The notes under the pieces: model-generated | What the model saw: the letters and a program-made list of their open reading frames with translations, nothing else | Databases searched by the model: none | What the model was told of the DNA's origin: nothing | Source: Labilibacter marinus | Lineage (GTDB): Bacteria > Bacteroidota > Bacteroidia > Bacteroidales > Marinilabiliaceae | DNA length: 64,000 nt | Assembly (NCBI RefSeq): GCF_001659685.2 | Contig: NZ_LXYE02000018.1 | Coordinates: forward strand, 1-64,000 | Direction: 5' to 3' | Translations under genes and position numbers: made by a program | Shown here: positions 1 through 64,000 of the stretch, in pieces | Layout: each line of letters opens with the position of its first letter | Position numbering within the stretch: position 1 is the stretch's first letter

Positions 1-356
1 TAGAATTGGTATTAAAGGGTGTTTGAGAGTTGTACAGATTCTGTTAACAAGGTGAAATACCAATTAAATAGTTTATTTGAGCTGCAGGGTAAGTATATAG
101 TTATCATCCCACACGCAAGGATAGCAAATGCAGCGCCAACTTAATAGCTAAGTTTTATACTTGTTTATCCTGTCTGCAACACTTGAGACATGATTTACAA
201 GATGAACATGATTAAAACGAATTACATTTGCACTAACAGAGTAAGCATTGATCTAATCCACTATCAACCTATTGACCTAACCACCCTACTTACCTTCTAC
301 AAATAATAATTAAAACAACCTTAACAAGCAGATACAAGCATGGTTAATGTGGCACC
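1..356. other. Gene-free stretch at the window start
   Basis: No credible coding sequence is visible in this 356-base stretch; the longest open frame at the very start closes by about position 56 and could be the tail of a gene lying outside the window. One perfect Bacteroidota-type -7 element, TACATTTG, sits on the plus strand at 223-230, but nothing recognisable follows it before the convergent lipoprotein gene, so it may be fortuitous. Confidence 0.4.
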
Positions 357-773
357 TTAGCGTGCAGTTCTCCCTCTCCTGACTAATACAATACCATATT
401 CTCTTTCGATAAATAGGAAGTAATAATACAGTTGATAATTTAAGTCTATGCCATAATCTATTTGCGCGCTATAATCAATTTGGGTTTCATAAAAATCACC
501 GTACCGTATTGGATTACTATGTCTAATATTCCACTCTGTTACATATCGCATGTTCCAATTTTGGTAATATTCGTTACTATAGAATTCTTTGGCTGGTTGG
601 GTGGCCAAAAAACTATTATATCTAACATCAAAAATAATCAGTTCATACTCTGTTGAATCCTTAGCCGCTTCGTTTATTTGCGCCGTTTCTGTATCTCCTT
701 TTGCAACAGGTTTTGTAGTATTACATGCCAAAGCAATAAACAGAATAATAATGATCACAGGAAGATTTCTCAT
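357..773 (-). CDS. DUF6146-like lipoprotein
   Basis: A 138-residue predicted lipoprotein. It begins with a short hydrophobic signal ending in a lipobox (LFIALAC, Cys17), so it should be lipidated and exported to the outer or inner membrane. The mature part is rich in Tyr, Asn and Asp and has the pattern YELIIFD...YYQNWN.RYVTEWN...RYGD...IDYGIDLNYQLYYY. I recognise this as the Bacteroidota family annotated DUF6146; its function is unknown. The ATG start sits directly before the signal sequence. It is a single gene, downstream of and on the same strand as carA but separated by a strong terminator, so it is probably transcribed independently. Confidence 0.75.
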   Translation of the reverse strand: MRNLPVIIIILFIALACNTTKPVAKGDTETAQINEAAKDSTEYELIIFDVRYNSFLATQPAKEFYSNEYYQNWNMRYVTEWNIRHSNPIRYGDFYETQIDYSAQIDYGIDLNYQLYYYFLFIEREYGIVLVRRGRTAR

Positions 774-809
774 GGTAAATAGTTTTGGTGATTAGTTAAA
801 GGTACAAAA

Positions 810-858
810 AAAGCCCCAAGATAAAATCAAGGGGCTTTGTAGATTCCGAAAGCGGAAT
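810..858 (-). terminator. Intrinsic terminator after carA
   Basis: The arms AAAGCCCC (810-817) and GGGGCTTT (831-838) form an 8-bp stem. On the minus strand the stem is followed by seven T residues, giving a strong Rho-independent terminator for carA. A second perfect hairpin, ATTCCG-AAAG-CGGAAT (843-858), lies immediately after the carA stop codon, so the transcript end carries two stacked hairpins. Confidence 0.85.
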
Positions 859-860
859 AT

Positions 861-1967
861 TTATTTTTTATATTCTTCAATCAAGCTAATAAAATCATCG
901 AATAAAAACTCGGTATCCGTTGGACCAGAAGAAGCTTCTGGGTGAAACTGAGTAGAGAAGAATGGTTTAGACTTGTGCTTGATACCTTCGTTACTTTTGT
1001 CGTTGATATGTACAAATAAAGGTTCCCAATCGTCTGTTAACGAATCATTATCTAATGCATAACCGTGGTTTTGCGAAGTAATAAAACAGTTATCAGTACC
1101 TACTTTAATTACTGGGTGATTATGGGCACGATGTCCATACTTTAATTTGTATGTGCTACCTCCAGAGGCGATACCTAACAATTGATTTCCTAAACAGATA
1201 CCAAAAATAGGCTTACCAATTTCTATTGCTTTTTTGATATGCTCCACCGTAATTGCACACATTTCTGGGTTACCTGGTCCATTAGAAAGCATGATACCAT
1301 CATAATCCTCTTGTGTAAAATCGTAATCCCAAGGCACTACTGTTACTGTAGTATCTCTATTTAAAAGACAACGTAAAATATTGTATTTTGCTCCTGTATC
1401 TACTAAAACAACTTTATTTTTTCCGTTTCCGTAAACCTTGCGCTCTTTAGTACTCACTTGAGCTACCAAATTATCGAAGTTAGGATCGTACTGCTCGATA
1501 TCTTTATCTTCATCAACAATTATCTTACCTAACATAGATCCTTTTTCTCTCAGGATTTTAGTTAAGGCACGCGTATCGATATCGAAAATACCTGGAATTT
1601 CATTTTGAATTAACCACTCACGTAATGAGTTCTCAGCATTCCAATGGCTATATTCAAATGAGTAATCAGAAATTATTAGTCCAGAAATATGAATCTGATC
1701 TGATTCATAAAACAAAGGAATTCCATGTTCGTCTTTACCATTTTTAGGCACTCCATAATTACCAATTAAAGGGTAAGTAGAGACTAAAATCTGACCTTTA
1801 TACGATGGATCTGTTAAACTTTCAGGATAACCTGTCATTGCGGTGTTGAAAACAACCTCACCAGCAATTGATTTATGATATCCAAACGACTTTCCTTCAA
1901 AGACAGTTCCATCTTCGAGCACCAACTTAATTCCTTTTACTTCAGGCATAACATCAAGATAATCCAT
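861..1967 (-). CDS. carA: Carbamoyl-phosphate synthase, small (glutaminase) subunit
   Basis: A 368-residue protein of normal length for CarA. It hydrolyses glutamine and passes ammonia to CarB to make carbamoyl phosphate for arginine and pyrimidines. The N-terminal CPSase small-chain domain (about residues 10-150) has the typical GEVVFNTAMTGYPESLTDPSY stretch. The class I glutamine amidotransferase domain (about 185-365) shows the nucleophile Cys in GICLGNQLLG and the His and Glu of the triad in QFHPEAS. The ATG follows a clear -7 box at 2033-2040. The gene is the last of the minus-strand biosynthetic block but is separated from the citrate synthase gene by a terminator, so it is its own transcription unit. 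Its partner carB lies about 15 kb away on the other strand. Confidence 0.97.
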   Translation of the reverse strand: MDYLDVMPEVKGIKLVLEDGTVFEGKSFGYHKSIAGEVVFNTAMTGYPESLTDPSYKGQILVSTYPLIGNYGVPKNGKDEHGIPLFYESDQIHISGLIISDYSFEYSHWNAENSLREWLIQNEIPGIFDIDTRALTKILREKGSMLGKIIVDEDKDIEQYDPNFDNLVAQVSTKERKVYGNGKNKVVLVDTGAKYNILRCLLNRDTTVTVVPWDYDFTQEDYDGIMLSNGPGNPEMCAITVEHIKKAIEIGKPIFGICLGNQLLGIASGGSTYKLKYGHRAHNHPVIKVGTDNCFITSQNHGYALDNDSLTDDWEPLFVHINDKSNEGIKHKSKPFFSTQFHPEASSGPTDTEFLFDDFISLIEEYKK

Positions 1968-2032
1968 TATTTTATGTTGGAGATTTATTTTGCAGTATCT
2001 GCTAAGTCAAACTCCAATTTTTATATCGGGCG

Positions 2033-2040
2033 CAAAGGTA
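2033..2040 (-). promoter_or_regulatory. Promoter -7 element of carA
   Basis: On the minus strand this reads TACCTTTG, a perfect match to the Bacteroidota -7 consensus TAnnTTTG, followed by GC. Transcription would begin near 2027, leaving a leader of about 60 nt before the carA ATG. No clear TTTG -33 element is seen. Confidence 0.6.
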
Positions 2041-2246
2041 GTAAATAAATATATTTCCCACTAATAAAAGATTTAAAAATGCATATATATTAACTATATT
2101 CTAACATTATGAATAAATATACACTACGGAAATACGTAAGAGGAAATAGTAATTTACAAATGCATCGTAGAAGTTATAATGATGCACATAATATAGGTAG
2201 GGAGTTTGCATATAACAATCTACACAAAGCAAAAATTTAAACGTAA
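2041..2246. other. A/T-rich gap between citrate synthase and carA
   Basis: Between the carA promoter and the citrate synthase terminator there is no supportable gene. The only open frame, 62 codons on the minus strand, runs through the terminator hairpin and has no family resemblance. A weak inverted pair TGCATC/GATGCA is present near 2160-2187, without a U-tract. Confidence 0.5.
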
Positions 2247-2285
2247 AAAAGGCTGTCTGATCTTTTCCCCCACAGACAGCCTTTT
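2247..2285 (-). terminator. Terminator after the citrate synthase gene
   Basis: The arms AAAAGGCTGTCTG (2247-2259) and CAGACAGCCTTTT (2273-2285) form a perfect 13-bp stem with a 13-nt loop. The minus-strand reading ends in TTTTTT, placing it 24 nt after the citrate synthase stop. It also ends in T residues on the plus strand and could act in both directions. Confidence 0.85.
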
Positions 2286-2308
2286 CATTACCCAATCAAC
2301 AAAAACAC

Positions 2309-3649
2309 TTATCTCGATTCCAAAGGAAGATAAGTAGATCGATCAATTACACACTTGTATGCCGGACGAATAATACGACGGCTCGAGAATGTAACCTCCT
2401 CTATACGATGTGCTGCCCATCCTGCGATTCTGGCAACAGCAAATATTGGAGTATATATTTCTTTAGGGATTTTGATACATTCGTATACAAATCCTGAATA
2501 AAAGTCAACGTTAGCGCAAATTACTTTGGCATTTTCACCTTTAAACTGATAGAATACTTCTGGTGCTAATTCCTCGATAAGTTCGTACAATTTAAACTCA
2601 TCCATTCTACCTTTTTCATCCGCTAATTCTCTTGCTTTCTCTTTTAATAGAACGGCACGAGGATCAGATAAAGTATAAATAGCATGACCAATTCCGTAAA
2701 TTTTACCTGTTTGATCAAATGCTTGCTTGTTTAATAATTTCAATAGGTATTCAGAAACTTCTTTTTTATCGCTCCAATCCTTAACGTTTTCTTTGATATT
2801 ATTCATCATATCAATCACCTTAAGGTTTGCACCTCCATGTAGTCCACCTTTAAGAGAACCTAATGCAGCAGCAATGGCAGAATAAGTATCTGTTTGAGCA
2901 GAACTTACCACTCTGGTAGTAAATGAAGAGTTATTACCACCACCATGCTCAGCGTGAATAACCAACGATAAATCAAGCAAATCAGCTTCAAGCTTCGTAT
3001 AATCTTTTCCTTTTAACATATAAAGGAAATTCTCCGCTAAACTTAAATGCTTTTGTGGGTGACGAATAATCAAAGATTTACGCTGGAATGAATGACGCAT
3101 TCCGTAGTAAGCATAAGCTACAATAACTGGAAACTTAGCAATTAAGCTAATGGCTTGTTTCATTAAATTCACTTCGCTAAAATCTTCAGCATCTTCGTCG
3201 GCAGCATACAGACCTAATACAGATCTAGCTAGCATATTCATTACATCACGTCCACGTAATGAAAGAATCATATTTTTAGAGAAGAATGGAGGTAACTCAC
3301 TTTGTTCTGCCAAATACTCAGTAAAATCAGTTAATTCTGTTGAGTTTGGAAGCTGACCTGTTAATAACAAATAAGCTGTTTCTTCAAAACCATGACGACC
3401 AGTTGAAAGGAATCCTTTAGATAGGTCTTTAAGTTCAATACCACGATAGTAAAGCTCACCCTCTCTTGGGATTAACTTACCATCTTTGTTATCGTATCCA
3501 ACTACATTACCTATATGAGTTAAGCCAACCAGTACACCAGAGAAATCCGAATTACGCAAGCCCCTCTTAACACCCATTTGGTCAAAAAGTCCTTTTTCGA
3601 TTTCACATGATTGTACGGCCATCTTAGCCAAGTTTTCCAATAATACCAT
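2309..3649 (-). CDS. gltA: Citrate synthase
   Basis: A 446-residue citrate/2-methylcitrate synthase-family protein that condenses oxaloacetate and acetyl-CoA. The three catalytic regions are visible: the first active-site His in HAEHGGGNNSSF (about 235), the second in GIGHAIYTLSDPRA (about 320), and the catalytic Asp in NVDFYSGFVY (about 387), followed by the GWAAHRIEE motif. The gene starts 9 nt after the argH stop and is evidently cotranscribed with it, which is unusual for a TCA-cycle enzyme. The link may be supply of 2-oxoglutarate (glutamate) and, further on, succinyl-CoA for the succinylated arginine route; that is inference. A methylcitrate synthase role cannot be excluded from sequence alone, but no prp genes are nearby. 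Confidence 0.93.
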   Translation of the reverse strand: MVLLENLAKMAVQSCEIEKGLFDQMGVKRGLRNSDFSGVLVGLTHIGNVVGYDNKDGKLIPREGELYYRGIELKDLSKGFLSTGRHGFEETAYLLLTGQLPNSTELTDFTEYLAEQSELPPFFSKNMILSLRGRDVMNMLARSVLGLYAADEDAEDFSEVNLMKQAISLIAKFPVIVAYAYYGMRHSFQRKSLIIRHPQKHLSLAENFLYMLKGKDYTKLEADLLDLSLVIHAEHGGGNNSSFTTRVVSSAQTDTYSAIAAALGSLKGGLHGGANLKVIDMMNNIKENVKDWSDKKEVSEYLLKLLNKQAFDQTGKIYGIGHAIYTLSDPRAVLLKEKARELADEKGRMDEFKLYELIEELAPEVFYQFKGENAKVICANVDFYSGFVYECIKIPKEIYTPIFAVARIAGWAAHRIEEVTFSSRRIIRPAYKCVIDRSTYLPLESR

Positions 3650-3658
3650 ACTTCTATT

Positions 3659-4993
3659 TTATTTCTTACTTAAAGTGTTAATTGCCTCATTAACTTTTTT
3701 AAAGTTAAACTCGTTAATGATGCCTTCCATTTTTAGTTTCACCTGAGGGTTACACAGATTACCTATGGTTCCTTCGTGTGAATGTTCAACGGTTAATTCT
3801 GGTTCAAATTTTCCTTCCTCAATCATCCCTCCAATTTGCTTGTATGCATCTCTAAAAGGTACACCTTGCAAAACCAGTTTATTCACCTCTTCAACACTAA
3901 ATGCATATTTGTACATTTCGTTGTTGAGAACATCTTTTGTAATCGAGATATTATTTACCGCAAAAGTAGCTAAGTCTAAACAACTTATTAGCTCATCAAA
4001 GGCAGGTAAAAAAGTCTCTTTTATCAGTTGAAGATCTCTGAAATATCCTGTAGGAAGATTTCCGGTAATCATTCCAATGGAATCAGGAAGAGCCTGCAAT
4101 TGATTGCACTTTGCTCTAATCAACTCAAAAACGTCAGGATTTTTCTTGTGTGGCATAATACTCGACCCAGTTGTCAACTCATTAGGCAAGCTTAAAAATC
4201 CAAAATTCTGACTCATATATAAACAAGCATCTGTAGCAAATTTTCCCACCGTATAGGCAACAGAACTTAACGCCATAGATACATTTTTCTCTGTTTTCCC
4301 TCTTCCCATTTGGGCATAAACTACATTGTAGTTCATATTGTCAAAACCTAAGAGGTCGGTTGTCATCTGTCTGTTTAAAGGAAAACTACTTCCGTAACCA
4401 GCCGCTGCTCCTAATGGATTTTGGTTGGTTATTTTCCAAGCAGCCTTTAACATTTGCATGTCATCCGTCAAGCTTTCTGCATATGCACCAAACCATAATC
4501 CAAATGACGATGGCATAGCTACCTGTAAATGCGTATACCCCGGAATTAAACAGTCTTTATAATTTTCACTTTGAGTTTGTAGTGCCTCAAAAAACTCTTT
4601 TACAGCTTCTACAACCTCTTCAATTTTACTTCGGATAAACAATTTAAGATCCAATAGAACTTGATCATTTCTAGATCTTCCGCTATGCACCTTTTTTCCC
4701 ACATCACCCAAACGCTCTGTTAACATCATCTCTACCTGCGAGTGCACATCTTCAACACCATCTTCAATTTTAAAATTGCCAGCTATTGCATCGGCGTATA
4801 TATTTTGAAGTTCTACTAAAAGCTCTTCAAGCTCACTTTTTTCAAGTAAACCTACGCTTTCTAGCATCGTAATGTGAGCCATGGTGCCAATAACATCAAA
4901 AGGAGCAAGGTAAAGATCCATTTCTCGGTCTTTGCCAACTGTAAAGCTTTCTACTTTATCGTTTACTTTTATTCCTTTATCCCAAAGTTTCAT
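3659..4993 (-). CDS. argH: Argininosuccinate lyase
   Basis: A 444-residue argininosuccinate lyase, which splits argininosuccinate into arginine and fumarate, the last step of arginine synthesis. The fumarase/aspartase superfamily signature GSSIMPHKKNPD is present (about residue 275), with the catalytic Ser in the flexible loop just before the MPHKKN core. The N-terminal SGRSRNDQV and PGYTHLQ motifs are the other conserved active-site regions. The ATG start is preceded by a promoter at about 5128-5159, so argH and the following citrate synthase gene can be transcribed apart from the upstream arg genes. Confidence 0.97.
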   Translation of the reverse strand: MKLWDKGIKVNDKVESFTVGKDREMDLYLAPFDVIGTMAHITMLESVGLLEKSELEELLVELQNIYADAIAGNFKIEDGVEDVHSQVEMMLTERLGDVGKKVHSGRSRNDQVLLDLKLFIRSKIEEVVEAVKEFFEALQTQSENYKDCLIPGYTHLQVAMPSSFGLWFGAYAESLTDDMQMLKAAWKITNQNPLGAAAGYGSSFPLNRQMTTDLLGFDNMNYNVVYAQMGRGKTEKNVSMALSSVAYTVGKFATDACLYMSQNFGFLSLPNELTTGSSIMPHKKNPDVFELIRAKCNQLQALPDSIGMITGNLPTGYFRDLQLIKETFLPAFDELISCLDLATFAVNNISITKDVLNNEMYKYAFSVEEVNKLVLQGVPFRDAYKQIGGMIEEGKFEPELTVEHSHEGTIGNLCNPQVKLKMEGIINEFNFKKVNEAINTLSKK

Positions 4994-5127
4994 TCAATAT
5001 AATTTTCGCACAAAAATACTTCAAACACATTCGTAAATGATTGTATTTTATAGATGTTAAGCCCCAATATTTAATGGTGGTAATTACGGATTGTTAATTG
5101 CGTTATCCTTGTTTCTTATAATTGAGG

Positions 5128-5159
5128 CAAATATAATTTAATAAACTTACAAATTCAAA
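5128..5159 (-). promoter_or_regulatory. Promoter for argH and gltA
   Basis: On the minus strand a -33 TTTG (complement of 5156-5159) is separated by 20 nt from a -7 TATATTTG (complement of 5128-5135), a full match to the Bacteroidota promoter pattern. The predicted start is near 5122, leaving a leader of about 130 nt before argH. Confidence 0.65.
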
Positions 5160-5194
5160 TTAACTTTTCATTTTTATGACATTTGTCACATTTT

Positions 5195-6277
5195 TTAACT
5201 TTTACTATAATCTCTTATCTCTAAGCCATTTAGAAGCTCATAATAGATCTTAACACCTTCTTTAATTTCACTTAATTTAATATACTCATCAGCCGTATGC
5301 GATCGAGCAGAATCTCCAGGTCCCATTTTTAAAGTAGTAAAACTCATAAGAGCCTGATCTGAAGTGGTTGGCGAACCATAATAAGTCCTTCCTATTTCTA
5401 ATCCTCTATTTACTACAGGATGATCTAGCGGTATATACGAGCTATTTAAACGAGTACTTCTTGGCGTAGCTGTACACTTTACTTTGCTCTGAATAATATC
5501 CGCAGCTTGTTGGTTGCTATACTTCTCATTAAGTCTCACATCAACTACAAATTTACACGAATCAGGAACCACATTATGCTGCGTTCCTGCATTAATCTGA
5601 GAAACCGTCATTTTCACAGGGCCAAAAAGATCAGAAACCTCTGGGAATTGATAGTTTTTAAACCATTCAATATCTTGCAGTGCTTCGTATATCGCATTTA
5701 AACCTTCGTCTCTGGCAGCATGACCTGCCTTACCCTTGGCTTCGCAATCCAACACAAGCAATCCTTTTTCGGCCACCGCCATTTGCATTTGCGTAGGCTC
5801 TCCTATAATTCCCAAATCGATAGTGCCAATTTCTTCAAAAAGCTGAGCCACACCATTACGTCCCGAAATCTCCTCTTCCGCTGTAGCGGCATAAACCAAA
5901 TTAAAAGGCTGCTCAGTTTCTGAAAGCAGTAAGAACGTAGCTAGTAAGGAAACCAGTGGCCCCCCAGCATCATTACTTCCCAAACCATACAACACATCTC
6001 CCTCCAAAGTTGGCTCAAACGGAGCGTAAGTCCACTTCGAAGACGGCTTAACGGTATCGATATGCGAATTCAGTAAAATAGTTGGTTTACTATCCACTTT
6101 ATCAGCAGACCAAACCCAAATATTATTCATTTTGCGATTGGTCTTTAATCCTTTGTTTTTAAGAAAAGATTCCATTAAATCAGCAGCAGCATCTTCTTGC
6201 TTGCTCAACGACTCAATGGATATTAATTGTTTCAGAAGTTCAATAACTTCGTTTGCTATGGTCTGAAATTTATCCAT
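5195..6277 (-). CDS. argE: M20 deacylase of the arginine route (probable N-succinylcitrulline desuccinylase)
   Basis: A 360-residue M20-family zinc peptidase. The metal-binding pattern is clear: HID in NSHIDTVKPS (about 71), Asp in GLGSNDAGGP (about 103), the EE pair in ATAEEEISGRNG (about 133), and a later Asp in IGEPTQM. The lid/dimerisation domain follows from about 170 to 280. The family includes acetylornithine deacetylase (ArgE) and desuccinylases. Because the carbamoyltransferase two genes upstream has the succinyl-specific Pro90, this enzyme should remove succinate from N-succinylcitrulline to give citrulline for ArgG; that assignment is inference from context. Its ATG overlaps the argB stop by one base (TAATG), a sign of translational coupling. 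Confidence 0.85.
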   Translation of the reverse strand: MDKFQTIANEVIELLKQLISIESLSKQEDAAADLMESFLKNKGLKTNRKMNNIWVWSADKVDSKPTILLNSHIDTVKPSSKWTYAPFEPTLEGDVLYGLGSNDAGGPLVSLLATFLLLSETEQPFNLVYAATAEEEISGRNGVAQLFEEIGTIDLGIIGEPTQMQMAVAEKGLLVLDCEAKGKAGHAARDEGLNAIYEALQDIEWFKNYQFPEVSDLFGPVKMTVSQINAGTQHNVVPDSCKFVVDVRLNEKYSNQQAADIIQSKVKCTATPRSTRLNSSYIPLDHPVVNRGLEIGRTYYGSPTTSDQALMSFTTLKMGPGDSARSHTADEYIKLSEIKEGVKIYYELLNGLEIRDYSKS

Positions 6278-7056
6278 TATCCGTTTGTTAATAGTGTACC
6301 TGAATTCAAACCACCTTTTAAACCTTGCGTATTGGTTATATTCACTTTTTTAACTCCGCTGTTTAAGGCGTTAAACCCGTTATCCAATTTTGGAATCATA
6401 CCTTCAGCAATAACCCCTGTTGTTTGATGTTCTTTAAAAAGCGAGTGTGTTAAATTTTCAATAACCGCATCGTCATCATCAGGATTGCTTAGCACACCTT
6501 TCTTTTCGAAACAATACACTAAGTTTACACTAAAATGCTCCGCCAATGCACATGCTAAAGACGAAGCCATGGTATCAGCATTGGTGTTTAGCATAATTCC
6601 GTTTCCATCATGCGTAAGTGGAGCTACCACAGGAACCACATTTTTATTAATCAACTCTTTCAACTCCTCCACTTGCACAGAAACCACATCGCCAACATAT
6701 CCATAATCGATATCTTTAACAGGACGTTTTACGGCTTTGATTAAATTCAAATCCGCTCCTGTTAAACCAATGGCATTGGCCCCTTTGGCCTGAAGTGAAG
6801 CAACGATATTTTTATTTACCAAGCCAGCGTACACCATAGTAACCACTTTTAGTGTTTCGATATCAGTAATTCGTCTACCTTCCACCATTTGTGTTTTTAT
6901 ACCTAACTGTTCAGCCACTTTAGTAGCTGAGCGCCCACCTCCGTGAACCAATATTTTCAAACCTGGCAGAGCAACAAAATCAGTTAAAAGTTCTTGTAAC
7001 GATTCTGGTGTTTCAACAACTTTTCCTCCAACTTTAACTATGGTAATATCTTGCAT
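6277..7056 (-). CDS. argB: N-acylglutamate kinase (probably N-succinylglutamate)
   Basis: A 259-residue amino-acid kinase that phosphorylates the gamma-carboxylate of N-acylglutamate. The N-terminal IVKVGGK (nucleotide-binding Lys), LVHGGGRSATKVAEQLG (acyl-glutamate site), and the C-terminal IAEGMIPKLDNGFNALNSGV are the family hallmarks. The frame is open up to a TTG at 7077, but the ATG at 7056 gives the normal N-terminus MQDITIVKVGGK, and the upstream part lies in an 11-bp hairpin, so I choose 7056. It is coupled to the downstream deacylase by a one-base overlap. Substrate preference (succinyl rather than acetyl) is inferred from the neighbouring carbamoyltransferase. Confidence 0.9.
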   Translation of the reverse strand: MQDITIVKVGGKVVETPESLQELLTDFVALPGLKILVHGGGRSATKVAEQLGIKTQMVEGRRITDIETLKVVTMVYAGLVNKNIVASLQAKGANAIGLTGADLNLIKAVKRPVKDIDYGYVGDVVSVQVEELKELINKNVVPVVAPLTHDGNGIMLNTNADTMASSLACALAEHFSVNLVYCFEKKGVLSNPDDDDAVIENLTHSLFKEHQTTGVIAEGMIPKLDNGFNALNSGVKKVNITNTQGLKGGLNSGTLLTNG

Positions 7057-7073
7057 GTTTTTTATATCAAACA

Positions 7074-7110
7074 TCAAGCATCAAGACTAACTAATAGCTT
7101 TGATGCTTGA
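7074..7110 (-). repeat. 11-bp hairpin between argF' and argB
   Basis: TCAAGCATCAA (7074-7084) and TTGATGCTTGA (7100-7110) are perfect complements with a 15-nt loop. There is no U-tract on either side, so this is more likely an mRNA stability or translation-control hairpin just ahead of argB than a terminator. Confidence 0.55.
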
Positions 7111-7147
7111 TTAAATAATTTATCATTTAAACGAAATCTGCAGACTT

Positions 7148-8101
7148 TTACTTCTGCAAAGATTCCAACATTCTTTTAATCACCGTTTGTGCAGAAACAA
7201 CTCTATTAGCCGCCTCTTGAACCACTAAAGAATTTTCACTTTCTATCACACCATCGGTAACAATCATATTTCTTCGAACTGGTAAACAGTGCATAAACTT
7301 GGCGTTATTTGTAAGCGCCATTTTTTCTTCATTCACCGTCCAGTCTTTATCTTCACAAACCACCTGTCCGTAATCTTTGTACGACGACCAGTTTTTAGCA
7401 TAAATAAAATCAGCACCTTCAAAAGCTTTTCTTTGGTTGTGTTCTACCGTAACACCTTCCGTAAACTCATCTGCCAATTCATACCCTTCAGGATGTGTAA
7501 TTACAAACTCAACATCTGATTCTTTCATCCATTCCGTAAAAGAATTGGCTACAGCTTGAGGCAAAGCACGTGGATGTGGAGCCCAAGTCAACACCACTTT
7601 AGGGCGAGCCTTAGTTTTATGCTCTTCGATAGTAATTAAATCGGCAAAAGCTTGCAGTGGATGACGGGTTGAAGATTCTAGACTTATTACAGGAACACCA
7701 GAATATTGTATAAACTGATTGATTACTCTTTCGCTATAATCATCCTCTTTATTTTCGAAAGTTGCGAACGAACGAACTCCAATTAAATCACAATACTGAC
7801 CGATTACTGGAACAGCTTCTTTGATATGCTCTGGCTTATCACTATCCATCACAACACCCATTTCGGTTTCTAACTTCCAGCCATCTTTATTAATATCTAG
7901 CACCATCACATTCATTCCCATGTTCATGGCAGCTTTCTGTGTACTTAGGCGAGTTCTTAAACTAGAATTAAAAAATACCAAAATAATGGTTTTGTTTTTT
8001 CCTAAATCCTGGAATGCGTAGGGATTATTTTTTACTTCAAACGCATCTTTAAGCGCTTGTTTTAAATCCCCTATATCGTCAACTTTTAAATATCTTTTCA
8101 T
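7148..8101 (-). CDS. argF': N-succinyl-L-ornithine carbamoyltransferase
   Basis: A 317-residue transcarbamylase that closely resembles, by memory, the Bacteroides fragilis N-succinylornithine enzyme throughout, for example the carbamoyl-phosphate loop FFNSSLRTRLSTQKAA (residues 43-58), HPLQAFADLITIEE, TWAPHPRALPQAVANSF and FMHCLPVRRNMIVTD. Residue 90, counted from the ATG, is Pro (MDSDKPEH). In the published comparison, Pro at this site gives succinylornithine specificity and Glu gives acetylornithine specificity. The product is N-succinylcitrulline, which explains the absence of a classical ornithine carbamoyltransferase in the cluster and the placement of the deacylase after this step. Confidence 0.93.
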   Translation of the reverse strand: MKRYLKVDDIGDLKQALKDAFEVKNNPYAFQDLGKNKTIILVFFNSSLRTRLSTQKAAMNMGMNVMVLDINKDGWKLETEMGVVMDSDKPEHIKEAVPVIGQYCDLIGVRSFATFENKEDDYSERVINQFIQYSGVPVISLESSTRHPLQAFADLITIEEHKTKARPKVVLTWAPHPRALPQAVANSFTEWMKESDVEFVITHPEGYELADEFTEGVTVEHNQRKAFEGADFIYAKNWSSYKDYGQVVCEDKDWTVNEEKMALTNNAKFMHCLPVRRNMIVTDGVIESENSLVVQEAANRVVSAQTVIKRMLESLQK

Positions 8102-8171
8102 TTTTATAAGTATAAAGATTAAAGTATAAAGACAAAGACCAAATAAGCTTCATCTTCTTGCCAAGCTTACC

Positions 8172-9419
8172 TTACGGTCTGGCGTTTCCGTTTCCTTTGA
8201 TTAACCACTTATAGCTAGTTAGTTCGCGCAAAGCCATTGGTCCGCGAGCATGCAACTTTTGCGTACTGATACCAATTTCGGCACCTAAACCAAATTGAGC
8301 CCCATCGGTATAAGCCGTTGATGCATTTGAATATACTGCTGCTGCATCCACTTCGTTAAAAAAACGTTGAATAACTTCTGCATCTTCCGCAACAATGGCT
8401 TCGCTATGCTTAGAGCTAAACTTATAAATATGATCCAATGCAGTATCTAAACTATCTACCGTTTTGATAGACATTTTATGTGATAAAAACTCTGTACCAA
8501 AAGATTCTTCAGTTGCTTTTTGTAATAATGAAGCAGGATACTTCCCTTCTAATGCTGCATACGCATCTTCATCAGCAAATATCTCCACATCAAAAGCTTT
8601 CATACCATCCACCATTTCTACTAAGTTGGATAATTGATCCTTATGCAGTACCAAACAGTCCAATGCATTACATACACTAACTCTTCTGGTTTTAGCATTT
8701 ACCACAACACTGGTTGCCTTCTTCAAGTCTGCCGTAGCATCCACATAGGTATGAACAATACCAGCACCAGTTTCAATTACTGGAATATTAGCATTTTCAC
8801 GTACCGAATTTATTAAGTTCTGCGAACCTCTTGGAATCAAGATATCCACATAACCTACAGCATTCATCAACTCTGTTGCTGCAGACCTATCTGGAGGTAA
8901 CAATTGTAAAACCTCAGGATTGAAACCTTCCTCTTTTAACACCTTATGTATTAAGGTTGCAATAGCTTTATTTGAGAATGCAGCATCACTACCTCCTTTA
9001 AGTACACAGGCGTTTCCTGATTGCATACAAAGTGAAAATACATCGAAAGTAACATTAGGACGAGCTTCGTAAATAACGCCAATTACACCCAATGGCACAC
9101 GAACTTTTTGCAAATCCATGCCATTATCCAACTTCTTTTCTTCCAACACTTCTCCTACAGGAAAAGGAAGTTGAGCTACATTTCTAATATCCGATGCAAT
9201 ACCTTCAATTCGATCTTTGTTTAGCATTAAGCGGTCGAATTTGGGATCGTTAATATCCATACGATCCAAATCCTTTTGGTTAGCTTCCAAAAGTTCTGGA
9301 ATGTTTTTCTCGGCTTCTTCTGCTAGTTTATTTAACAGCTGAATAATATCTGCCTGACTCACGCGGGATAATCCACGGGCGGCATCTTTAACTTTTTCGA
9401 ATTGAGGTAAACACTGCAT
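8172..9419 (-). CDS. proA: Gamma-glutamyl phosphate reductase
   Basis: A 415-residue aldehyde dehydrogenase-superfamily enzyme that reduces gamma-glutamyl phosphate to glutamate semialdehyde for proline. Features include LGVIGVIYEARPNVTFD (about 106), CVLKGGSDA, ILIPRGSQNLI and the catalytic Cys region RRVSVCNALDCL (about 250). It starts 24 nt after the proB stop, as expected for the proBA pair, and sits inside the arginine operon. Its product shares the glutamate semialdehyde chemistry with ArgC, but the N-acyl block keeps the two routes separate. Confidence 0.96.
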   Translation of the reverse strand: MQCLPQFEKVKDAARGLSRVSQADIIQLLNKLAEEAEKNIPELLEANQKDLDRMDINDPKFDRLMLNKDRIEGIASDIRNVAQLPFPVGEVLEEKKLDNGMDLQKVRVPLGVIGVIYEARPNVTFDVFSLCMQSGNACVLKGGSDAAFSNKAIATLIHKVLKEEGFNPEVLQLLPPDRSAATELMNAVGYVDILIPRGSQNLINSVRENANIPVIETGAGIVHTYVDATADLKKATSVVVNAKTRRVSVCNALDCLVLHKDQLSNLVEMVDGMKAFDVEIFADEDAYAALEGKYPASLLQKATEESFGTEFLSHKMSIKTVDSLDTALDHIYKFSSKHSEAIVAEDAEVIQRFFNEVDAAAVYSNASTAYTDGAQFGLGAEIGISTQKLHARGPMALRELTSYKWLIKGNGNARP

Positions 9420-9443
9420 TGTATATTAGATTTTGGATTTTAC

Positions 9444-10529
9444 TTAATTTTTTTCTGAAAATAAATACAAATAATCGTAATGAATGAGCGGTTGATACTT
9501 CACGTCATCCATATGATCATTTGCTTTTTTTCTATCGTATTTAGCTCTGCCTATTCCCACGGCATTACCGTCTTCGGTGATGATTTTAAGCAAATCTCCT
9601 TTTTTAAAATCACCATTTAATTTTGTAACACCTGCCAGCAACAAACTTGTTGCTTTATCAGAATTGAGAGCTTCGTAAGCCCCTTCATTAATATGCACTT
9701 CTGCATTTGCAAAGGCCTCGGAGTATGCGATCCATTTTTTTACTGCAGGATATTTTTCTCCTGGAATAAAACGAGTATGCTCAATACTTTCTGCATTTTT
9801 ATTTAAGTCCACTAGAATATTCTCACGAGTACCATTGGCAATGTGTACCGAGATACCCGAAGCAGCTGTCTTTTGCGCTATATGACATTTGGTTAACATA
9901 CCTCCACGTCCAAAGTTTGATTTGGTGGTAGAAATATATTCCGAAAGATCTGCATTAGCACTATTAATGGTTCTAATCACCTCAGTACCTTCGGCCTTCG
10001 GATCGCCATTATAAATACCATTTATATTACTTAAAATAAACAAAGCCTCGCTGCTCATCATAGTAGCTAACAGACCTGCCAGTTCATCGTTATCCGTAAA
10101 CATTAAAGCTGTTACAGATACTGCATCATTTTCGTTAATGATAGGAACAATTCCATTATCCCACAAGGTGGTAAGGCAATTTTTCATATTCAGATAATGC
10201 TCCCTCGACCTAAAATCTTGCTTGGTTACTAAAACCTGCGCACACTGAATCTGATGATTCTCAAATAATCCTGAATAGGTATTTAAAAGCTTCACCTGAC
10301 CAACAGAAGAAAGCAATTGACGCGAAGATACCGTATCGGTTTTACGGTTTACCTGCACCATCGATCTTCCTGCAGCTACAGCACCCGACGAAACCAAAAT
10401 AATCTTCTTGTTCTTTTGATGCAACTCTGCAATTTGATCAACCAAATGAGACATTCTATCGAAATGAAGCGTGCCATCATCCTTGGTTAATACATTAGAG
10501 CCTATTTTTATAATAATTGACTTAAACAC
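9444..10529 (-). CDS. proB: Glutamate 5-kinase with C-terminal PUA domain
   Basis: A 361-residue glutamate 5-kinase, the first and feedback-controlled enzyme of proline synthesis. The amino-acid kinase domain (about 1-255) has IIKIGSNVLTKDDG, LVSSGAVAAGR, INENDAVS and the FGRGGMLTK motif. A PUA domain follows (about 270-355; INEGAYEALNSDKATSLLLAGVT and FKKGDLL region), as in the long proteobacterial form. The start is a GTG; no nearer in-frame ATG would keep the N-terminal nucleotide loop. Confidence 0.95.
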   Translation of the reverse strand: MFKSIIIKIGSNVLTKDDGTLHFDRMSHLVDQIAELHQKNKKIILVSSGAVAAGRSMVQVNRKTDTVSSRQLLSSVGQVKLLNTYSGLFENHQIQCAQVLVTKQDFRSREHYLNMKNCLTTLWDNGIVPIINENDAVSVTALMFTDNDELAGLLATMMSSEALFILSNINGIYNGDPKAEGTEVIRTINSANADLSEYISTTKSNFGRGGMLTKCHIAQKTAASGISVHIANGTRENILVDLNKNAESIEHTRFIPGEKYPAVKKWIAYSEAFANAEVHINEGAYEALNSDKATSLLLAGVTKLNGDFKKGDLLKIITEDGNAVGIGRAKYDRKKANDHMDDVKYQPLIHYDYLYLFSEKN

Positions 10530-10592
10530 TGAATTTATTTAGCTTATTGATATTGTTGCAATAATAATACTTAGTTTTTAGTAAGTCAATTA

Positions 10593-11393
10593 CTATTTAC
10601 CGTTTTCAATTTTATTGAAAGAGGTCAGTAGACCTTTAATTAACGACGAACTAAAACCTTGGTGTTCCATCTCATTTAATCCTGAAATAGTTATACCACG
10701 AGGCGTAGTTACTTTATCAATTTCATGCTCTGGATGCGAGCCTTCTTTTATTAATAAATCAGCGGCCCCCTTCACTGTTTGCGCTGCAATCTGTAAAGCT
10801 AAATCTGCCCCAAAACCTATTTCAATACCCCCTTGCGTAGCTGCACGCACAAACCTTAAAGCAAAAGCAATACCACAAGCTGCCAGTACTGTTGCCGATG
10901 CCATTAACTCTTCTGGAATAATTAAAGCCTGCCCTACTTGTTCAAATAAAGTAAGCACTACTTTTTCTTGCTCCTCGCTTGCTTTATGCGACGAAATACA
11001 AGTCATTGACTCGCCAATAGCAATAGCCGTATTAGGCATGGCTCTAAAAATGGCCAATTCCTTACCAAAATATTTTTCGATAGATGCAGCATCAACCCCA
11101 GTAGCTAAAGAAATAACCATGGCAGAATCTTTCACCACGGGACTTATCTCTTCTGTAATTTGTTGGATTTGATAGGGCTTAACACCTAAGAATATTATAT
11201 CAGCATCTGCTGCAGCTTCCTTATTATCGGAAATAGTATTGATGCCTAATTCTTTAAGATTTTGAATCAGTTGTACTCGGCGACGAGTAACAGTAAGATT
11301 AGATGCAGGTACAATATTGGAATTTACAATTCCGTTTGCAATTGCTTGTCCTAAGTTTCCACCACCAATGATGGCAATTTTTTTATTATTCAT
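10593..11393 (-). CDS. proC: Pyrroline-5-carboxylate reductase
   Basis: A 266-residue NAD(P)H-dependent reductase for the last step of proline synthesis. The Rossmann motif IAIIGGGNLGQAIANGI is at the N-terminus, followed by IFLGVKPYQI, the AMPNTAIAIGESMT region and the C-terminal dimerisation domain with the conserved TTPRGITISGLNEME stretch. It is the first of three adjacent proline genes (proC-proB-proA in transcription order) embedded between argD and argF'. Confidence 0.96.
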   Translation of the reverse strand: MNNKKIAIIGGGNLGQAIANGIVNSNIVPASNLTVTRRRVQLIQNLKELGINTISDNKEAAADADIIFLGVKPYQIQQITEEISPVVKDSAMVISLATGVDAASIEKYFGKELAIFRAMPNTAIAIGESMTCISSHKASEEQEKVVLTLFEQVGQALIIPEELMASATVLAACGIAFALRFVRAATQGGIEIGFGADLALQIAAQTVKGAADLLIKEGSHPEHEIDKVTTPRGITISGLNEMEHQGFSSSLIKGLLTSFNKIENGK

Positions 11394-11456
11394 AGTGAGC
11401 CTTTATTTGCTATTCGAGATTATTTGCAGAACAACAAAATAAAGGTCATCCTACAG

Positions 11457-12044
11457 CTAATACTCTACGCCGTCAATTTCAATTTTTACATGCCCCCAGT
11501 TTTCACCCGATTTAATTCGGTATAATTGCATTTCGCTAATACCAAATTGCTTGGCAATGATTTTCAAACGCGATTTGCGATTGGGATCAAATATTTTTCG
11601 TTTTAAACGCATTACCTCAGTTGAAGTAAGTTTGTGCCCTTGCACTGTTTTGCGTCCTTTTTGTTTTTCTCTTGCCTCAAGCACCAAAGGGTTGTGTTGC
11701 TGATGTGCAAATACTTCATCTTTAGTACTCCACCTTAAGTTATCTACAAAATTATTATTCTTATTGTAATCAATATGTATAACAAACTTAGCATCCACCT
11801 TAATGTGGGCAATAAAATATTGAGCTACTAACTTATGAATGTAATAGGTTTTTGACTTGCCGAAAGGTCGTACTGGTAGGGTAGCGTACCCTCTTAGTCT
11901 CCCGCCTTTTATCAGGCTGCCCTCTTTAAGCTCGTCTGCATAACTAATTACTCTTCCATAATTAGAAATGGCATACTTTTTTCTCAGTGCGCCTTCCTCA
12001 AATTGAATGTCCTTCCATTCTTCGTTCCAGAAAAATTTAACCAT
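11457..12044 (-). CDS. NUMOD4/HNH-family protein with C-terminal helix-turn-helix
   Basis: A 195-residue protein with the layout of an HNH homing endonuclease. Residues about 8-45 form a NUMOD4 motif (WKDIQF...YAISNYGRVISY). Residues about 65-115 form the HNH-like module (YIHKLVAQYFI...FVIHIDYNKNNNFVDNLRWST). The last 60 residues carry a helix-turn-helix (KIIAKQFGISEMQLYRIKSG). The residue before the motif His, normally Asp, Asn or His and a metal ligand, is Ile here, so nuclease activity is doubtful. It lies between argD and proC with 53- and 63-nt gaps, on the same strand, without flanking repeats or disrupted genes. I infer a resident DNA-binding protein, possibly a regulator, rather than an active mobile element. 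Confidence 0.8.
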   Translation of the reverse strand: MVKFFWNEEWKDIQFEEGALRKKYAISNYGRVISYADELKEGSLIKGGRLRGYATLPVRPFGKSKTYYIHKLVAQYFIAHIKVDAKFVIHIDYNKNNNFVDNLRWSTKDEVFAHQQHNPLVLEAREKQKGRKTVQGHKLTSTEVMRLKRKIFDPNRKSRLKIIAKQFGISEMQLYRIKSGENWGHVKIEIDGVEY

Positions 12045-12097
12045 GACCTTGTCTTTTAAAATGTTAATAGAAAAAGAACATCAGGCCAATTGCACTC

Positions 12098-13219
12098 TTA
12101 TAAAGAATCCGCTAGTTTATCCATAAATAAATCAGCTTCTTCAAGGCTTAAGTTTAATGGAGGTAATATTCGAATTGTATTTTTGCCTGATACTCCAGTA
12201 AAGATTTTGTCTTCAAAAAGAAGCTTTCGTCTTAACTCGACTATCTCATAATCAAATTCTAAGCCAATCATTAGGCCCTCACCTCGAATTTCACATCCTT
12301 TTAAGGTTTCTTTAGCTTTATTAATAATATGGTTACCAACTTCTCTGGCATTCTCCACCAAATTTTCCTTCTCAATCACCTCTAACACAGCTAATGCAGC
12401 AGCACAAGCCAAGTAATTTCCTCCAAAGGTAGTTCCTAGCATGCCAAACCATGGTTCAAACTTATTGGAGATAAGTACACCTCCAATTGGAAATCCATTG
12501 CCCATTCCTTTAGCCATGGTAACCAAATCAGGCTTTACATTACTATGCTGATAAGCAAAGAATTTACCTGAACGTCCGCACCCTGATTGTATTTCGTCTA
12601 AAATTAATATGGCCTCGTATTTTTTACACAACACCTCTAATTGCTCAAGGAAAGTAGCATCTGGAACGATAATCCCACCAATCCCTTGAATTCCTTCAAT
12701 AATTACAGCACATACATCTTCATTTTGCAATTCTTTTTCAACGGCAGTTAAATCGTTTAACGGCAAAATAACCGACTCGTGATTGCTATTGATAGGAGCA
12801 ATTATTTTAGGATTATCAGTAATAGCTACTGCGGCAGATGTTCTTCCATGAAACCCTTTTTCAAAGGAGATGACCTTTTTCTTACCTGTTACAAACGAAG
12901 CTAACTTCAAAGCATTTTCATTAGCCTCAGCACCTGAATTACAAAGGAATAAATCGTAATCATTTAAGCCAGAAACTTCGCCTAGCTTTTGGGCTAAATC
13001 TTTTTGCAACTGGTTTTGAACTGAATTGGAATAGAACCCAATTTTATTTAATTGCGTTGAAATTCGTTCAATATAATGAGGATGAGAATGACCAATACTG
13101 ATAACAGCATGACCTCCATATAAATCTAAATACTTATTGTCGTCTTTATCCCAAATATAAGAACCTTGTGCTTTCACTGGCTCAATACTAAACAATGGGT
13201 ATACATCAAATAATTTCAT
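12098..13219 (-). CDS. argD: N-acylornithine aminotransferase (class III)
   Basis: A 373-residue PLP enzyme that transaminates N-acylglutamate semialdehyde to N-acylornithine. The PLP lysine is in LVTMAKGMGNGFPIGGV (about 235), with ILDEIQSGCGRSGKFFAYQH and the FHGRTSAAVAITD substrate region upstream. The frame opens at a TTG six codons earlier, but the ATG at 13219 gives the familiar start MKLFDVYPLFSIEPVKAQG and is preferred. It follows argC after a 197-nt gap with a 15-bp hairpin, so its expression may be attenuated relative to argC. Succinylornithine is the likely physiological product. Confidence 0.93.
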   Translation of the reverse strand: MKLFDVYPLFSIEPVKAQGSYIWDKDDNKYLDLYGGHAVISIGHSHPHYIERISTQLNKIGFYSNSVQNQLQKDLAQKLGEVSGLNDYDLFLCNSGAEANENALKLASFVTGKKKVISFEKGFHGRTSAAVAITDNPKIIAPINSNHESVILPLNDLTAVEKELQNEDVCAVIIEGIQGIGGIIVPDATFLEQLEVLCKKYEAILILDEIQSGCGRSGKFFAYQHSNVKPDLVTMAKGMGNGFPIGGVLISNKFEPWFGMLGTTFGGNYLACAAALAVLEVIEKENLVENAREVGNHIINKAKETLKGCEIRGEGLMIGLEFDYEIVELRRKLLFEDKIFTGVSGKNTIRILPPLNLSLEEADLFMDKLADSL

Positions 13220-13258
13220 CTCATTAATATTTTTCAATGTTACTGATTTAAGAATAAG

Positions 13259-13298
13259 AATAGTCCTGTAGGGCTCTTGGCTTCCCTACAGGACTATT
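13259..13298 (-). terminator. Long hairpin between argC and argD
   Basis: AATAGTCCTGTAGGG (13259-13273) and CCCTACAGGACTATT (13284-13298) form a perfect 15-bp stem with a 10-nt loop. On the minus strand it is followed by the T-rich stretch TTCTTATTCTTAA, which is not an uninterrupted U-tract. It may be a partial terminator or an RNA-stability element dividing the operon into upstream (argR to argC) and downstream (argD onward) parts. Confidence 0.65.
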
Positions 13299-13416
13299 AA
13301 CAAGTCTTCCTTTTAATAAATACACATTATTTAAATCTTTTTTTAGAATCGATATTCCTTAAATATTTAAATGATGTTTTAATTCCGAAGGTTAATGTAT
13401 TGGTTAATACTCGGTT

Positions 13417-14382
13417 TTAAAATGCCACTGATTTAAGGCGAAGACCTGTTTTTTCTTCCAGTCCAAACATTAAGTTCATATTATGAACAGCTTGTCCTGA
13501 TGCTCCTTTTACAAGATTGTCAATCATACTAATAACTAACAGCTTGTTGTCATGTTTTTCAACAAATAAAATTCCTTTGTTGGTATTTACCACTTGCTTC
13601 AGATGCGGGTTTATATCCGACACCGTTACAAATGGATGATTTTTATAATATTCTTTATATAGTGCTACTGCTTCTTCTTGCGTCATGTCACAATCAACAT
13701 ATGCTGTAGCCATAATTCCTCGAGCAAAATTTCCACGTACCGGAATAAAGTTTACCGGCTCGTTGAAACCATTTTGCAATTGCTTTAACGATTGTTTAAT
13801 CTCGCCTAAATGCTGATGAGAAAAAGCTTTATATACAGATACATTATTGTTTCTCCAGCTAAAATGAGAAGTTGATGTTGGCTTTTGTCCCGCTCCAGTA
13901 GAGCCTGTTACCGCATTAACATGTACTTCGCTTAGTTTTTTAGCAGCCGCCAAAGGCAATAAGGCCAATTGAATAGCTGTAGCAAAACACCCTGGGTTGG
14001 CTATTTTATTAGCCGACTTAATAGCTTCCATATTTAACTCTGGCAAACCATAAACAAAGTCATTCCCTTCGCGCTCCAATCTGTAATCGTGACTTAAGTC
14101 GATGATTTTGATGTGGCTTGGAATCTCATTTTCTGTTAGAAACTCTACTGATTTTCCATGTCCCATGCACAAGAAAATAACATCTACTATGCTTGTGTCT
14201 AAATCCGGAACGAAAGTTAAATCTGTGTCGCCCAACAAATCAGTATGCACTGCTGAAATTGGATTGCCAGCATTACTTGTACTCTGAATACAGGTGATTT
14301 CTGCATTAGGGTGCGTTAGCAAAATCCTTAATAACTCACCTGCAGTATATCCTGCACCTCCTACTATTCCAACTTTAATCAT
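13417..14382 (-). CDS. argC: N-acyl-gamma-glutamyl-phosphate reductase
   Basis: A 321-residue NADPH-dependent reductase. The N-terminal dinucleotide motif GIVGGAGYTAGELLRIL and the active-site Cys in ANPGCFATAIQLAL (about residue 130) identify the family, and the late HQHLGEI provides the conserved His. The open frame extends to a TTG at 14403, but the ATG at 14382 places the Rossmann motif at the normal distance from the N-terminus. It starts 7 nt after the argG stop. The acyl group is probably succinyl, by pathway context. Confidence 0.94.
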   Translation of the reverse strand: MIKVGIVGGAGYTAGELLRILLTHPNAEITCIQSTSNAGNPISAVHTDLLGDTDLTFVPDLDTSIVDVIFLCMGHGKSVEFLTENEIPSHIKIIDLSHDYRLEREGNDFVYGLPELNMEAIKSANKIANPGCFATAIQLALLPLAAAKKLSEVHVNAVTGSTGAGQKPTSTSHFSWRNNNVSVYKAFSHQHLGEIKQSLKQLQNGFNEPVNFIPVRGNFARGIMATAYVDCDMTQEEAVALYKEYYKNHPFVTVSDINPHLKQVVNTNKGILFVEKHDNKLLVISMIDNLVKGASGQAVHNMNLMFGLEEKTGLRLKSVAF

Positions 14383-14389
14383 CTGCTGC

Positions 14390-15592
14390 TTATTTAATAT
14401 CAAGTTGACCTTCGTTAACTTTGTTGAATATCTTTAATTGGTTTCCAAGTATCGATGTAAATCCTTTTACATCATCTCCACTCCAACCTTTGTTTATTTC
14501 ACCGTAATCACCAAAACCAGAGTTCATCAAGTCGTTATCCGACTCAATACCTACCAATTCGAAACGATATGGATGTAAACGAAGCGTTACTTTACCATTT
14601 ACATTCTCCTGAGAGTTATCTAAAAACTTCTCGATATCACGCATTACCGGCTCTGTATATTGCGCTTCGTGCAACAACATTCCGTACCAGTTACTCAATT
14701 GCTCTTTCCAGTACATTTGCCACTTAGTAAGCGTATGCTTCTCTAATAAATGGTGTGCTTTAATTATTAACATCGGTGCTGCAGCCTCAAATCCTACACG
14801 ACCTTTAATGCCAATAATAGTATCTCCTACATGTGTATCACGACCTATAGCATATGCACTACCAATTTCTTCAATTTTTCTTATGGCATCAATTCCTGTA
14901 TCGAAAGTTTCGCCATTCACCGAAGCAATTTCACCTTTAGTAAACTCAATTACTAAATCTTCCGTTCCTTCCTTTTGCACTTGCGATGGATAAGCTTCCT
15001 CAGGCAATGTTTCGTTGGTAGTTAAAGTTTCTTTACCTCCAATACTTGTACCCCAAAGACCCTTATTAATGGAGTAATCCATCTTTTTCCAGTCCCTCTC
15101 TACACCATGCTTCTTTAAATAATCAATCTCTGCTTCACGCGAAAGCGTTAAATCACGAATTGGGGTGATAATTTCGATTTCTGGAGCAATGATTTGGAAC
15201 GTTAAATCAAAACGAATTTGATCATTTCCTGCACCAGTACTTCCGTGAGCAATATATTTTGCGCCTATTTTTCTGGCATAATCAACAATGGCATAAGCCT
15301 GAAAAATTCTTTCGGAGCTTACAGATAATGGATAAGTATTGTTTTTAAGGATATTCCCGTATATCATATAACGGATACAATTACGATAATATATATCTGT
15401 TACATCCAAGGCTTCGTGTTGGGTAACCCCTAACTTGTATGCACCTTCCTCAATAGTTTGTAACTCGTCATTTGAGAAACCTCCTGTGTTCGCAATGGCC
15501 GAGTAAATATCAAGTCCTTTTTCGTGCTTTAAATATTTTACACAAAAAGAAGTATCTAAACCACCACTAAAAGCTAAAACTACTTTTTCCAT
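14390..15592 (-). CDS. argG: Argininosuccinate synthase
   Basis: A 400-residue ATP-dependent ligase joining citrulline and aspartate. The PP-loop ATP motif AFSGGLDTSFCVKYL is at residues about 7-21, with YIAHGSTGAGNDQIRFD (about 115) and the IGGKETLT region typical of the family. It is the third gene of the argR-led transcript and lies directly before argC. Confidence 0.96.
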   Translation of the reverse strand: MEKVVLAFSGGLDTSFCVKYLKHEKGLDIYSAIANTGGFSNDELQTIEEGAYKLGVTQHEALDVTDIYYRNCIRYMIYGNILKNNTYPLSVSSERIFQAYAIVDYARKIGAKYIAHGSTGAGNDQIRFDLTFQIIAPEIEIITPIRDLTLSREAEIDYLKKHGVERDWKKMDYSINKGLWGTSIGGKETLTTNETLPEEAYPSQVQKEGTEDLVIEFTKGEIASVNGETFDTGIDAIRKIEEIGSAYAIGRDTHVGDTIIGIKGRVGFEAAAPMLIIKAHHLLEKHTLTKWQMYWKEQLSNWYGMLLHEAQYTEPVMRDIEKFLDNSQENVNGKVTLRLHPYRFELVGIESDNDLMNSGFGDYGEINKGWSGDDVKGFTSILGNQLKIFNKVNEGQLDIK

Positions 15593-15642
15593 TTCTTTAT
15601 AATATTAATATGCGATGCCAACTAACCGCCTCGCATGCTTGT

Positions 15643-16323
15643 TTACGATATTAATTTAAGTTGTAATCTTTTTAAATAAGACAACTTACTACTTTCTTTC
15701 TTTTTATTTCCCTTAAGAAAAACGGACTGCTTAAACCTTAGCCAGCGCCCATATACGCCAATATTTTTGTCCTTTTCTTCATCTTTTATCTTTTCAGGAT
15801 CATAAAGCATACCCGTACAAAGGCAATGACGACGATTTGTACGAACTAAAATGTCGTAATTGACACAGCTCTTACAGCCCTTCCAAAACATTTCATCATC
15901 GGTTAGCTCTGAAAATGTTACAGGCCTATAGCCTAGGTCTGAGTTAATTTTCATTACAGCCAAACCCGTTGTTAAACCAAACAATTTAGCTGCTGGAAAC
16001 TTTTTACGCGATAACTCAAAGGCTTTTGATTTAATGGCTTTCGCTAAACCTTTGCCTCTAAAAGCATCTACCACAATAAGCCCTGAATTGGCCACAAACC
16101 TATCGTGCCCCCATGACTCTATATAGCAGAATCCAGCAAAAACACCTTTTTGTAAAGCAATGATGGCTTTGCCTTCGTTTATCTTTTGAATGATATAGCC
16201 AGGGCTACGCTTAGCAATACCAGTACCTCTTACCTTAGCGGCATCGGAAATGGTATTCAGAATTTCATCTACATACGTTAAATGAGATTCTCCTGCTACA
16301 TCTATATTAAATTCTTCGATCAT
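15643..16323 (-). CDS. GNAT acyltransferase, candidate N-succinylglutamate synthase
   Basis: A 226-residue GNAT-fold protein. The acyl-CoA pyrophosphate loop is seen as VDAFRGKGLAKAIKSKAF (about 87-104), with a typical beta-4 segment NSGLIVV before it. Unlike simple GNATs it carries a Cys cluster after the fold, CKSC and later CLC (about residues 150 and 168), which could bind zinc. It replaces ArgA or ArgJ in this cluster: it sits between argR and argG, and no other enzyme for the first step is present. Work in Bacteroides thetaiotaomicron has, as I recall, assigned the gene at this position to N-succinylglutamate synthesis; the assignment here is by position and family. Confidence 0.75.
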   Translation of the reverse strand: MIEEFNIDVAGESHLTYVDEILNTISDAAKVRGTGIAKRSPGYIIQKINEGKAIIALQKGVFAGFCYIESWGHDRFVANSGLIVVDAFRGKGLAKAIKSKAFELSRKKFPAAKLFGLTTGLAVMKINSDLGYRPVTFSELTDDEMFWKGCKSCVNYDILVRTNRRHCLCTGMLYDPEKIKDEEKDKNIGVYGRWLRFKQSVFLKGNKKKESSKLSYLKRLQLKLIS

Positions 16324-16348
16324 TGTTTATTCAACTCCTTCCAATCAA

Positions 16349-16825
16349 CTATATAGCTTTATCCTTTAATCCAGGAATAAACATGGACAATATTTCAAGA
16401 ATGTGACCTTTAGAAACACCTTCTCTGATAATCAATAAAATAGTATCATCACCTGCAATGGTACCTAAAATCTCATACGGATCGTGACTATCTATAATAG
16501 ATGCAATTCCTCCTGCAAATCCAGGTCTGGTTTTTACAACCGCTAAACTCCCTGTAAAATCAATTGATTCAACTCCTCCAATAGGAAAATCGTCCTGAAT
16601 CTCCTCATGCGCTTTCGATCCACCCGAAGGTAATTCGTATACATACCCTTTATCAGGATGAGGAATTTTGGCCACTTTTAAAAATTTAAGATCGCGCGAC
16701 AAAGTAGCTTGGGTAGTCATAAATCCATCCTTCTCTAGAATAAGAAGAAGCTCTTCTTGACTACTCACTTTTTGCGAGCTAATGATATTTTGAATAGCTG
16801 CTAATCTTTGTGCTTTTATCTTCAT
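16349..16825 (-). CDS. argR: Arginine repressor
   Basis: A 158-residue ArgR-family regulator. The N-terminal winged helix (about 1-70) has AIQNIISSQKVSSQEELLLIL and TTQATLSRDLKFLKVAKI, the typical recognition segment. The C-terminal oligomerisation and arginine-binding domain contains the GGVESIDF.GSLAVVKTRPGFAGGIAS and TIAGDDTILLI stretches. The frame extends upstream to 16891, but the ATG at 16825 gives the standard N-terminus MKIKAQRLAAI and leaves room for the promoter, so I choose it. As first gene of the arg transcript with ARG-box-like half-sites over its own promoter, it is likely autoregulated and may also influence the divergent carB. Confidence 0.94.
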   Translation of the reverse strand: MKIKAQRLAAIQNIISSQKVSSQEELLLILEKDGFMTTQATLSRDLKFLKVAKIPHPDKGYVYELPSGGSKAHEEIQDDFPIGGVESIDFTGSLAVVKTRPGFAGGIASIIDSHDPYEILGTIAGDDTILLIIREGVSKGHILEILSMFIPGLKDKAI

Positions 16826-16834
16826 TGTATAAAT

Positions 16835-16879
16835 ATTCAATTGCATTGCAAAAATATTCACTTTTTTAAAATATTCAAA
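16835..16879 (-). promoter_or_regulatory. argR operon promoter with ARG-box-like half-sites
   Basis: On the minus strand a -33 TTTG (complement of 16876-16879) and a -7 TATTTTTG (complement of 16849-16856) are separated by 19 nt, an ideal Bacteroidota promoter. The predicted start near 16843 leaves a leader of about 18 nt. The plus-strand sequence TGCAAAAATATTCA (16847-16860), similar to an ARG box, overlaps the -7 element, and three ATTCA half-sites lie at 16835, 16856 and 16873. ArgR could therefore block its own promoter. Confidence 0.7.
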
Positions 16880-16899
16880 GGGAATTTGCAAAATATTTG

Positions 16900-16907
16900 T
16901 ATTTTTG
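16900..16907 (+). promoter_or_regulatory. Candidate carB promoter -7 element
   Basis: TATTTTTG matches TAnnTTTG and lies 21 nt beyond the argR -33 box, in the opposite orientation. It predicts a carB leader of about 195 nt. No matching -33 box is evident. Within the leader the word GTAGGATTA occurs twice, 12 nt apart, near 16975-16998. Confidence 0.45.
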
Positions 16908-17107
16908 CAGCCAATATAATTTGCGTAATTATGCGTTGTTGTTTAATTCACAGCATTTAAGCATAGTTTTAAAGGTAGGATTATACGTAGGATTAGGAAG
17001 AATAACTTAGAGAAACAGTGAACAATGTAAATTCTTAAAAGTTATTTTGTTAGAATAAAAAATGCATAAGAATACGATTACATCAATTTATAATAGCCAT
17101 TAAGATA

Positions 17108-20100
17108 ATGAACAAAGACATTAAAAAAGTAGTAATACTTGGTTCGGGTGCGCTAAAAATCGGCGAAGCAGGAGAGTTTGATTATTCAGGTTCACAAGCC
17201 CTTAAAGCATTAAAAGAGGAAGGTATTGAAACGGTTTTGGTTAATCCAAACATTGCCACTGTTCAAACATCGGAAAACATTGCCGATAAAGTTTACTTTT
17301 TACCTGTTACCCCTTATTTTGTAGAGGAGGTAATTAAAAGAGAAAAACCACAGGGTATATTATTGGCTTTTGGTGGACAAACAGCACTAAACTGTGGTAC
17401 TAAACTTTATCAAGCTGGTACGCTAGAAAAGTACAACCTAGAAGTTTTAGGTACACCTGTTCAATCTATCATCAACACTGAGGATAGAGAGATTTTTGCA
17501 AACATACTTAGAGAAATTGATGTTAAAACTCCTGTGAGTTTGGCTGTAACATCGGTTGAAGAAGCAGTTAAAGCATCTAAAGAAATTGGATTCCCAATCA
17601 TTGTTCGTGCAGCCTACACATTAGGAGGTATGGGTTCTGGGTTCTGTTATAACGAACAAGAGCTGATTGAAAGAGCTGAAAACGCTTTTTCTTACTCTAA
17701 CCAGATTTTAGTTGAAGAATCACTTAAAGGTTGGAAAGAAGTTGAGTACGAAGTAGTACGTGACCGCCATAATAACTGTATTACAGTTTGTAACATGGAG
17801 AACTTCGATCCACTTGGAATACACACAGGGGAGAGTATTGTAATCGCTCCATCGCAAACATTATCAAATTCAGAATATCATAAATTACGTGAGTTAGCTA
17901 TTAAAATTATCCGTCGTATCGGAGTAGTTGGTGAGTGTAACGTACAATATGCATTAGATCCTCACTCTGAAGATTACAGAGTAATTGAAGTAAACGCACG
18001 TTTATCTCGTTCTAGTGCCTTGGCATCTAAAGCAACAGGTTATCCTTTAGCATTTGTAGCTGCTAAATTAGGGTTAGGTTATGGATTACATGAGTTAAAG
18101 AACTCGGTAACCAAAACTACATCTACTTTCTTTGAGCCTGCTCTTGACTACGTTGTTTGTAAAATTCCTCGTTGGGATTTAAATAAATTCAACGGTGTAA
18201 GTAAGCAGATTGGTAGTAGTATGAAATCAGTTGGTGAAATCATGTCCATTGGTCGTACTTTTGAAGAGGCTATTCAAAAAGGTCTTCGTATGATTGGTCA
18301 GGGTATGCACGGGTTCGTGGCCAACCAACCATTAAAAGGTATTGATGTCAAGACTGAATTAGCAGAACCTACTGATCAACGTATCTATGCTATTGCAGAG
18401 GCCTTCCAAATGGGTATGACCATTCAGGAAATCCACGATCTGAGTAGAATTGACCACTGGTTCCTTGAGAAATTAAAGAACATCAGTAACATTGAAACGG
18501 AATTAAAGAAATTCGGTAAACTTGAAGAATTACCTTCAGACTTATTAAGAAATGCTAAACGCTCTGGATTCTCTGATTTCCAAGTTGCACGCTCTGTATT
18601 TAAAAGCACTAGCGAAGTAATTGGCGATGACTTATTAAAAGTAAGAGCTGAGCGTAAAAAACGTAATATATTACCTGTAGTTAAGCAAATTGACACCATG
18701 GCTGGTGAATTCCCTGCACAAATTAACTACTTGTACTTAACTTATAGCGGTAGCGAAAACGACATTGAATACGAAGCGGATAATAAATCGGTTGTTGTAT
18801 TAGGTAGTGGTGCGTACCGCATTGGTTCTTCTGTTGAGTTTGACTGGTGTAGTGTAAATGCGCTAAACACTATTCGCGATCAGAAGTACCGATCAGTAAT
18901 GATCAACTACAACCCAGAGACAGTAAGTACCGATTACGATATGTGTGATCGATTATACTTCGACGAACTTTCTTTAGAGCGTGTACTAGATATTATTGAT
19001 CTTGAAACACCTAAAGGAGTTATTGTTTCAGTAGGAGGCCAGATCCCTAACAACTTAGCCATGAAATTAGACAAGCAAAATGTACCTATTTTAGGAACAT
19101 CTGCTGCTAATATCGATGGTGCAGAAAACCGTCAGAAGTTCTCTGCTATGTTAGATAGCTTAGACATTGACCAACCACGTTGGAGTGAGTTAACTTCAGT
19201 TGATGACATCTTCAAGTTTGTTGATCAAGTAGGCTTCCCGGTGTTAGTTCGTCCTAGCTACGTACTTTCTGGTGCTGCCATGAATGTGGTAAGTAACAAG
19301 GACGAGTTAGAGCACTTTTTAACACTAGCAGCTAACGTATCTAAAGAATATCCAGTAGTAGTTTCTGAATTTATTGAAGAAGCCAAAGAAATTGAGGTAG
19401 ATGCAGTAGCGAAAGATGGTGAGTTAGTAGCTTATGCGATTTCGGAGCACGTAGAGTTTGCCGGAGTTCACTCGGGTGATGCTACCATCGTATTCCCTCC
19501 TCAAAAACTATACATTGAGACCATGCGTCGCGTGAAGAAAATTGCTCGTGAGATTGCGAAAGCTTTAAATATCTCAGGACCTTTCAACATGCAGATTCTT
19601 GGTAAAAATAACGAGCTTAAAGTTATTGAGTGTAACCTAAGAGCTTCTCGTAGTTTCCCATTTGTTTCTAAAATTCTTAAGGTAAATCTTATCGATTTAG
19701 CCACGCAGGTAATGTTAGGAATGGATGTTGAGAAACCAAATAAAAACCTATTCGACCTAGATTGTGTAGGTATTAAAGCTTCACAATTCTCTTTTGCTCG
19801 TTTGGCTAAAGCCGATCCAGTATTAGGTGTTGATATGTCATCGACAGGTGAAGTTGGTTGTATTGGCGATAACTTCGACGAGGCTATTCTTACATCAATG
19901 CTTTCTGTAGGATACGAAATTCCTGAGAAAAACATATTGATTTCAGCAGGTCCACTTCGTTCTAAAATGGAACTATTAAGTGCAGCTAAAATACTTCAAG
20001 ATAAAGATTACAAGTTATATGCCACCAGTGGAACTCAGAAATTCTTTGCTGAAAATGGCGTTGAAAGTGAGTTGGTTTACTGGCCAAGCGACGAAGGTAA

Positions 20101-20332
20101 AAAGCCTAATGCACTTGATTTAGTTAGAGATAAAAAATTAGACTTAGTAATTAACATTCCTAAGAACTTATCTAAAAGCGAGCTAAACAACGGTTACAAA
20201 ATACGTCGTGGTGCTATCGATTTTAATATTCCTTTGGTTACAAACGCTCGTTTAGCAGGAGCTTTTATCAGAGCATTTGCAAAAATGGGTAAAGAGGATA
20301 TTCCAATTAAAACTTGGCAAGAATACAAATAG
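17108..20332 (+). CDS. carB: Carbamoyl-phosphate synthase, large subunit
   Basis: A 1074-residue CarB of standard length. It contains two homologous carboxyphosphate/carbamate-phosphate synthetase halves (about 1-545 and 555-935), each opening with a preATP-grasp loop (LGSGALKIGEAGEFDYSG and LGSGAYRIGSSVEFDWCS) and each holding an ATP-grasp domain. The C-terminal MGS-like allosteric domain starts near 940 (ILISAGPLRSKMELLSAAK). It joins ammonia from CarA, bicarbonate and ATP into carbamoyl phosphate for argF' and pyrimidine synthesis. It is divergent from argR and monocistronic, ending at a terminator at 20371. Confidence 0.97.
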   Translation: MNKDIKKVVILGSGALKIGEAGEFDYSGSQALKALKEEGIETVLVNPNIATVQTSENIADKVYFLPVTPYFVEEVIKREKPQGILLAFGGQTALNCGTKLYQAGTLEKYNLEVLGTPVQSIINTEDREIFANILREIDVKTPVSLAVTSVEEAVKASKEIGFPIIVRAAYTLGGMGSGFCYNEQELIERAENAFSYSNQILVEESLKGWKEVEYEVVRDRHNNCITVCNMENFDPLGIHTGESIVIAPSQTLSNSEYHKLRELAIKIIRRIGVVGECNVQYALDPHSEDYRVIEVNARLSRSSALASKATGYPLAFVAAKLGLGYGLHELKNSVTKTTSTFFEPALDYVVCKIPRWDLNKFNGVSKQIGSSMKSVGEIMSIGRTFEEAIQKGLRMIGQGMHGFVANQPLKGIDVKTELAEPTDQRIYAIAEAFQMGMTIQEIHDLSRIDHWFLEKLKNISNIETELKKFGKLEELPSDLLRNAKRSGFSDFQVARSVFKSTSEVIGDDLLKVRAERKKRNILPVVKQIDTMAGEFPAQINYLYLTYSGSENDIEYEADNKSVVVLGSGAYRIGSSVEFDWCSVNALNTIRDQKYRSVMINYNPETVSTDYDMCDRLYFDELSLERVLDIIDLETPKGVIVSVGGQIPNNLAMKLDKQNVPILGTSAANIDGAENRQKFSAMLDSLDIDQPRWSELTSVDDIFKFVDQVGFPVLVRPSYVLSGAAMNVVSNKDELEHFLTLAANVSKEYPVVVSEFIEEAKEIEVDAVAKDGELVAYAISEHVEFAGVHSGDATIVFPPQKLYIETMRRVKKIAREIAKALNISGPFNMQILGKNNELKVIECNLRASRSFPFVSKILKVNLIDLATQVMLGMDVEKPNKNLFDLDCVGIKASQFSFARLAKADPVLGVDMSSTGEVGCIGDNFDEAILTSMLSVGYEIPEKNILISAGPLRSKMELLSAAKILQDKDYKLYATSGTQKFFAENGVESELVYWPSDEGKKPNALDLVRDKKLDLVINIPKNLSKSELNNGYKIRRGAIDFNIPLVTNARLAGAFIRAFAKMGKEDIPIKTWQEYK

Positions 20333-20370
20333 AACACTTACCTATTATAGGTAATAGATATGAACAACAA

Positions 20371-20398
20371 AGCCACTGGGGATTTCCTCAGTGGCTTT
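20371..20398 (+). terminator. carB terminator (copy A of a duplicated hairpin)
   Basis: AGCCACTG (20371-20378) pairs with CAGTGGCT (20389-20396) around GGGATTTCCT, followed by TTGTTATTTT. The identical 26-nt hairpin recurs at 23265-23290. Confidence 0.8.
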
Positions 20399-20611
20399 GT
20401 TATTTTATAGAAACGCAGGAACAACCTTTTATTGTAAAAAAATAGCGATGTATAGTTTTAGTTAGAGGTAAAATAGATGTAGTAAAGTTCATGTTAAGTT
20501 ACGTTTATTAAATATAGATGCACTGAATACTAGCTTAGTATCATAATTTAAATGCAGCCTCTCCATCAAAGGAAGGAGAGAATTTACAATCCCTTAAACA
20601 TTATAATTAAC
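20399..20611 (+). promoter_or_regulatory. Leader region of the T9SS-secreted protein gene
   Basis: There is no gene in this stretch. A hairpin CTCTCC (20559-20564) with GGAGAG (20575-20580) lies about 30 nt before the ATG. Its 10-nt loop contains CAAAGGAA, the same word found in the loop of the structured RNA copy at 26126-26197. No clear TAnnTTTG box is seen. Confidence 0.4.
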
Positions 20612-23242
20612 ATGAAAAAATCTACATTTTTTGTTGCTTTTTTGTTTTTAGCAACACAAATTTATTCGCAAGCTTTAGGCTGGAACAACAACCGTATTGC
20701 CGTAAGTGCAGACGGCAACAACCAACCCGACAACCTACACAAATGGCCTAAGGGCGACCCAGATGATTATGGAGGCACACCTGCAGCATTTGCTATGCTT
20801 GCAAAAGCAGAGCTACAAGAATATCTAGTACATTATTCCTACAACAACTTTATGGAAGCGCCAGCACACACAACGGCAACTAACCAAATGAAGATTGCGG
20901 CGGATTATGCCATCGCAAATTGGGGATTCGATGCTAGCACTAATGGTATTATGGATGCGTCGACAAATAACGCAGCTGCAGTAACGCATTTAGCCATCGA
21001 AATAGGTAAATCTACCGCTTCCGATCCTTTATATTATTTTAATATGGGACCATCGGAGATGTTTTATCGCGCAGTACAAAAAGCTATTGATAACGGCAAA
21101 ATAGATAACCTTACGTATGTTCATATCATTTCGCATAGCGGATATAACGATAACCACTTACGCAGAGGGGATCCAAACTTTGACCTTCAGCCTGTAGCTG
21201 ACGAAGATAAACACCACACCATGGACGAAGCGGTGGCATTAAGTGGCGACAGACTTAATTATCATAAAATAAAAGATCAAAATAGCTTAAGCGATAACGA
21301 TGCTGGATTTGCTGCTAAAGAAGGTGGCGTATACGATTATTCCGTTTTTCACTGGATGCGTGATCACCAAGATCCGGGTGTAAAGTTTATTTACGACCGC
21401 ATGGTAGTTTCTACAAAAGCCGATTGTTCAGATGCTGGAATGATTTTTTATCTTATTCAAAACGATGAAAATGGCAATTCGGTAAAATTTAAAAACTTCA
21501 TTGGCAATGGAATTATGGAAGATATTCCTGTTCCTTCAGATTGTGAAGATGTCAGTTATAATGGAGTAGATGACTTTGACTTTACACAGGTGAGTGGTTT
21601 GGTGCCTTGCTATAAAGATGATAAATGGCCTTCTCAAAGATATTGTGTAGGCATCAATGCTGCTGCATATAAAGATCAATATGGAGCGGTCACTAAAGTT
21701 TTTGATGGAGAAACAGGAATGTATGATGTAACTATAACCTCGCTTTTAGAAACAGATGGCGAGTGCTCGTACCGATTAAGAGTAGGTGGAGAGTTGATAG
21801 GTGAATTCCAAAACATAGAGAGTACAACAGATTACACCAAATACACGCATACTTTTAAAGATGTTACCGTTAAAAATGGTGATGTTATCCAGGTTGAATC
21901 AAATACTCATTCAAATGGCAAGGTTTTAGAGAATGAGGATGAACCTGGTATATATGCATATGCTCGTGGCCGTTGGGAAACAATTGTTTTCACTTGTTTA
22001 GGAACAACAATCGATCCTGAAGATTGTAATGTCGAGGAAGAGGATGGACTTCTTGTTTTTGAAGCAGAACGCATTGAATTAAAAGGTTCATGGAAATTAG
22101 GTACTGATGAAACATTTGCTTCAGGTGGTAAATACATCTATTTCGATGGTGCAAATAAGTATCAAGGTGGTCCTGCCCCCGCAGAAGTATTAACATATTC
22201 GTTTAAAATTAATACTGCCGGAACTTACGCCTTTAGATGGTTTGTTCGTCAAAGCGAAGAGGAGCGAGGAAAAGTAACGGGACAACAAGGTACTGATTTA
22301 GCTAACGATGCATGGGTTTATTTTCAAGGAGACATTGGATTGTTAAAAGGAAATACACTTACATCTCCTGTTAAGTGCTTAGGCCGTAGTGATCCAGGAT
22401 TTTGGTTAATGGGTAACGCCGAGCAAGACCATGAACAAGGAGAAATTAATGTCGCTTTTCCTGAAGCTGGAACTTACACAGTGGAAATTGGTGGTAGATC
22501 GCATGGATTTCAGATTGACAAAATTGTAATAGCCAAGAAAAGTGAATATAACTTATGGGATTACGTAAAAATGACAGAGGCAACAGCTGGTAAATACTGG
22601 TCTGAGACTTCTGATTGTGCCTCTACTCCAGATCCAAATCCAGATCCGGAACCTGAACCAGATGTTGAAAGTGTAAGTTTTGTAAACCCTCCTGCAGAAG
22701 TATCTACTGATGCAACAACCATTTCGCTAGATTACAACTACAGCGTAAATGAGGAAAGAAGGGTGTTTTTTGCTATTTACGATACCGGAGATAATTTTGT
22801 AAAAAACATTAGTGCTAGAATATCTGAGGGAAGTGGAACAGGTACACTAACAGTCACTTTGGATGCCCCATTAGCTATAGCTGAAAACTATATATTTAGA
22901 ATGTTTTTACGTCCTTTAGTAGGTAACTACAGCACCAACTATGCCGCCATAGAACAAAATTTTAATGTTGTATCCGTAGTTACCGACATAAACGATGAAA
23001 GCACCAATTCTGGCAGCTTTAAGGCTTATCCAAACCCAGTAAAAAACACTCTTTTCGTTAATTTATCAGATTTTTCTGATGCAACTATCAGTGTAATTGA
23101 CTTATCTGGACAAACGATTAAGTACACTACAGTTACATCAGAACTCACGCAAATAAACGTGTCAGATATAACTCCAGGAGTATACATACTCTCCGTAGAA
23201 AACCAATCTAAAAAGGAGCAAAAAAGAATATTAATTCATTAA
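20612..23242 (+). CDS. Large type IX-secreted multidomain protein
   Basis: An 876-residue exported protein. The start at 20612 gives a clean signal peptide (MKKSTFFVAFLFLATQIYSQ); the open frame extends 20 codons upstream without sense. The N-terminal domain (about 21-310) has RIAVSADGNNQPDN, a DDYGGTPAAFAML stretch and ISHSGYNDNH, and ends near SDAGMIFYLIQNDENGN; this pattern suggests a nucleoside-hydrolase-like fold as in some polysaccharide-locus proteins (low certainty). Two beta-rich, carbohydrate-binding-like regions follow (about 320-460 and 480-665), then an Asp/Pro/Glu linker (about 671-682), another beta domain, and a C-terminal type A T9SS sorting domain (about 802-876; KAYPNPVKN...VIDLSGQ...GVYILSV). 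It is probably surface-attached or released. Both sides of the gene carry the same terminator hairpin. Confidence 0.75.
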   Translation: MKKSTFFVAFLFLATQIYSQALGWNNNRIAVSADGNNQPDNLHKWPKGDPDDYGGTPAAFAMLAKAELQEYLVHYSYNNFMEAPAHTTATNQMKIAADYAIANWGFDASTNGIMDASTNNAAAVTHLAIEIGKSTASDPLYYFNMGPSEMFYRAVQKAIDNGKIDNLTYVHIISHSGYNDNHLRRGDPNFDLQPVADEDKHHTMDEAVALSGDRLNYHKIKDQNSLSDNDAGFAAKEGGVYDYSVFHWMRDHQDPGVKFIYDRMVVSTKADCSDAGMIFYLIQNDENGNSVKFKNFIGNGIMEDIPVPSDCEDVSYNGVDDFDFTQVSGLVPCYKDDKWPSQRYCVGINAAAYKDQYGAVTKVFDGETGMYDVTITSLLETDGECSYRLRVGGELIGEFQNIESTTDYTKYTHTFKDVTVKNGDVIQVESNTHSNGKVLENEDEPGIYAYARGRWETIVFTCLGTTIDPEDCNVEEEDGLLVFEAERIELKGSWKLGTDETFASGGKYIYFDGANKYQGGPAPAEVLTYSFKINTAGTYAFRWFVRQSEEERGKVTGQQGTDLANDAWVYFQGDIGLLKGNTLTSPVKCLGRSDPGFWLMGNAEQDHEQGEINVAFPEAGTYTVEIGGRSHGFQIDKIVIAKKSEYNLWDYVKMTEATAGKYWSETSDCASTPDPNPDPEPEPDVESVSFVNPPAEVSTDATTISLDYNYSVNEERRVFFAIYDTGDNFVKNISARISEGSGTGTLTVTLDAPLAIAENYIFRMFLRPLVGNYSTNYAAIEQNFNVVSVVTDINDESTNSGSFKAYPNPVKNTLFVNLSDFSDATISVIDLSGQTIKYTTVTSELTQINVSDITPGVYILSVENQSKKEQKRILIH

Positions 23243-23264
23243 CATCATACCAAGTTTAAAATAT

Positions 23265-23296
23265 AGCCACTGGGGATTTCCTCAGTGGCTTTTGTT
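23265..23296 (+). terminator. Terminator of the T9SS protein gene (copy B)
   Basis: The same 26-nt hairpin as at 20371-20396 (arms AGCCACTG and CAGTGGCT), here followed by TTTTGTTTTT. It lies 22 nt after the stop codon. Confidence 0.85.
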
Positions 23297-23387
23297 TTTA
23301 TATATGCATTGTTTCTCTGCCTGTTCACTAAAAAAGTTAACCTTAAATTAGGCTCTCCTCAAAAAAAATCCTTTACTTTGCATCATC

Positions 23388-23438
23388 ATGAAGACGCTCT
23401 ATTACATATCGCCCTCAGTCTATTGTACCACTTGGTAA
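23388..23438 (+). CDS. Possible 16-residue leader peptide upstream of the MATE gene
   Basis: The frame encodes MKTLYYISPSVYCTTW and stops. It begins about 8 nt after TTACTTTG, which resembles but does not perfectly match the -7 box. The last third of the ORF overlaps the 5' arm of a hairpin (GTCTATT 23418-23424 with AATAGAC 23438-23444, inner ACCA/TGGT), followed by CCTC/GAGG (23447-23461). This arrangement resembles leader-peptide attenuators, but the coding assignment is speculative. Confidence 0.3.
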   Translation: MKTLYYISPSVYCTTW

Positions 23439-23562
23439 ATAGACTTCCTCTTCTTATGAGGCGGTTGTAGTTATTCCATTCATTTTATTTATTCAAAACA
23501 TACATCCTAAAACAAGGGCTGTATACATTTCAATTATTTATTAATCACTAAAAATTAATTTT

Positions 23563-23685
23563 ATGAAGTCTTATCAAAACATTTCAGTTTCCGTGTGTGT
23601 GCACACTCCAAATTACCTTTTCATTATTGCTAAACAAGCAAGTTTATCCCAACGTTTTATATTACAACGACATCAAAATGACTGA
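23563..23685 (+). CDS. Possible 40-residue upstream ORF coupled to the MATE gene
   Basis: An ATG at 23563 opens a 40-codon frame whose TGA (23683-23685) lies just inside the start of the MATE gene (ATG 23678-23680), so the two frames overlap by 8 nt. The peptide has no recognised family. The overlap geometry would suit translational coupling. It contains a GTGTGCACAC palindrome in its DNA. Support is limited to position. Confidence 0.25.
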   Translation: MKSYQNISVSVCVHTPNYLFIIAKQASLSQRFILQRHQND

Positions 23686-25111
23686 AATAAAAACAACTCA
23701 ACAACAGCATAACTTATCGCAAAGATTCCTTTCTCTTTGCAAAAATATTTGGGAAGCCTTAATGGGCACCTCCCACGATTACACGCAAATTAAACTCAGC
23801 AAAGCCATCTTTTTACTGGCCATCCCCATGGTGTTAGAAATGGTGATGGAATCGATCTTTGCCATTGTAGACATCTACTTTGTTTCTAAATTAGGTGCCG
23901 ATGCGGTTGCCTCCGTTGGAATTACAGAATCGATCATCACCATCGTTTATTCCATCGCTTTTGGTTTAAGTATGGCAACAACCGCCCTAGTAGCACGCCG
24001 AATTGGAGAAAAGAGACCTGTAAGAGCGGCTCATATCGCTTGGCAAGCCATTACAGCAGGTATTATCATATCATTGCTAATTGCGGTTCCTGGCGCTATT
24101 TTCTCCAGACAGATATTGCAACTCATGGGAGCATCCAATACCTTAATTGAAGACTTTGGAGGATATGCTACTATTATGCTGGCTGGCAATGTGGTAATCA
24201 TGCTCATTTTTACTAACAATGCTATTTTTAGAGGAGCAGGAGACGCTGCTATTTCGCTTAAAATATTGGTGATTGCCAATGGCTTAAATATCATCTTAGA
24301 CCCTGTTTTAATTCTAGGATTAGGACCATTCCCAGAACTAGGTATCGAAGGTGCAGCTTGGGCTACTAATATTGGTCGCGGTGTAGCCGTATTGGTTCAG
24401 TTTTATATTCTATTTAAAGGTTCTGCCCGAGTTAAACTTCTTAAAAACAAACTTAGGTTTGAATGGAAAAGAATATGGAAGGTACTGAACATCGCTTCTG
24501 GCGGAATATTTCAATCGTTGATTGCTACAGCCAGCTGGATAGGTTTGGTTCGCATAGTTTCAAGCTTTGGTAGCGAGGCCGTGGCTGGATATACCATTGC
24601 CATTAGAATTATCATTTTCGTTCTGCTTCCCTCATGGGGATTAAGCAATGCTGCATCTACTCTGGTAGGGCAAAATCTGGGTGCTAAACATCCTGAAAGA
24701 GCCGAAAAATCGGTATGGTTTACAGCCAAAGTAAATATGATATTCTTAGGATTAATCAGTACTATATTTATTGCTTGGCCTACTTTTTTTATTGAGCTTT
24801 TTACGCAAGAGCCAAACATTATTAAAATAGGGAGTCAGTGTTTAAGAATAGTAAGTTTTGGTTTTATATCATATGGTTTAGGAATGGTGTTGGTACAGTC
24901 TTTTAACGGAGCTGGCGACACTAAAACACCTACCAAAATAAACTTGGTGGCCTTTTGGATGATTGAAATTCCCACTGCTTACGTACTCGCAACCTACACA
25001 TCGCTTGGTTATCAAGGTGCATTTTTAGCAATCATTATTGCCGAAGTAACCATGACCAGCATTGCCTTTATCTTATTTAAAAGAGGCAAATGGAAAAACA
25101 CTCAAGTATAA
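23678..25111 (+). CDS. MATE-family efflux transporter
   Basis: A 477-residue multidrug and toxin extrusion family protein with about 12 membrane helices in two pseudo-symmetric halves (about 45-260 and 270-470). Family features include IFLLAIPMVLEMVMESIFAIVDIYFVSKLGADAVASVGITE at the start of the first half and the GLSNAASTLVGQNLGAKHPERAE repeat in the second, with AIFRGAGDA and SFNGAGDT loop motifs. It should export organic cations or drugs in exchange for Na+ or H+. The longer frame from 23597 lacks sense, and the ATG at 23678 begins a hydrophilic N-terminus. A leader with two short ORFs precedes it. Confidence 0.92.
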   Translation: MTEIKTTQQQHNLSQRFLSLCKNIWEALMGTSHDYTQIKLSKAIFLLAIPMVLEMVMESIFAIVDIYFVSKLGADAVASVGITESIITIVYSIAFGLSMATTALVARRIGEKRPVRAAHIAWQAITAGIIISLLIAVPGAIFSRQILQLMGASNTLIEDFGGYATIMLAGNVVIMLIFTNNAIFRGAGDAAISLKILVIANGLNIILDPVLILGLGPFPELGIEGAAWATNIGRGVAVLVQFYILFKGSARVKLLKNKLRFEWKRIWKVLNIASGGIFQSLIATASWIGLVRIVSSFGSEAVAGYTIAIRIIIFVLLPSWGLSNAASTLVGQNLGAKHPERAEKSVWFTAKVNMIFLGLISTIFIAWPTFFIELFTQEPNIIKIGSQCLRIVSFGFISYGLGMVLVQSFNGAGDTKTPTKINLVAFWMIEIPTAYVLATYTSLGYQGAFLAIIIAEVTMTSIAFILFKRGKWKNTQV

Positions 25112-25132
25112 AAAGTAATTAGTTATTTGCTG

Positions 25133-25162
25133 TTAGCTATTGGTATAACATCCAGTAGCTAA
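25133..25162 (+). repeat. Hairpin downstream of the MATE gene
   Basis: TTAGCTATTGG (25133-25143) and CCAGTAGCTAA (25152-25162) pair over 11 positions including one G-T, with an 8-nt loop. It lies 21 nt after the MATE stop. No U-tract follows, so it may protect the transcript end rather than terminate. Confidence 0.45.
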
Positions 25163-25190
25163 TGGCTACTATTTGCCAGTATGTATATAC

Positions 25191-25458
25191 TAACCTGAGT
25201 TCGACATAAAATTATTGGCTCAGATCACTTATAAATATAAAGTTTCAAGGAATGTTAGTGAAGACGCAGCGGGCTAAGACAAACTAATATGACGATGAAA
25301 ATTGATGTTTTTTTAGTGAAACAACATTGTTTTTTCTTACATAATCAATTTACTACTTTAAATTTTCTCACCATAGCTCGCTATGCTTATCAAATTTGCA
25401 TTGTAAATCAATCATCTAAGAAAATCTGAGCTCTTTAATTTTAATTTAACTCAGGTTA
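25191..25458. mobile_element. 268-bp inverted-repeat element (MITE-like)
   Basis: The ends are imperfect inverted repeats of 35 nt: 25191-25225 begins TAACCTGAGTT and ends GGCTCAGAT, and the reverse complement of 25424-25458 begins TAACCTGAGTT and ends AGCTCAGAT. The interior has no open reading frame of note. This is the structure of a non-autonomous insertion element or of an IS that lost its transposase. No unambiguous target-site duplication is visible. It separates the MATE gene from the acetyltransferase gene. Confidence 0.7.
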
Positions 25459-25493
25459 TTAATACTGGCAACAATAAAAACACCCTTTAGAAA

Positions 25494-26039
25494 ATGAAAA
25501 TTGCAACAAGCATACACAAAACAAAACAAGAAAATCAGATTACAATTAGAGAAGCTGAACCTGAAGATGCAACTCAACTAATAGAATGTGCAAAATCCTA
25601 CCTAAAAAATGGTTTTATTCCATTAACAGAAAGCGAATTTAAACCTACAATCAAGGAGCGCGAGGAATGGATTAAAGATTTCATAAACAACGAAAATAGT
25701 CTTTTACTTGTAGCAGAAAGTCATGGAACTATTATCGGAAACATTGACCTCACCGCTCAAAAACGAAAGATGTTGAATCATACTGTACATGTTGGAATGG
25801 GAATTCACCAAGATTGGCAAAATCAAGGCATTGGAGCGCTCATGATAAACACCATTAAAGAATGGAGCACTAAAAATCCTGCGATAGAAGTTTTATGGCT
25901 TCAAACATTTAGTAACAACATAGGTGCAATCCATCTTTACAAAAAGTTTGGTTTCATAGAAAATGGAAGGCAAAACAAATTTATCAAAACAGAAAATGGC
26001 GAATATATTGACAATGTTATAATGACACTAAACCTATAA
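25494..26039 (+). CDS. GNAT-family N-acetyltransferase
   Basis: A 181-residue GNAT of the RimJ/RimL-like group. The acetyl-CoA loop is HQDWQNQGIGALMINTI (about 104-120; Q-x-x-G-I-G), followed by the C-terminal WLQTFSNNIGAIHLYKKFGFIENGR, in which Asn and Tyr are the usual catalytic and positioning residues. The substrate is unknown; proteins of this type acetylate N-termini, polyamines or drugs. It is a single gene just beyond the MITE-like element and before the paired structured RNAs, so it may belong to an acquired stretch. Confidence 0.85.
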   Translation: MKIATSIHKTKQENQITIREAEPEDATQLIECAKSYLKNGFIPLTESEFKPTIKEREEWIKDFINNENSLLLVAESHGTIIGNIDLTAQKRKMLNHTVHVGMGIHQDWQNQGIGALMINTIKEWSTKNPAIEVLWLQTFSNNIGAIHLYKKFGFIENGRQNKFIKTENGEYIDNVIMTLNL

Positions 26040-26107
26040 AAGAGGCCAAACCTTTAACTTTATCCGTTTCTTAACATCTAGGTTAAATTCAATTAAAGTA
26101 GCTACTA

Positions 26108-26210
26108 TACTTTAGCATCAGAAACAAAAGGTTTTTACCCAATAAAAGTAGGTTACCCCAAAGGAAGGGTAACAGTTTATTATGGTAAGAACTTTTTTTA
26201 TGCCCTTAAG
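26108..26210 (+). ncRNA. Structured RNA, copy 1 (no known family recognised)
   Basis: Three stacked helices can be drawn. P1 pairs AAAAGGTTTTTACC (26126-26139) with GGTAAGAACTTTTT (26184-26197). P2 pairs AATAAA (26141-26146) with TTTATT (26176-26181). P3 pairs GTTACCC (26152-26158) with GGGTAAC (26167-26173) around the loop CAAAGGAA. The 3' arm of P1 merges into a T7 run followed by ATGCCCTTAAG. A degenerate promoter TACTTTAG lies at 26108-26115. A second copy follows 246 nt downstream with compensatory changes in P3, supporting a functional RNA. Orientation is inferred from the T-run and promoter. Confidence 0.65.
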
Positions 26211-26333
26211 TTTGGTAAAGCTTTTTTTGATTTTTGAAAATCGTTTCATATTAAGTCTCATTTATCGAATATTAAAATCATCCTAAACACATAAATGGTC
26301 ATGATTTAAAAATTACTTAACGCGACTTTAACC

Positions 26334-26456
26334 TTGAGTTAATGCAATAGCTATACATTTGTAATGTAAACGAAAGGTTTTTACCAGATAAAAGTAGGTC
26401 ACTCCGATGGAAGGGTGACAGTTTATTAAGGTAAGGACTTTTTTTATGCCCTTAAG
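26334..26456 (+). ncRNA. Structured RNA, copy 2, with promoter
   Basis: This is the same fold as copy 1. P1 pairs AAAGGTTTTTACC (26373-26385) with GGTAAGGACTTTT (26430-26442), P2 pairs GATAAA (26387-26392) with TTTATT (26422-26427), and P3 pairs GTCACTC (26398-26404) with GGGTGAC (26413-26419) around CGATGGAA. It is preceded by TTG (26334-26336), a 17-nt spacer and a perfect -7 box TACATTTG (26354-26361), putting the start about 5-10 nt before P1. The T7 run after P1 would end a transcript of roughly 80 nt. The function is unknown. Confidence 0.68.
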
Positions 26457-26476
26457 TCTGGGCTAATACTCCACTC

Positions 26477-27346
26477 CTACCAAGGCTTAAAAAACTTAAA
26501 CCTGATAGACTTTGTAGATATCACACCCACACAAGCAAGCACCACAAGAGCTGCTCCACTTAATTCTCTTACACTTAGCACCTCATCAAAAAATAAGTAA
26601 CCCAATATAATATTCAGCACAGGCACCATCATATGCATTGACGACCCTCGTGAAACAGGTACATATTTATAACCTTCAGTCATTACCAACTGTCCAATGG
26701 CAGAAACAACACCTAACGCTATTAAAATTACTGCTATTGACATATCACTTTGCTGCGACGCAGCCGTAGAAGGAAACAAAAACAGCCAAAAGCCAATAAT
26801 ACTTTGTGCAAAAAAAATGGCATACGAAGAATCAGTATTGTGCAACTTTTTAACCAACACAACAGAGACGGCAGATAGTAAAGAACTGGCCAATGCTATT
26901 AATTCATATTTGGATACTTCACTAAACTTCATCCCTGATTTTACCGAGAGAAGAAAAATACCACCAAATGCCATCAACACAAATACCCATTGCACAAGTC
27001 GGACCTTCTCTTTAAAGAACAACACACTAAAAAGTGTAGCAAAAACTGGATACGAATAAACTATAACAGTGGCCTTACCTACGCCTAAATGTACAATAGA
27101 ATAGTACAACATAAATACCGCTAATCCTCCCGTAAAACCTCGCAACAGCAACAAAGGACTATTCACAAAATTGAGTTTAATACGCCCTGTCATGGCCAAA
27201 ATACCTAGTATGCCCACTCCCACGGCAAAACGCGTAAACGTAGTTACTGTAGAGTCTACTTGCGGTATCATTTTTACCAAAGCAGACATAAGTGCAAACG
27301 AAATAACCGAAGCTAAAATCAGTAAATACCCTTTAATTTGTTGCAT
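26477..27346 (-). CDS. EamA/DMT-family transporter
   Basis: A 289-residue integral membrane protein with about ten helices arranged as two EamA repeats (about 5-135 and 145-280). The first repeat has VDSTVTTFTRFAVGVGILG and VGKATVIVYSYPVFATLFSVLFFKEKVRLVQW; the second has MTEGYKYVPVSRGSSMHMMVPVLNIILGYLFFDEVLSVRELSGAALVV, the familiar drug/metabolite transporter pattern. Substrate is not predictable. It is transcribed towards the structured RNA pair and away from the SPFH gene, with which it shares a 112-nt intergenic region. Confidence 0.88.
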   Translation of the reverse strand: MQQIKGYLLILASVISFALMSALVKMIPQVDSTVTTFTRFAVGVGILGILAMTGRIKLNFVNSPLLLLRGFTGGLAVFMLYYSIVHLGVGKATVIVYSYPVFATLFSVLFFKEKVRLVQWVFVLMAFGGIFLLSVKSGMKFSEVSKYELIALASSLLSAVSVVLVKKLHNTDSSYAIFFAQSIIGFWLFLFPSTAASQQSDMSIAVILIALGVVSAIGQLVMTEGYKYVPVSRGSSMHMMVPVLNIILGYLFFDEVLSVRELSGAALVVLACVGVISTKSIRFKFFKPW

Positions 27347-27458
27347 TACTTTTCCTGATTAAAAAATTCTGAACGAAGATAAACAAAACAAGAACCAACT
27401 CCCTTAATTATATTTTGTAGATTTAACATCGTAAACAACATTATTAAATATTTGAACT

Positions 27459-28277
27459 ATGAACAACAAAGTATCACCCATCATTTTAGGACTATTTATA
27501 GGTGCCATTGTACTTCTTGTCATTTTTAGCAGCCGTATGTTTCACATTTTACAACCAGGCGAAAGAGGTGTTGTATTTAAACCTTATACTATGGGTTTAG
27601 ATGTTGATAACATTAAAGCTGCTGGATTAACAGTGATTGCTCCTTGGAACCAAATGATCGTATACATAGTTAAGGAACAAACCCGTGAAGAAACCATGGA
27701 CGTGTTGGATAAAAACAGTATGTCAATTAATATGGATATCACCGTTCGTTTTAATCCTATCTACAACAAAATTGGACCTCTACATCAGAAATTTGGGAAA
27801 GATTATATCAATGTACTGGTTATCCCAGAAATTCGTTCTGTGGTGCGCAGTGTAACTGGTAGGTATACTGCCGAGGAGCTTTTCTCGACCAAGCGTGCTG
27901 AAGTGGAAGATTTAATTGCTTCTGAAGCGTCACAAGTTCTTAAAGACAATAACATTGAACTTAGAGCTTTATTAATTCGCTCTATTCAATTACCTGCCCA
28001 AATCAAGGCGGCTATTGAAAATAAATTGCAGCAAGAGCAGGAAGCTTTAGCTTATCAATTTAAATTGGATAAGGAACGCAGTGAGGCGGAAAGAAGATCA
28101 ATTGAGGCAGAAGGTATTGCTAATTATAACCGAATTATTAGTGCTAGTTTATCAGCTAACATCCTTAAGCAAAAAGGTATTGATGCTACTTTAAAATTAG
28201 CTGAATCACAAAATTCGAAAGTAGTGGTTATTGGCTCTGGAAAAGATGGATTGCCAATGATATTAGGGAACAACTAA
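27459..28277 (+). CDS. Prohibitin-like SPFH-domain membrane protein
   Basis: A 272-residue protein with one N-terminal membrane helix (about 8-28) followed by a SPFH/band-7 domain (LQPGERGVVFKPYTMGL...VTVRFNP...SVTGRYTAEELFSTKRAEVEDLI) and a charged coiled-coil (about 185-230, KLDKERSEAERRSIEAEGIA). Prohibitin-type proteins assemble into ring or cage scaffolds in the membrane and influence proteases such as FtsH. It is a single gene ending at a strong bidirectional terminator. Confidence 0.88.
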   Translation: MNNKVSPIILGLFIGAIVLLVIFSSRMFHILQPGERGVVFKPYTMGLDVDNIKAAGLTVIAPWNQMIVYIVKEQTREETMDVLDKNSMSINMDITVRFNPIYNKIGPLHQKFGKDYINVLVIPEIRSVVRSVTGRYTAEELFSTKRAEVEDLIASEASQVLKDNNIELRALLIRSIQLPAQIKAAIENKLQQEQEALAYQFKLDKERSEAERRSIEAEGIANYNRIISASLSANILKQKGIDATLKLAESQNSKVVVIGSGKDGLPMILGNN

Positions 28278-28299
28278 AAAGTTAAAAACAAGACAAACG

Positions 28300-28338
28300 A
28301 AAGGGCTCACATTTTTTTACGATGTGAGCCCTTTTCTT
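28300..28338. terminator. Bidirectional terminator between SPFH and DUF4097 genes
   Basis: AAAGGGCTCACAT (28300-28312) and ATGTGAGCCCTTT (28322-28334) form a perfect 13-bp stem. The plus strand continues TTCTTCT, suited to the SPFH gene; the convergent DUF4097 gene ends 33 nt beyond. Confidence 0.85.
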
Positions 28339-28366
28339 CTCTAGTTACCATACATAGAGTTATACT

Positions 28367-29374
28367 TTAATAGTAAGCCTGACTTCCAGAAGTACTGGTG
28401 CCTGTAATTACTATACTTCCTTTTCCTACTTTAAGCGATTTCTTTTTCGATTTACCCATAGCTCTTAAATATGAGTTGTTCGACTTTAATACAAAGGCCA
28501 AATCCTTCTTAGTGTTCATCTGCATTTTAATATTTCCTTCGGTAGAAGTAAAAGAAGAAGATGCTGTAAACTGAACACGCGTTCCTGTTATATTACCCGT
28601 AGATGATTGCACCTTATAGCTTCCATTGGTATTAAAAAGCTTGATGTCGCCATTAAAGCTTCGACAAATAATGTTGCCTGTAGCAATCGATAATTTGGTA
28701 TCTCCGTTGGTTGATTTCAAAGAAATTTCACCTTCTACATTCTCCACTTCCATATTGCCTTCACCTCCATCTAGTACAAGATTTCCTTTTACATGATTAA
28801 CTACCAAGGTTCCTTTAGCACATCCAACATCCGCATTACCTGCCAGATTATTAATTATAACTGCACCTGATTTTGTTCTGGATTTTAAGTCTCCTTGAAA
28901 TTCATTAACCGTTAAGTCTCCTGCTGGTGAAGTGGAAGATACACTCCCTTCAATATTTTTTAATACCACATGCCCCGATCTGGATACCACTTTAATGCTC
29001 ACACCTGATAAATTTTCAGCAACCGTTTTACCCGACTGACTAGTAACTTCTATAGCCACACCAGTAGGTACAGTTAACTTAATCTCACCCCAGTGCGATT
29101 TCCATTGCTCTGGCTTTATCACATTTATTTTTAAGGTTCCTTCTTCCTCTAAAAATTCAAACTTGTAGGCTTCCCTATTTTCTGCCGATTTAATTACACC
29201 ATTAAAACCAGTATCTGCACTTTCTGACTTATTAATTGTCAGGGCACAAAAATCTGAGTTAATTATGATATTATTAAAACCACTAAATGTTTTTTCGCTT
29301 TCCGTAGCAATTTCTTGCGCTACTCCATACACACAAAATACAATGCTTATTAAACTAAGTATAAGTCTTCTCAT
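28367..29374 (-). CDS. Exported DUF4097-type beta-helix protein
   Basis: A 335-residue protein with an N-terminal signal peptide (RRLILSLISIVFCVYGVAQ). The rest is a run of short beta repeats such as VTSQSGKTVAENLSG, VVSRSGHVVLKNIEG, SLKSTNGDTKLSIATGN and ICRSFNGDIKLFNTNGS, the pattern of the DUF4097/DUF2807 adhesin-like beta-helix group. Its role is unknown; members are often near envelope-stress and regulatory genes. It is monocistronic and convergent with the SPFH gene. Confidence 0.8.
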   Translation of the reverse strand: MRRLILSLISIVFCVYGVAQEIATESEKTFSGFNNIIINSDFCALTINKSESADTGFNGVIKSAENREAYKFEFLEEEGTLKINVIKPEQWKSHWGEIKLTVPTGVAIEVTSQSGKTVAENLSGVSIKVVSRSGHVVLKNIEGSVSSTSPAGDLTVNEFQGDLKSRTKSGAVIINNLAGNADVGCAKGTLVVNHVKGNLVLDGGEGNMEVENVEGEISLKSTNGDTKLSIATGNIICRSFNGDIKLFNTNGSYKVQSSTGNITGTRVQFTASSSFTSTEGNIKMQMNTKKDLAFVLKSNNSYLRAMGKSKKKSLKVGKGSIVITGTSTSGSQAYY

Positions 29375-29598
29375 ATATCACTTTATTTAAGTTTATTTGT
29401 TACAACACAAAATAGTTACGATAGGAGTTTTTTTTAGTTTCAAGTTTTGTTTTATTTGTATGATATGCATCAATAGTTCAAAAAGCATTATTCATTTTAT
29501 GATAATTGACTTTTATGGATTTATAAGCTTCAATTACCTAATAATCCCTTATTTTGTGAGTAAATTAGTTACTTTTACAATTATCTAATTGTCGCGCG

Positions 29599-30540
29599 GT
29601 GGATTTCAGCAAATTAAAAATTCTTTTTGTATATAGTAGCCAAGGACTTATGGCTAGGACTCATCTTGTTAAAACACAAGGTAAATCGCTTCAAAAAACA
29701 GGAGCGGAGATTGAGTATTACGACATCACTGGAGAAGGATTTTTTTGTTATATATCACACATTAAGAAACTCAAAAAGTTTATTGAGGAAAGAGACTTTG
29801 ATTTAGTACATGCTCAATTCGGCTATTCGGGTTTCACCGCTGCCTTTGCGGGTAAAAGACCGTTAATAGTATCTATCATGGGTTCCGATTTTAGGTTGGA
29901 AAAAACTGCCGCTAGAATCACTCGATATTTTGCTAAAATATTCTGGGACTTTACTATTGTAAAGTCGCCAAAAATGCACGCTACACTGCGAATACCTAAG
30001 TCCAACATCATACCCAACGGCATTAATTTCAGACGCTTTCGACCTATCGATAGGGAAATTGCACGTCGTCAAGCGAGTTTTAATTCTTCAGCCCATGTGC
30101 TATGGGTATCTGACCCAGAAAGAAAAGAGAAAAACTTTGCGCTAGCCAGAGAAGCTTTTACACATATAGAAACGGAAGACATAGAGCTAACCATTGTCAA
30201 TAATATTGAGATTGATAAAGTTCCTTCTTATTATTATGCAGCGGATGTATTGTTGCTTACCTCAAAATGGGAAGGTTCTCCAAGTGTGGTTAAAGAGGCT
30301 ATGGCCTGTTCACTGCCCATCGTTTCAACCGATGTTGGTGATGTAGCTGAAATAACCAAAGATGTGGATGGCTGCTTTATTGTTGAAAGCGACCCCGAAG
30401 AAATAGCCAATGCTTTAGAAACAGCCTTGCACTTTGGCAAAAGAACGAATGGTCGCGAAAAAGTAAAGTATATGGATGTTGAATTTATCTCAGAAAGATT
30501 ACTTGACACTTACAGAAAAGTACTTAAAAACAAAGCTTAA
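29599..30540 (+). CDS. Glycosyltransferase (GT4-like)
   Basis: A 313-residue GT-B fold glycosyltransferase. The N-terminal acceptor domain begins LKILFVYSSQGLMARTHLVKTQGKSL, and the C-terminal nucleotide-sugar domain has VLWVSDPERKEKNFALAREAF and the conserved DVLLLTSKWEGSPSVVKEAMACSLPIVSTDVGDVAEI, in which the EGSP.V.KEAMA.G-like segment binds the donor. It begins with GTG. It is followed 26 nt later by a Wzi-like outer membrane protein, so the pair probably serves surface polysaccharide synthesis and attachment. Confidence 0.87.
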   Translation: MDFSKLKILFVYSSQGLMARTHLVKTQGKSLQKTGAEIEYYDITGEGFFCYISHIKKLKKFIEERDFDLVHAQFGYSGFTAAFAGKRPLIVSIMGSDFRLEKTAARITRYFAKIFWDFTIVKSPKMHATLRIPKSNIIPNGINFRRFRPIDREIARRQASFNSSAHVLWVSDPERKEKNFALAREAFTHIETEDIELTIVNNIEIDKVPSYYYAADVLLLTSKWEGSPSVVKEAMACSLPIVSTDVGDVAEITKDVDGCFIVESDPEEIANALETALHFGKRTNGREKVKYMDVEFISERLLDTYRKVLKNKA

Positions 30541-30566
30541 TTTTAGATTCTCCTAAACCTCATATA

Positions 30567-32207
30567 ATGATTCAATTAAAATTGAAAGTTTTAATTCTTT
30601 TATTAATTAACCTCATTCTTTCAACTCACCTTGTTCATGCGCAACACGTACCTTATCATTTAGATAATGAAGTTGTTTATGACTTTATTGACGAACTGGC
30701 CAACAAGGGTATTATTGACGTGAATACTTGCGTAAAGCCATACTCAAGAATGCAGATTGCAGAATTCTTAGCACAAGCTAAAGTCAACAATTCCCTTACT
30801 CAAAGGCAAAAAGAGGAGGTTGATTTTTACCTAAAAGATTTCAACAAAGAACTTAAGGTTGGCAAGGATTTTAAAAAGCGATTTGATATTTTTTACCATA
30901 GTGACTCAACTTTTAAATTTTCGGTAAATGCCATTGCTGGTGGAAGAGGATATTACAACTCGAATGGCTTTGTGCAACATCGATGGAACGGAGCTGAGTT
31001 TTTCGGTTATATTGGTAAAAACTTATCCTTTTATGGTAGCCTACGCGACAATTACGAAAGCGAAGCTCTAGGTGGTCCGCAATACATAACCCAACACACT
31101 GGAGCCGTTTATAAATTAGGTGCAGATAGCAAAGATTATAGCGAAGCCAGAGGTGGAATTATTTACAACTGGAAAAGTGGTAGCGTTGGTATTGTTAAGG
31201 ATCATTATACGTGGGGAAACAATTACAATGGCTCTAATATTATGTCGGGTCGTACACCTAGTTTTGCCCAGTTTAAATTTAACCTTAAACCTATTGATTG
31301 GTTCGAACTCAACTATACGCATGGCTGGTTAGCTTCCGAGGTGGAGGACAGTAGCAGATCATACAATTTATATGAAGATACCCGCAGAGTATTCACCAAC
31401 AAGTTTATTGCTGCCAACCTCTTTACTTTCAAGCCTTGGAAAAAACTAAATTTCTCCATCGGAAACAGTATTATTTATAGTGATGGTAATGTTAATGCGG
31501 CATTCTTTATCCCAGTACTTTTTTACAAATCGGTAGACCACTCTTATAATGGCTCACGAAATAGTGCAGGCCACAATACTCAAATGTATTTTGATATCAG
31601 TAGTCGTCAAATTAAAAACGTTCACCTGTACACCAGCTTATTTATCGATGAAATATCTATTTCAAAGATGTTTGACGAAGACGAGCATTCTAATCATATC
31701 AGTTTTAAAGTTGGCGGACGGGTTACCGATATACTGCCCAACTTAAGTACTACTTTTGAATACACCAGAACCAATCCTTTTACCTATACCCATTTTATTC
31801 CTTCATTAACCTACGAAAGCAATAAGTATATGATGGGAAATTACCTCAAGGATAATGCAGAAGAATATTTTCTATCTGCCAGATACAAACCCATTAAAGG
31901 TTTAGATATTAAATTATCTTACACCTACTTTAGAAAAGGGAAAGACAACCAGAAAGAACTAGAAGAAAGTGGAGAGATTACCAACCTATGGGGTGACGAC
32001 AGAAAAGGGTATCCGTTTTTAGTTGAAGAAAGATATAGAAAGAGCGCACTTAAGCTTAGGTTGTTGTACCAAATCATCAATGACGCATACATATTTACCG
32101 AGATAGAATCCTACCAATTCTCTGGAGAGGATACAGAAATATATACTCCTGAACCTTATTTAAATGACGATAAGATGTTTGTTTTTGGATTAAACTTTGG
32201 GTTTTAA
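30567..32207 (+). CDS. Wzi-like capsule-assembly outer membrane protein
   Basis: A 546-residue protein with a signal peptide ending at VHAQ (residues 1-25). The N-terminal helical part (about 30-110, VYDFIDELANKGIIDVN...YSRMQIAEFLAQAK) and the long beta-strand-rich remainder with alternating aromatics and a terminal Phe match the Bacteroidota Wzi-domain family, 14- to 18-stranded barrels that bind capsule at the outer membrane. It ends in LNFGF, a typical outer-membrane C-terminal signature. It is in an operon with the preceding glycosyltransferase, which supports a surface-glycan role. Confidence 0.82.
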   Translation: MIQLKLKVLILLLINLILSTHLVHAQHVPYHLDNEVVYDFIDELANKGIIDVNTCVKPYSRMQIAEFLAQAKVNNSLTQRQKEEVDFYLKDFNKELKVGKDFKKRFDIFYHSDSTFKFSVNAIAGGRGYYNSNGFVQHRWNGAEFFGYIGKNLSFYGSLRDNYESEALGGPQYITQHTGAVYKLGADSKDYSEARGGIIYNWKSGSVGIVKDHYTWGNNYNGSNIMSGRTPSFAQFKFNLKPIDWFELNYTHGWLASEVEDSSRSYNLYEDTRRVFTNKFIAANLFTFKPWKKLNFSIGNSIIYSDGNVNAAFFIPVLFYKSVDHSYNGSRNSAGHNTQMYFDISSRQIKNVHLYTSLFIDEISISKMFDEDEHSNHISFKVGGRVTDILPNLSTTFEYTRTNPFTYTHFIPSLTYESNKYMMGNYLKDNAEEYFLSARYKPIKGLDIKLSYTYFRKGKDNQKELEESGEITNLWGDDRKGYPFLVEERYRKSALKLRLLYQIINDAYIFTEIESYQFSGEDTEIYTPEPYLNDDKMFVFGLNFGF

Positions 32208-32243
32208 CCGAGAACCGTAAATTCTTAACATCGCAAAAAGAAC

Positions 32244-32272
32244 AAAAGTCTAGCATATCAGTAGGCTTTTTC
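32244..32272 (+). terminator. Weak terminator after the Wzi gene
   Basis: AAAAGTCTA (32244-32252) can pair with TAGGCTTTT (32262-32270), including one G-T, and is followed by TCTTC. It lies 37 nt after the stop codon. Confidence 0.55.
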
Positions 32273-32447
32273 TTCTATATACTACTACATCTATCCAGTT
32301 CTCACTCATTACTTGTAGGGATAGCATAATGGCTACTACCAAACGAATACCGCACACCATAAACACCTATCCTACTGCAACTTAAACACTAACATCAAAG
32401 CCTCTTTTAGAACATTTCGTAAATTAATTCTACTATTAAGCAATTAT

Positions 32448-32495
32448 ATACCTAATAATAGGTATTTCCCGCCCGCGCTATTAGGCATACGTTTG
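32448..32495 (+). promoter_or_regulatory. Porin promoter with palindromic operator
   Basis: The palindrome ATACCTA-ATAA-TAGGTAT (32448-32465) is followed by a -7 box TACGTTTG (32488-32495). The predicted start near 32501 puts the palindrome centre about 44 nt upstream, the position of an activator site rather than a repressor. A further half-site TATTAGG (32479-32485) lies between. There is no -33 TTTG or TTG at the right distance, consistent with a factor-dependent promoter. Confidence 0.5.
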
Positions 32496-32551
32496 TATTG
32501 ATTTTATACAAGAACACGCTAGCCGAAAAAATATAATTTAATAAATATAAA

Positions 32552-33760
32552 ATGAAAACACTTTACCTTTTTATTGCTCTTTTAGCATGCAGTCTTATCT
32601 CTAATGCACAGACACAATCTAGTAATCAAGACAACCAATACTTTAACACTGCCGAAAGATTATTAAGGACGGATGGAAATTTAACCATTGGAGGATATGG
32701 CGAAGTTCACTACAATCAAGCATTAGATTCTGATGTAAAAAGCAATGGTTTACTTGATGTTCATCGAATTGTTCTGCTATTTGGATACCAATTTAACGAG
32801 CGCACACAGTTTATTACAGAAGTAGAATTTGAGCATGTAAGCGAGGTTTATATAGAGCAGGCTTTTTTACAATACAAAATAAACAACTCATTGAATCTTA
32901 GAGGAGGTTTGCTTTTAGCTCCTATGGGAATCATCAACGAATATCATGAACCAAACACATTTAACGGAGTAGAACGTCCACATATTGATAAATTAATTGC
33001 TCCTACAACTTGGAGAGAAATTGGGGTTGGTTTTACTGGAAACATAGCTCCAGCTAGCCTTAGGTATCAAGCCTATATCATGAACGGTTTTAATGGTTAT
33101 GATGAAGGTGGTAAATTTCGAGGTAAAGATGGTTTAAGAAAAGGGCGACAAAAAGGTGCAGAATCATACATCAGTTCGCCTAACCTTGCTGCCAAAGTAG
33201 AATATTTTGGAATCAGAGGATTAAACATCGGTTTATCAGGGTATTTCGGAAAATCACAAAGTACGATGTATGATGGTTTGGATAAAAACGACGCTGCTGC
33301 TATTGCTGCTGCTGATTCATCTGTAGTAAGTATCAATATGATTGGTGCCGATTTCAGATATTCAAACAGCGGATTTCAACTTAAAGGACAGCTTTATTAC
33401 AATAGTTTAGGTAATACTAAAGCTTACAACGAATTTACGGGTAAAGATGGTGTTAATAATGATTTAGGTAAATCAATGATTGGCTATTATGCAGAGGTAG
33501 GTTATAATGTATTCCGAAGCATGAGTCAGGTAAAAACACAATTAATACCTTTTGTTAGACTAGAAAGTTATGATACTCAGAAAACTTTAGAAGAAGGAAT
33601 TGAGCGCAACAAATCATATGCTGCCAACGTAATCACAACAGGTTTAACATGGAAAGTGGCGCCCAATGCAGCTTTTAAAACAGATTTACAGTTTGTAAAA
33701 ACAGATGCAGATGATAAAGCAAAAACTACCTTCAATGCAGGATTTGGCTTAATGTTTTAA
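32552..33760 (+). CDS. Outer-membrane porin (phosphate-selective porin O/P-like)
   Basis: A 402-residue outer-membrane barrel with a signal peptide ending at SNAQ (about residue 20). After a short linker it has the pattern LTIGGYGEVHYNQ, LLDVHRIVLLFGYQFNERTQFITEVEFEHVSEVYIEQAFLQYKIN and LRGGLLLAPMGIINEYHEPNTFNGVERP, which is characteristic of Bacteroidota porins annotated as OprO/OprP-like. It ends in FGLMF, a typical barrel terminus. The transported ligand is unknown. The following FMN-type protein may be functionally linked, but a terminator-like hairpin separates them. Confidence 0.82.
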   Translation: MKTLYLFIALLACSLISNAQTQSSNQDNQYFNTAERLLRTDGNLTIGGYGEVHYNQALDSDVKSNGLLDVHRIVLLFGYQFNERTQFITEVEFEHVSEVYIEQAFLQYKINNSLNLRGGLLLAPMGIINEYHEPNTFNGVERPHIDKLIAPTTWREIGVGFTGNIAPASLRYQAYIMNGFNGYDEGGKFRGKDGLRKGRQKGAESYISSPNLAAKVEYFGIRGLNIGLSGYFGKSQSTMYDGLDKNDAAAIAAADSSVVSINMIGADFRYSNSGFQLKGQLYYNSLGNTKAYNEFTGKDGVNNDLGKSMIGYYAEVGYNVFRSMSQVKTQLIPFVRLESYDTQKTLEEGIERNKSYAANVITTGLTWKVAPNAAFKTDLQFVKTDADDKAKTTFNAGFGLMF

Positions 33761-33784
33761 CATCTAAAATATAATTTACACAAT

Positions 33785-33820
33785 ACTTGCTCAAGGGATA
33801 TTAACTTGAGCAAGTTCTTT
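33785..33820 (+). terminator. Terminator-like hairpin between the porin and FMN genes
   Basis: ACTTGCTCAAG (33785-33795) and CTTGAGCAAGT (33805-33815) form a perfect 11-bp stem followed by TCTTTTCGTTT. It would reduce transcription into the next gene, whose start is 32 nt beyond. Confidence 0.7.
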
Positions 33821-33846
33821 TCGTTTGAAAAGTAAAATTTAAACGC

Positions 33847-34395
33847 ATGAATAAAAAAATACTTTTAGTACTGTTACTAGCATTTAATTTTACATCATCT
33901 TATATTACAGCTGGCGATTTAGAAATTAACTATAGCCATAGGTCACTCATCAAAGAGCTAGAAAAACAACTTAGTTCTGACACCAGTGCATTAACTGAAA
34001 TTAAACTAACGGAAGCGTATTACAAAGGTAAGTTCTATGAGCTTAATGGTTCAAATGAGAGTTTTGTATACATAGGAAGAGTTAATAGTTGCCGAGCAGG
34101 CGGATGTGCTATCTCTAGCGAAAATAAAGGTCCTTCGGAATACTTTGATTACTTTATATTTTTTGATAAAACGGGCCAGGTTACTTTTGTAAAAATTTTT
34201 AACTACGCTGCCACACACGGTCATGAGGTAATGGCTAAAGGGTGGCTAAAACAATATAGGGGCTACAGTAGCAAAAAAAATTTAGAAGTAGGTAAAGAGG
34301 TCGACACTATTTCTGGTGCAACCATATCAGTAAATGCAATTACTGAAGACATTAAAATAAAAACTACTTTGCTATCTAATTACCTAGAAAAATAA
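33847..34395 (+). CDS. Exported FMN-binding-domain protein
   Basis: A 182-residue exported protein with a signal sequence (KKILLVLLLAFNFTSSYITA). It resembles the periplasmic FMN-binding domain of RnfG and NqrC. The C-terminal motif VDTISGATISV contains the SGAT tetrapeptide in which Thr receives FMN through a phosphoester bond made by ApbE. A second feature is CRAGGC (about residues 76-81), a Cys pair that could form a disulfide or bind a cofactor. Being on its own next to a porin suggests a small periplasmic or surface electron carrier; no Rnf or Nqr genes are nearby. The partner and electron route are unknown. Confidence 0.72.
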   Translation: MNKKILLVLLLAFNFTSSYITAGDLEINYSHRSLIKELEKQLSSDTSALTEIKLTEAYYKGKFYELNGSNESFVYIGRVNSCRAGGCAISSENKGPSEYFDYFIFFDKTGQVTFVKIFNYAATHGHEVMAKGWLKQYRGYSSKKNLEVGKEVDTISGATISVNAITEDIKIKTTLLSNYLEK

Positions 34396-34632
34396 TTGTT
34401 TCAACTCAATTTTCAGTTTAAATAACTCGTTTATCATCGATTCTAATTATTTACTCAAAGCTTTAAAAATTTCATCCTAATTATTGAAACATTATTCGTT
34501 TAATCATAGTTAAATTAAAATATGGACCATTTTATATAAATGTTTAAAAAATGGTTTCAAAAAATGATTTTTGGCTTCATAATTGATATAAGTATTGAAG
34601 TATATTTTATTAACCTTTAAACTAGAAATGTT

Positions 34633-34824
34633 ATGATGGAGAAAGAGACCTCAACGTTAGAAACGGAAATTATTTCTTTTGTATCTAAAAAGCAACAAGT
34701 TCACATTGGTGAGATTTTTAAGAATTTAAAAATTTCTCAGAAGAAAGGAATGAATTATGTTATTTCAATGATTAACCAAGGAAAGTTATCGTATGCATCA
34801 AACAATCAAGTTACCGCATCATAA
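34633..34824 (+). CDS. Small winged-helix-like protein
   Basis: A 63-residue protein predicted to be mainly helical with a C-terminal beta hairpin: LETEIISFVSKKQQVHIGEIFKNLKISQKKGMNYVISMINQGKLSYAS. The order helix, helix, recognition helix, wing is that of a minimal DNA-binding winged helix, but I do not recognise a named family. It is preceded by 237 nt of A/T-rich sequence, within which ACCATTTT and AAAATGGT can pair (near 34527-34557), and is followed by a strong terminator at 34869, which supports a real independent gene. Confidence 0.6.
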   Translation: MMEKETSTLETEIISFVSKKQQVHIGEIFKNLKISQKKGMNYVISMINQGKLSYASNNQVTAS

Positions 34825-34868
34825 AAAAACCGACCAGGTTGAATGCGAGAAACAAGACTCACACATTT

Positions 34869-34904
34869 AAAACTTCCTTTTATTGATTAATTGGAAGTTT
34901 TTTT
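34869..34904 (+). terminator. Terminator of the small winged-helix gene
   Basis: AAAACTTCC (34869-34877) and GGAAGTTTT (34893-34901) form a 9-bp stem followed by a T-run and then ATGCCC. The T7-ATGCCCTT end is shared with both copies of the structured RNA near 26.2 and 26.4 kb. Confidence 0.8.
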
Positions 34905-34924
34905 ATGCCCTTTTTTGATGGAAT

Positions 34925-34961
34925 AAAAAAACCTCCTTCCTATAAACTTAGAAAAGAGGTT
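34925..34961 (-). terminator. Terminator of the zinc peptidase gene
   Basis: On the minus strand AACCTC (complement of 34956-34961) pairs with GAGGTT (complement of 34930-34935), followed by TTTTT. It lies about 25 nt after the peptidase stop codon. Confidence 0.65.
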
Positions 34962-34984
34962 ATATATTATATTATCCTACATAA

Positions 34985-35683
34985 TTAATCACCACTGCCT
35001 ACATATCGCAATATGTAATATAGCAATGTTACTAATGCAGATAAAGCTGCAACTACATAGGTATAAGCTGCCCACTTAAGTGCATCTTTAGCTTGATCAT
35101 GAACCTCACCCCTTGCAACTCCACTATCATCCAACCAAACTAAAGCACGCTGTGTTGCATTAATTTCTACAGGAAGTGTAATAAAAGCAAACAAAGTAAA
35201 AACAGCATAACAGCCTATTATAATTTGCATGGCTAAGTCGTAAGGCAAAATACCTGGAAGCATCATACCTCCAAAAATCATTACCATAAACATGATATTC
35301 AATACTCTTGAACTTACATTTTGAATAGGTACAAGTGCCGACCTCATCTCCAAAGGTGCGTACCCTTCGGCATGCTGAACCGCATGACCACATTCATGTG
35401 CCGCCACTGCTGCAGCAGAAACACCTTGCCCTGCATAAACCTCAGGACTCAGATTAACCGTTTTATTGGTCGGATTATAGTGATCTGTCAACTGTCCTCG
35501 AACCGAAACTACACGCACATCATGTATATTGTTGTCTCGAAGCATTTTTTCAGCAACATCTCTACCTGTCATTCCATGTCCTAAAGGAATGCGCGAATAC
35601 TTTTTAAATTTTGATTTTAACCGTGAGCTTACAATCCAACTCAACAGCATAAATCCTACAAATATGATTATTAAACCCATCAT
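34985..35683 (-). CDS. YugP-like membrane zinc metallopeptidase
   Basis: A 232-residue membrane protein with an N-terminal helix (about 4-18) and three or more C-terminal helices. The zinc motif is HECGHAVQH (about residue 94; HExxH), following the VNLSPEVYAGQGVSAAAVAA stretch typical of the neutral zinc metallopeptidase family that includes Bacillus YugP. Its targets are unknown, although related proteins are thought to act at the inner membrane in quality control. The ATG gives the expected N-terminus. It runs on the same strand as the preceding sensor gene, 61 nt after it. Confidence 0.88.
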   Translation of the reverse strand: MMGLIIIFVGFMLLSWIVSSRLKSKFKKYSRIPLGHGMTGRDVAEKMLRDNNIHDVRVVSVRGQLTDHYNPTNKTVNLSPEVYAGQGVSAAAVAAHECGHAVQHAEGYAPLEMRSALVPIQNVSSRVLNIMFMVMIFGGMMLPGILPYDLAMQIIIGCYAVFTLFAFITLPVEINATQRALVWLDDSGVARGEVHDQAKDALKWAAYTYVVAALSALVTLLYYILRYVGSGD

Positions 35684-35744
35684 TTATCTTTTTAAAAATT
35701 TACTTACTGAAGTCATTCTCAAAAACTCTGCCAATTATAAAAAC

Positions 35745-38700
35745 TTAGGCTTTGGGAAACTCCATTATAAACGAAGCACCAAATCCACTGACACTTTCGC
35801 AGCGAATACTGCCATTCATTACATCGACATACTTTTTAACGATATACAATCCTAATCCGGAACTTGGCACCTCATGCTCTTCAAAAGCCTCCAATGTACT
35901 ATACTTTTCAAAGATACGTTCCTTTTGTTCCTCGGTAAATCCAGGCCCTTTATCATGCACTTCAATCCTTACTTTATCTCCTATCTCTAGCACAATAAGT
36001 TGTATTACTGATTCCTTAGGAGAGTATCGAATTGCGTTAGATACCAAGTTCTCCATAATCTTCACCAAAAGATTCATATCTAACTCAACCGCAATATCTT
36101 TCGCACTTAGATTTATGTTGATGCTTTTCTCATCAGCTCTGGGTCTTAAATTATCCAAAACCCCATTTATCACGGGAAGAATTTCGAAACGATGTGCCTC
36201 ATAATCAAAATCCTCATTGTCAATATTTTTAACCTCTAAAACCTTACTCACCACTTCATTTTGCTGTTGCAGTATCGCTAGCATATTACTTAAAAATTGC
36301 TTTTGATCACCAGAACACTGATTTACAGGATCCTGCATAAAACCTTGCATCTTTCCAATAGCTGCATTCAAAGGCTCCTGCATTCCTTTTACAAACAGCG
36401 CGAACAATTGATTTTTTTCAATATTTAACTCCTCTAATTCCTTCTTCTGCTTATCTAACATATCCTTCTCTCCCAAAATATCTTCATGTTTATCCTGCAG
36501 ATCTCTTTGCTCTTGAACTAAGGTTTGATATTTAGATGCATTTTCAAATGCGATAGAAGCATAATTAGCAATGTTCTTAATAAAGTTAAGATGATAATGC
36601 GTATAAGCGTTCTTTTTTAAACTCTGAACCGAGATAACTCCAATAATTTCGTTGGCCGTTTTTAATGGAACATAAATAACCGATTCAGACTCTGCTCCTG
36701 TTGGCACTGGGCGAATTTGAGTGATATAATGTTTGTATTCGTTATAAAAATCATTGATAAAAATATCTCTATCATGTGTAAATGAATAAACAGCCAAACG
36801 CTCCTTATCTTCTATCAGATATCGTACAAAAGGTTGACGTTCATTTATGATATAAGCGTATGTAAAATCGATGGATTTTTCGTTGGCATTAAACATCCCA
36901 ACCGAAAAAATATCGGTACTCATCACCTTAGAAACAGAATGATATAACAACTCCGAAATTCGTTCCTCAGAAAGATTGGAGGTAACTAATTGACCAATAC
37001 TTGTTAAACGCTCTAAATCGTTATTGGCTGCTTGCAAAGACATGGCTTGTTCCTCCAGCTGTAACTTCTGTTCGAGCAGAACATTGGTTTGCGCACTTAT
37101 CTCTGTCTGATGCTTCTCAATCTCTAACTCCTTTTGACTGAGTTTGGTTTCTAGCTCAAACTTTAAAGACTTTTCTTTCCCAATGCGTATTCTGATTAAT
37201 AAATAAGCACCGCCAATAAGTAAAATTAACACAATAATCCTTAACACCACATACTGATACCAAGCAGGCCTAATCTCAAACGAGTAAGAAACTCCTTCCT
37301 CATTCCAAACACCATCATTATTACAAGCAATTGCTTTAAAAGTATAACTTCCAGGACTCAAGGCAGGATAAAAAGCCATGTTAAAATCATTCTCAGGTGA
37401 CCAGTTATTTTCGATGGGTTCTAACTTCCATTTGTATTTTGTTTTTTCAGGAACCATATAACTTAAGGCATCAAACACAAAGGCCAAATGGTTTTTATCG
37501 TGCGGTAAGCTAAGATTTTCGGGCAATGAGAACCATGGACTTATAGAATCATATTCCGCCTTAAGGGAATCTGATTCCCAATTTGGTTTATCAAAATTCA
37601 ATAAAACCTTTCGCAGATAAACGGGCGGTTCCAGATAATTGGTGCGCTCAGCTGCAGGATTATACATCATGGCTCCATTAATAGTACCAAACCATAATCT
37701 TCCATCTTTATCCAATAAGTTACAGCCCCCATTATTTTCAATTCCAATAAAACCATCATCTTTATCAAAGTTTTGAATAGAAATCACTTTCCCACTCTGA
37801 TCGATAGTTAGTTTGTCAACTCCATTCTGTGTTCCTGCCCAAATATTTCCTTCATTATCGGCAATGACGGAATAAATATTATCTGACCTTACACCATTCG
37901 ATGAATCGTAAAAAGTAAAACGCTCTCCATCGTATCTATTTAAACCGCCTGTAAATGTGGCAAACCACAGGTTACCCATTTTATCCTCAGCTGTTTGCAA
38001 CACCCATGCGGAATTTAATTGATCATTATCCGTAAAATGTACAAAAGATTCATGATCATACTTATAAACACCTTTGGTTGTAGATATCCATAAATTCTTT
38101 TTAGAATCGGTGAATAAATTGGTGATAAACGAGGACTTCAAGCCTGAGTTACTTGGTTTAAACCATTCCTTTTTACCGCCAATAGTATACTTGAGTAAAC
38201 CTGCTCCATAAACAGCAAAATATATAGCATCACCCTGTTTCAGCATATCTATTACAGGAACTTTATTAGCAAAACCATACTTATCACCAACTCGGGTAAA
38301 CTTTTTATAGTCATATTCATAAAGGCCAGAAAGTGTTGCCAACAAGATGTTTCCGTTTGGAAGGCTCAACATTTTTCTTGTTTGCCCAATATTTTTGTCT
38401 TTCGAGGCTTCTAGTTGCTTAACTCTATTTCCATCATATACCGACAAAGTATTACTATCATCTCCTAAGTATATATGTCCATTACGAGCTTGAAAAATAC
38501 TTCGTATAATATTACCCCCTAATCCGCTATCTTCATTAAAAGAAACAAATTTATCACCGCCATATTTAAACAGACCAGAACCACTTGTTCCAAACCACAT
38601 ATTCCCTTCTCTATCCTCACCAAACGAAGTTACTAATGACGTTTTTAATCCATTGGCTTTGTTAAAAATGGTTGGTTCGTTATCTTTAAAATACACAATT

Positions 38701-39542
38701 CCTCCTGATGCAACAGCCACCCACACGCCGCCATCTCTATCTTCATAAACTCTAAAAACCTTATCCAAAGGCATATTATTTGGCCAATTGACTTTCTTTG
38801 TTTCTCCATCTAAACTTAATTGTAAAAGTTCCTGCGAAAGTCCTTTTTTATCAAAAGATAACACCCATTGATTTCTGTATTTATCTTGCAATAAAGGCAC
38901 GATAATATGATCTTTCAGTCCGTATTCATCCTTAATTTTAGACTCGTTTATTTTACCATTTTCTATTTCGCAAACACCAGCACTTGTAGATATCATAACT
39001 TTTCGAGGCCCAGCCTGCGACATAAAAAATATCTTTTGATCTTTAAATATCTCGGGGTTTTGATCGGTAAAGTTGACGACCTCACCATTAAGAAACTGAT
39101 AAATCACACGCTTGCCTGTAACTGCTCTAGCCAATGCCCAAACCGATCCATCTACTGTTTCTAAAAATTGTATTCTATCCTGAAATAGGGCCGTATCTGA
39201 TTTTAAATATGGATGATAATTTTCCCCATCATATTTCACAATGCCCTTAGGCGACCCAATCCATAAGTCGTAATTATTATCACTATAAAGCCCCATGACC
39301 AAATCTTCGAGTAAGCCATGTTTTTTGGTGAATATTTCAAACTCTACACCATTAAATCTACACAAACCACCTCCATTGGTCCCCAACCATAGGTATCCAA
39401 ACTGATCCTCAGCAATATCGTTCACCTCAGATTGTGGCAATCCTTCTTCTAATGAATACTGTCGAAAGAAATGATGCTGCGCCGTTAAAACCAACGGAAA
39501 CACAAGCATGCAAAAAGCAAAATATATAAATCGTGATCTCAT
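35745..39542 (-). CDS. Propeller-type sensor with GAF and histidine-kinase-like ATPase, H-box His missing
   Basis: A 1265-residue envelope sensor. The start at 39542 gives a signal peptide (RSRFIYFAFCMLVFPLVLTAQ); 14 further codons upstream lack sense. Next comes a periplasmic ligand-binding double beta-propeller (about 25-690, repeats such as DQFGYLWLGTNGGGLCRFNG and DREGNMWFGTSGSGLFKY), a Y_Y_Y domain (about 700-790), one membrane helix, a coiled coil, a GAF domain (about 880-1020), a second coiled coil, and a kinase core. The ATPase motifs are intact: NLVSNAIRYSP, DKGPGF and GLGLYIVK. In the dimerisation helix the sequence NQLFALFVKGMQEPLN aligns with N.LF.IIAHDLR.PLN, and Lys occupies the His position. 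It therefore may not autophosphorylate on His. No response regulator is adjacent. Confidence 0.85.
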   Translation of the reverse strand: MRSRFIYFAFCMLVFPLVLTAQHHFFRQYSLEEGLPQSEVNDIAEDQFGYLWLGTNGGGLCRFNGVEFEIFTKKHGLLEDLVMGLYSDNNYDLWIGSPKGIVKYDGENYHPYLKSDTALFQDRIQFLETVDGSVWALARAVTGKRVIYQFLNGEVVNFTDQNPEIFKDQKIFFMSQAGPRKVMISTSAGVCEIENGKINESKIKDEYGLKDHIIVPLLQDKYRNQWVLSFDKKGLSQELLQLSLDGETKKVNWPNNMPLDKVFRVYEDRDGGVWVAVASGGIVYFKDNEPTIFNKANGLKTSLVTSFGEDREGNMWFGTSGSGLFKYGGDKFVSFNEDSGLGGNIIRSIFQARNGHIYLGDDSNTLSVYDGNRVKQLEASKDKNIGQTRKMLSLPNGNILLATLSGLYEYDYKKFTRVGDKYGFANKVPVIDMLKQGDAIYFAVYGAGLLKYTIGGKKEWFKPSNSGLKSSFITNLFTDSKKNLWISTTKGVYKYDHESFVHFTDNDQLNSAWVLQTAEDKMGNLWFATFTGGLNRYDGERFTFYDSSNGVRSDNIYSVIADNEGNIWAGTQNGVDKLTIDQSGKVISIQNFDKDDGFIGIENNGGCNLLDKDGRLWFGTINGAMMYNPAAERTNYLEPPVYLRKVLLNFDKPNWESDSLKAEYDSISPWFSLPENLSLPHDKNHLAFVFDALSYMVPEKTKYKWKLEPIENNWSPENDFNMAFYPALSPGSYTFKAIACNNDGVWNEEGVSYSFEIRPAWYQYVVLRIIVLILLIGGAYLLIRIRIGKEKSLKFELETKLSQKELEIEKHQTEISAQTNVLLEQKLQLEEQAMSLQAANNDLERLTSIGQLVTSNLSEERISELLYHSVSKVMSTDIFSVGMFNANEKSIDFTYAYIINERQPFVRYLIEDKERLAVYSFTHDRDIFINDFYNEYKHYITQIRPVPTGAESESVIYVPLKTANEIIGVISVQSLKKNAYTHYHLNFIKNIANYASIAFENASKYQTLVQEQRDLQDKHEDILGEKDMLDKQKKELEELNIEKNQLFALFVKGMQEPLNAAIGKMQGFMQDPVNQCSGDQKQFLSNMLAILQQQNEVVSKVLEVKNIDNEDFDYEAHRFEILPVINGVLDNLRPRADEKSININLSAKDIAVELDMNLLVKIMENLVSNAIRYSPKESVIQLIVLEIGDKVRIEVHDKGPGFTEEQKERIFEKYSTLEAFEEHEVPSSGLGLYIVKKYVDVMNGSIRCESVSGFGASFIMEFPKA

Positions 39543-39742
39543 AATATTAAAATAATTAGTATCGAGATAAATAAATCCAGACACAAGACAATGGATTTTG
39601 AAAGCTATATCACAGTTTCAAAAACACGGTACCAAATGCACTATTTCAAGCATTTGAAATTTACATTAAACTAAAGGAATCCTTTTTTCGTATCTAAGTT
39701 GACAAAGAAAAAAGGTTTTAAAGAAAAGACAATGAAAATGAA

Positions 39743-41251
39743 CTAAAACCTAAAATAAATAAATGGTTTTATATCCATTAGGCTAAATTGATAAATAATT
39801 ACACCAAAAGCAATAACTAATATCATCTTTATAACAATATTAGCCTTAATTAGTTTGATTTTAATTAACCTTTCTAATTCAGAAGGAAGCCAATGCAACA
39901 TAAACCCTATAAACAAGACTATTAACACATTAGAATACGAATCGAACAAAAGCTTTAAATCGTATAACGAGAATGCGGTTTTTAAACGAATAAAGAACAA
40001 TTGTAAAGTTTCTAAATCTGGCGATCGGAATACAATCCAGGTAAGTACAATAAAATGAAATGTTATAAGAAACCCAATAAACTTAGGCACTCTTAATCCT
40101 GCTTTTTTAAACATTCCGAACAACACCTTTTCAATAAGTAAAGCTAATCCATGAAGCACTCCCCAAATAATAAACAACCATCCTGCTCCGTGCCATAATC
40201 CGCCAAGCAACATGGTTATCATTAAATTAACTCCTCTCCGAACTGTTCCTTTTCGACTACCCCCTAACGGGATATATAAATAATCTCTTAACCACGAGGA
40301 TAATGAGATATGCCAGCGCCTCCAAAAGTCAGTTACAGATGTAGCTACGTATGGCAAATTAAAATTATTTGGTAATTTAAAACCGAGTATTAAAGCCACA
40401 CCAATGGCAATGTCGGTATAACCAGAAAAGTCGCAATAAATTTGCAAAGCGTAGGCATAAGCCCCCATCAATAACTCCACACCGCTATACATCATGGGTG
40501 CATCAAATACTCTATCTACTAAATTGACCGATAGATAATCGGAGATGACCATCTTTTTAAACAAGCCGCCCATGATAAGCCATACAGCCCACCAAAATCG
40601 CTTTTCCGACAAGGCATATTTTTGATGCAATTGAGGAATAAATTCCCACGCCCTGACAATTGGCCCAGCCACTAACTGGGGAAAGAATGATACATAAAAG
40701 CCAAAATCTAATATATTCTTAACAGGCTCTATCCTACCTCGATAAACATCTACTGAATAGCTAATGGTTTGAAAGGTAAAAAATGATATTCCTACGGGTA
40801 AGATAATTCGAGCAGCATCAATTTCTGTATTAAATAAAGCATTAGTAAATACCGTAAAATAGTTAACTACTTCTATGTTTACATCTAAAGTCTGATGGAT
40901 AATATCCGCAATAAAATAACTGTATTTGAAATAAGCTAGCACCCCTAAATTAACCATGAGGCTTAATATCAATAGCACCTTCCGTGTCGTTTTTTTATGG
41001 GCATGACCAATTCCTAAGCCAATACTATAATCAACCAATGTTGAAAACAACAACAAGAAAAAATAATAACCTCCTGCTTTATAATAAAAAAAGATACTCG
41101 CTAAAAACAAAAAAGCATTTCGTAACACACTCTTTTTATACAAAATAGCATTCCCTAACAAAACCACTCCATAGAAAAGCCAAAACAGATAATGTGTAAA
41201 AACAAAACCAGCATCCGGGTCATACTTTAATATAGAAATGAGCTGTTCCAA
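39743..41251 (-). CDS. MBOAT-family O-acyltransferase (AlgI/DltB-like)
   Basis: A 502-residue polytopic membrane protein. The MBOAT signature is clear in the region DFWRRWHISLSSWLRDYLYIPLGGSRKG and the catalytic His in LLGGLWHGAGWLFIIWGVLHG. The N-terminal half includes VGISFFTFQTISYSVDVYRG and FFPQLVAGPIVRAWEFIPQ, typical of AlgI-type proteins. It would transfer an acetyl group from the cytoplasm to a periplasmic polysaccharide or other acceptor. The start is a TTG, as no usable ATG precedes the first helix. The next gene upstream on this strand encodes an SGNH protein, the usual partner that completes acetyl transfer. Confidence 0.9.
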   Translation of the reverse strand: MEQLISILKYDPDAGFVFTHYLFWLFYGVVLLGNAILYKKSVLRNAFLFLASIFFYYKAGGYYFFLLLFSTLVDYSIGLGIGHAHKKTTRKVLLILSLMVNLGVLAYFKYSYFIADIIHQTLDVNIEVVNYFTVFTNALFNTEIDAARIILPVGISFFTFQTISYSVDVYRGRIEPVKNILDFGFYVSFFPQLVAGPIVRAWEFIPQLHQKYALSEKRFWWAVWLIMGGLFKKMVISDYLSVNLVDRVFDAPMMYSGVELLMGAYAYALQIYCDFSGYTDIAIGVALILGFKLPNNFNLPYVATSVTDFWRRWHISLSSWLRDYLYIPLGGSRKGTVRRGVNLMITMLLGGLWHGAGWLFIIWGVLHGLALLIEKVLFGMFKKAGLRVPKFIGFLITFHFIVLTWIVFRSPDLETLQLFFIRLKTAFSLYDLKLLFDSYSNVLIVLFIGFMLHWLPSELERLIKIKLIKANIVIKMILVIAFGVIIYQFSLMDIKPFIYFRF

Positions 41252-41313
41252 GCGAGATTATTAGCTTTAAAATGATGTAAAGATAGGTATTATACTGGTT
41301 GAACGTATAAATG

Positions 41314-42768
41314 TTACTTTTGAGATTTAACAATAATAGAATCCTTCTCTGCTTCCTGATAATTATTAAATTCACTCATGATGGCATCGAAAATCCATTG
41401 TGCTACTTTCTTTCCTCCGGGTTTATTAAAATGGGTATAATCAGACATGGCCAACTTAGGGTCCCCATTCACCCAAGTAATCATCGAGCCTTCACCTCCC
41501 ATTACCTCAAACAAATCGAAAAATGCAAAACCAGCCTTAAAAGCTGCTTGCTTCTGAGCTTCTTTAATTTTTACGATATGATGATAAGATTCTACTTTAC
41601 CTGCCGACAGCTTGGCTACATCTCCAACACCAACAACTACCACAGGAACTCCAGGCATCGTTCTTTTTAATATCTCCAGTTGGCGATAGAAGGTAATACG
41701 ATAGAAATCATACTCCTCCGTAACCGTTGGCACCATATTGGTTCCGTATTGCAAAACAACCATGCCAATATTCATATATTCGGCCATCGATTGATACAAT
41801 TCCTGATTAGTTTTATCCAGTCGTGGCGACGATTGTCCTCGCATCGATATATTATCCAAGGCCACACCGCTCACACTATCCAAGCTTAGTCCTAAAAACA
41901 GAGGACTCTCTTTAGATTCAAAACTTAATGAAAATTTCTTAGGAGCTTCCTCAAAAGTCCAATTCACCTCAGTTATATTTTCATCTACCGCCAAAGAGTC
42001 CGTACTAATTAAATCGCGCCCCCAATAAGCATTGATAGTTAATGGCTCCTGAATGCTTTTTAAGAATAAGCGTGTTTTGTAAAACCTAGTAGCTTTAGGC
42101 ATAGCTAAACCCGACCTCTCAATAAAAACAGTAGACTCTCCTACTGAATCTATTTTAGAAACCTTGCCCATAATACCGTACTGATTATCCTGAATTAATC
42201 TAGGATAATTATAGACCACATGCTCACTCCATGCTCCTTCATTTTTTATCCATACGGACGGAAACTGTTTCTGTGGGTCGTACAAAGGAACCAACCCGGG
42301 CCCCGAACCATGAAATTTTTGCTGAAAACGCTCTCTTAAATATTTAGAAATCCTATCTCCTTCTATTTGAGAATCTCCCATATGAAGAATACGAATGATT
42401 TTATTAGAATCCTTAGCTGTAGAAACCTTCTGATAAAATCCATAAAGCATTTCTCTAAACTCTTCAGGATATTTCAATTGAGGTATACTTGATATGCTAT
42501 CAACGACTAATGTATCCTGAGCTAAACTATCCACAAGGGGTAAACCCTCTATTGTTATTGAATCTATTCGAACAGAATCTATACTCGCCACCAACAACGA
42601 ATCCGCTGCCTGCTGCTCTCTTTTTAAAATCTGCTCCAAAGAAATCCATCGGAATGTTAATCCTGTATCGCCCAGTTTCCATCCTACAGCAGGAATAAAA
42701 TAACTAAGCGTACCTAACGCAAAGAAAATAATCAGAAAATATAAAAATATTTTGGGAGGTTTAATCAT
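41314..42768 (-). CDS. SGNH/GDSL-type protein, partner of the MBOAT acyltransferase
   Basis: A 484-residue protein anchored by one N-terminal membrane helix (residues about 7-27; the ATG at 42768 gives MIKPPKIFLYFLIIFFALGTLSYF). The extracytoplasmic part holds the SGNH blocks: GDSQIEGDRIS (block I, about residue 150), a glycine-rich block, GTNM (block III), and the terminal DYTHFNKPGG with Asp and His of the catalytic pair. Residues 40-130 are a low-complexity, Asp/Ser-rich linker. Its placement 62 nt upstream of the MBOAT gene suggests a two-component O-acetylation system like AlgI with AlgJ/AlgX or PatA with PatB. The acceptor (surface glycan or peptidoglycan) is unknown. Confidence 0.82.
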   Translation of the reverse strand: MIKPPKIFLYFLIIFFALGTLSYFIPAVGWKLGDTGLTFRWISLEQILKREQQAADSLLVASIDSVRIDSITIEGLPLVDSLAQDTLVVDSISSIPQLKYPEEFREMLYGFYQKVSTAKDSNKIIRILHMGDSQIEGDRISKYLRERFQQKFHGSGPGLVPLYDPQKQFPSVWIKNEGAWSEHVVYNYPRLIQDNQYGIMGKVSKIDSVGESTVFIERSGLAMPKATRFYKTRLFLKSIQEPLTINAYWGRDLISTDSLAVDENITEVNWTFEEAPKKFSLSFESKESPLFLGLSLDSVSGVALDNISMRGQSSPRLDKTNQELYQSMAEYMNIGMVVLQYGTNMVPTVTEEYDFYRITFYRQLEILKRTMPGVPVVVVGVGDVAKLSAGKVESYHHIVKIKEAQKQAAFKAGFAFFDLFEVMGGEGSMITWVNGDPKLAMSDYTHFNKPGGKKVAQWIFDAIMSEFNNYQEAEKDSIIVKSQK

Positions 42769-42857
42769 ATAAGCATTTCCGCATAAAACATATTGTAAAA
42801 GTAAAGATTTGAAGTTATCACACCAAACAACTTCTCCATAAGTATTCTCATATAACC

Positions 42858-42939
42858 TGAGTAGCCTAATCAAACCATGTGAGTAGCTTAATCAGATGAT
42901 CTGAGTAGACTAGTCAAGCCACATGAGCAAGCCACTCAG
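42858..42939. repeat. 22-nt tandem repeat, about 3.7 copies
   Basis: Units start at 42858, 42880, 42902 and 42924, each exactly 22 nt apart. The first three begin TGAGTAG and share the core TGAGTAGnnTAnTCA; the last is partial (TGAGCAAGCC). The units differ by several bases. They sit in the gap between the SGNH gene and metH, upstream of the metH promoter. Confidence 0.75.
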
Positions 42940-43025
42940 CTTTAGCTATAAAAAAACTATTGCCTTACCTTATATTTTAAACATTTTTAGCTGTGCTTAA
43001 CCCCTAAGAAACCAGTATTTTTTGC

Positions 43026-43133
43026 TATTTTTGCACCTCATTTTTCACCAGTATGTGACGAATGTCATATTTTAATAAAGACAGAGCGAACATTAACACC
43101 ACTGATAAGTTAATGTTGGAAGTAAATATGCAT
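43026..43133 (+). promoter_or_regulatory. metH promoter and hairpin-rich leader
   Basis: TATTTTTG (43026-43033) is a perfect -7 box, with a start expected near 43039. The leader of about 95 nt can form ATGTGAC-GAAT-GTCATAT (43053-43070) and a perfect 9-bp stem AACATTAAC (43089-43097) with GTTAATGTT (43109-43117), whose 3' arm ends 16 nt before the ATG. It does not resemble the SAM-II or B12 riboswitch patterns I know. A regulatory role for methionine genes is plausible but unproven. Confidence 0.5.
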
Positions 43134-46100
43134 ATGGATAGAACACAAAAATTATACAAAGCGATTCAAGAGCGCATCCTTATTTTAGATGGCGCTATGG
43201 GAAGTTTAATTCAAACTTATAAGTTAGAGGAAGAAGATTATAGAGGAGAACGCTTTAAGGACTACCATATGTCTATTAAAGGAAATAACGACCTACTTTC
43301 GGTAACGCAACCACATATCATCAAAGAAATTCATGCTAAATATTTAGAAGCAGGTTCCGATATTATTGAAACCAATACTTTTAATGCTACCACTATTTCT
43401 CAGGCAGATTACGATATGGAAGCTGCTGTGTGGGATATCAACTACGAATCGGCAAAACTTGCTCGTGAAATTGCAGATGAGTACACTCTAAAGACTCCTG
43501 AAAAACCAAGATTTGTTTGTGGTTCTATTGGTCCATTAAATAAAGCCTTGTCTTTATCTCCTGATGTAAATAACCCAGGCTTTAGAGCTGCTACTTTCGA
43601 TGAGGTGAAAGATGCTTATAAGCAACAAGTAGAAGCTTTGATTAAAGGAGGTTCTGACCTATTGATGATTGAAACGGTATTCGATACCTTAAATGCCAAA
43701 GCGGCTCTATTGGCTATTGATGAAGTTTTTGTGGCTTTAGGCACAAAATTACCTATCATGATTTCGGGTACTATTACCGATGCCAGTGGTAGAACATTAT
43801 CCGGTCAAACTCTTCAAGCTTTTATCGACTCTGTTTCTCACATGGATATTTTAAGTATTGGCTTAAACTGTTCATTAGGCGCCGAAGAATTAGAACCTTA
43901 CGTGACTGAGTTAGCACAGAAAGCTCCATTTTATGTGAGTACACACCCCAATGCAGGTTTACCAAACCAGTTTGGAGAATACGACCAATCGCCCGATGAA
44001 ATGGCCGAGCTAATTAGTAAATGGCTGGAAGATGGTAAAGTTAATATACTAGGGGGATGTTGTGGAACAACACCAGAACATATTGCAGCCTTAGCAAAAG
44101 TTTCTGAAAAATATGATGTGCATCAAAAAGTTGATGCTCCTAAAATAACTAACTTAAGTGGATTAGAATCATTACAACTGCGCGAAGACACCAACTTTGT
44201 AAATATTGGAGAACGCTGTAACGTAGCAGGTTCAAGAAAATTCTTGCGCCTTATCAAAGAAAAGAAATATGAAGAGGCAGTTGACATTGCACGTCATCAG
44301 GTAGAAAACGGTGCTCAAATTGTTGATGTTAATATGGATGATGCCATGTTAGAGGCCAAAGAGGAAATGGTTACCTTCCTTAACATGCTCATGTCCGACC
44401 CCGACGTTTCTCGCGTACCAGTGATGGTGGATTCTTCTAAATTTGAAGTAATAGAGGCAGGATTAAAATGTCTTCAAGGAAAATCTGTTGTTAATAGTAT
44501 CAGCCTTAAAGAAGGAGAAGAGCAGTTTATTGAACAAGCTCAAACCATTAAAAAATATGGTGCAGCCGTTGTGGTAATGGCCTTTGATGAAAAAGGACAA
44601 GCCGACAATTTAGAACGCAGAAAAGAAATATGTGGAAGAGCCTACAAACTCTTAACCGAGGTCGTTAACTTTCCACCACAAGACATCATCTTCGACCCTA
44701 ACGTGTTAGCCATAGCCACAGGTATCGAAGAGCATAATAACTATGCTGTAGATTTCATAGAATCATGTAAATGGATTAAAGCAAATTTACCGCACGTACA
44801 CATTAGTGGTGGCATTAGCAACCTATCATTTTCGTTCAGAGGAAATAATGTAGTACGCGAAGCCATTCATTCAGTATTTTTATATCATGCCATTCAAGAA
44901 GGTTTAGATATGGGAATTGTAAACCCTGCTATGCTTCAGGTTTATGATGACATTCCAAAAGAATTACTGGAGTATGTGAATGATATCGTGTTTAATAAAC
45001 GACCAGACGCTACCGATAGATTGGTGGATTATGCCGAAACGATAAAGAATGTAAAGCAAGAAGAGGGCGAAGTTAAACTAGCCGCTTGGCGCGAAGGCAC
45101 ACTAGAAGAAAGGTTAACACATTGCTTAGTTAAAGGAATCAGCGACTATTTAGATGTTGATGTACAAGAAGCTTTAGATAAATATCCAACAGCACTTGAA
45201 ATTATTGAGCAACCATTAATGGATGGTATGAATGTGGTTGGAGACCTCTTTGGAAGTGGAAAAATGTTTTTACCGCAAGTGGTGAAAACTGCTCGTGTTA
45301 TGAAAAAAGCTGTGGCCATTCTTCAGCCAATTATCGAAGAAGAAAAAGCAACTACAGGAGCCTCTTCAAGCAATGGAAAAATTTTAATGGCAACCGTTAA
45401 AGGCGATGTTCATGATATTGGGAAAAATATTGTGGGTGTTATTTTAGGTTGCAATAACTACGAGGTTATCGATCTTGGCGTAATGGTTCCTACAGAGAAA
45501 ATACTAAAAGAGGCTATTGCTCAAGAAGTAGATATAATTGGTCTGAGTGGCTTAATTACGCCTTCGTTAGAAGAAATGGTGAACGTAGCCAAGGAAATGA
45601 AAAATCAAAACTTTCAAATTCCACTATTGGTTGGAGGAGCAACAACCTCAAAAGTTCATACTGCAGTTAAAATTGAACCTGCATACGACCAACCTATTGT
45701 TCATGTAAAGGATGCATCTAAAAGTGCACAAGTTGTAAGCGCTTTGCTTTCTAAAAATGGGAAAGAAAAGTTTACCCAAGATATTAAAAAAGAATACGCT
45801 GACTTGCGTGAGCGAAACGCCAATAAAAAACAAACCGTCATTGCTCCTATCGATAAAGCCAGAGCTAAAAACTTTAAAATCAACTGGAGTCAGGATGAAG
45901 TGCATACACCGAACATGCTCGGGGTAAAAGTATTTGATGATTATGCTATTTCCGAAATTCGTAAGTTCATCGACTGGACATTCTTTTATCAGGCCTGGAA
46001 CTTAACAGGAAACTACGATGGCATCGAAGGAGTACAAACTGCAGAACAAGAAAGCGAATGGCTGAATAAATTTAAATCTGAGAGTGCACAAGCAAAAGCA

Positions 46101-46871
46101 AAAGAAGCCTTAAAGCTTTGGAGAGATTCTCAAACCATGCTCGATAAAATTGAGGGGGACAAAATGGTAACTGCCAAAGCTATTTTCGGACTATTCCCTG
46201 CCAATGCAGAAGGTGACGATATTATTGTTTATACAGACGAAACGCGTAAGGAAGAAAAGTTACGCTTTCATCAGATACGCGAACAACAAGATAAACCTGG
46301 AAAAGAAGCTTTTCATTCCTTGGCTGACTTTATCGCTCCTGCATCTACTGGTGTTAAAGATTACATTGGAGGATTTGCAGTTACTGCAGGTTTAGGCATC
46401 GAAAAGTGGGAGAAAATGTACGAGGATGACCATGATGATTTCAGTGCTATTCTTTTAAAATCATTAGCAGACAGATTAGCGGAAGCTTTTGCTGAATTAT
46501 TACACTTCAGGGTTCGTAAAGAATTTTGGGGTTATACACCCGATGAAGAATTTAATACCGAGAACTTTATTCGGGAACGCTATAGAGGAATTCGTCCTGC
46601 ACTAGGTTACCCTGCATGTCCTGACCACAGCGAAAAGCGCTTATTGTTTGACCTGATGGATGTAGAAAAAAACGTAGGCATTACTTTAACAGAACATTTT
46701 AGTATGTTCCCAAATGCTTCTGTCAGCGGCGTATACTTTGGCCATCCAAAATCGATGTATTTTGGTATTGGAAAAGTAGGCAAAGACCAAGTGAAAGATT
46801 TAGCAGAACGTAAAGGAATTTCGATAGAAGAAATGGAAAAATGGATTCCAATTAATCTTAGCTATAAATAG
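43134..46871 (+). CDS. metH: Cobalamin-dependent methionine synthase
   Basis: A 1245-residue MetH, full length, with all four modules. The homocysteine-binding domain (about 1-340) has ILDGAMGSLIQ and zinc Cys residues in GLNCSLG and GGCCGTTPEH. The methyltetrahydrofolate domain (about 350-620) has NIGERCNVAGSRKF. The cobalamin cap and domain (about 640-870) carry DVHDIGKN, with the His that ligates cobalt. The activation domain (about 900-1245) has RPALGYPACPDHSEKR. It makes methionine from homocysteine. The frame could start at 43062, but the ATG at 43134 avoids translating through the leader hairpin; the neighbouring ATG at 43128 is possible. Confidence 0.95.
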   Translation: MDRTQKLYKAIQERILILDGAMGSLIQTYKLEEEDYRGERFKDYHMSIKGNNDLLSVTQPHIIKEIHAKYLEAGSDIIETNTFNATTISQADYDMEAAVWDINYESAKLAREIADEYTLKTPEKPRFVCGSIGPLNKALSLSPDVNNPGFRAATFDEVKDAYKQQVEALIKGGSDLLMIETVFDTLNAKAALLAIDEVFVALGTKLPIMISGTITDASGRTLSGQTLQAFIDSVSHMDILSIGLNCSLGAEELEPYVTELAQKAPFYVSTHPNAGLPNQFGEYDQSPDEMAELISKWLEDGKVNILGGCCGTTPEHIAALAKVSEKYDVHQKVDAPKITNLSGLESLQLREDTNFVNIGERCNVAGSRKFLRLIKEKKYEEAVDIARHQVENGAQIVDVNMDDAMLEAKEEMVTFLNMLMSDPDVSRVPVMVDSSKFEVIEAGLKCLQGKSVVNSISLKEGEEQFIEQAQTIKKYGAAVVVMAFDEKGQADNLERRKEICGRAYKLLTEVVNFPPQDIIFDPNVLAIATGIEEHNNYAVDFIESCKWIKANLPHVHISGGISNLSFSFRGNNVVREAIHSVFLYHAIQEGLDMGIVNPAMLQVYDDIPKELLEYVNDIVFNKRPDATDRLVDYAETIKNVKQEEGEVKLAAWREGTLEERLTHCLVKGISDYLDVDVQEALDKYPTALEIIEQPLMDGMNVVGDLFGSGKMFLPQVVKTARVMKKAVAILQPIIEEEKATTGASSSNGKILMATVKGDVHDIGKNIVGVILGCNNYEVIDLGVMVPTEKILKEAIAQEVDIIGLSGLITPSLEEMVNVAKEMKNQNFQIPLLVGGATTSKVHTAVKIEPAYDQPIVHVKDASKSAQVVSALLSKNGKEKFTQDIKKEYADLRERNANKKQTVIAPIDKARAKNFKINWSQDEVHTPNMLGVKVFDDYAISEIRKFIDWTFFYQAWNLTGNYDGIEGVQTAEQESEWLNKFKSESAQAKAKEALKLWRDSQTMLDKIEGDKMVTAKAIFGLFPANAEGDDIIVYTDETRKEEKLRFHQIREQQDKPGKEAFHSLADFIAPASTGVKDYIGGFAVTAGLGIEKWEKMYEDDHDDFSAILLKSLADRLAEAFAELLHFRVRKEFWGYTPDEEFNTENFIRERYRGIRPALGYPACPDHSEKRLLFDLMDVEKNVGITLTEHFSMFPNASVSGVYFGHPKSMYFGIGKVGKDQVKDLAERKGISIEEMEKWIPINLSYK

Positions 46872-46938
46872 CAAAAGAGTAAATTGGCATTCATTACGAT
46901 TAAAGATTCAATTAGATAAAATATAGAACCAAAATATT

Positions 46939-47892
46939 ATGACAGCTGCAGAGTTAGTTTTAAAAGATAAAGAAACCAAGTTTTCGTTTGAGCTACTACC
47001 ACCGCTTAAAGGAAACAACATTGATAAAGTATTTAAAACCATTGATTCACTGAAGGAGTTCAACCCGCAGTTTATCAATATCACTTCGCATCGCGAGGAA
47101 TATAAATTTGAAACCAACGACAAAGGTTTTGTTGAGAAAAAGGTTGTTCGTAAACGTCCTGGAACCGTTGCTGTTGCAGCATCAATCCAAAACAAATACG
47201 GCATCAAGGTAATTCCTCATATTATTTCCAGAGGTTTTACTAAAGCCGAAACAGAATATGCTTTAATAGACCTAAACTTTTTAGGTATTCATGATGTTTT
47301 GGTGCTTAGAGGTGACGACACGCACAAAGATAAATATCCAGCTAGAGACGAATCGTGCAATAACTATGCTATCGAATTAGCGGAGCAGGTAAACAACTTA
47401 AACAAAGGTGTTTATTTAGACGGAACAAGTCTTGATCCGTTTGACACTCCGTTTGCATATGGTGTAGCTGGTTATCCTGAAAAACATGAAGAAGCCCCTA
47501 ATCTGGATTCTGATTTATCATTTTTAAAAGCAAAAGTAGACGCTGGTGCAGAATACGTTATGACTCAAATGTTTTTCGACAATCAAAAATACTATGATTT
47601 CGTAAAGAAATGTAGAGCTAACGGAATTAACGTACCTATTATACCAGGCATTAAACCTATTACCACAGCCAACCAGCTAACAGTTCTTCCTAAAATTTTT
47701 AGTTGCGAAATTCCTGAGGATTTTGCCAAGGAATTGCGTAAGTGCAAGGACAACGACCAGGTAAAACAAGTTGGAGTGGAATGGTGTACTCAACAAGCTT
47801 TAGACCTAAAAAAGAATGGCGTACCAATTATTCACTTTTACACTATGATGGCAACAGCCAGCACTCGAAAAGTAGCCGAAGCTGTTTATTAA
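46939..47892 (+). CDS. metF: 5,10-methylenetetrahydrofolate reductase
   Basis: A 317-residue flavoenzyme producing methyltetrahydrofolate, the methyl donor for MetH. The TIM-barrel family pattern includes FSFELLPPLKG, FINITSHREEY, DVLVLRGDD, the YPEKHEEAPN loop and TQMFFDNQKYYDFV. It follows metH after 67 nt on the same strand and is very probably cotranscribed, placing consecutive steps together. A clear terminator follows at 47918. Confidence 0.94.
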   Translation: MTAAELVLKDKETKFSFELLPPLKGNNIDKVFKTIDSLKEFNPQFINITSHREEYKFETNDKGFVEKKVVRKRPGTVAVAASIQNKYGIKVIPHIISRGFTKAETEYALIDLNFLGIHDVLVLRGDDTHKDKYPARDESCNNYAIELAEQVNNLNKGVYLDGTSLDPFDTPFAYGVAGYPEKHEEAPNLDSDLSFLKAKVDAGAEYVMTQMFFDNQKYYDFVKKCRANGINVPIIPGIKPITTANQLTVLPKIFSCEIPEDFAKELRKCKDNDQVKQVGVEWCTQQALDLKKNGVPIIHFYTMMATASTRKVAEAVY

Positions 47893-47917
47893 TAGGCTTC
47901 ATAAAACAACATCACAT

Positions 47918-47950
47918 AGTCCGATTCATGATTTGAGTCGGACTTTTTTA
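47918..47950 (+). terminator. Terminator of the metH-metF unit
   Basis: AGTCCGA (47918-47924) and TCGGACT (47938-47944) form a 7-bp stem followed by six T residues. It lies 25 nt after the metF stop. Confidence 0.8.
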
Positions 47951-48074
47951 CGTCTAATTTTCAAAACTTACGAGCATCTTCATACAAAGGGCTTTTAACT
48001 TCCCAAATTTCACATTAACTTTAATCAGAATTAGGCAATAGTTTTCATCTTTACGGCAATTAATAAGAATAGCT

Positions 48075-49445
48075 ATGTTATTAAAATCCATCAACCCAGC
48101 AAATGGAGAGCTTATACGAGAGTACCCCGAGTCGCAATGGGAAGAAATTGACAATGTTATTCGCGATGTAAATCTGGCGTATAAGTCTTGGAAAAAAACA
48201 GCTCTACATAAACGCATAGATTATGTACGCCAGCTAGCCAGATTACTTGAGCTTAAAAAAGAAGCATTAACATTCCTCATCACTATAGAAATGGGAAAGC
48301 CCATTTTAGAAGCACGTGCGGAAATTGACAAATGTATCTGGTTGTGTAATTACTACTGCGACAACATAGATGAGTTTCTAAAACCCAAAACAATTGACAC
48401 CGAAGCTTCTGAGTCGTACACCTCTATCCAACCCATTGGTGTTATTTTGGCCATTATGCCATGGAACTTTCCTTTTTGGCAAGTATTTCGATGTGCCATA
48501 CCTACTATTTTGGCAGGCAATACAATGGTGTTGAAGCATGCCTCAAATGTTCCAGGCTGCTCCATTGCTTTAGAAGATTTATTTAACGAAGCTGACTTTC
48601 CTGCAGACATATTTCGCGCTGTATTAAGCTCAAATCGTAGGGTTGAAAGGATGATAGCAAATAAAAAAATTGCAGCTATTACACTTACCGGAAGTACAAA
48701 AGCAGGTCAGGCTGTAGCTCAAACCGCCGGAAAATACATAAAAAAATGCGTTCTGGAACTTGGAGGAAGTGATCCTTACTTAGTTTTAGATGATGCTAAT
48801 ATTAACGAGGCAGTGGCTGCTTGCATTAAAGGCAGATTACTAAACACTGGGCAAAGCTGTATTGGAGCTAAACGCTTTATTATTAGTGAAGGTATTTACG
48901 ATGAATTTGAAGCAAAGTTTGTTGCTGAAATGAGATCAGCTACCATGGGCGACCCTTTTAATGAGTTTAATCAACTAGGACCGTTAGCGCGCCATAATAT
49001 TAGAGAAGACCTACTTAGCCAAGTCAATAAATCAGCCTCGCAAGGAGCTAAAATTTTATGCGGTGGCGATATTGATTACGATATAGATGGTTTTTATTTT
49101 CCTGCCACTGTTTTATCAGAAGTTAAAAGCGGAATGCCCGCATACAACCAGGAGCTTTTTGGGCCTGTAGCCTCCCTAATAAAAGTCAAAAACGAACAAG
49201 AAGCAATACAAATAGCCAACGACACAAGTTTTGGTTTAGGAGCGGCCGTTTTTACTTCGGATATAGAAAAAGGTAAATACATTGCCGAACACGAACTAGA
49301 AGCTGGCTGTTGTTTTGTAAACGATTTCGTAAAATCAGACCCTCGTCTGCCTTTTGGAGGAATAAAAGAAAGTGGGTACGGACGAGAATTATCAGTGTAC
49401 GGAATCCACGAATTTGTAAATATTAAATCGGTATATATCAAGTAA
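48075..49445 (+). CDS. NAD(P)-dependent aldehyde dehydrogenase (succinate-semialdehyde type)
   Basis: A 456-residue aldehyde dehydrogenase. It shows PWNFPFWQVFRCAIPTILAGNTMVLKHAS (NAD site), ITLTGSTKAGQAVAQ, the catalytic Glu in LELGGSDPYLVLDDA and the nucleophile Cys in NTGQSCIGAKRF. The length and the pattern GFYFPATVLSEV resemble the compact succinate-semialdehyde dehydrogenase group, but the substrate cannot be read from sequence. Its stop codon overlaps the recX start (TAATG), so the two genes are translationally coupled. Confidence 0.87.
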   Translation: MLLKSINPANGELIREYPESQWEEIDNVIRDVNLAYKSWKKTALHKRIDYVRQLARLLELKKEALTFLITIEMGKPILEARAEIDKCIWLCNYYCDNIDEFLKPKTIDTEASESYTSIQPIGVILAIMPWNFPFWQVFRCAIPTILAGNTMVLKHASNVPGCSIALEDLFNEADFPADIFRAVLSSNRRVERMIANKKIAAITLTGSTKAGQAVAQTAGKYIKKCVLELGGSDPYLVLDDANINEAVAACIKGRLLNTGQSCIGAKRFIISEGIYDEFEAKFVAEMRSATMGDPFNEFNQLGPLARHNIREDLLSQVNKSASQGAKILCGGDIDYDIDGFYFPATVLSEVKSGMPAYNQELFGPVASLIKVKNEQEAIQIANDTSFGLGAAVFTSDIEKGKYIAEHELEAGCCFVNDFVKSDPRLPFGGIKESGYGRELSVYGIHEFVNIKSVYIK

Positions 49446-49906
49446 TGACATTTGAAGAAGCATTAGTAAAAACCTCAAATATTTGCGCCAGACAAGAAAA
49501 GTGCATTTTCGATATCGAGAAAAAACTAAGAGATTGGAATGTTGAACCTCGTATTAGTCATCAAGTGATTGACCAGCTCATTAAAGAAAAATTTATTGAT
49601 GAAGAGAGGTACATAAAATTTTATGTAAAGGATAAATTTATTTTTAATCGTTGGGGTAAAATTAAAATAAAATGGCAACTTAAGGCCAAGCAAATATATG
49701 GTCAGCCAGTAGAGGATGCGTTAAGTCAAATTAACCAAGATGAATATGCAGATGCTTTGGCGCAATTATTGATAAACAAAAGAAGGAGTTTAAAAGGTGA
49801 TGATAAATACAAGATTAAGGCTTCATTAATTCGATACGCCTCGTCAAGAGGTTTTGAGCCCGATTTAATTTATCGCCTCCTCGATTCTGAAAAAATTGAA
49901 ATATAA
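49445..49906 (+). CDS. recX: Regulatory protein RecX
   Basis: A 153-residue, highly charged helical protein with the three RecX three-helix repeats, for example CIFDIEKKLRDWNV...VIDQLIKEKFIDEERYIKFYVKDKFIFNRWGKIKIKWQLKAKQI and a final SRGFEPDLIYRLL. RecX modulates RecA filaments. RecA is not in the window. The ATG overlaps the upstream aldehyde dehydrogenase stop by one base, an unexpected pairing of functions. Confidence 0.85.
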   Translation: MTFEEALVKTSNICARQEKCIFDIEKKLRDWNVEPRISHQVIDQLIKEKFIDEERYIKFYVKDKFIFNRWGKIKIKWQLKAKQIYGQPVEDALSQINQDEYADALAQLLINKRRSLKGDDKYKIKASLIRYASSRGFEPDLIYRLLDSEKIEI

Positions 49907-49922
49907 TTTAAAACAATAACCT

Positions 49923-51335
49923 ATGAATACCTATACACTAAAAAAGCTCAATAGCTCATTGCTATTTTTTTTGCTGATATTGCCTGCTTTGATTTCGTTC
50001 TCTTCCGCAGAAGCTAAAAGAAAACCTGATTGGGTAAAGCAACGACCTGCAGATCCTGCATTTTATATAGGCAGATCTATGTCCTTAAAACAAGGAGGCG
50101 AAGTTACCTACCGTACCGAAGCCAGAAACAAAGCGCTAAAACAATTAAGCTCAGAGATTAAGGTAAATATTTCGGCCAACTCCATTTTACGTCAGTTTGA
50201 AGATAACTATGAAGTAAAAGAGGAGTTTGAAGCCAGCACCTACGAATCTGTAGAAGCAACACTAGAAGGCTATGAAGTATTAACTTGGGAAGATAAAAAA
50301 GAATATTGGGTGATGGTACGCTTAAGTAAAGAGAAGTATGCCATGCGTAAAAAGATGAAACTTGATTACGCTAAAAAAATGTGCGCCACCTATTATTACG
50401 ATGGTAAAAAAGCGGTTGAAAACGGAAGTATATACGAAGGATTATTATTGTATGTGCAAGCCATAAAAACCATTAAACCACATGTAGGTGAAGATTTAAC
50501 ATATATGGATATCAATGGTAATTTAAATTTAGGTAGCGATATTTTCAGCGCCATACAAGCGGCATTCAGAAAGGTAAAACTGGAGGCCGATCAACCTAAC
50601 TATACCATTCAGTTTAGCAAAGAGCTTAAGGTTCCATTAACTTTACATGCTACATATACCGATGCACTTGGAGATAGCAGAGCACTAGCCAACATTCCTT
50701 TACATTATTACTTTACTAAAGGAGATGGTGAATTATCAAACATTGCCAGTACAGATAGAGATGGTAAAGCCACATGTGATATCACTCGATTAATATCTAA
50801 ACGTAAAAGTCAGCAAATTAAAGCTGAGTTTAACCTGAATGTATTTTTAGAAAAGGAAACTGAAGAGGATAAAGTATTGCTAAAAGCTTTCTTTCATAAA
50901 GAATATCTTCCTCATACCAGCTTTAATGTTGAAGTACAAAAATCAACTGCTCACGTTATTATTAACGAGGTGATATTTGGTGACAAAGCGCAAAATGCTG
51001 CATTTGGTAATATCGTTCGCTCAGAACTTGCTCAAAGCTATTTTAACATTACGCAAGATGAAGAAAATGCCGAATTTACAGTTAAAATAGATTCGGAATT
51101 TATTTCAGGGGATGAGCGTAAAGGGCAAGGATATTCAGTATTTATTGTATTTACTGATTTTAATATATCTGTTATTGATAATAAAACCCAAATGGAAATA
51201 TTCTCAGATGGCTTTAATGGATTAAGAGGAATGCAACCAGGTAGTTTTGAATACGCGTTGAAAGACGCTCGCAAAAAAGCAAAGCAAAAGTTAATCGACG
51301 AAATCTTTCCTAAGATGGAAAAAGTAAATTTATAA
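49923..51335 (+). CDS. Exported LPP20-like protein
   Basis: A 470-residue exported protein with an N-terminal signal (LLFFLLILPALISFSSAEA). Residues about 33-150 resemble the LPP20 lipoprotein domain: PDWVKQRPADPAFYIGRSM...TEARNKALKQLSSEIKVNISANSI...YWVMVRLSK. The middle has a helical repeat and a beta-sandwich-like part (about 230-300), and the C-terminus resembles a second LPP20-like or curli-associated fold (EFTVKIDSEFISGDERKGQ...YALKDARKKAKQKLIDEIF). There is no lipobox Cys at the cleavage site. It is 16 nt after recX, on the same strand, and ends at a terminator. The function is unknown; envelope localisation is likely. Confidence 0.65.
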   Translation: MNTYTLKKLNSSLLFFLLILPALISFSSAEAKRKPDWVKQRPADPAFYIGRSMSLKQGGEVTYRTEARNKALKQLSSEIKVNISANSILRQFEDNYEVKEEFEASTYESVEATLEGYEVLTWEDKKEYWVMVRLSKEKYAMRKKMKLDYAKKMCATYYYDGKKAVENGSIYEGLLLYVQAIKTIKPHVGEDLTYMDINGNLNLGSDIFSAIQAAFRKVKLEADQPNYTIQFSKELKVPLTLHATYTDALGDSRALANIPLHYYFTKGDGELSNIASTDRDGKATCDITRLISKRKSQQIKAEFNLNVFLEKETEEDKVLLKAFFHKEYLPHTSFNVEVQKSTAHVIINEVIFGDKAQNAAFGNIVRSELAQSYFNITQDEENAEFTVKIDSEFISGDERKGQGYSVFIVFTDFNISVIDNKTQMEIFSDGFNGLRGMQPGSFEYALKDARKKAKQKLIDEIFPKMEKVNL

Positions 51336-51342
51336 CGATATC

Positions 51343-51378
51343 AAATGGCTATTGGAATTTTTCTGATAGCCATTTTTC
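51343..51378. terminator. Bidirectional terminator
   Basis: AAATGGCTAT (51343-51352) and ATAGCCATTT (51366-51375) form a 10-bp stem followed by TT on the plus strand and an A-rich mirror on the minus. It separates two convergent genes that end within 45 nt of each other. Confidence 0.75.
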
Positions 51379-52332
51379 TTATTCTACCTCAGGTACTCCT
51401 TTAAAAATAGCTTTTGGATTGTATGCGTAGTAACCTCCAAATATAGATACAAACAACGATATCAAGTAAAACAGAAGACTCAAAGCTACTGCATGGTCTG
51501 GATTTAATCCCAAATATTGCGAGCCAAACATAAAGGTCATTTCCCTTAAACCAAGTCCTCCCAACGATATTGGAATAGCCGACATAATACTCGACAATAA
51601 GAATAAAAACAAATAATCGTCTTGTCGCCCTGCTAACTCAGTGCCCATTGAAGTTAGAATGATAATGGCTGATATCATTTGCAAGCCTTGAATAAGTATA
51701 GAGTACGAAAACACCTTCCAGGTAGCCCCTACCAAATGACGACTAAATATGCGCAGGTACATATAATATCCAGCCGCAACCAAAGGAATCAAGAAAATAA
51801 AGTAATTCAGGTAAGGATTAATCCATACTAAAATATCATGCACCAACTTATATCCACCCTGAGGCATGGTTACCTCATCAAAATTATAATCGATAAAATA
51901 TACCAATCCACATAAATACACTAAAATAACCGCTAATCCACTCAGCCTATCGGCAAATACAGTCCCTATCAGTCGCTTAACCGGTGCATTTTTATATTTA
52001 TTAATTAAAAACACTTTATACCCGTCTCCGCCAACTCCTCCTGGCAAAAATAAATTATAAAACATCCCCAACCAATACAATTTAATATTGGTAATGGAGC
52101 TTATTTTTACCGGCACATATTTATAAAAAGTATTTAGTCGGAAAGCAGAAACCACCTGTGATATTGCATAAACCAACACAGAGAGCATCAAATAATAGAT
52201 ATTAATACCTTTAATAGCACCAATGGTTTGCTTAAAATCTATTTTTGAAAATACATAATACAAGGCCAATGCCGATAATACAATTTTAACCACCAACTTA
52301 ATGGCTTTTGAATGCTTCTTTAAAAATGACAA
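51379..52332 (-). CDS. LPG-synthase-TM-family membrane protein
   Basis: A 317-residue membrane protein with about eight helices, matching the lysylphosphatidylglycerol synthase transmembrane region family (UPF0104): RLNTFYKYVPVKISSITNIKLYWLGMFYNLFLPGGVGGDGYKVFLINKYKNAPVKRLIGTVFADRLSGL and LSSIMSAIPISLGGLGLRE. The soluble catalytic domain of MprF is absent, so it is more likely a lipid flippase or scaffold than a synthase. The start is a TTG. It lies 69 nt after a PAP2 phosphatase gene on the same strand. Confidence 0.82.
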   Translation of the reverse strand: MSFLKKHSKAIKLVVKIVLSALALYYVFSKIDFKQTIGAIKGINIYYLMLSVLVYAISQVVSAFRLNTFYKYVPVKISSITNIKLYWLGMFYNLFLPGGVGGDGYKVFLINKYKNAPVKRLIGTVFADRLSGLAVILVYLCGLVYFIDYNFDEVTMPQGGYKLVHDILVWINPYLNYFIFLIPLVAAGYYMYLRIFSRHLVGATWKVFSYSILIQGLQMISAIIILTSMGTELAGRQDDYLFLFLLSSIMSAIPISLGGLGLREMTFMFGSQYLGLNPDHAVALSLLFYLISLFVSIFGGYYAYNPKAIFKGVPEVE

Positions 52333-52401
52333 ACTGTAGATTCTTTATATCGTAAATAATGGGAGATAAAATTAATGCTTATTTGCAATAATACTAAGAC
52401 A

Positions 52402-53082
52402 TTAACTAGCCTTTAACCTTTTAGCTTTTATTGTTGAAATAAGATTACCATTAAATTTTGGATTTGTGTCCCAACCCAGATGATGACCTAACCAATAATG
52501 AAGCCCCAAAGTGTAAGCAGTACCAATCAAAGCTCCAGCATATATGTCCATAAAAAAGTGTTGACATAAATATACTCGAGAAATACCCACTAAAAACGCG
52601 ATGCCAAAGGCGATAAAACCTGCTCTTTTACTCTTTAATACTATGGTTACAGCAAAAGCTCCAGCAAAAGCCGTCATCGTATGACCTGATGGAAAAGAGC
52701 CAGAACCGTGATACTTAAATCCTTCGATAATATGATGAAGACTATCCACACCTAAAAATTTGGTTGGACGCGGCATTCCTTGAAAAATAACCTGCTTTAA
52801 CAAGTAAGTAAAGATACCTGCACTCAATAAAGACGCAGCAAATAAAATGGAGTAATAGTAACGGATGAATAAGAAAATACCTGCTAAGATACCCAGAACT
52901 CCACCAAGACCAAGGTGTGTAAACAGCCTAAAGAACTCATCTAACGGTTTAGTAGCTACACTATTTAAAGCTAATAGTAATTCACCTTTACTATAAATGG
53001 CCAATAAAGCAGCACCAACTACAGCAAAAACAAACGTACATATAATAAAAACTCTTGATGATGAAGGAATATACTTTTTCAT
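52402..53082 (-). CDS. PAP2-family membrane phosphatase
   Basis: A 226-residue phosphatidic acid phosphatase type 2 protein with about six helices. The motif set is visible: KQVIFQGMPRPTKFLG (C1), GSFPSGHTMTAFAGAF (C2, catalytic His) and GISRVYLCQHFFMDIYAGALIG (C3, second His and Asp). It should remove phosphate from a lipid such as undecaprenyl diphosphate, phosphatidylglycerophosphate or lipid A on the periplasmic side. The ATG at 53082 is preferred over the GTG two codons earlier. It lies between the KamA-like gene and the LPG-synthase-TM gene on one strand. Confidence 0.87.
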   Translation of the reverse strand: MKKYIPSSSRVFIICTFVFAVVGAALLAIYSKGELLLALNSVATKPLDEFFRLFTHLGLGGVLGILAGIFLFIRYYYSILFAASLLSAGIFTYLLKQVIFQGMPRPTKFLGVDSLHHIIEGFKYHGSGSFPSGHTMTAFAGAFAVTIVLKSKRAGFIAFGIAFLVGISRVYLCQHFFMDIYAGALIGTAYTLGLHYWLGHHLGWDTNPKFNGNLISTIKAKRLKAS

Positions 53083-53185
53083 TTCCACTTAGTTATTTGC
53101 CATTTTAGCTCTTTTATTACGCACAAAGATAAAATATTAAGTGAAAATGAAAATCTTATGAAACGAATACCATATTAAGCTATGG

Positions 53186-54493
53186 TTATTTCAATAACAT
53201 CTCGGCCAATTCCTCTTCGTAAAAGAAGTTATCACCGCCAAAGGCAGGTTTAAGGTCATCTACCCATTGTGCTTTACAGTCGTATTTTGCAAAAAACGGA
53301 CGAGCTGCCCAATCGCTATTTCTACCCTGAATAAATTCGAGCGCAATAATTTTTTCACCTCTAATTTCAGTTACCCCAACAACTCTAATTTTACCTGGAG
53401 TACATGACATACTTGGCCCTCTAACAGTACGTGCAACACCACTTACTTGAGTATATGCTTTTTGAAATATTTGCCAAGCTCTTACCACCGGTATTCCAAA
53501 ATAATCCTGAGCACCAGTATCACGAGCAATAAACATATAATAAGGAATCATGCCTAACTCCACTTGCTTACGCCACATTTCTGCCCAAATAGAACTATGT
53601 GCATTAATGTGATTTAAAACAGGAGATTGCGTTCTGATGATAGCTCCAGTATTTCTAATTTTTTGAACAGCCTGCTTAACCGCTTCCGTACTAAGCTCTT
53701 GCGGATGATTAAAGTGAGCCATAAAAGAAACTGACTTACCTGCTTCCGTTATTTTTTTGAAGATAGCCAACATATCATCAGCATCTGGCTCTGTTAAAAA
53801 ACGGTACGGCCAAAAACTCAATGACTTAGAGCCAATACGTATGGTCTTTAAGTGTTCTATATTCGCATCTAATATTTTTGAAATATAAACATCAAAAGAT
53901 TTAGCTTTCATTACCATTGGGTCACCACCCGTTATTAGTAAATCCGTAATCTCAGTATGCTCTCTAATGTAATCTACAATTAAATCGGCCTCTTTCATGG
54001 AGAACTTAATATCTCCATCCATATTAGTAAACTGAGGCCATCTAAAACAAAATGTACAATAAGCATGACATGTTTGCCCTTGAGAAGGGAAAAACAACAT
54101 GGTTTCTCTATACTTATGCTGAACACCATTTAATCGCTCTCCATTGAGTTCAGGTACATTATACTCCAACTGACCAGCTGGGTGAGGATTTAGTTTCTCT
54201 CTGATGATATTAGCCTCTTCACGAATAGTTGCTTTATCTGCATTAGACAATAATAATTCAGCCATTCTATTAAAGTCATCCTCAGGAAGCATACTTTTTT
54301 GAGGAAAATTTAAGATAAACATAGGGTCTTCCCTAAAATTATCCCAATCTATTAATTCATCAACTACATAGTTGTTTGTTTTAAATGGAAGAACACTTCC
54401 AACAACCTCAATATTTAATAAATCCTCTTCCGATAATCTTTCAATTTGCGGAATACTTTTAAAATTATGCAACGCGTAAGTCTGATACCTCAT
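53186..54493 (-). CDS. KamA-family radical SAM protein (lysine 2,3-aminomutase-like)
   Basis: A 435-residue radical SAM enzyme. The 4Fe-4S motif CHAYCTFCFRW (CxxxCxxC, about residue 153) is followed by LLITGGDPMVMKAKSFD. A PLP-binding Lys occurs near the C-terminus in SCTPGKIRVVG, in the position of the glycine-rich PLP loop of lysine 2,3-aminomutase. One of the two Asp residues known to bind lysine in KamA appears kept (ARDTGAQDYF), whereas the second site preceding the PLP loop is not Asp. It is thus a KamA-like aminomutase whose substrate may not be free lysine. The frame opens at TTG at 54523, but the ATG at 54493 is preferred. A long structured leader precedes it. Confidence 0.82.
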   Translation of the reverse strand: MRYQTYALHNFKSIPQIERLSEEDLLNIEVVGSVLPFKTNNYVVDELIDWDNFREDPMFILNFPQKSMLPEDDFNRMAELLLSNADKATIREEANIIREKLNPHPAGQLEYNVPELNGERLNGVQHKYRETMLFFPSQGQTCHAYCTFCFRWPQFTNMDGDIKFSMKEADLIVDYIREHTEITDLLITGGDPMVMKAKSFDVYISKILDANIEHLKTIRIGSKSLSFWPYRFLTEPDADDMLAIFKKITEAGKSVSFMAHFNHPQELSTEAVKQAVQKIRNTGAIIRTQSPVLNHINAHSSIWAEMWRKQVELGMIPYYMFIARDTGAQDYFGIPVVRAWQIFQKAYTQVSGVARTVRGPSMSCTPGKIRVVGVTEIRGEKIIALEFIQGRNSDWAARPFFAKYDCKAQWVDDLKPAFGGDNFFYEEELAEMLLK

Positions 54494-54548
54494 TCCAAAC
54501 AGTCTATTAATATTTCTAATCAATCAACACAACCTCATCACCTGTAAA

Positions 54549-54664
54549 AAAACAAGACAATCTGTCCATTCAATTTCAATTAGAAAGCAATTCTAATATT
54601 TTATTAAAAAACAGTAGGTGTCCCCACACCCAAACAGACAGATTCCTATAAAATTACAAAAATA
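54549..54664 (-). promoter_or_regulatory. Promoter and three-way-junction leader of the KamA-like gene
   Basis: On the minus strand the -7 box TATTTTTG (complement of 54657-54664) predicts a start near 54651. The leader then pairs AATCTGTC (complement of 54637-54644) with GACAGATT (complement of 54559-54566), enclosing two hairpins: GGTGT-GGGG-ACACC (54617-54630) and ATTAGAA-TTGCT-TTCTAAT (54579-54597). The closing helix is followed within 6 nt by seven U residues, then about 60 nt to the ATG. This is the layout of a transcription-attenuating RNA. No known riboswitch class is recognised and no -33 box is found. Confidence 0.5.
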
Positions 54665-54781
54665 TTGCCATAGTGACAAACGTTTAACTTTGATTCAAAA
54701 CACACTTAACACACAGATTAAGAATGCATTACAATACATTCAGCTAAAACGGACACAAAAATAAGTAAAATATGTAAGAAA

Positions 54782-56200
54782 TTACCTGATAAGTTCACTT
54801 CTATTTGTATCTAACTTTAAGAATATAAACAACAAGGTAGTAAATCCCCATAGCGAAGATCCTCCATAACTAAAGAATGGCAAAGGAATCCCAATCACTG
54901 GAGCCAAACCTATCGTCATTCCAATATTAATAGTAAAATGATAGAAAAAAATAGAAGCTACGCAATATCCATAAATCCTACTAAAAGAAGAATGCTGCTT
55001 TTCTGCTAAAAAAATGAGCCTAATCATCAGAAAAACAAACAGAATTACCACAGTTAGCGTTCCTAGATACCCCCACTCTTCACCGACTGTGCAGAAGATA
55101 AAATCGGTACTTTGTTCTGGGACAAAATCAAATTTAGTCTGCGTTCCTTGCAAATAACCTTTACCACTAAAACCGCCAGAACCAATGGCTATTTTAGACT
55201 GATTTACATTATAACCTGCACCCAAAGGATCATCCTTAAATCCCAGTAATACATAAACTCTGTTTCGCTGATACTCAGAAAGTACATCGTTAACAAAATA
55301 ACTTGATGAGAAAGTGAAGACTACCGCTCCCCACATAAAAATAGCAATAGGAACAACGGCCTTTATCTTTTTAGAAAAACCTTTTATTAAAACAACAATG
55401 GAGAAGGCCAATATGCCCACTAGCATAAACAACTCCCATCTTAAATTTAATCCTACTATATAAAACAAGCCAAGTACTATGGCAAATGCACCAACACCAT
55501 ACATCAATGCAATACCCGTAATCTTTTTATCAGTTTTTACAAAAAGCGCAACTAAGGCTCCTACAATAATTAAAGCCAACACTGAATAAGGCGGATAAAC
55601 CAAAGTGAGCACAGAAACAATAGCTCCCATTAAGCCAAACACCAAGATACTACCTGGTAATCCTTCTCGATAGAATGGAAGAATAAAAACAAAAAACACT
55701 AGAGCAGAACCTGTATCGTTTTGTAAAAAAATGCAGAGTACTGGTAATGCCCAAATAGCAATAATACTGGCTAAATTTTTAAACTTCTTAAATGTAAAAT
55801 CATGACGACTCATCATACGCGCCAACGTAAGTGCTGTAGCAATCTTGGCTAATTCAGCTGGCTGAAACCGAATAGGCCCTAGCTCGAACCAAGACTTGGC
55901 ACCATTAATTTCTTTTCCGAGAAAAATAACACTAAACAAGAGAAATACTGCCACTCCATAAAGTATATTTGAAAAGGCTACATAGAACTTACTATCGGTC
56001 ATGAATATTACCCAAATAAGAACCATAGACGCCGAAATCCATATTAACTGCTTGGCATATTCCATACCCATATCAAAAAACACTGGATTTTCAGGGTTAT
56101 AGTTGGCTGCATATATATTAATCCATCCAAACAATACAAGTATTGCATAAATAACAATTGTAACCCAATCTACCTTTTTGTTATAATTATTCTGAACCAT
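54782..56200 (-). CDS. rodA: Rod-shape SEDS glycosyltransferase
   Basis: A 472-residue SEDS-family peptidoglycan polymerase with about ten helices. Family landmarks are GAKSWFELGPIRFQPAELAKIA (about 105-126), QNDTGSALVFFVF, the late FVPEQSTDFIFCTVGEEWG and PVIGIPLPFFSYGGSSLWGF. It polymerises lipid II with PBP2 for lateral wall growth. Its ATG overlaps the PBP2 stop by 14 nt. It is the last gene of the elongasome operon. Confidence 0.95.
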   Translation of the reverse strand: MVQNNYNKKVDWVTIVIYAILVLFGWINIYAANYNPENPVFFDMGMEYAKQLIWISASMVLIWVIFMTDSKFYVAFSNILYGVAVFLLFSVIFLGKEINGAKSWFELGPIRFQPAELAKIATALTLARMMSRHDFTFKKFKNLASIIAIWALPVLCIFLQNDTGSALVFFVFILPFYREGLPGSILVFGLMGAIVSVLTLVYPPYSVLALIIVGALVALFVKTDKKITGIALMYGVGAFAIVLGLFYIVGLNLRWELFMLVGILAFSIVVLIKGFSKKIKAVVPIAIFMWGAVVFTFSSSYFVNDVLSEYQRNRVYVLLGFKDDPLGAGYNVNQSKIAIGSGGFSGKGYLQGTQTKFDFVPEQSTDFIFCTVGEEWGYLGTLTVVILFVFLMIRLIFLAEKQHSSFSRIYGYCVASIFFYHFTINIGMTIGLAPVIGIPLPFFSYGGSSLWGFTTLLFIFLKLDTNRSELIR

Positions 56201-58028
56201 GAACCAAGTCTCCTTCTAACATTCGCTTTTCAATCCATTTGCGTGATGAATGCACTTCTTTATTCAAATATTTTTCAACCATTAAACTTGCTATTGGCGC
56301 AGCCCAAGTAGAACCATATCCTCCATTTTCAACATACACTGCAATAGCAATTTGAGGATTTTCCTTAGGTGCAAAAGCCATAAATACCGAATGATCTTCT
56401 CCATGCGGGTTTTGAGCCGTTCCTGTTTTCCCACAAATGGTTAAATCTGGAATCCTTGCAAGACCAGCCGTACCCATATCACCCCAAACAGCCATTTCCA
56501 TCCCATCTTTAATAGGTTCAAAATTTTCCTTATCAATTCCTGTTGCTCTTTTCGCCTTATATTTCGAAGGAATGGTATCACTTTCAATTTCTTTAATAAT
56601 ATGTGGTGTATAGTAATAACCCTCGTTACCAATAGCTGCACACATATTTGCCATTTGAATTGGCGTAGTTCCTAATTCACCCTGACCAATTGCCAGAGAT
56701 ACAACGGTTAAAGAAGACCAGCTTTTATTATACCACTTGTCGTAATAATCACTATTAGGAATAAACCCACGGTCTTCATTACTAAAATCAACACCTAACT
56801 TATATCCCAGACCAAAATTCACCAAATAGTTTTTCCACAACTCAAAACCATCCTGAACTGTGGATGTTTTAGGCTGATCTATAACACTCCTAAATATTTG
56901 ACTGAAATAAGCATTACAAGAATTAGCAATAGCCTTTCTTAAATCCCACGGGCTATAATGTGCATGACAACCTTGATGAAAACGACCTACCCAGTAACCT
57001 CCATTACATTCATACTTGGTTTCTGGCGTCAACACTCCCTCTTGAAGACCAATAGCTCCCATTAATGGTTTAAAAGTAGAACCTGGAGGATATCGTCCCA
57101 TAATCGCTCTATTAAAAAGAGGTTTTAAAGTATCTGCATTTAACGCAGCAAAATTTCCCGCACGTTTCTTACCTACCAAAAGAGAAGGGTCGAAATGTGG
57201 GGCAGAAACTAAACTAAGGATTTCTCCAGTACTTGGTTCTAAAGCAACTATAGCCCCAATTTTATTTTGCATTAACTGCTCACCATACTGCTGCAAATCA
57301 ACATCGATGGTTAATTTAATATCCTTACCTGCCTTTGCTGGAATATCAGATTGTCCATCTCTAAAAGCCCCCTTTTCTCTACCATGTACATCAACTAAAA
57401 CATACTTATACCCCTTCTCCCCTCGCAGAAAGTTCTCATAAGTAGATTCTATTCCATTTTTTCCATGATAATCACCACTGATATAATAATCATCTTTTTT
57501 TATATCCGAAGCTCCAACTTCACTAATATAACCAAGAATGTGGGCTGCATTAGGATATTCATATTTTCTCAATGTCCTCCGCTGAACAAAAAAACCATCA
57601 TACTTATATAACTTTTCTTGCAGATAGCCATATTGCTTGGCAGATAACTGTCTATAAAATACAGAGGGCTTAATACGTGATATTTTCCTGTTTCGAAGTC
57701 TACTTCGCATACCTGCAAAGAGCTGTCTTAAATCTTCAATGGATATTTCAAGAGCGTTACAAAAATCAAGTGAATCCATAGACTTTAATTCACGAGGTAC
57801 TACCATCAAGTCATAATCAGCCTGATTGGAAACAATTAGTTTTCCATTCCTATCATACACCAACCCTCTGGCAGGAAAATTAATGATTTCTTTTTGCGTA
57901 TTATTTGCTGCTGAGAATTTATACGAAGGATCGTACACCTGAAGTATAAAAAGCTTAATAGCAAAAGTAATACCTATAAAAATAAATATTAGAGCAATCA
58001 CTATGGTTCGTCTACTTATATTTTCCAC
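56187..58028 (-). CDS. mrdA: Penicillin-binding protein 2
   Basis: A 613-residue class B PBP. After a single membrane helix (about 8-28) come the pedestal domain (about 50-220) and the transpeptidase domain (about 250-600). The catalytic motifs are SxxK in PGSTFKPLM (about residue 320), SxN in ANSCNAYF, and KTGT in CGKTGTAQNPHGEDHS. It crosslinks peptidoglycan in the rod complex with RodA. The start is a GTG, the only one that precedes the membrane helix, and it follows mreD after 12 nt. Confidence 0.96.
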   Translation of the reverse strand: MENISRRTIVIALIFIFIGITFAIKLFILQVYDPSYKFSAANNTQKEIINFPARGLVYDRNGKLIVSNQADYDLMVVPRELKSMDSLDFCNALEISIEDLRQLFAGMRSRLRNRKISRIKPSVFYRQLSAKQYGYLQEKLYKYDGFFVQRRTLRKYEYPNAAHILGYISEVGASDIKKDDYYISGDYHGKNGIESTYENFLRGEKGYKYVLVDVHGREKGAFRDGQSDIPAKAGKDIKLTIDVDLQQYGEQLMQNKIGAIVALEPSTGEILSLVSAPHFDPSLLVGKKRAGNFAALNADTLKPLFNRAIMGRYPPGSTFKPLMGAIGLQEGVLTPETKYECNGGYWVGRFHQGCHAHYSPWDLRKAIANSCNAYFSQIFRSVIDQPKTSTVQDGFELWKNYLVNFGLGYKLGVDFSNEDRGFIPNSDYYDKWYNKSWSSLTVVSLAIGQGELGTTPIQMANMCAAIGNEGYYYTPHIIKEIESDTIPSKYKAKRATGIDKENFEPIKDGMEMAVWGDMGTAGLARIPDLTICGKTGTAQNPHGEDHSVFMAFAPKENPQIAIAVYVENGGYGSTWAAPIASLMVEKYLNKEVHSSRKWIEKRMLEGDLVHGSE

Positions 58029-58040
58029 GCTCTACACAAT

Positions 58041-58559
58041 TTAAATTCTTCGCTTTTTACGATATGTAAATAGCATGGTAACGCCCATCATAATTAAAGT
58101 AAATATCGTACTTCCCAAGGTCTTAACAAGAATTCGCATAAAATTCTCTACTGAAAAAGATTCTATCACAAAATAAAACATGTGATGAATCAACACTAAA
58201 ACGACAGCATATTTTAAAAACCATCCAAAACCATAATACGATGGCAAGGGCAACGTTCCTGGTTCATAACCGTCACGTGGTGCAAATCGCTCAAGTATAA
58301 AAGGTCGGATATACGCTAAAATTAGAGTAGCCGCCATATGCATCCCTGGCGTGTTGGAGAATAAATCAACACTTAATCCAAGAATTGCTGCTAGCGTCAG
58401 CAATAACCAACCTGGCGTTTCAAAAGGTAAAGTAAGAATAAATACTACATATAAATAGGGATTCAGATAACCCGAAAACTCCATCTTATTCAGGATAAGT
58501 ACCTGAAGTAGTACAAAAAAGAAAAAATTGAATATATATCTAGGTATTAAACTAATCAT
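58041..58559 (-). CDS. mreD: Rod shape-determining protein MreD
   Basis: A 172-residue hydrophobic protein with about five membrane helices and the MreD hallmarks NPYLYVVFILTLPFETPGWLLLTLAAILGLSVDLFSNTPGMH. It bridges MreC and the RodA/PBP2 pair. Its ATG overlaps the mreC stop (ATGA). The sequence family is weakly conserved, so the call rests on position as well as on the hydrophobicity pattern. Confidence 0.9.
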   Translation of the reverse strand: MISLIPRYIFNFFFFVLLQVLILNKMEFSGYLNPYLYVVFILTLPFETPGWLLLTLAAILGLSVDLFSNTPGMHMAATLILAYIRPFILERFAPRDGYEPGTLPLPSYYGFGWFLKYAVVLVLIHHMFYFVIESFSVENFMRILVKTLGSTIFTLIMMGVTMLFTYRKKRRI

Positions 58560-59383
58560 TGCTTGCTTTCCTCCTCCAGTTGTAATTGCTGTTCTTGAAA
58601 AATATTTTCTACTACTTCTACGTAACTTAATTGTGAAAAGTCAGGACTCAATTTTACCTTAATCTTATAAAAGCTCTCACCTTCAGGGTGATTAATTTCA
58701 TCCACCATACCAATTAAAATTCCTTCAGGGAAAGTTGAAGAGTATCCACTTGTGATTACCTGATCGCCTAGGTTTACAAAGGCATGTTCTGGAATTTCAT
58801 CCAAAATAACATATTGAGTAGATCTTGCATCCCAGCTTACTGAGCCGAAAAAATCTGACCCTTTAAGTTTTGCAGAAATCTTTAAACGCGGATTCAACAT
58901 TGACAATGCGGTACTAAAATTATCAGTACACTTAATCACAATACCCACCACACCGCGATTACATAAAACACCCATATCTGGCTTTATACCATCTTTAGAT
59001 CCTTTGTTTAATGTGATGTAGTTAAAATGTTTTCGAACCGAGTTATTAACCACCTTGGCAGCCCTATATTTATATTGATGAACAGAAGCACTATCGCCTA
59101 CCAAAGAAAAATAATCTTTCGACTGTTTAAAAGATGTAGGCATTTGACTTCTTAAATAGGCATTTTCATTGGATAGTTCTCTATTCACCTCTTTTAAGGC
59201 AAAATATAACTCTACATTATTAACACTCTCAAACAATCCTCCAGCCATACGCGAAGAAGAACTCAGGTAAATAGCCCGCTGGTTTTGATTATATGATACG
59301 ATAAGTATAAATGCTACAAATTCAAATAATATAAAAAGAAATGTAAAATGATGTTTAAGTATAAACCTTAAAAAATTTCTCAT
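58556..59383 (-). CDS. mreC: Rod shape-determining protein MreC
   Basis: A 275-residue protein with one N-terminal membrane helix (about 12-30), a coiled coil (about 50-80, LYFALKEVNRELSNENAYLRSQ) and the periplasmic beta domain containing NKGSKDGIKPDMGVL, GVVGIVI and GDQVITSGYSSTFPEGILIGMVDEI. It links the elongasome in the periplasm. It is separated from mreB by 189 nt that include a strong terminator-like hairpin. Confidence 0.94.
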   Translation of the reverse strand: MRNFLRFILKHHFTFLFILFEFVAFILIVSYNQNQRAIYLSSSSRMAGGLFESVNNVELYFALKEVNRELSNENAYLRSQMPTSFKQSKDYFSLVGDSASVHQYKYRAAKVVNNSVRKHFNYITLNKGSKDGIKPDMGVLCNRGVVGIVIKCTDNFSTALSMLNPRLKISAKLKGSDFFGSVSWDARSTQYVILDEIPEHAFVNLGDQVITSGYSSTFPEGILIGMVDEINHPEGESFYKIKVKLSPDFSQLSYVEVVENIFQEQQLQLEEESKQ

Positions 59384-59516
59384 TAAGCTGTTGTGTTTTC
59401 AGAATTTTAAGGAAAAAGTCTCAATTGTTGATCAACCAAACGTAAAGTTAATTTTTTCAATGGAAAGAATAATTTTTTACTGTCCTAAAATCGTAAGATT
59501 TTAATAAAAAAAAGAA

Positions 59517-59550
59517 AACCCGAATTTGAAGCTTTGTCCAAATTCGGGTT
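59517..59550 (-). terminator. Strong hairpin between mreB and mreC
   Basis: AACCCGAATTTG (59517-59528) and CAAATTCGGGTT (59539-59550) form a perfect 12-bp stem with a 10-nt loop. On the minus strand the stem is followed by TTCTTTTTTTT, a good terminator signature. It lies 23 nt after mreB, so mreC to rodA would be expressed by read-through or from a second promoter. Confidence 0.8.
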
Positions 59551-59572
59551 ATATATCTTAAAACACCTATTC

Positions 59573-60595
59573 TTATCTTTTCAGGAAAGAGAATTTATGT
59601 CTGTTTTTCAATGCAATTCCTGTTCCTCTAGCTACGGCATGCAATGGATTTTCTGCAATATGGAAAGGAATATTAATCTTATCAGTTAATCTTTTATCCA
59701 AACCTCTTAATAAGGCTCCACCACCAGCTAAATAAATACCATTATTTACAATATCGGCATATAACTCAGGAGGTGTCTGCTCCAAAGCACTTAAAATAGC
59801 CGTCTCAATTTTAGAGATTGACTTTTCTAAACAATGAGAAATCTCTTGGTATGAAACAGGTACTTCAATAGGTAAAGCTGTCATTTGGTTAGGCCCCTGA
59901 ACGATATAATCAACTGGAGGCTCTTCCAACTCAGGCAAAGCAGAACCTACCTGAATTTTAATTTCCTCAGCCGTACGCTCACCAACTTTGATATTGTGTT
60001 GACGACGCATATACTCCATGATATCAGCCGTTAAATCATCACCCGCAATACGGATAGATTTATTGGTTACAATACCACCCAACGAAATCACAGCAATTTC
60101 AGTTGTACCACCACCTATATCAACTACCATACTACCCTTAGGCGCTTCTACATCTAAACCAATACCCAACGCTGCTGCCATCGGTTCGTATATCATATAT
60201 ACCTCACGTCCTCCAGCATGTTCAGCCGAGTCACGTACCGCCCTAATCTCAACCTCAGTACTTCCCGAAGGAATACAAATTACCATGGTTAACGAAGGAG
60301 TAAACAACCTTGAATTGGTGTTTATCATTTTAATCATCCCTCTAATCATCTGCTCAGCAGCGTTAAAGTCGGCTATTACACCATCTCTTAGTGGTCTGAT
60401 TGTATAGATATTGTCATGTGTTTTACCATGCATCTGACGTGCCTTTTCACCGATAGCCATCAGCTTATCAGTTCTGCGGTCAAGCGCCACAATAGAAGGC
60501 TCGTCCACTACAATTTTATCATTATGAATGATAATTGTATTGGCCGTTCCAAGGTCAATGGCAATATCTTGAGATAAGAATGAAAAGAATCCCAT
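59573..60595 (-). CDS. mreB: Cell-shape actin homolog MreB
   Basis: A 340-residue bacterial actin with the phosphate-1 loop IDLGTANTIIIH, the adenosine segment IYLAGGGALLRGL and phosphate-2 VVDIGGGTTEIAVISLGG. It polymerises under the inner membrane to orient wall synthesis. It begins 12 nt after purH, suggesting cotranscription, and is followed by a strong terminator. Confidence 0.97.
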   Translation of the reverse strand: MGFFSFLSQDIAIDLGTANTIIIHNDKIVVDEPSIVALDRRTDKLMAIGEKARQMHGKTHDNIYTIRPLRDGVIADFNAAEQMIRGMIKMINTNSRLFTPSLTMVICIPSGSTEVEIRAVRDSAEHAGGREVYMIYEPMAAALGIGLDVEAPKGSMVVDIGGGTTEIAVISLGGIVTNKSIRIAGDDLTADIMEYMRRQHNIKVGERTAEEIKIQVGSALPELEEPPVDYIVQGPNQMTALPIEVPVSYQEISHCLEKSISKIETAILSALEQTPPELYADIVNNGIYLAGGGALLRGLDKRLTDKINIPFHIAENPLHAVARGTGIALKNRHKFSFLKR

Positions 60596-60607
60596 AGGGT
60601 CTGGATT

Positions 60608-62197
60608 TTAGTGTTTAAAATGACGTTTTCCTGTAAATAGCATAGCTATTCCAAATTCGTTACAAGCCTCAATAACCTCTTCATCACGTATACTTCCTCC
60701 TGGCTCAACAATGTATTTTACATTGTATTCGTTGGCCGCTTCAATACTGTCGCGGAATGGGAAGAATGCATCAGAGATAACTACTGAGTTTTTAATATCA
60801 ACACCTTCTTTCAAATCGAAACGAGGCATTGTTAAATGACGTAAACTATCTAAACGGTTTGGTTGTCCCATACCTGCTCCTGTTAACCAGAAAGAACCAT
60901 CTTCGTCCTCGGTAACAATAGCGATAGCATTACTTTTTAAATGCTTACAAGCCGTAATACCAAACTTAGCTAATTCCATTTTAGTGGCCTCAAACTCTAG
61001 TTTAGTTACGTTTTTAAAATCAGTATCTACACCTTCATCTTCATCTTGAACTAAGATACCACCACTTACTGAGCGAATTAACTTCTCCCCAGTAATTTCA
61101 TTTTTGATAGGTGTTTCTAATAAACGAAGATTCTTTTTCTTAGCGAAAACCTCTAAGGCCTCAGGCGTAAATTCTGGAGCAATAATGATTTCAACAAATC
61201 GTTTTGCAAACCAATTAGCAATTTCGCCAGTTACAGTACCCGTAAAACAGATAATACCACCAAATGCACTAATAGGGTCACCTGCCCAAGCTAACTCCAA
61301 AGATTTAGTAATATCGTTAGTAACAGCTAAACCACATGGATTTAGATGTTTTACCACCGCTACCGCTTGCTTACCTTCGATATGTGTTACTGAATGATAT
61401 GCGTCACTAGCTGCTTTCCAAGAAGCATCAGCATCAAGCATATTGTTATAAGACAAAGCTTTTCCTTGCAATACTTTTGCATTGGCTAAAGAAGCGCCCT
61501 CTTTAATATTGTTGTATTTATAAACAGTTGCTTTTTGGTGTGGATTTTCGCCATAACGTAAAACTTCACCATCGTTTAAGCTAATACGCTCCATATCATC
61601 CTTATCTTTATTAAAGAAGTTGGAGATAGCAGAATCGTAATGAGAAGAAACGCCAAAAGCGGCAGCAGCAAACTTAAATCGATCTTCTAAAGAAGACTCA
61701 CCATTTTGTTCTTTTAAGATGCTTAATAAGTCTGCGTATTGATCTTTTGAAGGAACAATAATAACATCTTTATAATTTTTAGCAGCTCCACGAATTAATG
61801 AAATACCACCGATGTCAATTTTTTCGATAATATCTTGCAAAGGAGCACCTGAAGCTACAGTCGCTTCAAACGGATATAAATCAACAATAATCAGGTCTAT
61901 TTCAGGAATTTCATATTCCTCTAACTGCTTTAAATCATCCTCATTATCTCTACGAGCTAAGATTCCTCCAAAAACTTTAGGGTGAAGTGTTTTTACTCTT
62001 CCGCCTAAAATAGATGGATAACTTGTCAAGTCCTCCACGCGTTCGCACGGTACATCTAAGCCTTCAATAAAAGCTTGAGTTCCCCCGGTTGAATAAATGG
62101 TTACGCCTTGTTGGTGTAACGTGGTAATAATTTCATCCAATCCATCCTTATGGAACACGGAAATAAGAGCTGATTTAATTTTTCTTGAGCTACTCAT
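60608..62197 (-). CDS. purH: Bifunctional AICAR transformylase/IMP cyclohydrolase
   Basis: A 529-residue bifunctional purine enzyme. The N-terminal MGS-like IMP cyclohydrolase domain (about 1-150) has ALISVFHKDGLDEII and TYPSILGGRVKTLHPKVFGGIL. The AICAR transformylase domain (about 200-529) includes LRYGENPHQKA, VKHLNPCGLAV with the catalytic Lys-His pair, and DAFFPFRDSIEAANEY. It makes IMP. It is the first gene of the mre operon, linking purine synthesis with wall growth; that layout also occurs in other Bacteroidia as far as I recall. Confidence 0.96.
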   Translation of the reverse strand: MSSSRKIKSALISVFHKDGLDEIITTLHQQGVTIYSTGGTQAFIEGLDVPCERVEDLTSYPSILGGRVKTLHPKVFGGILARRDNEDDLKQLEEYEIPEIDLIIVDLYPFEATVASGAPLQDIIEKIDIGGISLIRGAAKNYKDVIIVPSKDQYADLLSILKEQNGESSLEDRFKFAAAAFGVSSHYDSAISNFFNKDKDDMERISLNDGEVLRYGENPHQKATVYKYNNIKEGASLANAKVLQGKALSYNNMLDADASWKAASDAYHSVTHIEGKQAVAVVKHLNPCGLAVTNDITKSLELAWAGDPISAFGGIICFTGTVTGEIANWFAKRFVEIIIAPEFTPEALEVFAKKKNLRLLETPIKNEITGEKLIRSVSGGILVQDEDEGVDTDFKNVTKLEFEATKMELAKFGITACKHLKSNAIAIVTEDEDGSFWLTGAGMGQPNRLDSLRHLTMPRFDLKEGVDIKNSVVISDAFFPFRDSIEAANEYNVKYIVEPGGSIRDEEVIEACNEFGIAMLFTGKRHFKH

Positions 62198-62328
62198 CTT
62201 TTATTTATTATTGCAATTTTGAAAATTTCAAGGTTGTAAGGGCGAATTTTTCCAGCGATAAATTAGTCATTTTTTCTCTTTATGCGGTTTGTAAGCCAAA
62301 TAAATATGAAAAAACACGCCACTTCGGG

Positions 62329-62336
62329 CAAAATTA
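62329..62336 (-). promoter_or_regulatory. Candidate purH promoter -7 element
   Basis: On the minus strand this reads TAATTTTG (TAnnTTTG). It predicts a leader of about 125 nt for purH and the mre operon. No -33 element is obvious at the expected spacing. The 238-nt divergent gap to the ABC permease gene holds no other clear signal. Confidence 0.4.
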
Positions 62337-62435
62337 AGAAAATAAGCACATTTAACAAGGTAGTAATTAATTTTCTTGATAGTTTTATAGTGGATAAAAA
62401 AAGGGTACTCCCACTAAACATTTGAGTGAACCAAA

Positions 62436-63689
62436 ATGATTATTGTATATAAATTTTTACGAGAGAGTTTATTGTTTGCTGTAAACGCATTAAAATCGAA
62501 TAAACTCAGAACTATTTTAACGCTCAGTGGAGTAACTATTGGTATTTTTTCTATCATATCTGTATTTACTTTAATCGATTATTTAGAAAGCCGAATTAAG
62601 GACAGCATACAAACCTTGGGCGAAAGTGCGGTATATGTACAAAAGTGGCCTTGGGGAGTTCCCGAAGGAGAAACCGAATACCCTTGGTGGCGATATTTAA
62701 ACCGACCGCTACCTTCTATAGATGAGCAAAAAGCTATTGAGCGAAAATCACAACTAAATGAAGCTTCAACTTTTTTTATCAATACACAAAGAAAAGTCAT
62801 CTTTGAAGACAACTCCTATGATGAGGTTCTTATCCGTGGTGTTTCTGAAAACTTTGATAAAAATTGGAATTTTGAAATTAGAGAAGGCCGATATTTCTCC
62901 CCCTTTGAATTTAGTAATGGGGCAAATGTAATTCTTCTGGGGGCCGATATTGCGGATAAACTCTTCGGAGATTCAGACCCCATTGGAAAAAGAGTAAAAG
63001 TAGCGGGCAGAAAACTTACCGTTATTGGCGTGGTTCTTCGTCAAGGAGAAGATATGTTTGGCAGCACATTAGACACCAACGGTATAATGCCCATCAACTT
63101 TGCCAAAGGGATATTCAATATTAGAAACGAAAGCGTACAACCCACCATTATAACCAAAGCCAAAGAAGGTATTGCCGTTGAGGATTTAATGAATGAACTA
63201 GAAGGCATACTAAGGGCAGAAAGAAAGATCAAACCTAAACAAGGCAACACCTTTGCACTAAACAGAGTCAGCATTATTCAAAAGCAGTTTGATGGACTGT
63301 TTGCCATTCTAGACATTACAGGCTGGCTTATTGGCGGTTTCTCCATATTAGTAGGCGGTTTTGGCATTGCCAACATTATGTTTGTATCGGTAAAGGAGCG
63401 CACTAAAATTATTGGCATACAGAAGGCCTTAGGTGCCAAACGGAGATTTATACTATGGCAATTTCTTTTCGAGAGTATCTTTCTAAGTTTACTGGGAGGA
63501 GCTACAGGTCTACTACTTATATTTATAATAATTACAGTAGCTAACTCAGTTATGGACTTAGCTATACCGCTAACCTTCTGGAATATTTTCAGAGGTTTAT
63601 CGATTTCTATTTTCCTGGGTGTGATATCTGGATATATCCCATCAAATGGAGCAAGTAAAATGGATCCGGTTGTAGCGATAAATAATTAA
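62436..63689 (+). CDS. MacB-like ABC transporter permease
   Basis: A 417-residue permease with the MacB/FtsX layout: one N-terminal helix in the stretch ESLLFAVNALKSNKLRTILTLSGVTIGIFSIISVFTLID, a long periplasmic domain (about 45-280; the MacB-PCD domain), and three C-terminal helices with the FtsX motif IGGFSILVGGFGIANIMFVSVKERTKIIGIQKALGAKRRFILWQFLFESI. It would act with an ATPase on export or mechanotransmission; no ATPase gene is adjacent within the window, which ends shortly after. It is divergent from purH. Confidence 0.87.
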   Translation: MIIVYKFLRESLLFAVNALKSNKLRTILTLSGVTIGIFSIISVFTLIDYLESRIKDSIQTLGESAVYVQKWPWGVPEGETEYPWWRYLNRPLPSIDEQKAIERKSQLNEASTFFINTQRKVIFEDNSYDEVLIRGVSENFDKNWNFEIREGRYFSPFEFSNGANVILLGADIADKLFGDSDPIGKRVKVAGRKLTVIGVVLRQGEDMFGSTLDTNGIMPINFAKGIFNIRNESVQPTIITKAKEGIAVEDLMNELEGILRAERKIKPKQGNTFALNRVSIIQKQFDGLFAILDITGWLIGGFSILVGGFGIANIMFVSVKERTKIIGIQKALGAKRRFILWQFLFESIFLSLLGGATGLLLIFIIITVANSVMDLAIPLTFWNIFRGLSISIFLGVISGYIPSNGASKMDPVVAINN

Positions 63690-63716
63690 TCTCAAAAAGA
63701 GAAGTGTGAAAAAACA

Positions 63717-63742
63717 AAAGCCGCTCATTACTGAACGGCTTT
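63717..63742. terminator. Bidirectional terminator between the ABC permease and pfkA
   Basis: AAAGCCG (63717-63723) pairs with CGGCTTT (63736-63742), with an inner TCA/TGA pair. On the minus strand it continues TTGTTTTTTC, suited to pfkA; on the plus strand it follows the permease stop by 28 nt. Confidence 0.75.
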
Positions 63743-63768
63743 GCTATTATCTTAAACTAACTCCTTTA

Positions 63769-64000
63769 TTATATAGAAAGAACTTCGGTAAGTTCTACTA
63801 ATGCAGGATTAAGCTTTTTCTTATTTTTTAATGCTTGATTAAAAGGAACGTGCGTAATTTCCTTATTCACTAAACCAATCATAATACTCTTTTGATCGTC
63901 GATTAATGCTTCAATAGCAGAAACTCCCATACGACTTGCTGTTACTCTATCAAAAGCTGATGGAGAACCTCCACGCTGAATATGACCTAAAATAGTCACT
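63769..64000 (-). CDS. pfkA: 6-phosphofructokinase, C-terminal part (gene runs off the window)
   Basis: The visible 76 residues are the end of an ATP-dependent 6-phosphofructokinase, with the diagnostic stretch TILGHIQRGGSPSAFDRVTASRMG, in which the RGGSP loop contributes to the sugar-phosphate site, and a final helix-rich tail. Its start lies beyond base 64000. The reading begins inside the gene (an internal Val codon), so nothing can be said about the ATP site. Confidence 0.9.
   Translation of the reverse strand, partial: VTILGHIQRGGSPSAFDRVTASRMGVSAIEALIDDQKSIMIGLVNKEITHVPFNQALKNKKKLNPALVELTEVLSI

Follow-up and report, generated by a model that had tools for sequence, protein, structure and literature searches.

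The window, a 64,000-nucleotide stretch of Labilibacter marinus DNA, contains a tandem pair of genes for a small structured RNA, and comparison with relatives in other genomes shows that selection has preserved the rod together with its constant GUA internal loop and an apical loop of the form C-NNN-GGA-N. We tentatively propose, at somewhat less than even confidence, that the pair encodes standalone, trans-acting sRNAs, predicted to be switched on by a PhoB-type regulator under phosphate limitation and to act as a decoy for a protein. The two RNAs and their parts are as follows.

26117-26205, + strand: copy 1 RNA, a P1-P2-P3 rod of about 85 nt
26126-26139/26184-26197, + strand: copy 1 helix P1, from the fold
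26141-26146/26176-26181, + strand: copy 1 helix P2, from the fold
26147-26151, + strand: copy 1 internal loop AGUAG, from the fold
26152-26158/26167-26173, + strand: copy 1 helix P3, from the fold
26159-26166, + strand: copy 1 apical loop CAAAGGAA, from the fold
26193-26199, + strand: copy 1 T7 run, which together with P1 would have the form of an intrinsic terminator
26363-26451, + strand: copy 2 RNA, a P1-P2-P3 rod of about 85 nt
26372-26385/26430-26443, + strand: copy 2 helix P1, from the fold
26387-26392/26422-26427, + strand: copy 2 helix P2, from the fold
26398-26404/26413-26419, + strand: copy 2 helix P3, from the fold
26405-26412, + strand: copy 2 apical loop CGATGGAA, from the fold
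26439-26445, + strand: copy 2 T7 run, putative terminator

The two copies lie 246 nt apart from start to start and are 80% identical over 128 nt, as reported by a repeat finder run on the window. When each was folded alone, the minimum-energy structure was the same three-helix rod (-26.0 and -26.5 kcal/mol for copies 1 and 2), with z-scores of -4.2 and -3.7 and 0 of 200 shuffles equally stable; the common rod that the initial annotation had drawn in these two segments is therefore upheld. The base changes that it had listed between the copies (U-A to C-G and C-G to U-G in P3, A-U to G-U in P2, U-A to U-G in P1) are all present in the sequence, as are TTG-N17-TACATTTG upstream of copy 2 and a T7 run followed by ATGCCCTTAAG on the 3' side of both copies. 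The T7 run of copy 1 is absent from the output of a terminator scan, the loop limit of which excludes the whole rod. We also observed a T5-7-ATGCCC tail after hairpin-like sequence at positions 26194, 26440 and 34899 of the window (+ strand) and in loci L003, L004, L012, L013 and L045, in several genomes of the group. The fetched sequence, 561 kb with some overlap, has this tail in nine distinct contexts versus 0-3 for five other 11-mers, a count that is biased because several loci had been fetched for having the tail; within the window alone its enrichment is not significant.

No Rfam 15 family matches at the gathering cut-offs anywhere in the 64-kb window, in keeping with the earlier statement that no known RNA family fits; the sub-threshold look-alikes mir-223, IsrR, SNORD24 and SNORD36 were rejected as chance. 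Nor did we find an account of this RNA in the literature, as judged from titles and abstract openings with partial coverage.

The covariance-model search that had been suggested with the initial annotation returned relatives in which the pair changes are compensatory. Blast in 100 related genomes gave clear relatives in G007 and G008, the remainder being tail or chance matches, and a covariance model built from four sequences added G003 and G001, of the same genus, and G033, of another genus. A second model, made from 11 hairpins and run over 71 genomes of the family, matched at E <=0.5 in 10 of them. Seven were accepted (the own genome, G001, G003, G007, G008, G033 and G023), and the matches in G042, G036 and G011, which resemble chance, were rejected; when 40 of the 71 genomes were searched again with less filtering, the accepted set was unchanged. 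Covariance models thus yielded ten further hairpins, spread over six other genomes of the Marinilabiliaceae and flanked in part by different genes; the RNA was not found in four of the nine genomes of the genus. Beyond the own genome, 393 evenly drawn genomes of the order and a sample of 395 from the class gave one weak match each, both rejected, in runs that may miss divergent members because few candidates were scored per genome. So far the family appears to be found only in Marinilabiliaceae.

The window and the other relatives have one GGA-loop hairpin per predicted transcript. In G033, two transcripts are predicted that each contain three hairpins and end in separate terminators, and there is one further single hairpin. 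The first hairpin of each G033 triple (L031/L036 and L035), which was recognised by eye and missed by the model, keeps the C-NNN-GGA-N loop without the GUA internal loop and is possibly a subtype. Several candidates were set aside: L012, L013, L014, L016, L030, L032 and L033, matched by blast or the first model, were taken for ordinary terminators, tails or chance; L022, L023 and L025-L029 were rejected on length alone, spanning only 41-49 nt; L067, L068 and L069, weak matches of the second model, lie inside open frames; L070 touches a frame by about 6 nt only and was rejected as having no GGA loop; L059 was judged coding by eye; and L058, L060 and L066 were rejected by look only.

The distribution of copies also bears on a quite different explanation, namely that the pair is a palindromic mobile or repeat element of the MITE or REP type. 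Two tandem copies and the other location in G001 would suit such an element, but in the own 6.03-Mb assembly blast and covariance models found it only at the 26117-26451 locus, in two copies, with one or few units in each relative genome. The genome search shows no third copy: whatever else it matched to the 128-nt copy is at most 32 nt long, with E of 0.1 or worse. In addition, no terminal inverted repeats were found, the promoter is conserved together with the RNA, copy 2 has no blastn match in phage and plasmid collections, and two exact patterns have no match in viral contigs, the first of them fitting only the G003 and G007 forms. We consider this explanation highly improbable. The MITE-like element that had been described as adjoining the pair is not supported either: the sole inverted repeat given by the repeat finder is a 15-nt palindrome in the copy 1 promoter, and a MITE was rejected on the lack of both a third genomic copy and terminal inverted repeats.

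Conservation of the rod was assessed on an alignment of 11 sequences. P3 is paired in 98.7% of cells, and five of its seven pairs have changed on both sides; P2 is paired in only 59%. For P2 and P3 together we counted 29 double-change cells versus 12.0 +/- 2.7 in column shuffles, which ignore relatedness among the 11 hairpins; 0 of 500 shuffles reach 29. Three of five covariation measures for these helices were reached by 0 of 500 column shuffles and the two others (how many pairs changed on both sides; further pair types) were matched by 87 and 97 of 500, and for all five measures the true register is above every slid register. In the individual folds of nine copies, 101 of 108 P1 cells are paired, and the pair types vary; the count leans towards pairing because it is read from minimum-energy folds. 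One P1 position occurs as U-A, U-G, A-U and G-C.

The unpaired positions are also constrained. In all 11 rows the P2/P3 internal loop has a constant GUA on its 5' strand and a constant A on its 3' strand, and the constant residues are the same in a twelfth hairpin, that of G023, which was added later; the 8-nt apical loop C-NNN-GGA-N and the GUA internal loop are common to all 12. P3 comprises at least seven consecutive pairs in 10 of the 12 hairpins, the exceptions being G001 and G033a2 with five each; an A stands two places before GGA in six (five of the 11 plus G023), and across the family there is no constant unpaired stretch of six or more bases. Invariant residues clustered in two loops at a nearly fixed distance, with covariation of P2 and P3, would also befit a ligand-sensing or otherwise biochemically active structured RNA, such as an orphan aptamer or a ribozyme-like molecule. 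We regard this as improbable, since no gene is consistently downstream and transcription seems to stop with the hairpin or shortly beyond it.

Two protein genes flank the pair:

25494-26039, + strand: GNAT acetyltransferase gene, flanking copy 1 on the 5' side
26477-27346, - strand: EamA-family permease gene (PF00892), convergent with the RNA pair and outside the RNA

The permease gene was found in four of the nine genus genomes; the RNA adjoins it in all four and is convergent with it in three. Together with the terminator-like P1 and U7, this arrangement could indicate a cis element, that is, a bidirectional terminator or an antisense 3' region for the convergent permease gene. However, the orientation of the RNA relative to the permease gene is inverted in G003, and among the five genus genomes in which the permease gene was not found, G001 is the only one with the RNA, at another location. 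Its neighbours in G033 and G023 are unrelated, it has a conserved promoter of its own, and its internal covariation goes far beyond that of a terminator, so that a cis element seems to us very doubtful. The differing contexts mean that the RNA is no fixed cis part of a single gene, and they argue for action in trans. We also noticed in G033 a 1467-nt intergenic region (L035, 7301-8767) in which a three-hairpin RNA and a single-hairpin RNA lie together; by eye, the flanking genes are a large one of sensor-kinase type and one that is lipoprotein-like.

The promoters were examined with the TAnnTTTG -7 consensus given in the available part of PMC7366714. Upstream of the two copies we identified the following elements.

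26071-26075 (TTAAC), 26083-26086 (TTAA) and 26093-26096 (TTAA), + strand: copy 1 half-sites, PHO-box-like, with a spacing of 12 and then 10
26108-26115, + strand: copy 1 -7 box TACTTTAG, TAnnTTTG with one mismatch; transcription start expected at about 26119-26121
26317-26342, + strand: copy 2 half-sites TTAAC (26317), TTAAC (26328) and TTAA (26339), exactly 11 bp apart
26354-26361, + strand: copy 2 -7 box TACATTTG, from the promoter alignment; transcription start expected at about 26365-26367

Most RNA units have a recognisable -7 box, and nine promoters were aligned on this TAnnTTTG-like box, a tenth unit (G033c) without a clear promoter being left out. TTAA stands at one offset in eight of the nine, and TTAAC in six of the nine, which 0 of 3000 shuffles reach; TTAA recurs 22 bp further downstream in six of nine. 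The TTAAC-like half-sites are thus about 11 bp apart, in a fixed register to the -7 box, and end 10-11 bp upstream of it. The 11-bp direct repeats are exact in copy 2 and partial in the other eight promoters, being poor in G033b and G023. The three-half-site score of the RNA promoters is high only in the correct register, and for six reasonably independent loci the half-site scores combine to 5e-11 versus their own shuffles. The initial annotation had described a TTG "-33" element before copy 2: the TTG is there, but the conserved feature is instead the TTAAC repeat with its spacing of about 11 bp. Its claim of an approximately 80-nt noncoding RNA gene, present as a pair, is supported by the homologues with compensatory changes and by these conserved promoters. 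The repeats, with their 11-bp period, are naturally read as a putative PHO box.

We therefore looked for the same layout elsewhere, using a search pattern derived from copy 2 with up to three mismatches in 11 genomes. This gave 90 hits, as compared with 69 when the pattern was reversed. Copy 2 itself is the one hit without a mismatch; no hit has one mismatch, 15 have two and 74 have three. Among the 90, 19 regions (20 hits) were fetched, picked by eye as repeated or similar, and four more were added later. All 15 two-mismatch hits were inspected: six are at porin-pstS operons in five genomes, three precede carboxypeptidase-regulatory-like domain proteins, one is upstream of another gene (L127), and five (L121, L123, L124, L125, L126) have no gene close behind or lie inside a frame. 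Of the three-mismatch hits, nine out of 74 were inspected: four are located before PiT permeases and five before another gene or none. Sites of the porin-pstS kind occur in five of the nine genus genomes, and PiT sites in three of the nine (G000, G004, G007) and in G033. Because the pattern comes from copy 2, the similarity of these sites is partly built in, and the independent element is the identity of the genes only.

These identities were checked with protein families. PHO4 (PF01384) is above cut-off in the three PiT proteins tested, the G007 PiT being assigned by likeness; PstS (TIGR00975, NCBIfam) is above cut-off in the two proteins tested and PBP_like_2 in all five, and the permease after pstS in G007 is PstC (TIGR02138). 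Against Pfam, of three porin-like proteins one is above cut-off (Porin_4), one below (BBP2) and one without a match, so that the name porin is partly given by eye. When a position weight matrix from 12 phosphate-gene sites was run over the window (127,904 positions), the best score was that of copy 2, followed by copy 1; with a pst-only matrix their ranks are 9 and 131, and with a PiT-only matrix 129 and 55. As the 12 training sites were chosen from copy-2 pattern hits and their half-sites are uniform by construction, these figures show a layout common to the RNA promoters and the phosphate-gene sites, and not binding. A broad TTAAC-N30-34-TAnnTTTG regulon was not enriched (93 hits versus 86 reversed), and loci L075-L123 showed no RNA hairpin in the phosphate-gene leaders except the window copies themselves.

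Two further observations were made on these sites. In three genomes, small carboxypeptidase-regulatory-like domain proteins (L117, L118, L122) have a TTAAC repeat promoter, and theirs is possibly an unnamed Pho-regulon gene. Upstream of porin-pstS (L112-L116), a further GTAAC stands 11 bp before the other half-sites at all six sites, which makes four repeats in series.

Since the layout of the repeats is that of a PHO box, the RNA is probably a phosphate-starvation sRNA, a prediction made from sequence comparison. Control of its genes by a PhoB-type response regulator is strongly suggested: under phosphate limitation, the regulator would bind the TTAAC-like half-sites and switch the genes on.

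What the RNA would then do is less clear-cut. Base-pairing is the mode of most known sRNAs, and the main rival to our proposal is a phosphate-responsive sRNA pairing with mRNAs through its 5' leader, P1 strand or apical loop, which we consider possible, at clearly less than an even chance. A standalone gene with its own promoter and a U7 3' end is what one would expect of such an sRNA, the Bacteroides RNAs GibS and FopS act by pairing according to the available text of PMC11697453, and copy 2, G007 and G008 share the 5' stretch ACGAAAGGTTTTTAC without a difference. However, this leader is not conserved in copy 1, G003, G001, G023 and G033, the middle NNN of the apical loop varies so that only GGA is left, and the 5' strand of P1 is paired in the folds.

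We rather infer action in trans by binding of a protein, as a putative decoy. The decoy is favoured because the constant bases are few and sit in two loops at a nearly fixed distance, because no seed is shared by the whole family, and because the hairpins are multiplied in G033. The two loops would form the site for an RNA-binding protein, and a burst of hairpins, from two genes here and from three hairpins per predicted transcript in G033, would titrate this protein off other RNAs. Bacteroides has no obvious Hfq or ProQ, as far as the accessible part of PMC7366714 goes. RbpB, an RRM protein of Bacteroides, binds sRNAs (PMC11697453, consulted in part), and its relatives are possible partners. 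The compact RNA with its two invariant loops could serve as bait for such a protein, the one to three hairpins per predicted transcript offer natural copy-number variants along with a predicted inducing signal, and the repeats give a candidate PHO-box consensus for the group.

Among known systems, SnoA of B. thetaiotaomicron is likewise a Bacteroidota RNA locus with a covariance model. It is described, in the part of PMC13370916 at hand, as a stress-induced RNA locus opposite the hcp promoter, proposed to act there with HcpR; identity with our RNA was rejected on its different locus and architecture. FopS and GibS are, like our pair, paralogous small sRNAs of Bacteroidota, about 65-70 nt long with sigma-ABfr promoters, and in FopS a conserved single-stranded 5' seed, R1, is followed by one terminator hairpin (PMC11697453, available text). 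As compared with that description, the conserved part here is the rod with its loops, the RNA is mostly paired, and no Rfam family has a match.

The direct repeats before the RNA genes and the phosphate-uptake genes resemble a PHO box in their 11-bp period, and in E. coli the PHO box precedes the -10 element by about 10 bp. Sinorhizobium smrC15 and smrC16, which are linked to AbcR1/AbcR2, are neighbouring sRNA genes too. According to the accessible part of PMC2573895, they share one intergenic region with a predicted PhoB site, and the S. meliloti PHO box consensus is CTGTCAT-N4-CTGTCAT. The half-site of our putative box is [GT]TAAC and not TGTCA. The smrC15/smrC16 pair, as described there, is alphaproteobacterial and is likened to ours, with its putative PHO boxes, by gene layout and not by sequence or structure.

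The proposed mode of action itself recalls other RNAs. CsrB/CsrC and RsmX/Y/Z are decoy RNAs that titrate a protein by means of hairpins with GGA in the loop, and CsrA is the textbook partner of GGA hairpins. Unlike in those systems, CsrA was not found in the own genome (0 matches in a PF02599 search that was positive in 3 of 14 control genomes), and the ANGGA loop core is present in only six of the 12 hairpins; an internal loop with a constant GUA is not known from CsrB. The more specific version of our proposal, a Pho-controlled decoy with the logic of CsrB but no detectable CsrA, in which phosphate starvation would produce one to three or more copies of a two-loop GUA/GGA hairpin that titrate a putative Bacteroidota RNA-binding protein, the dose being set by tandem duplication of the gene or of the hairpin, is in our view rather unlikely as a whole. 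The likeness to CsrB and RsmZ consists of GGA-loop hairpins and the proposed titration of a protein, with repetition of the hairpins within one predicted transcript seen in G033 but not in the window or the other relatives.
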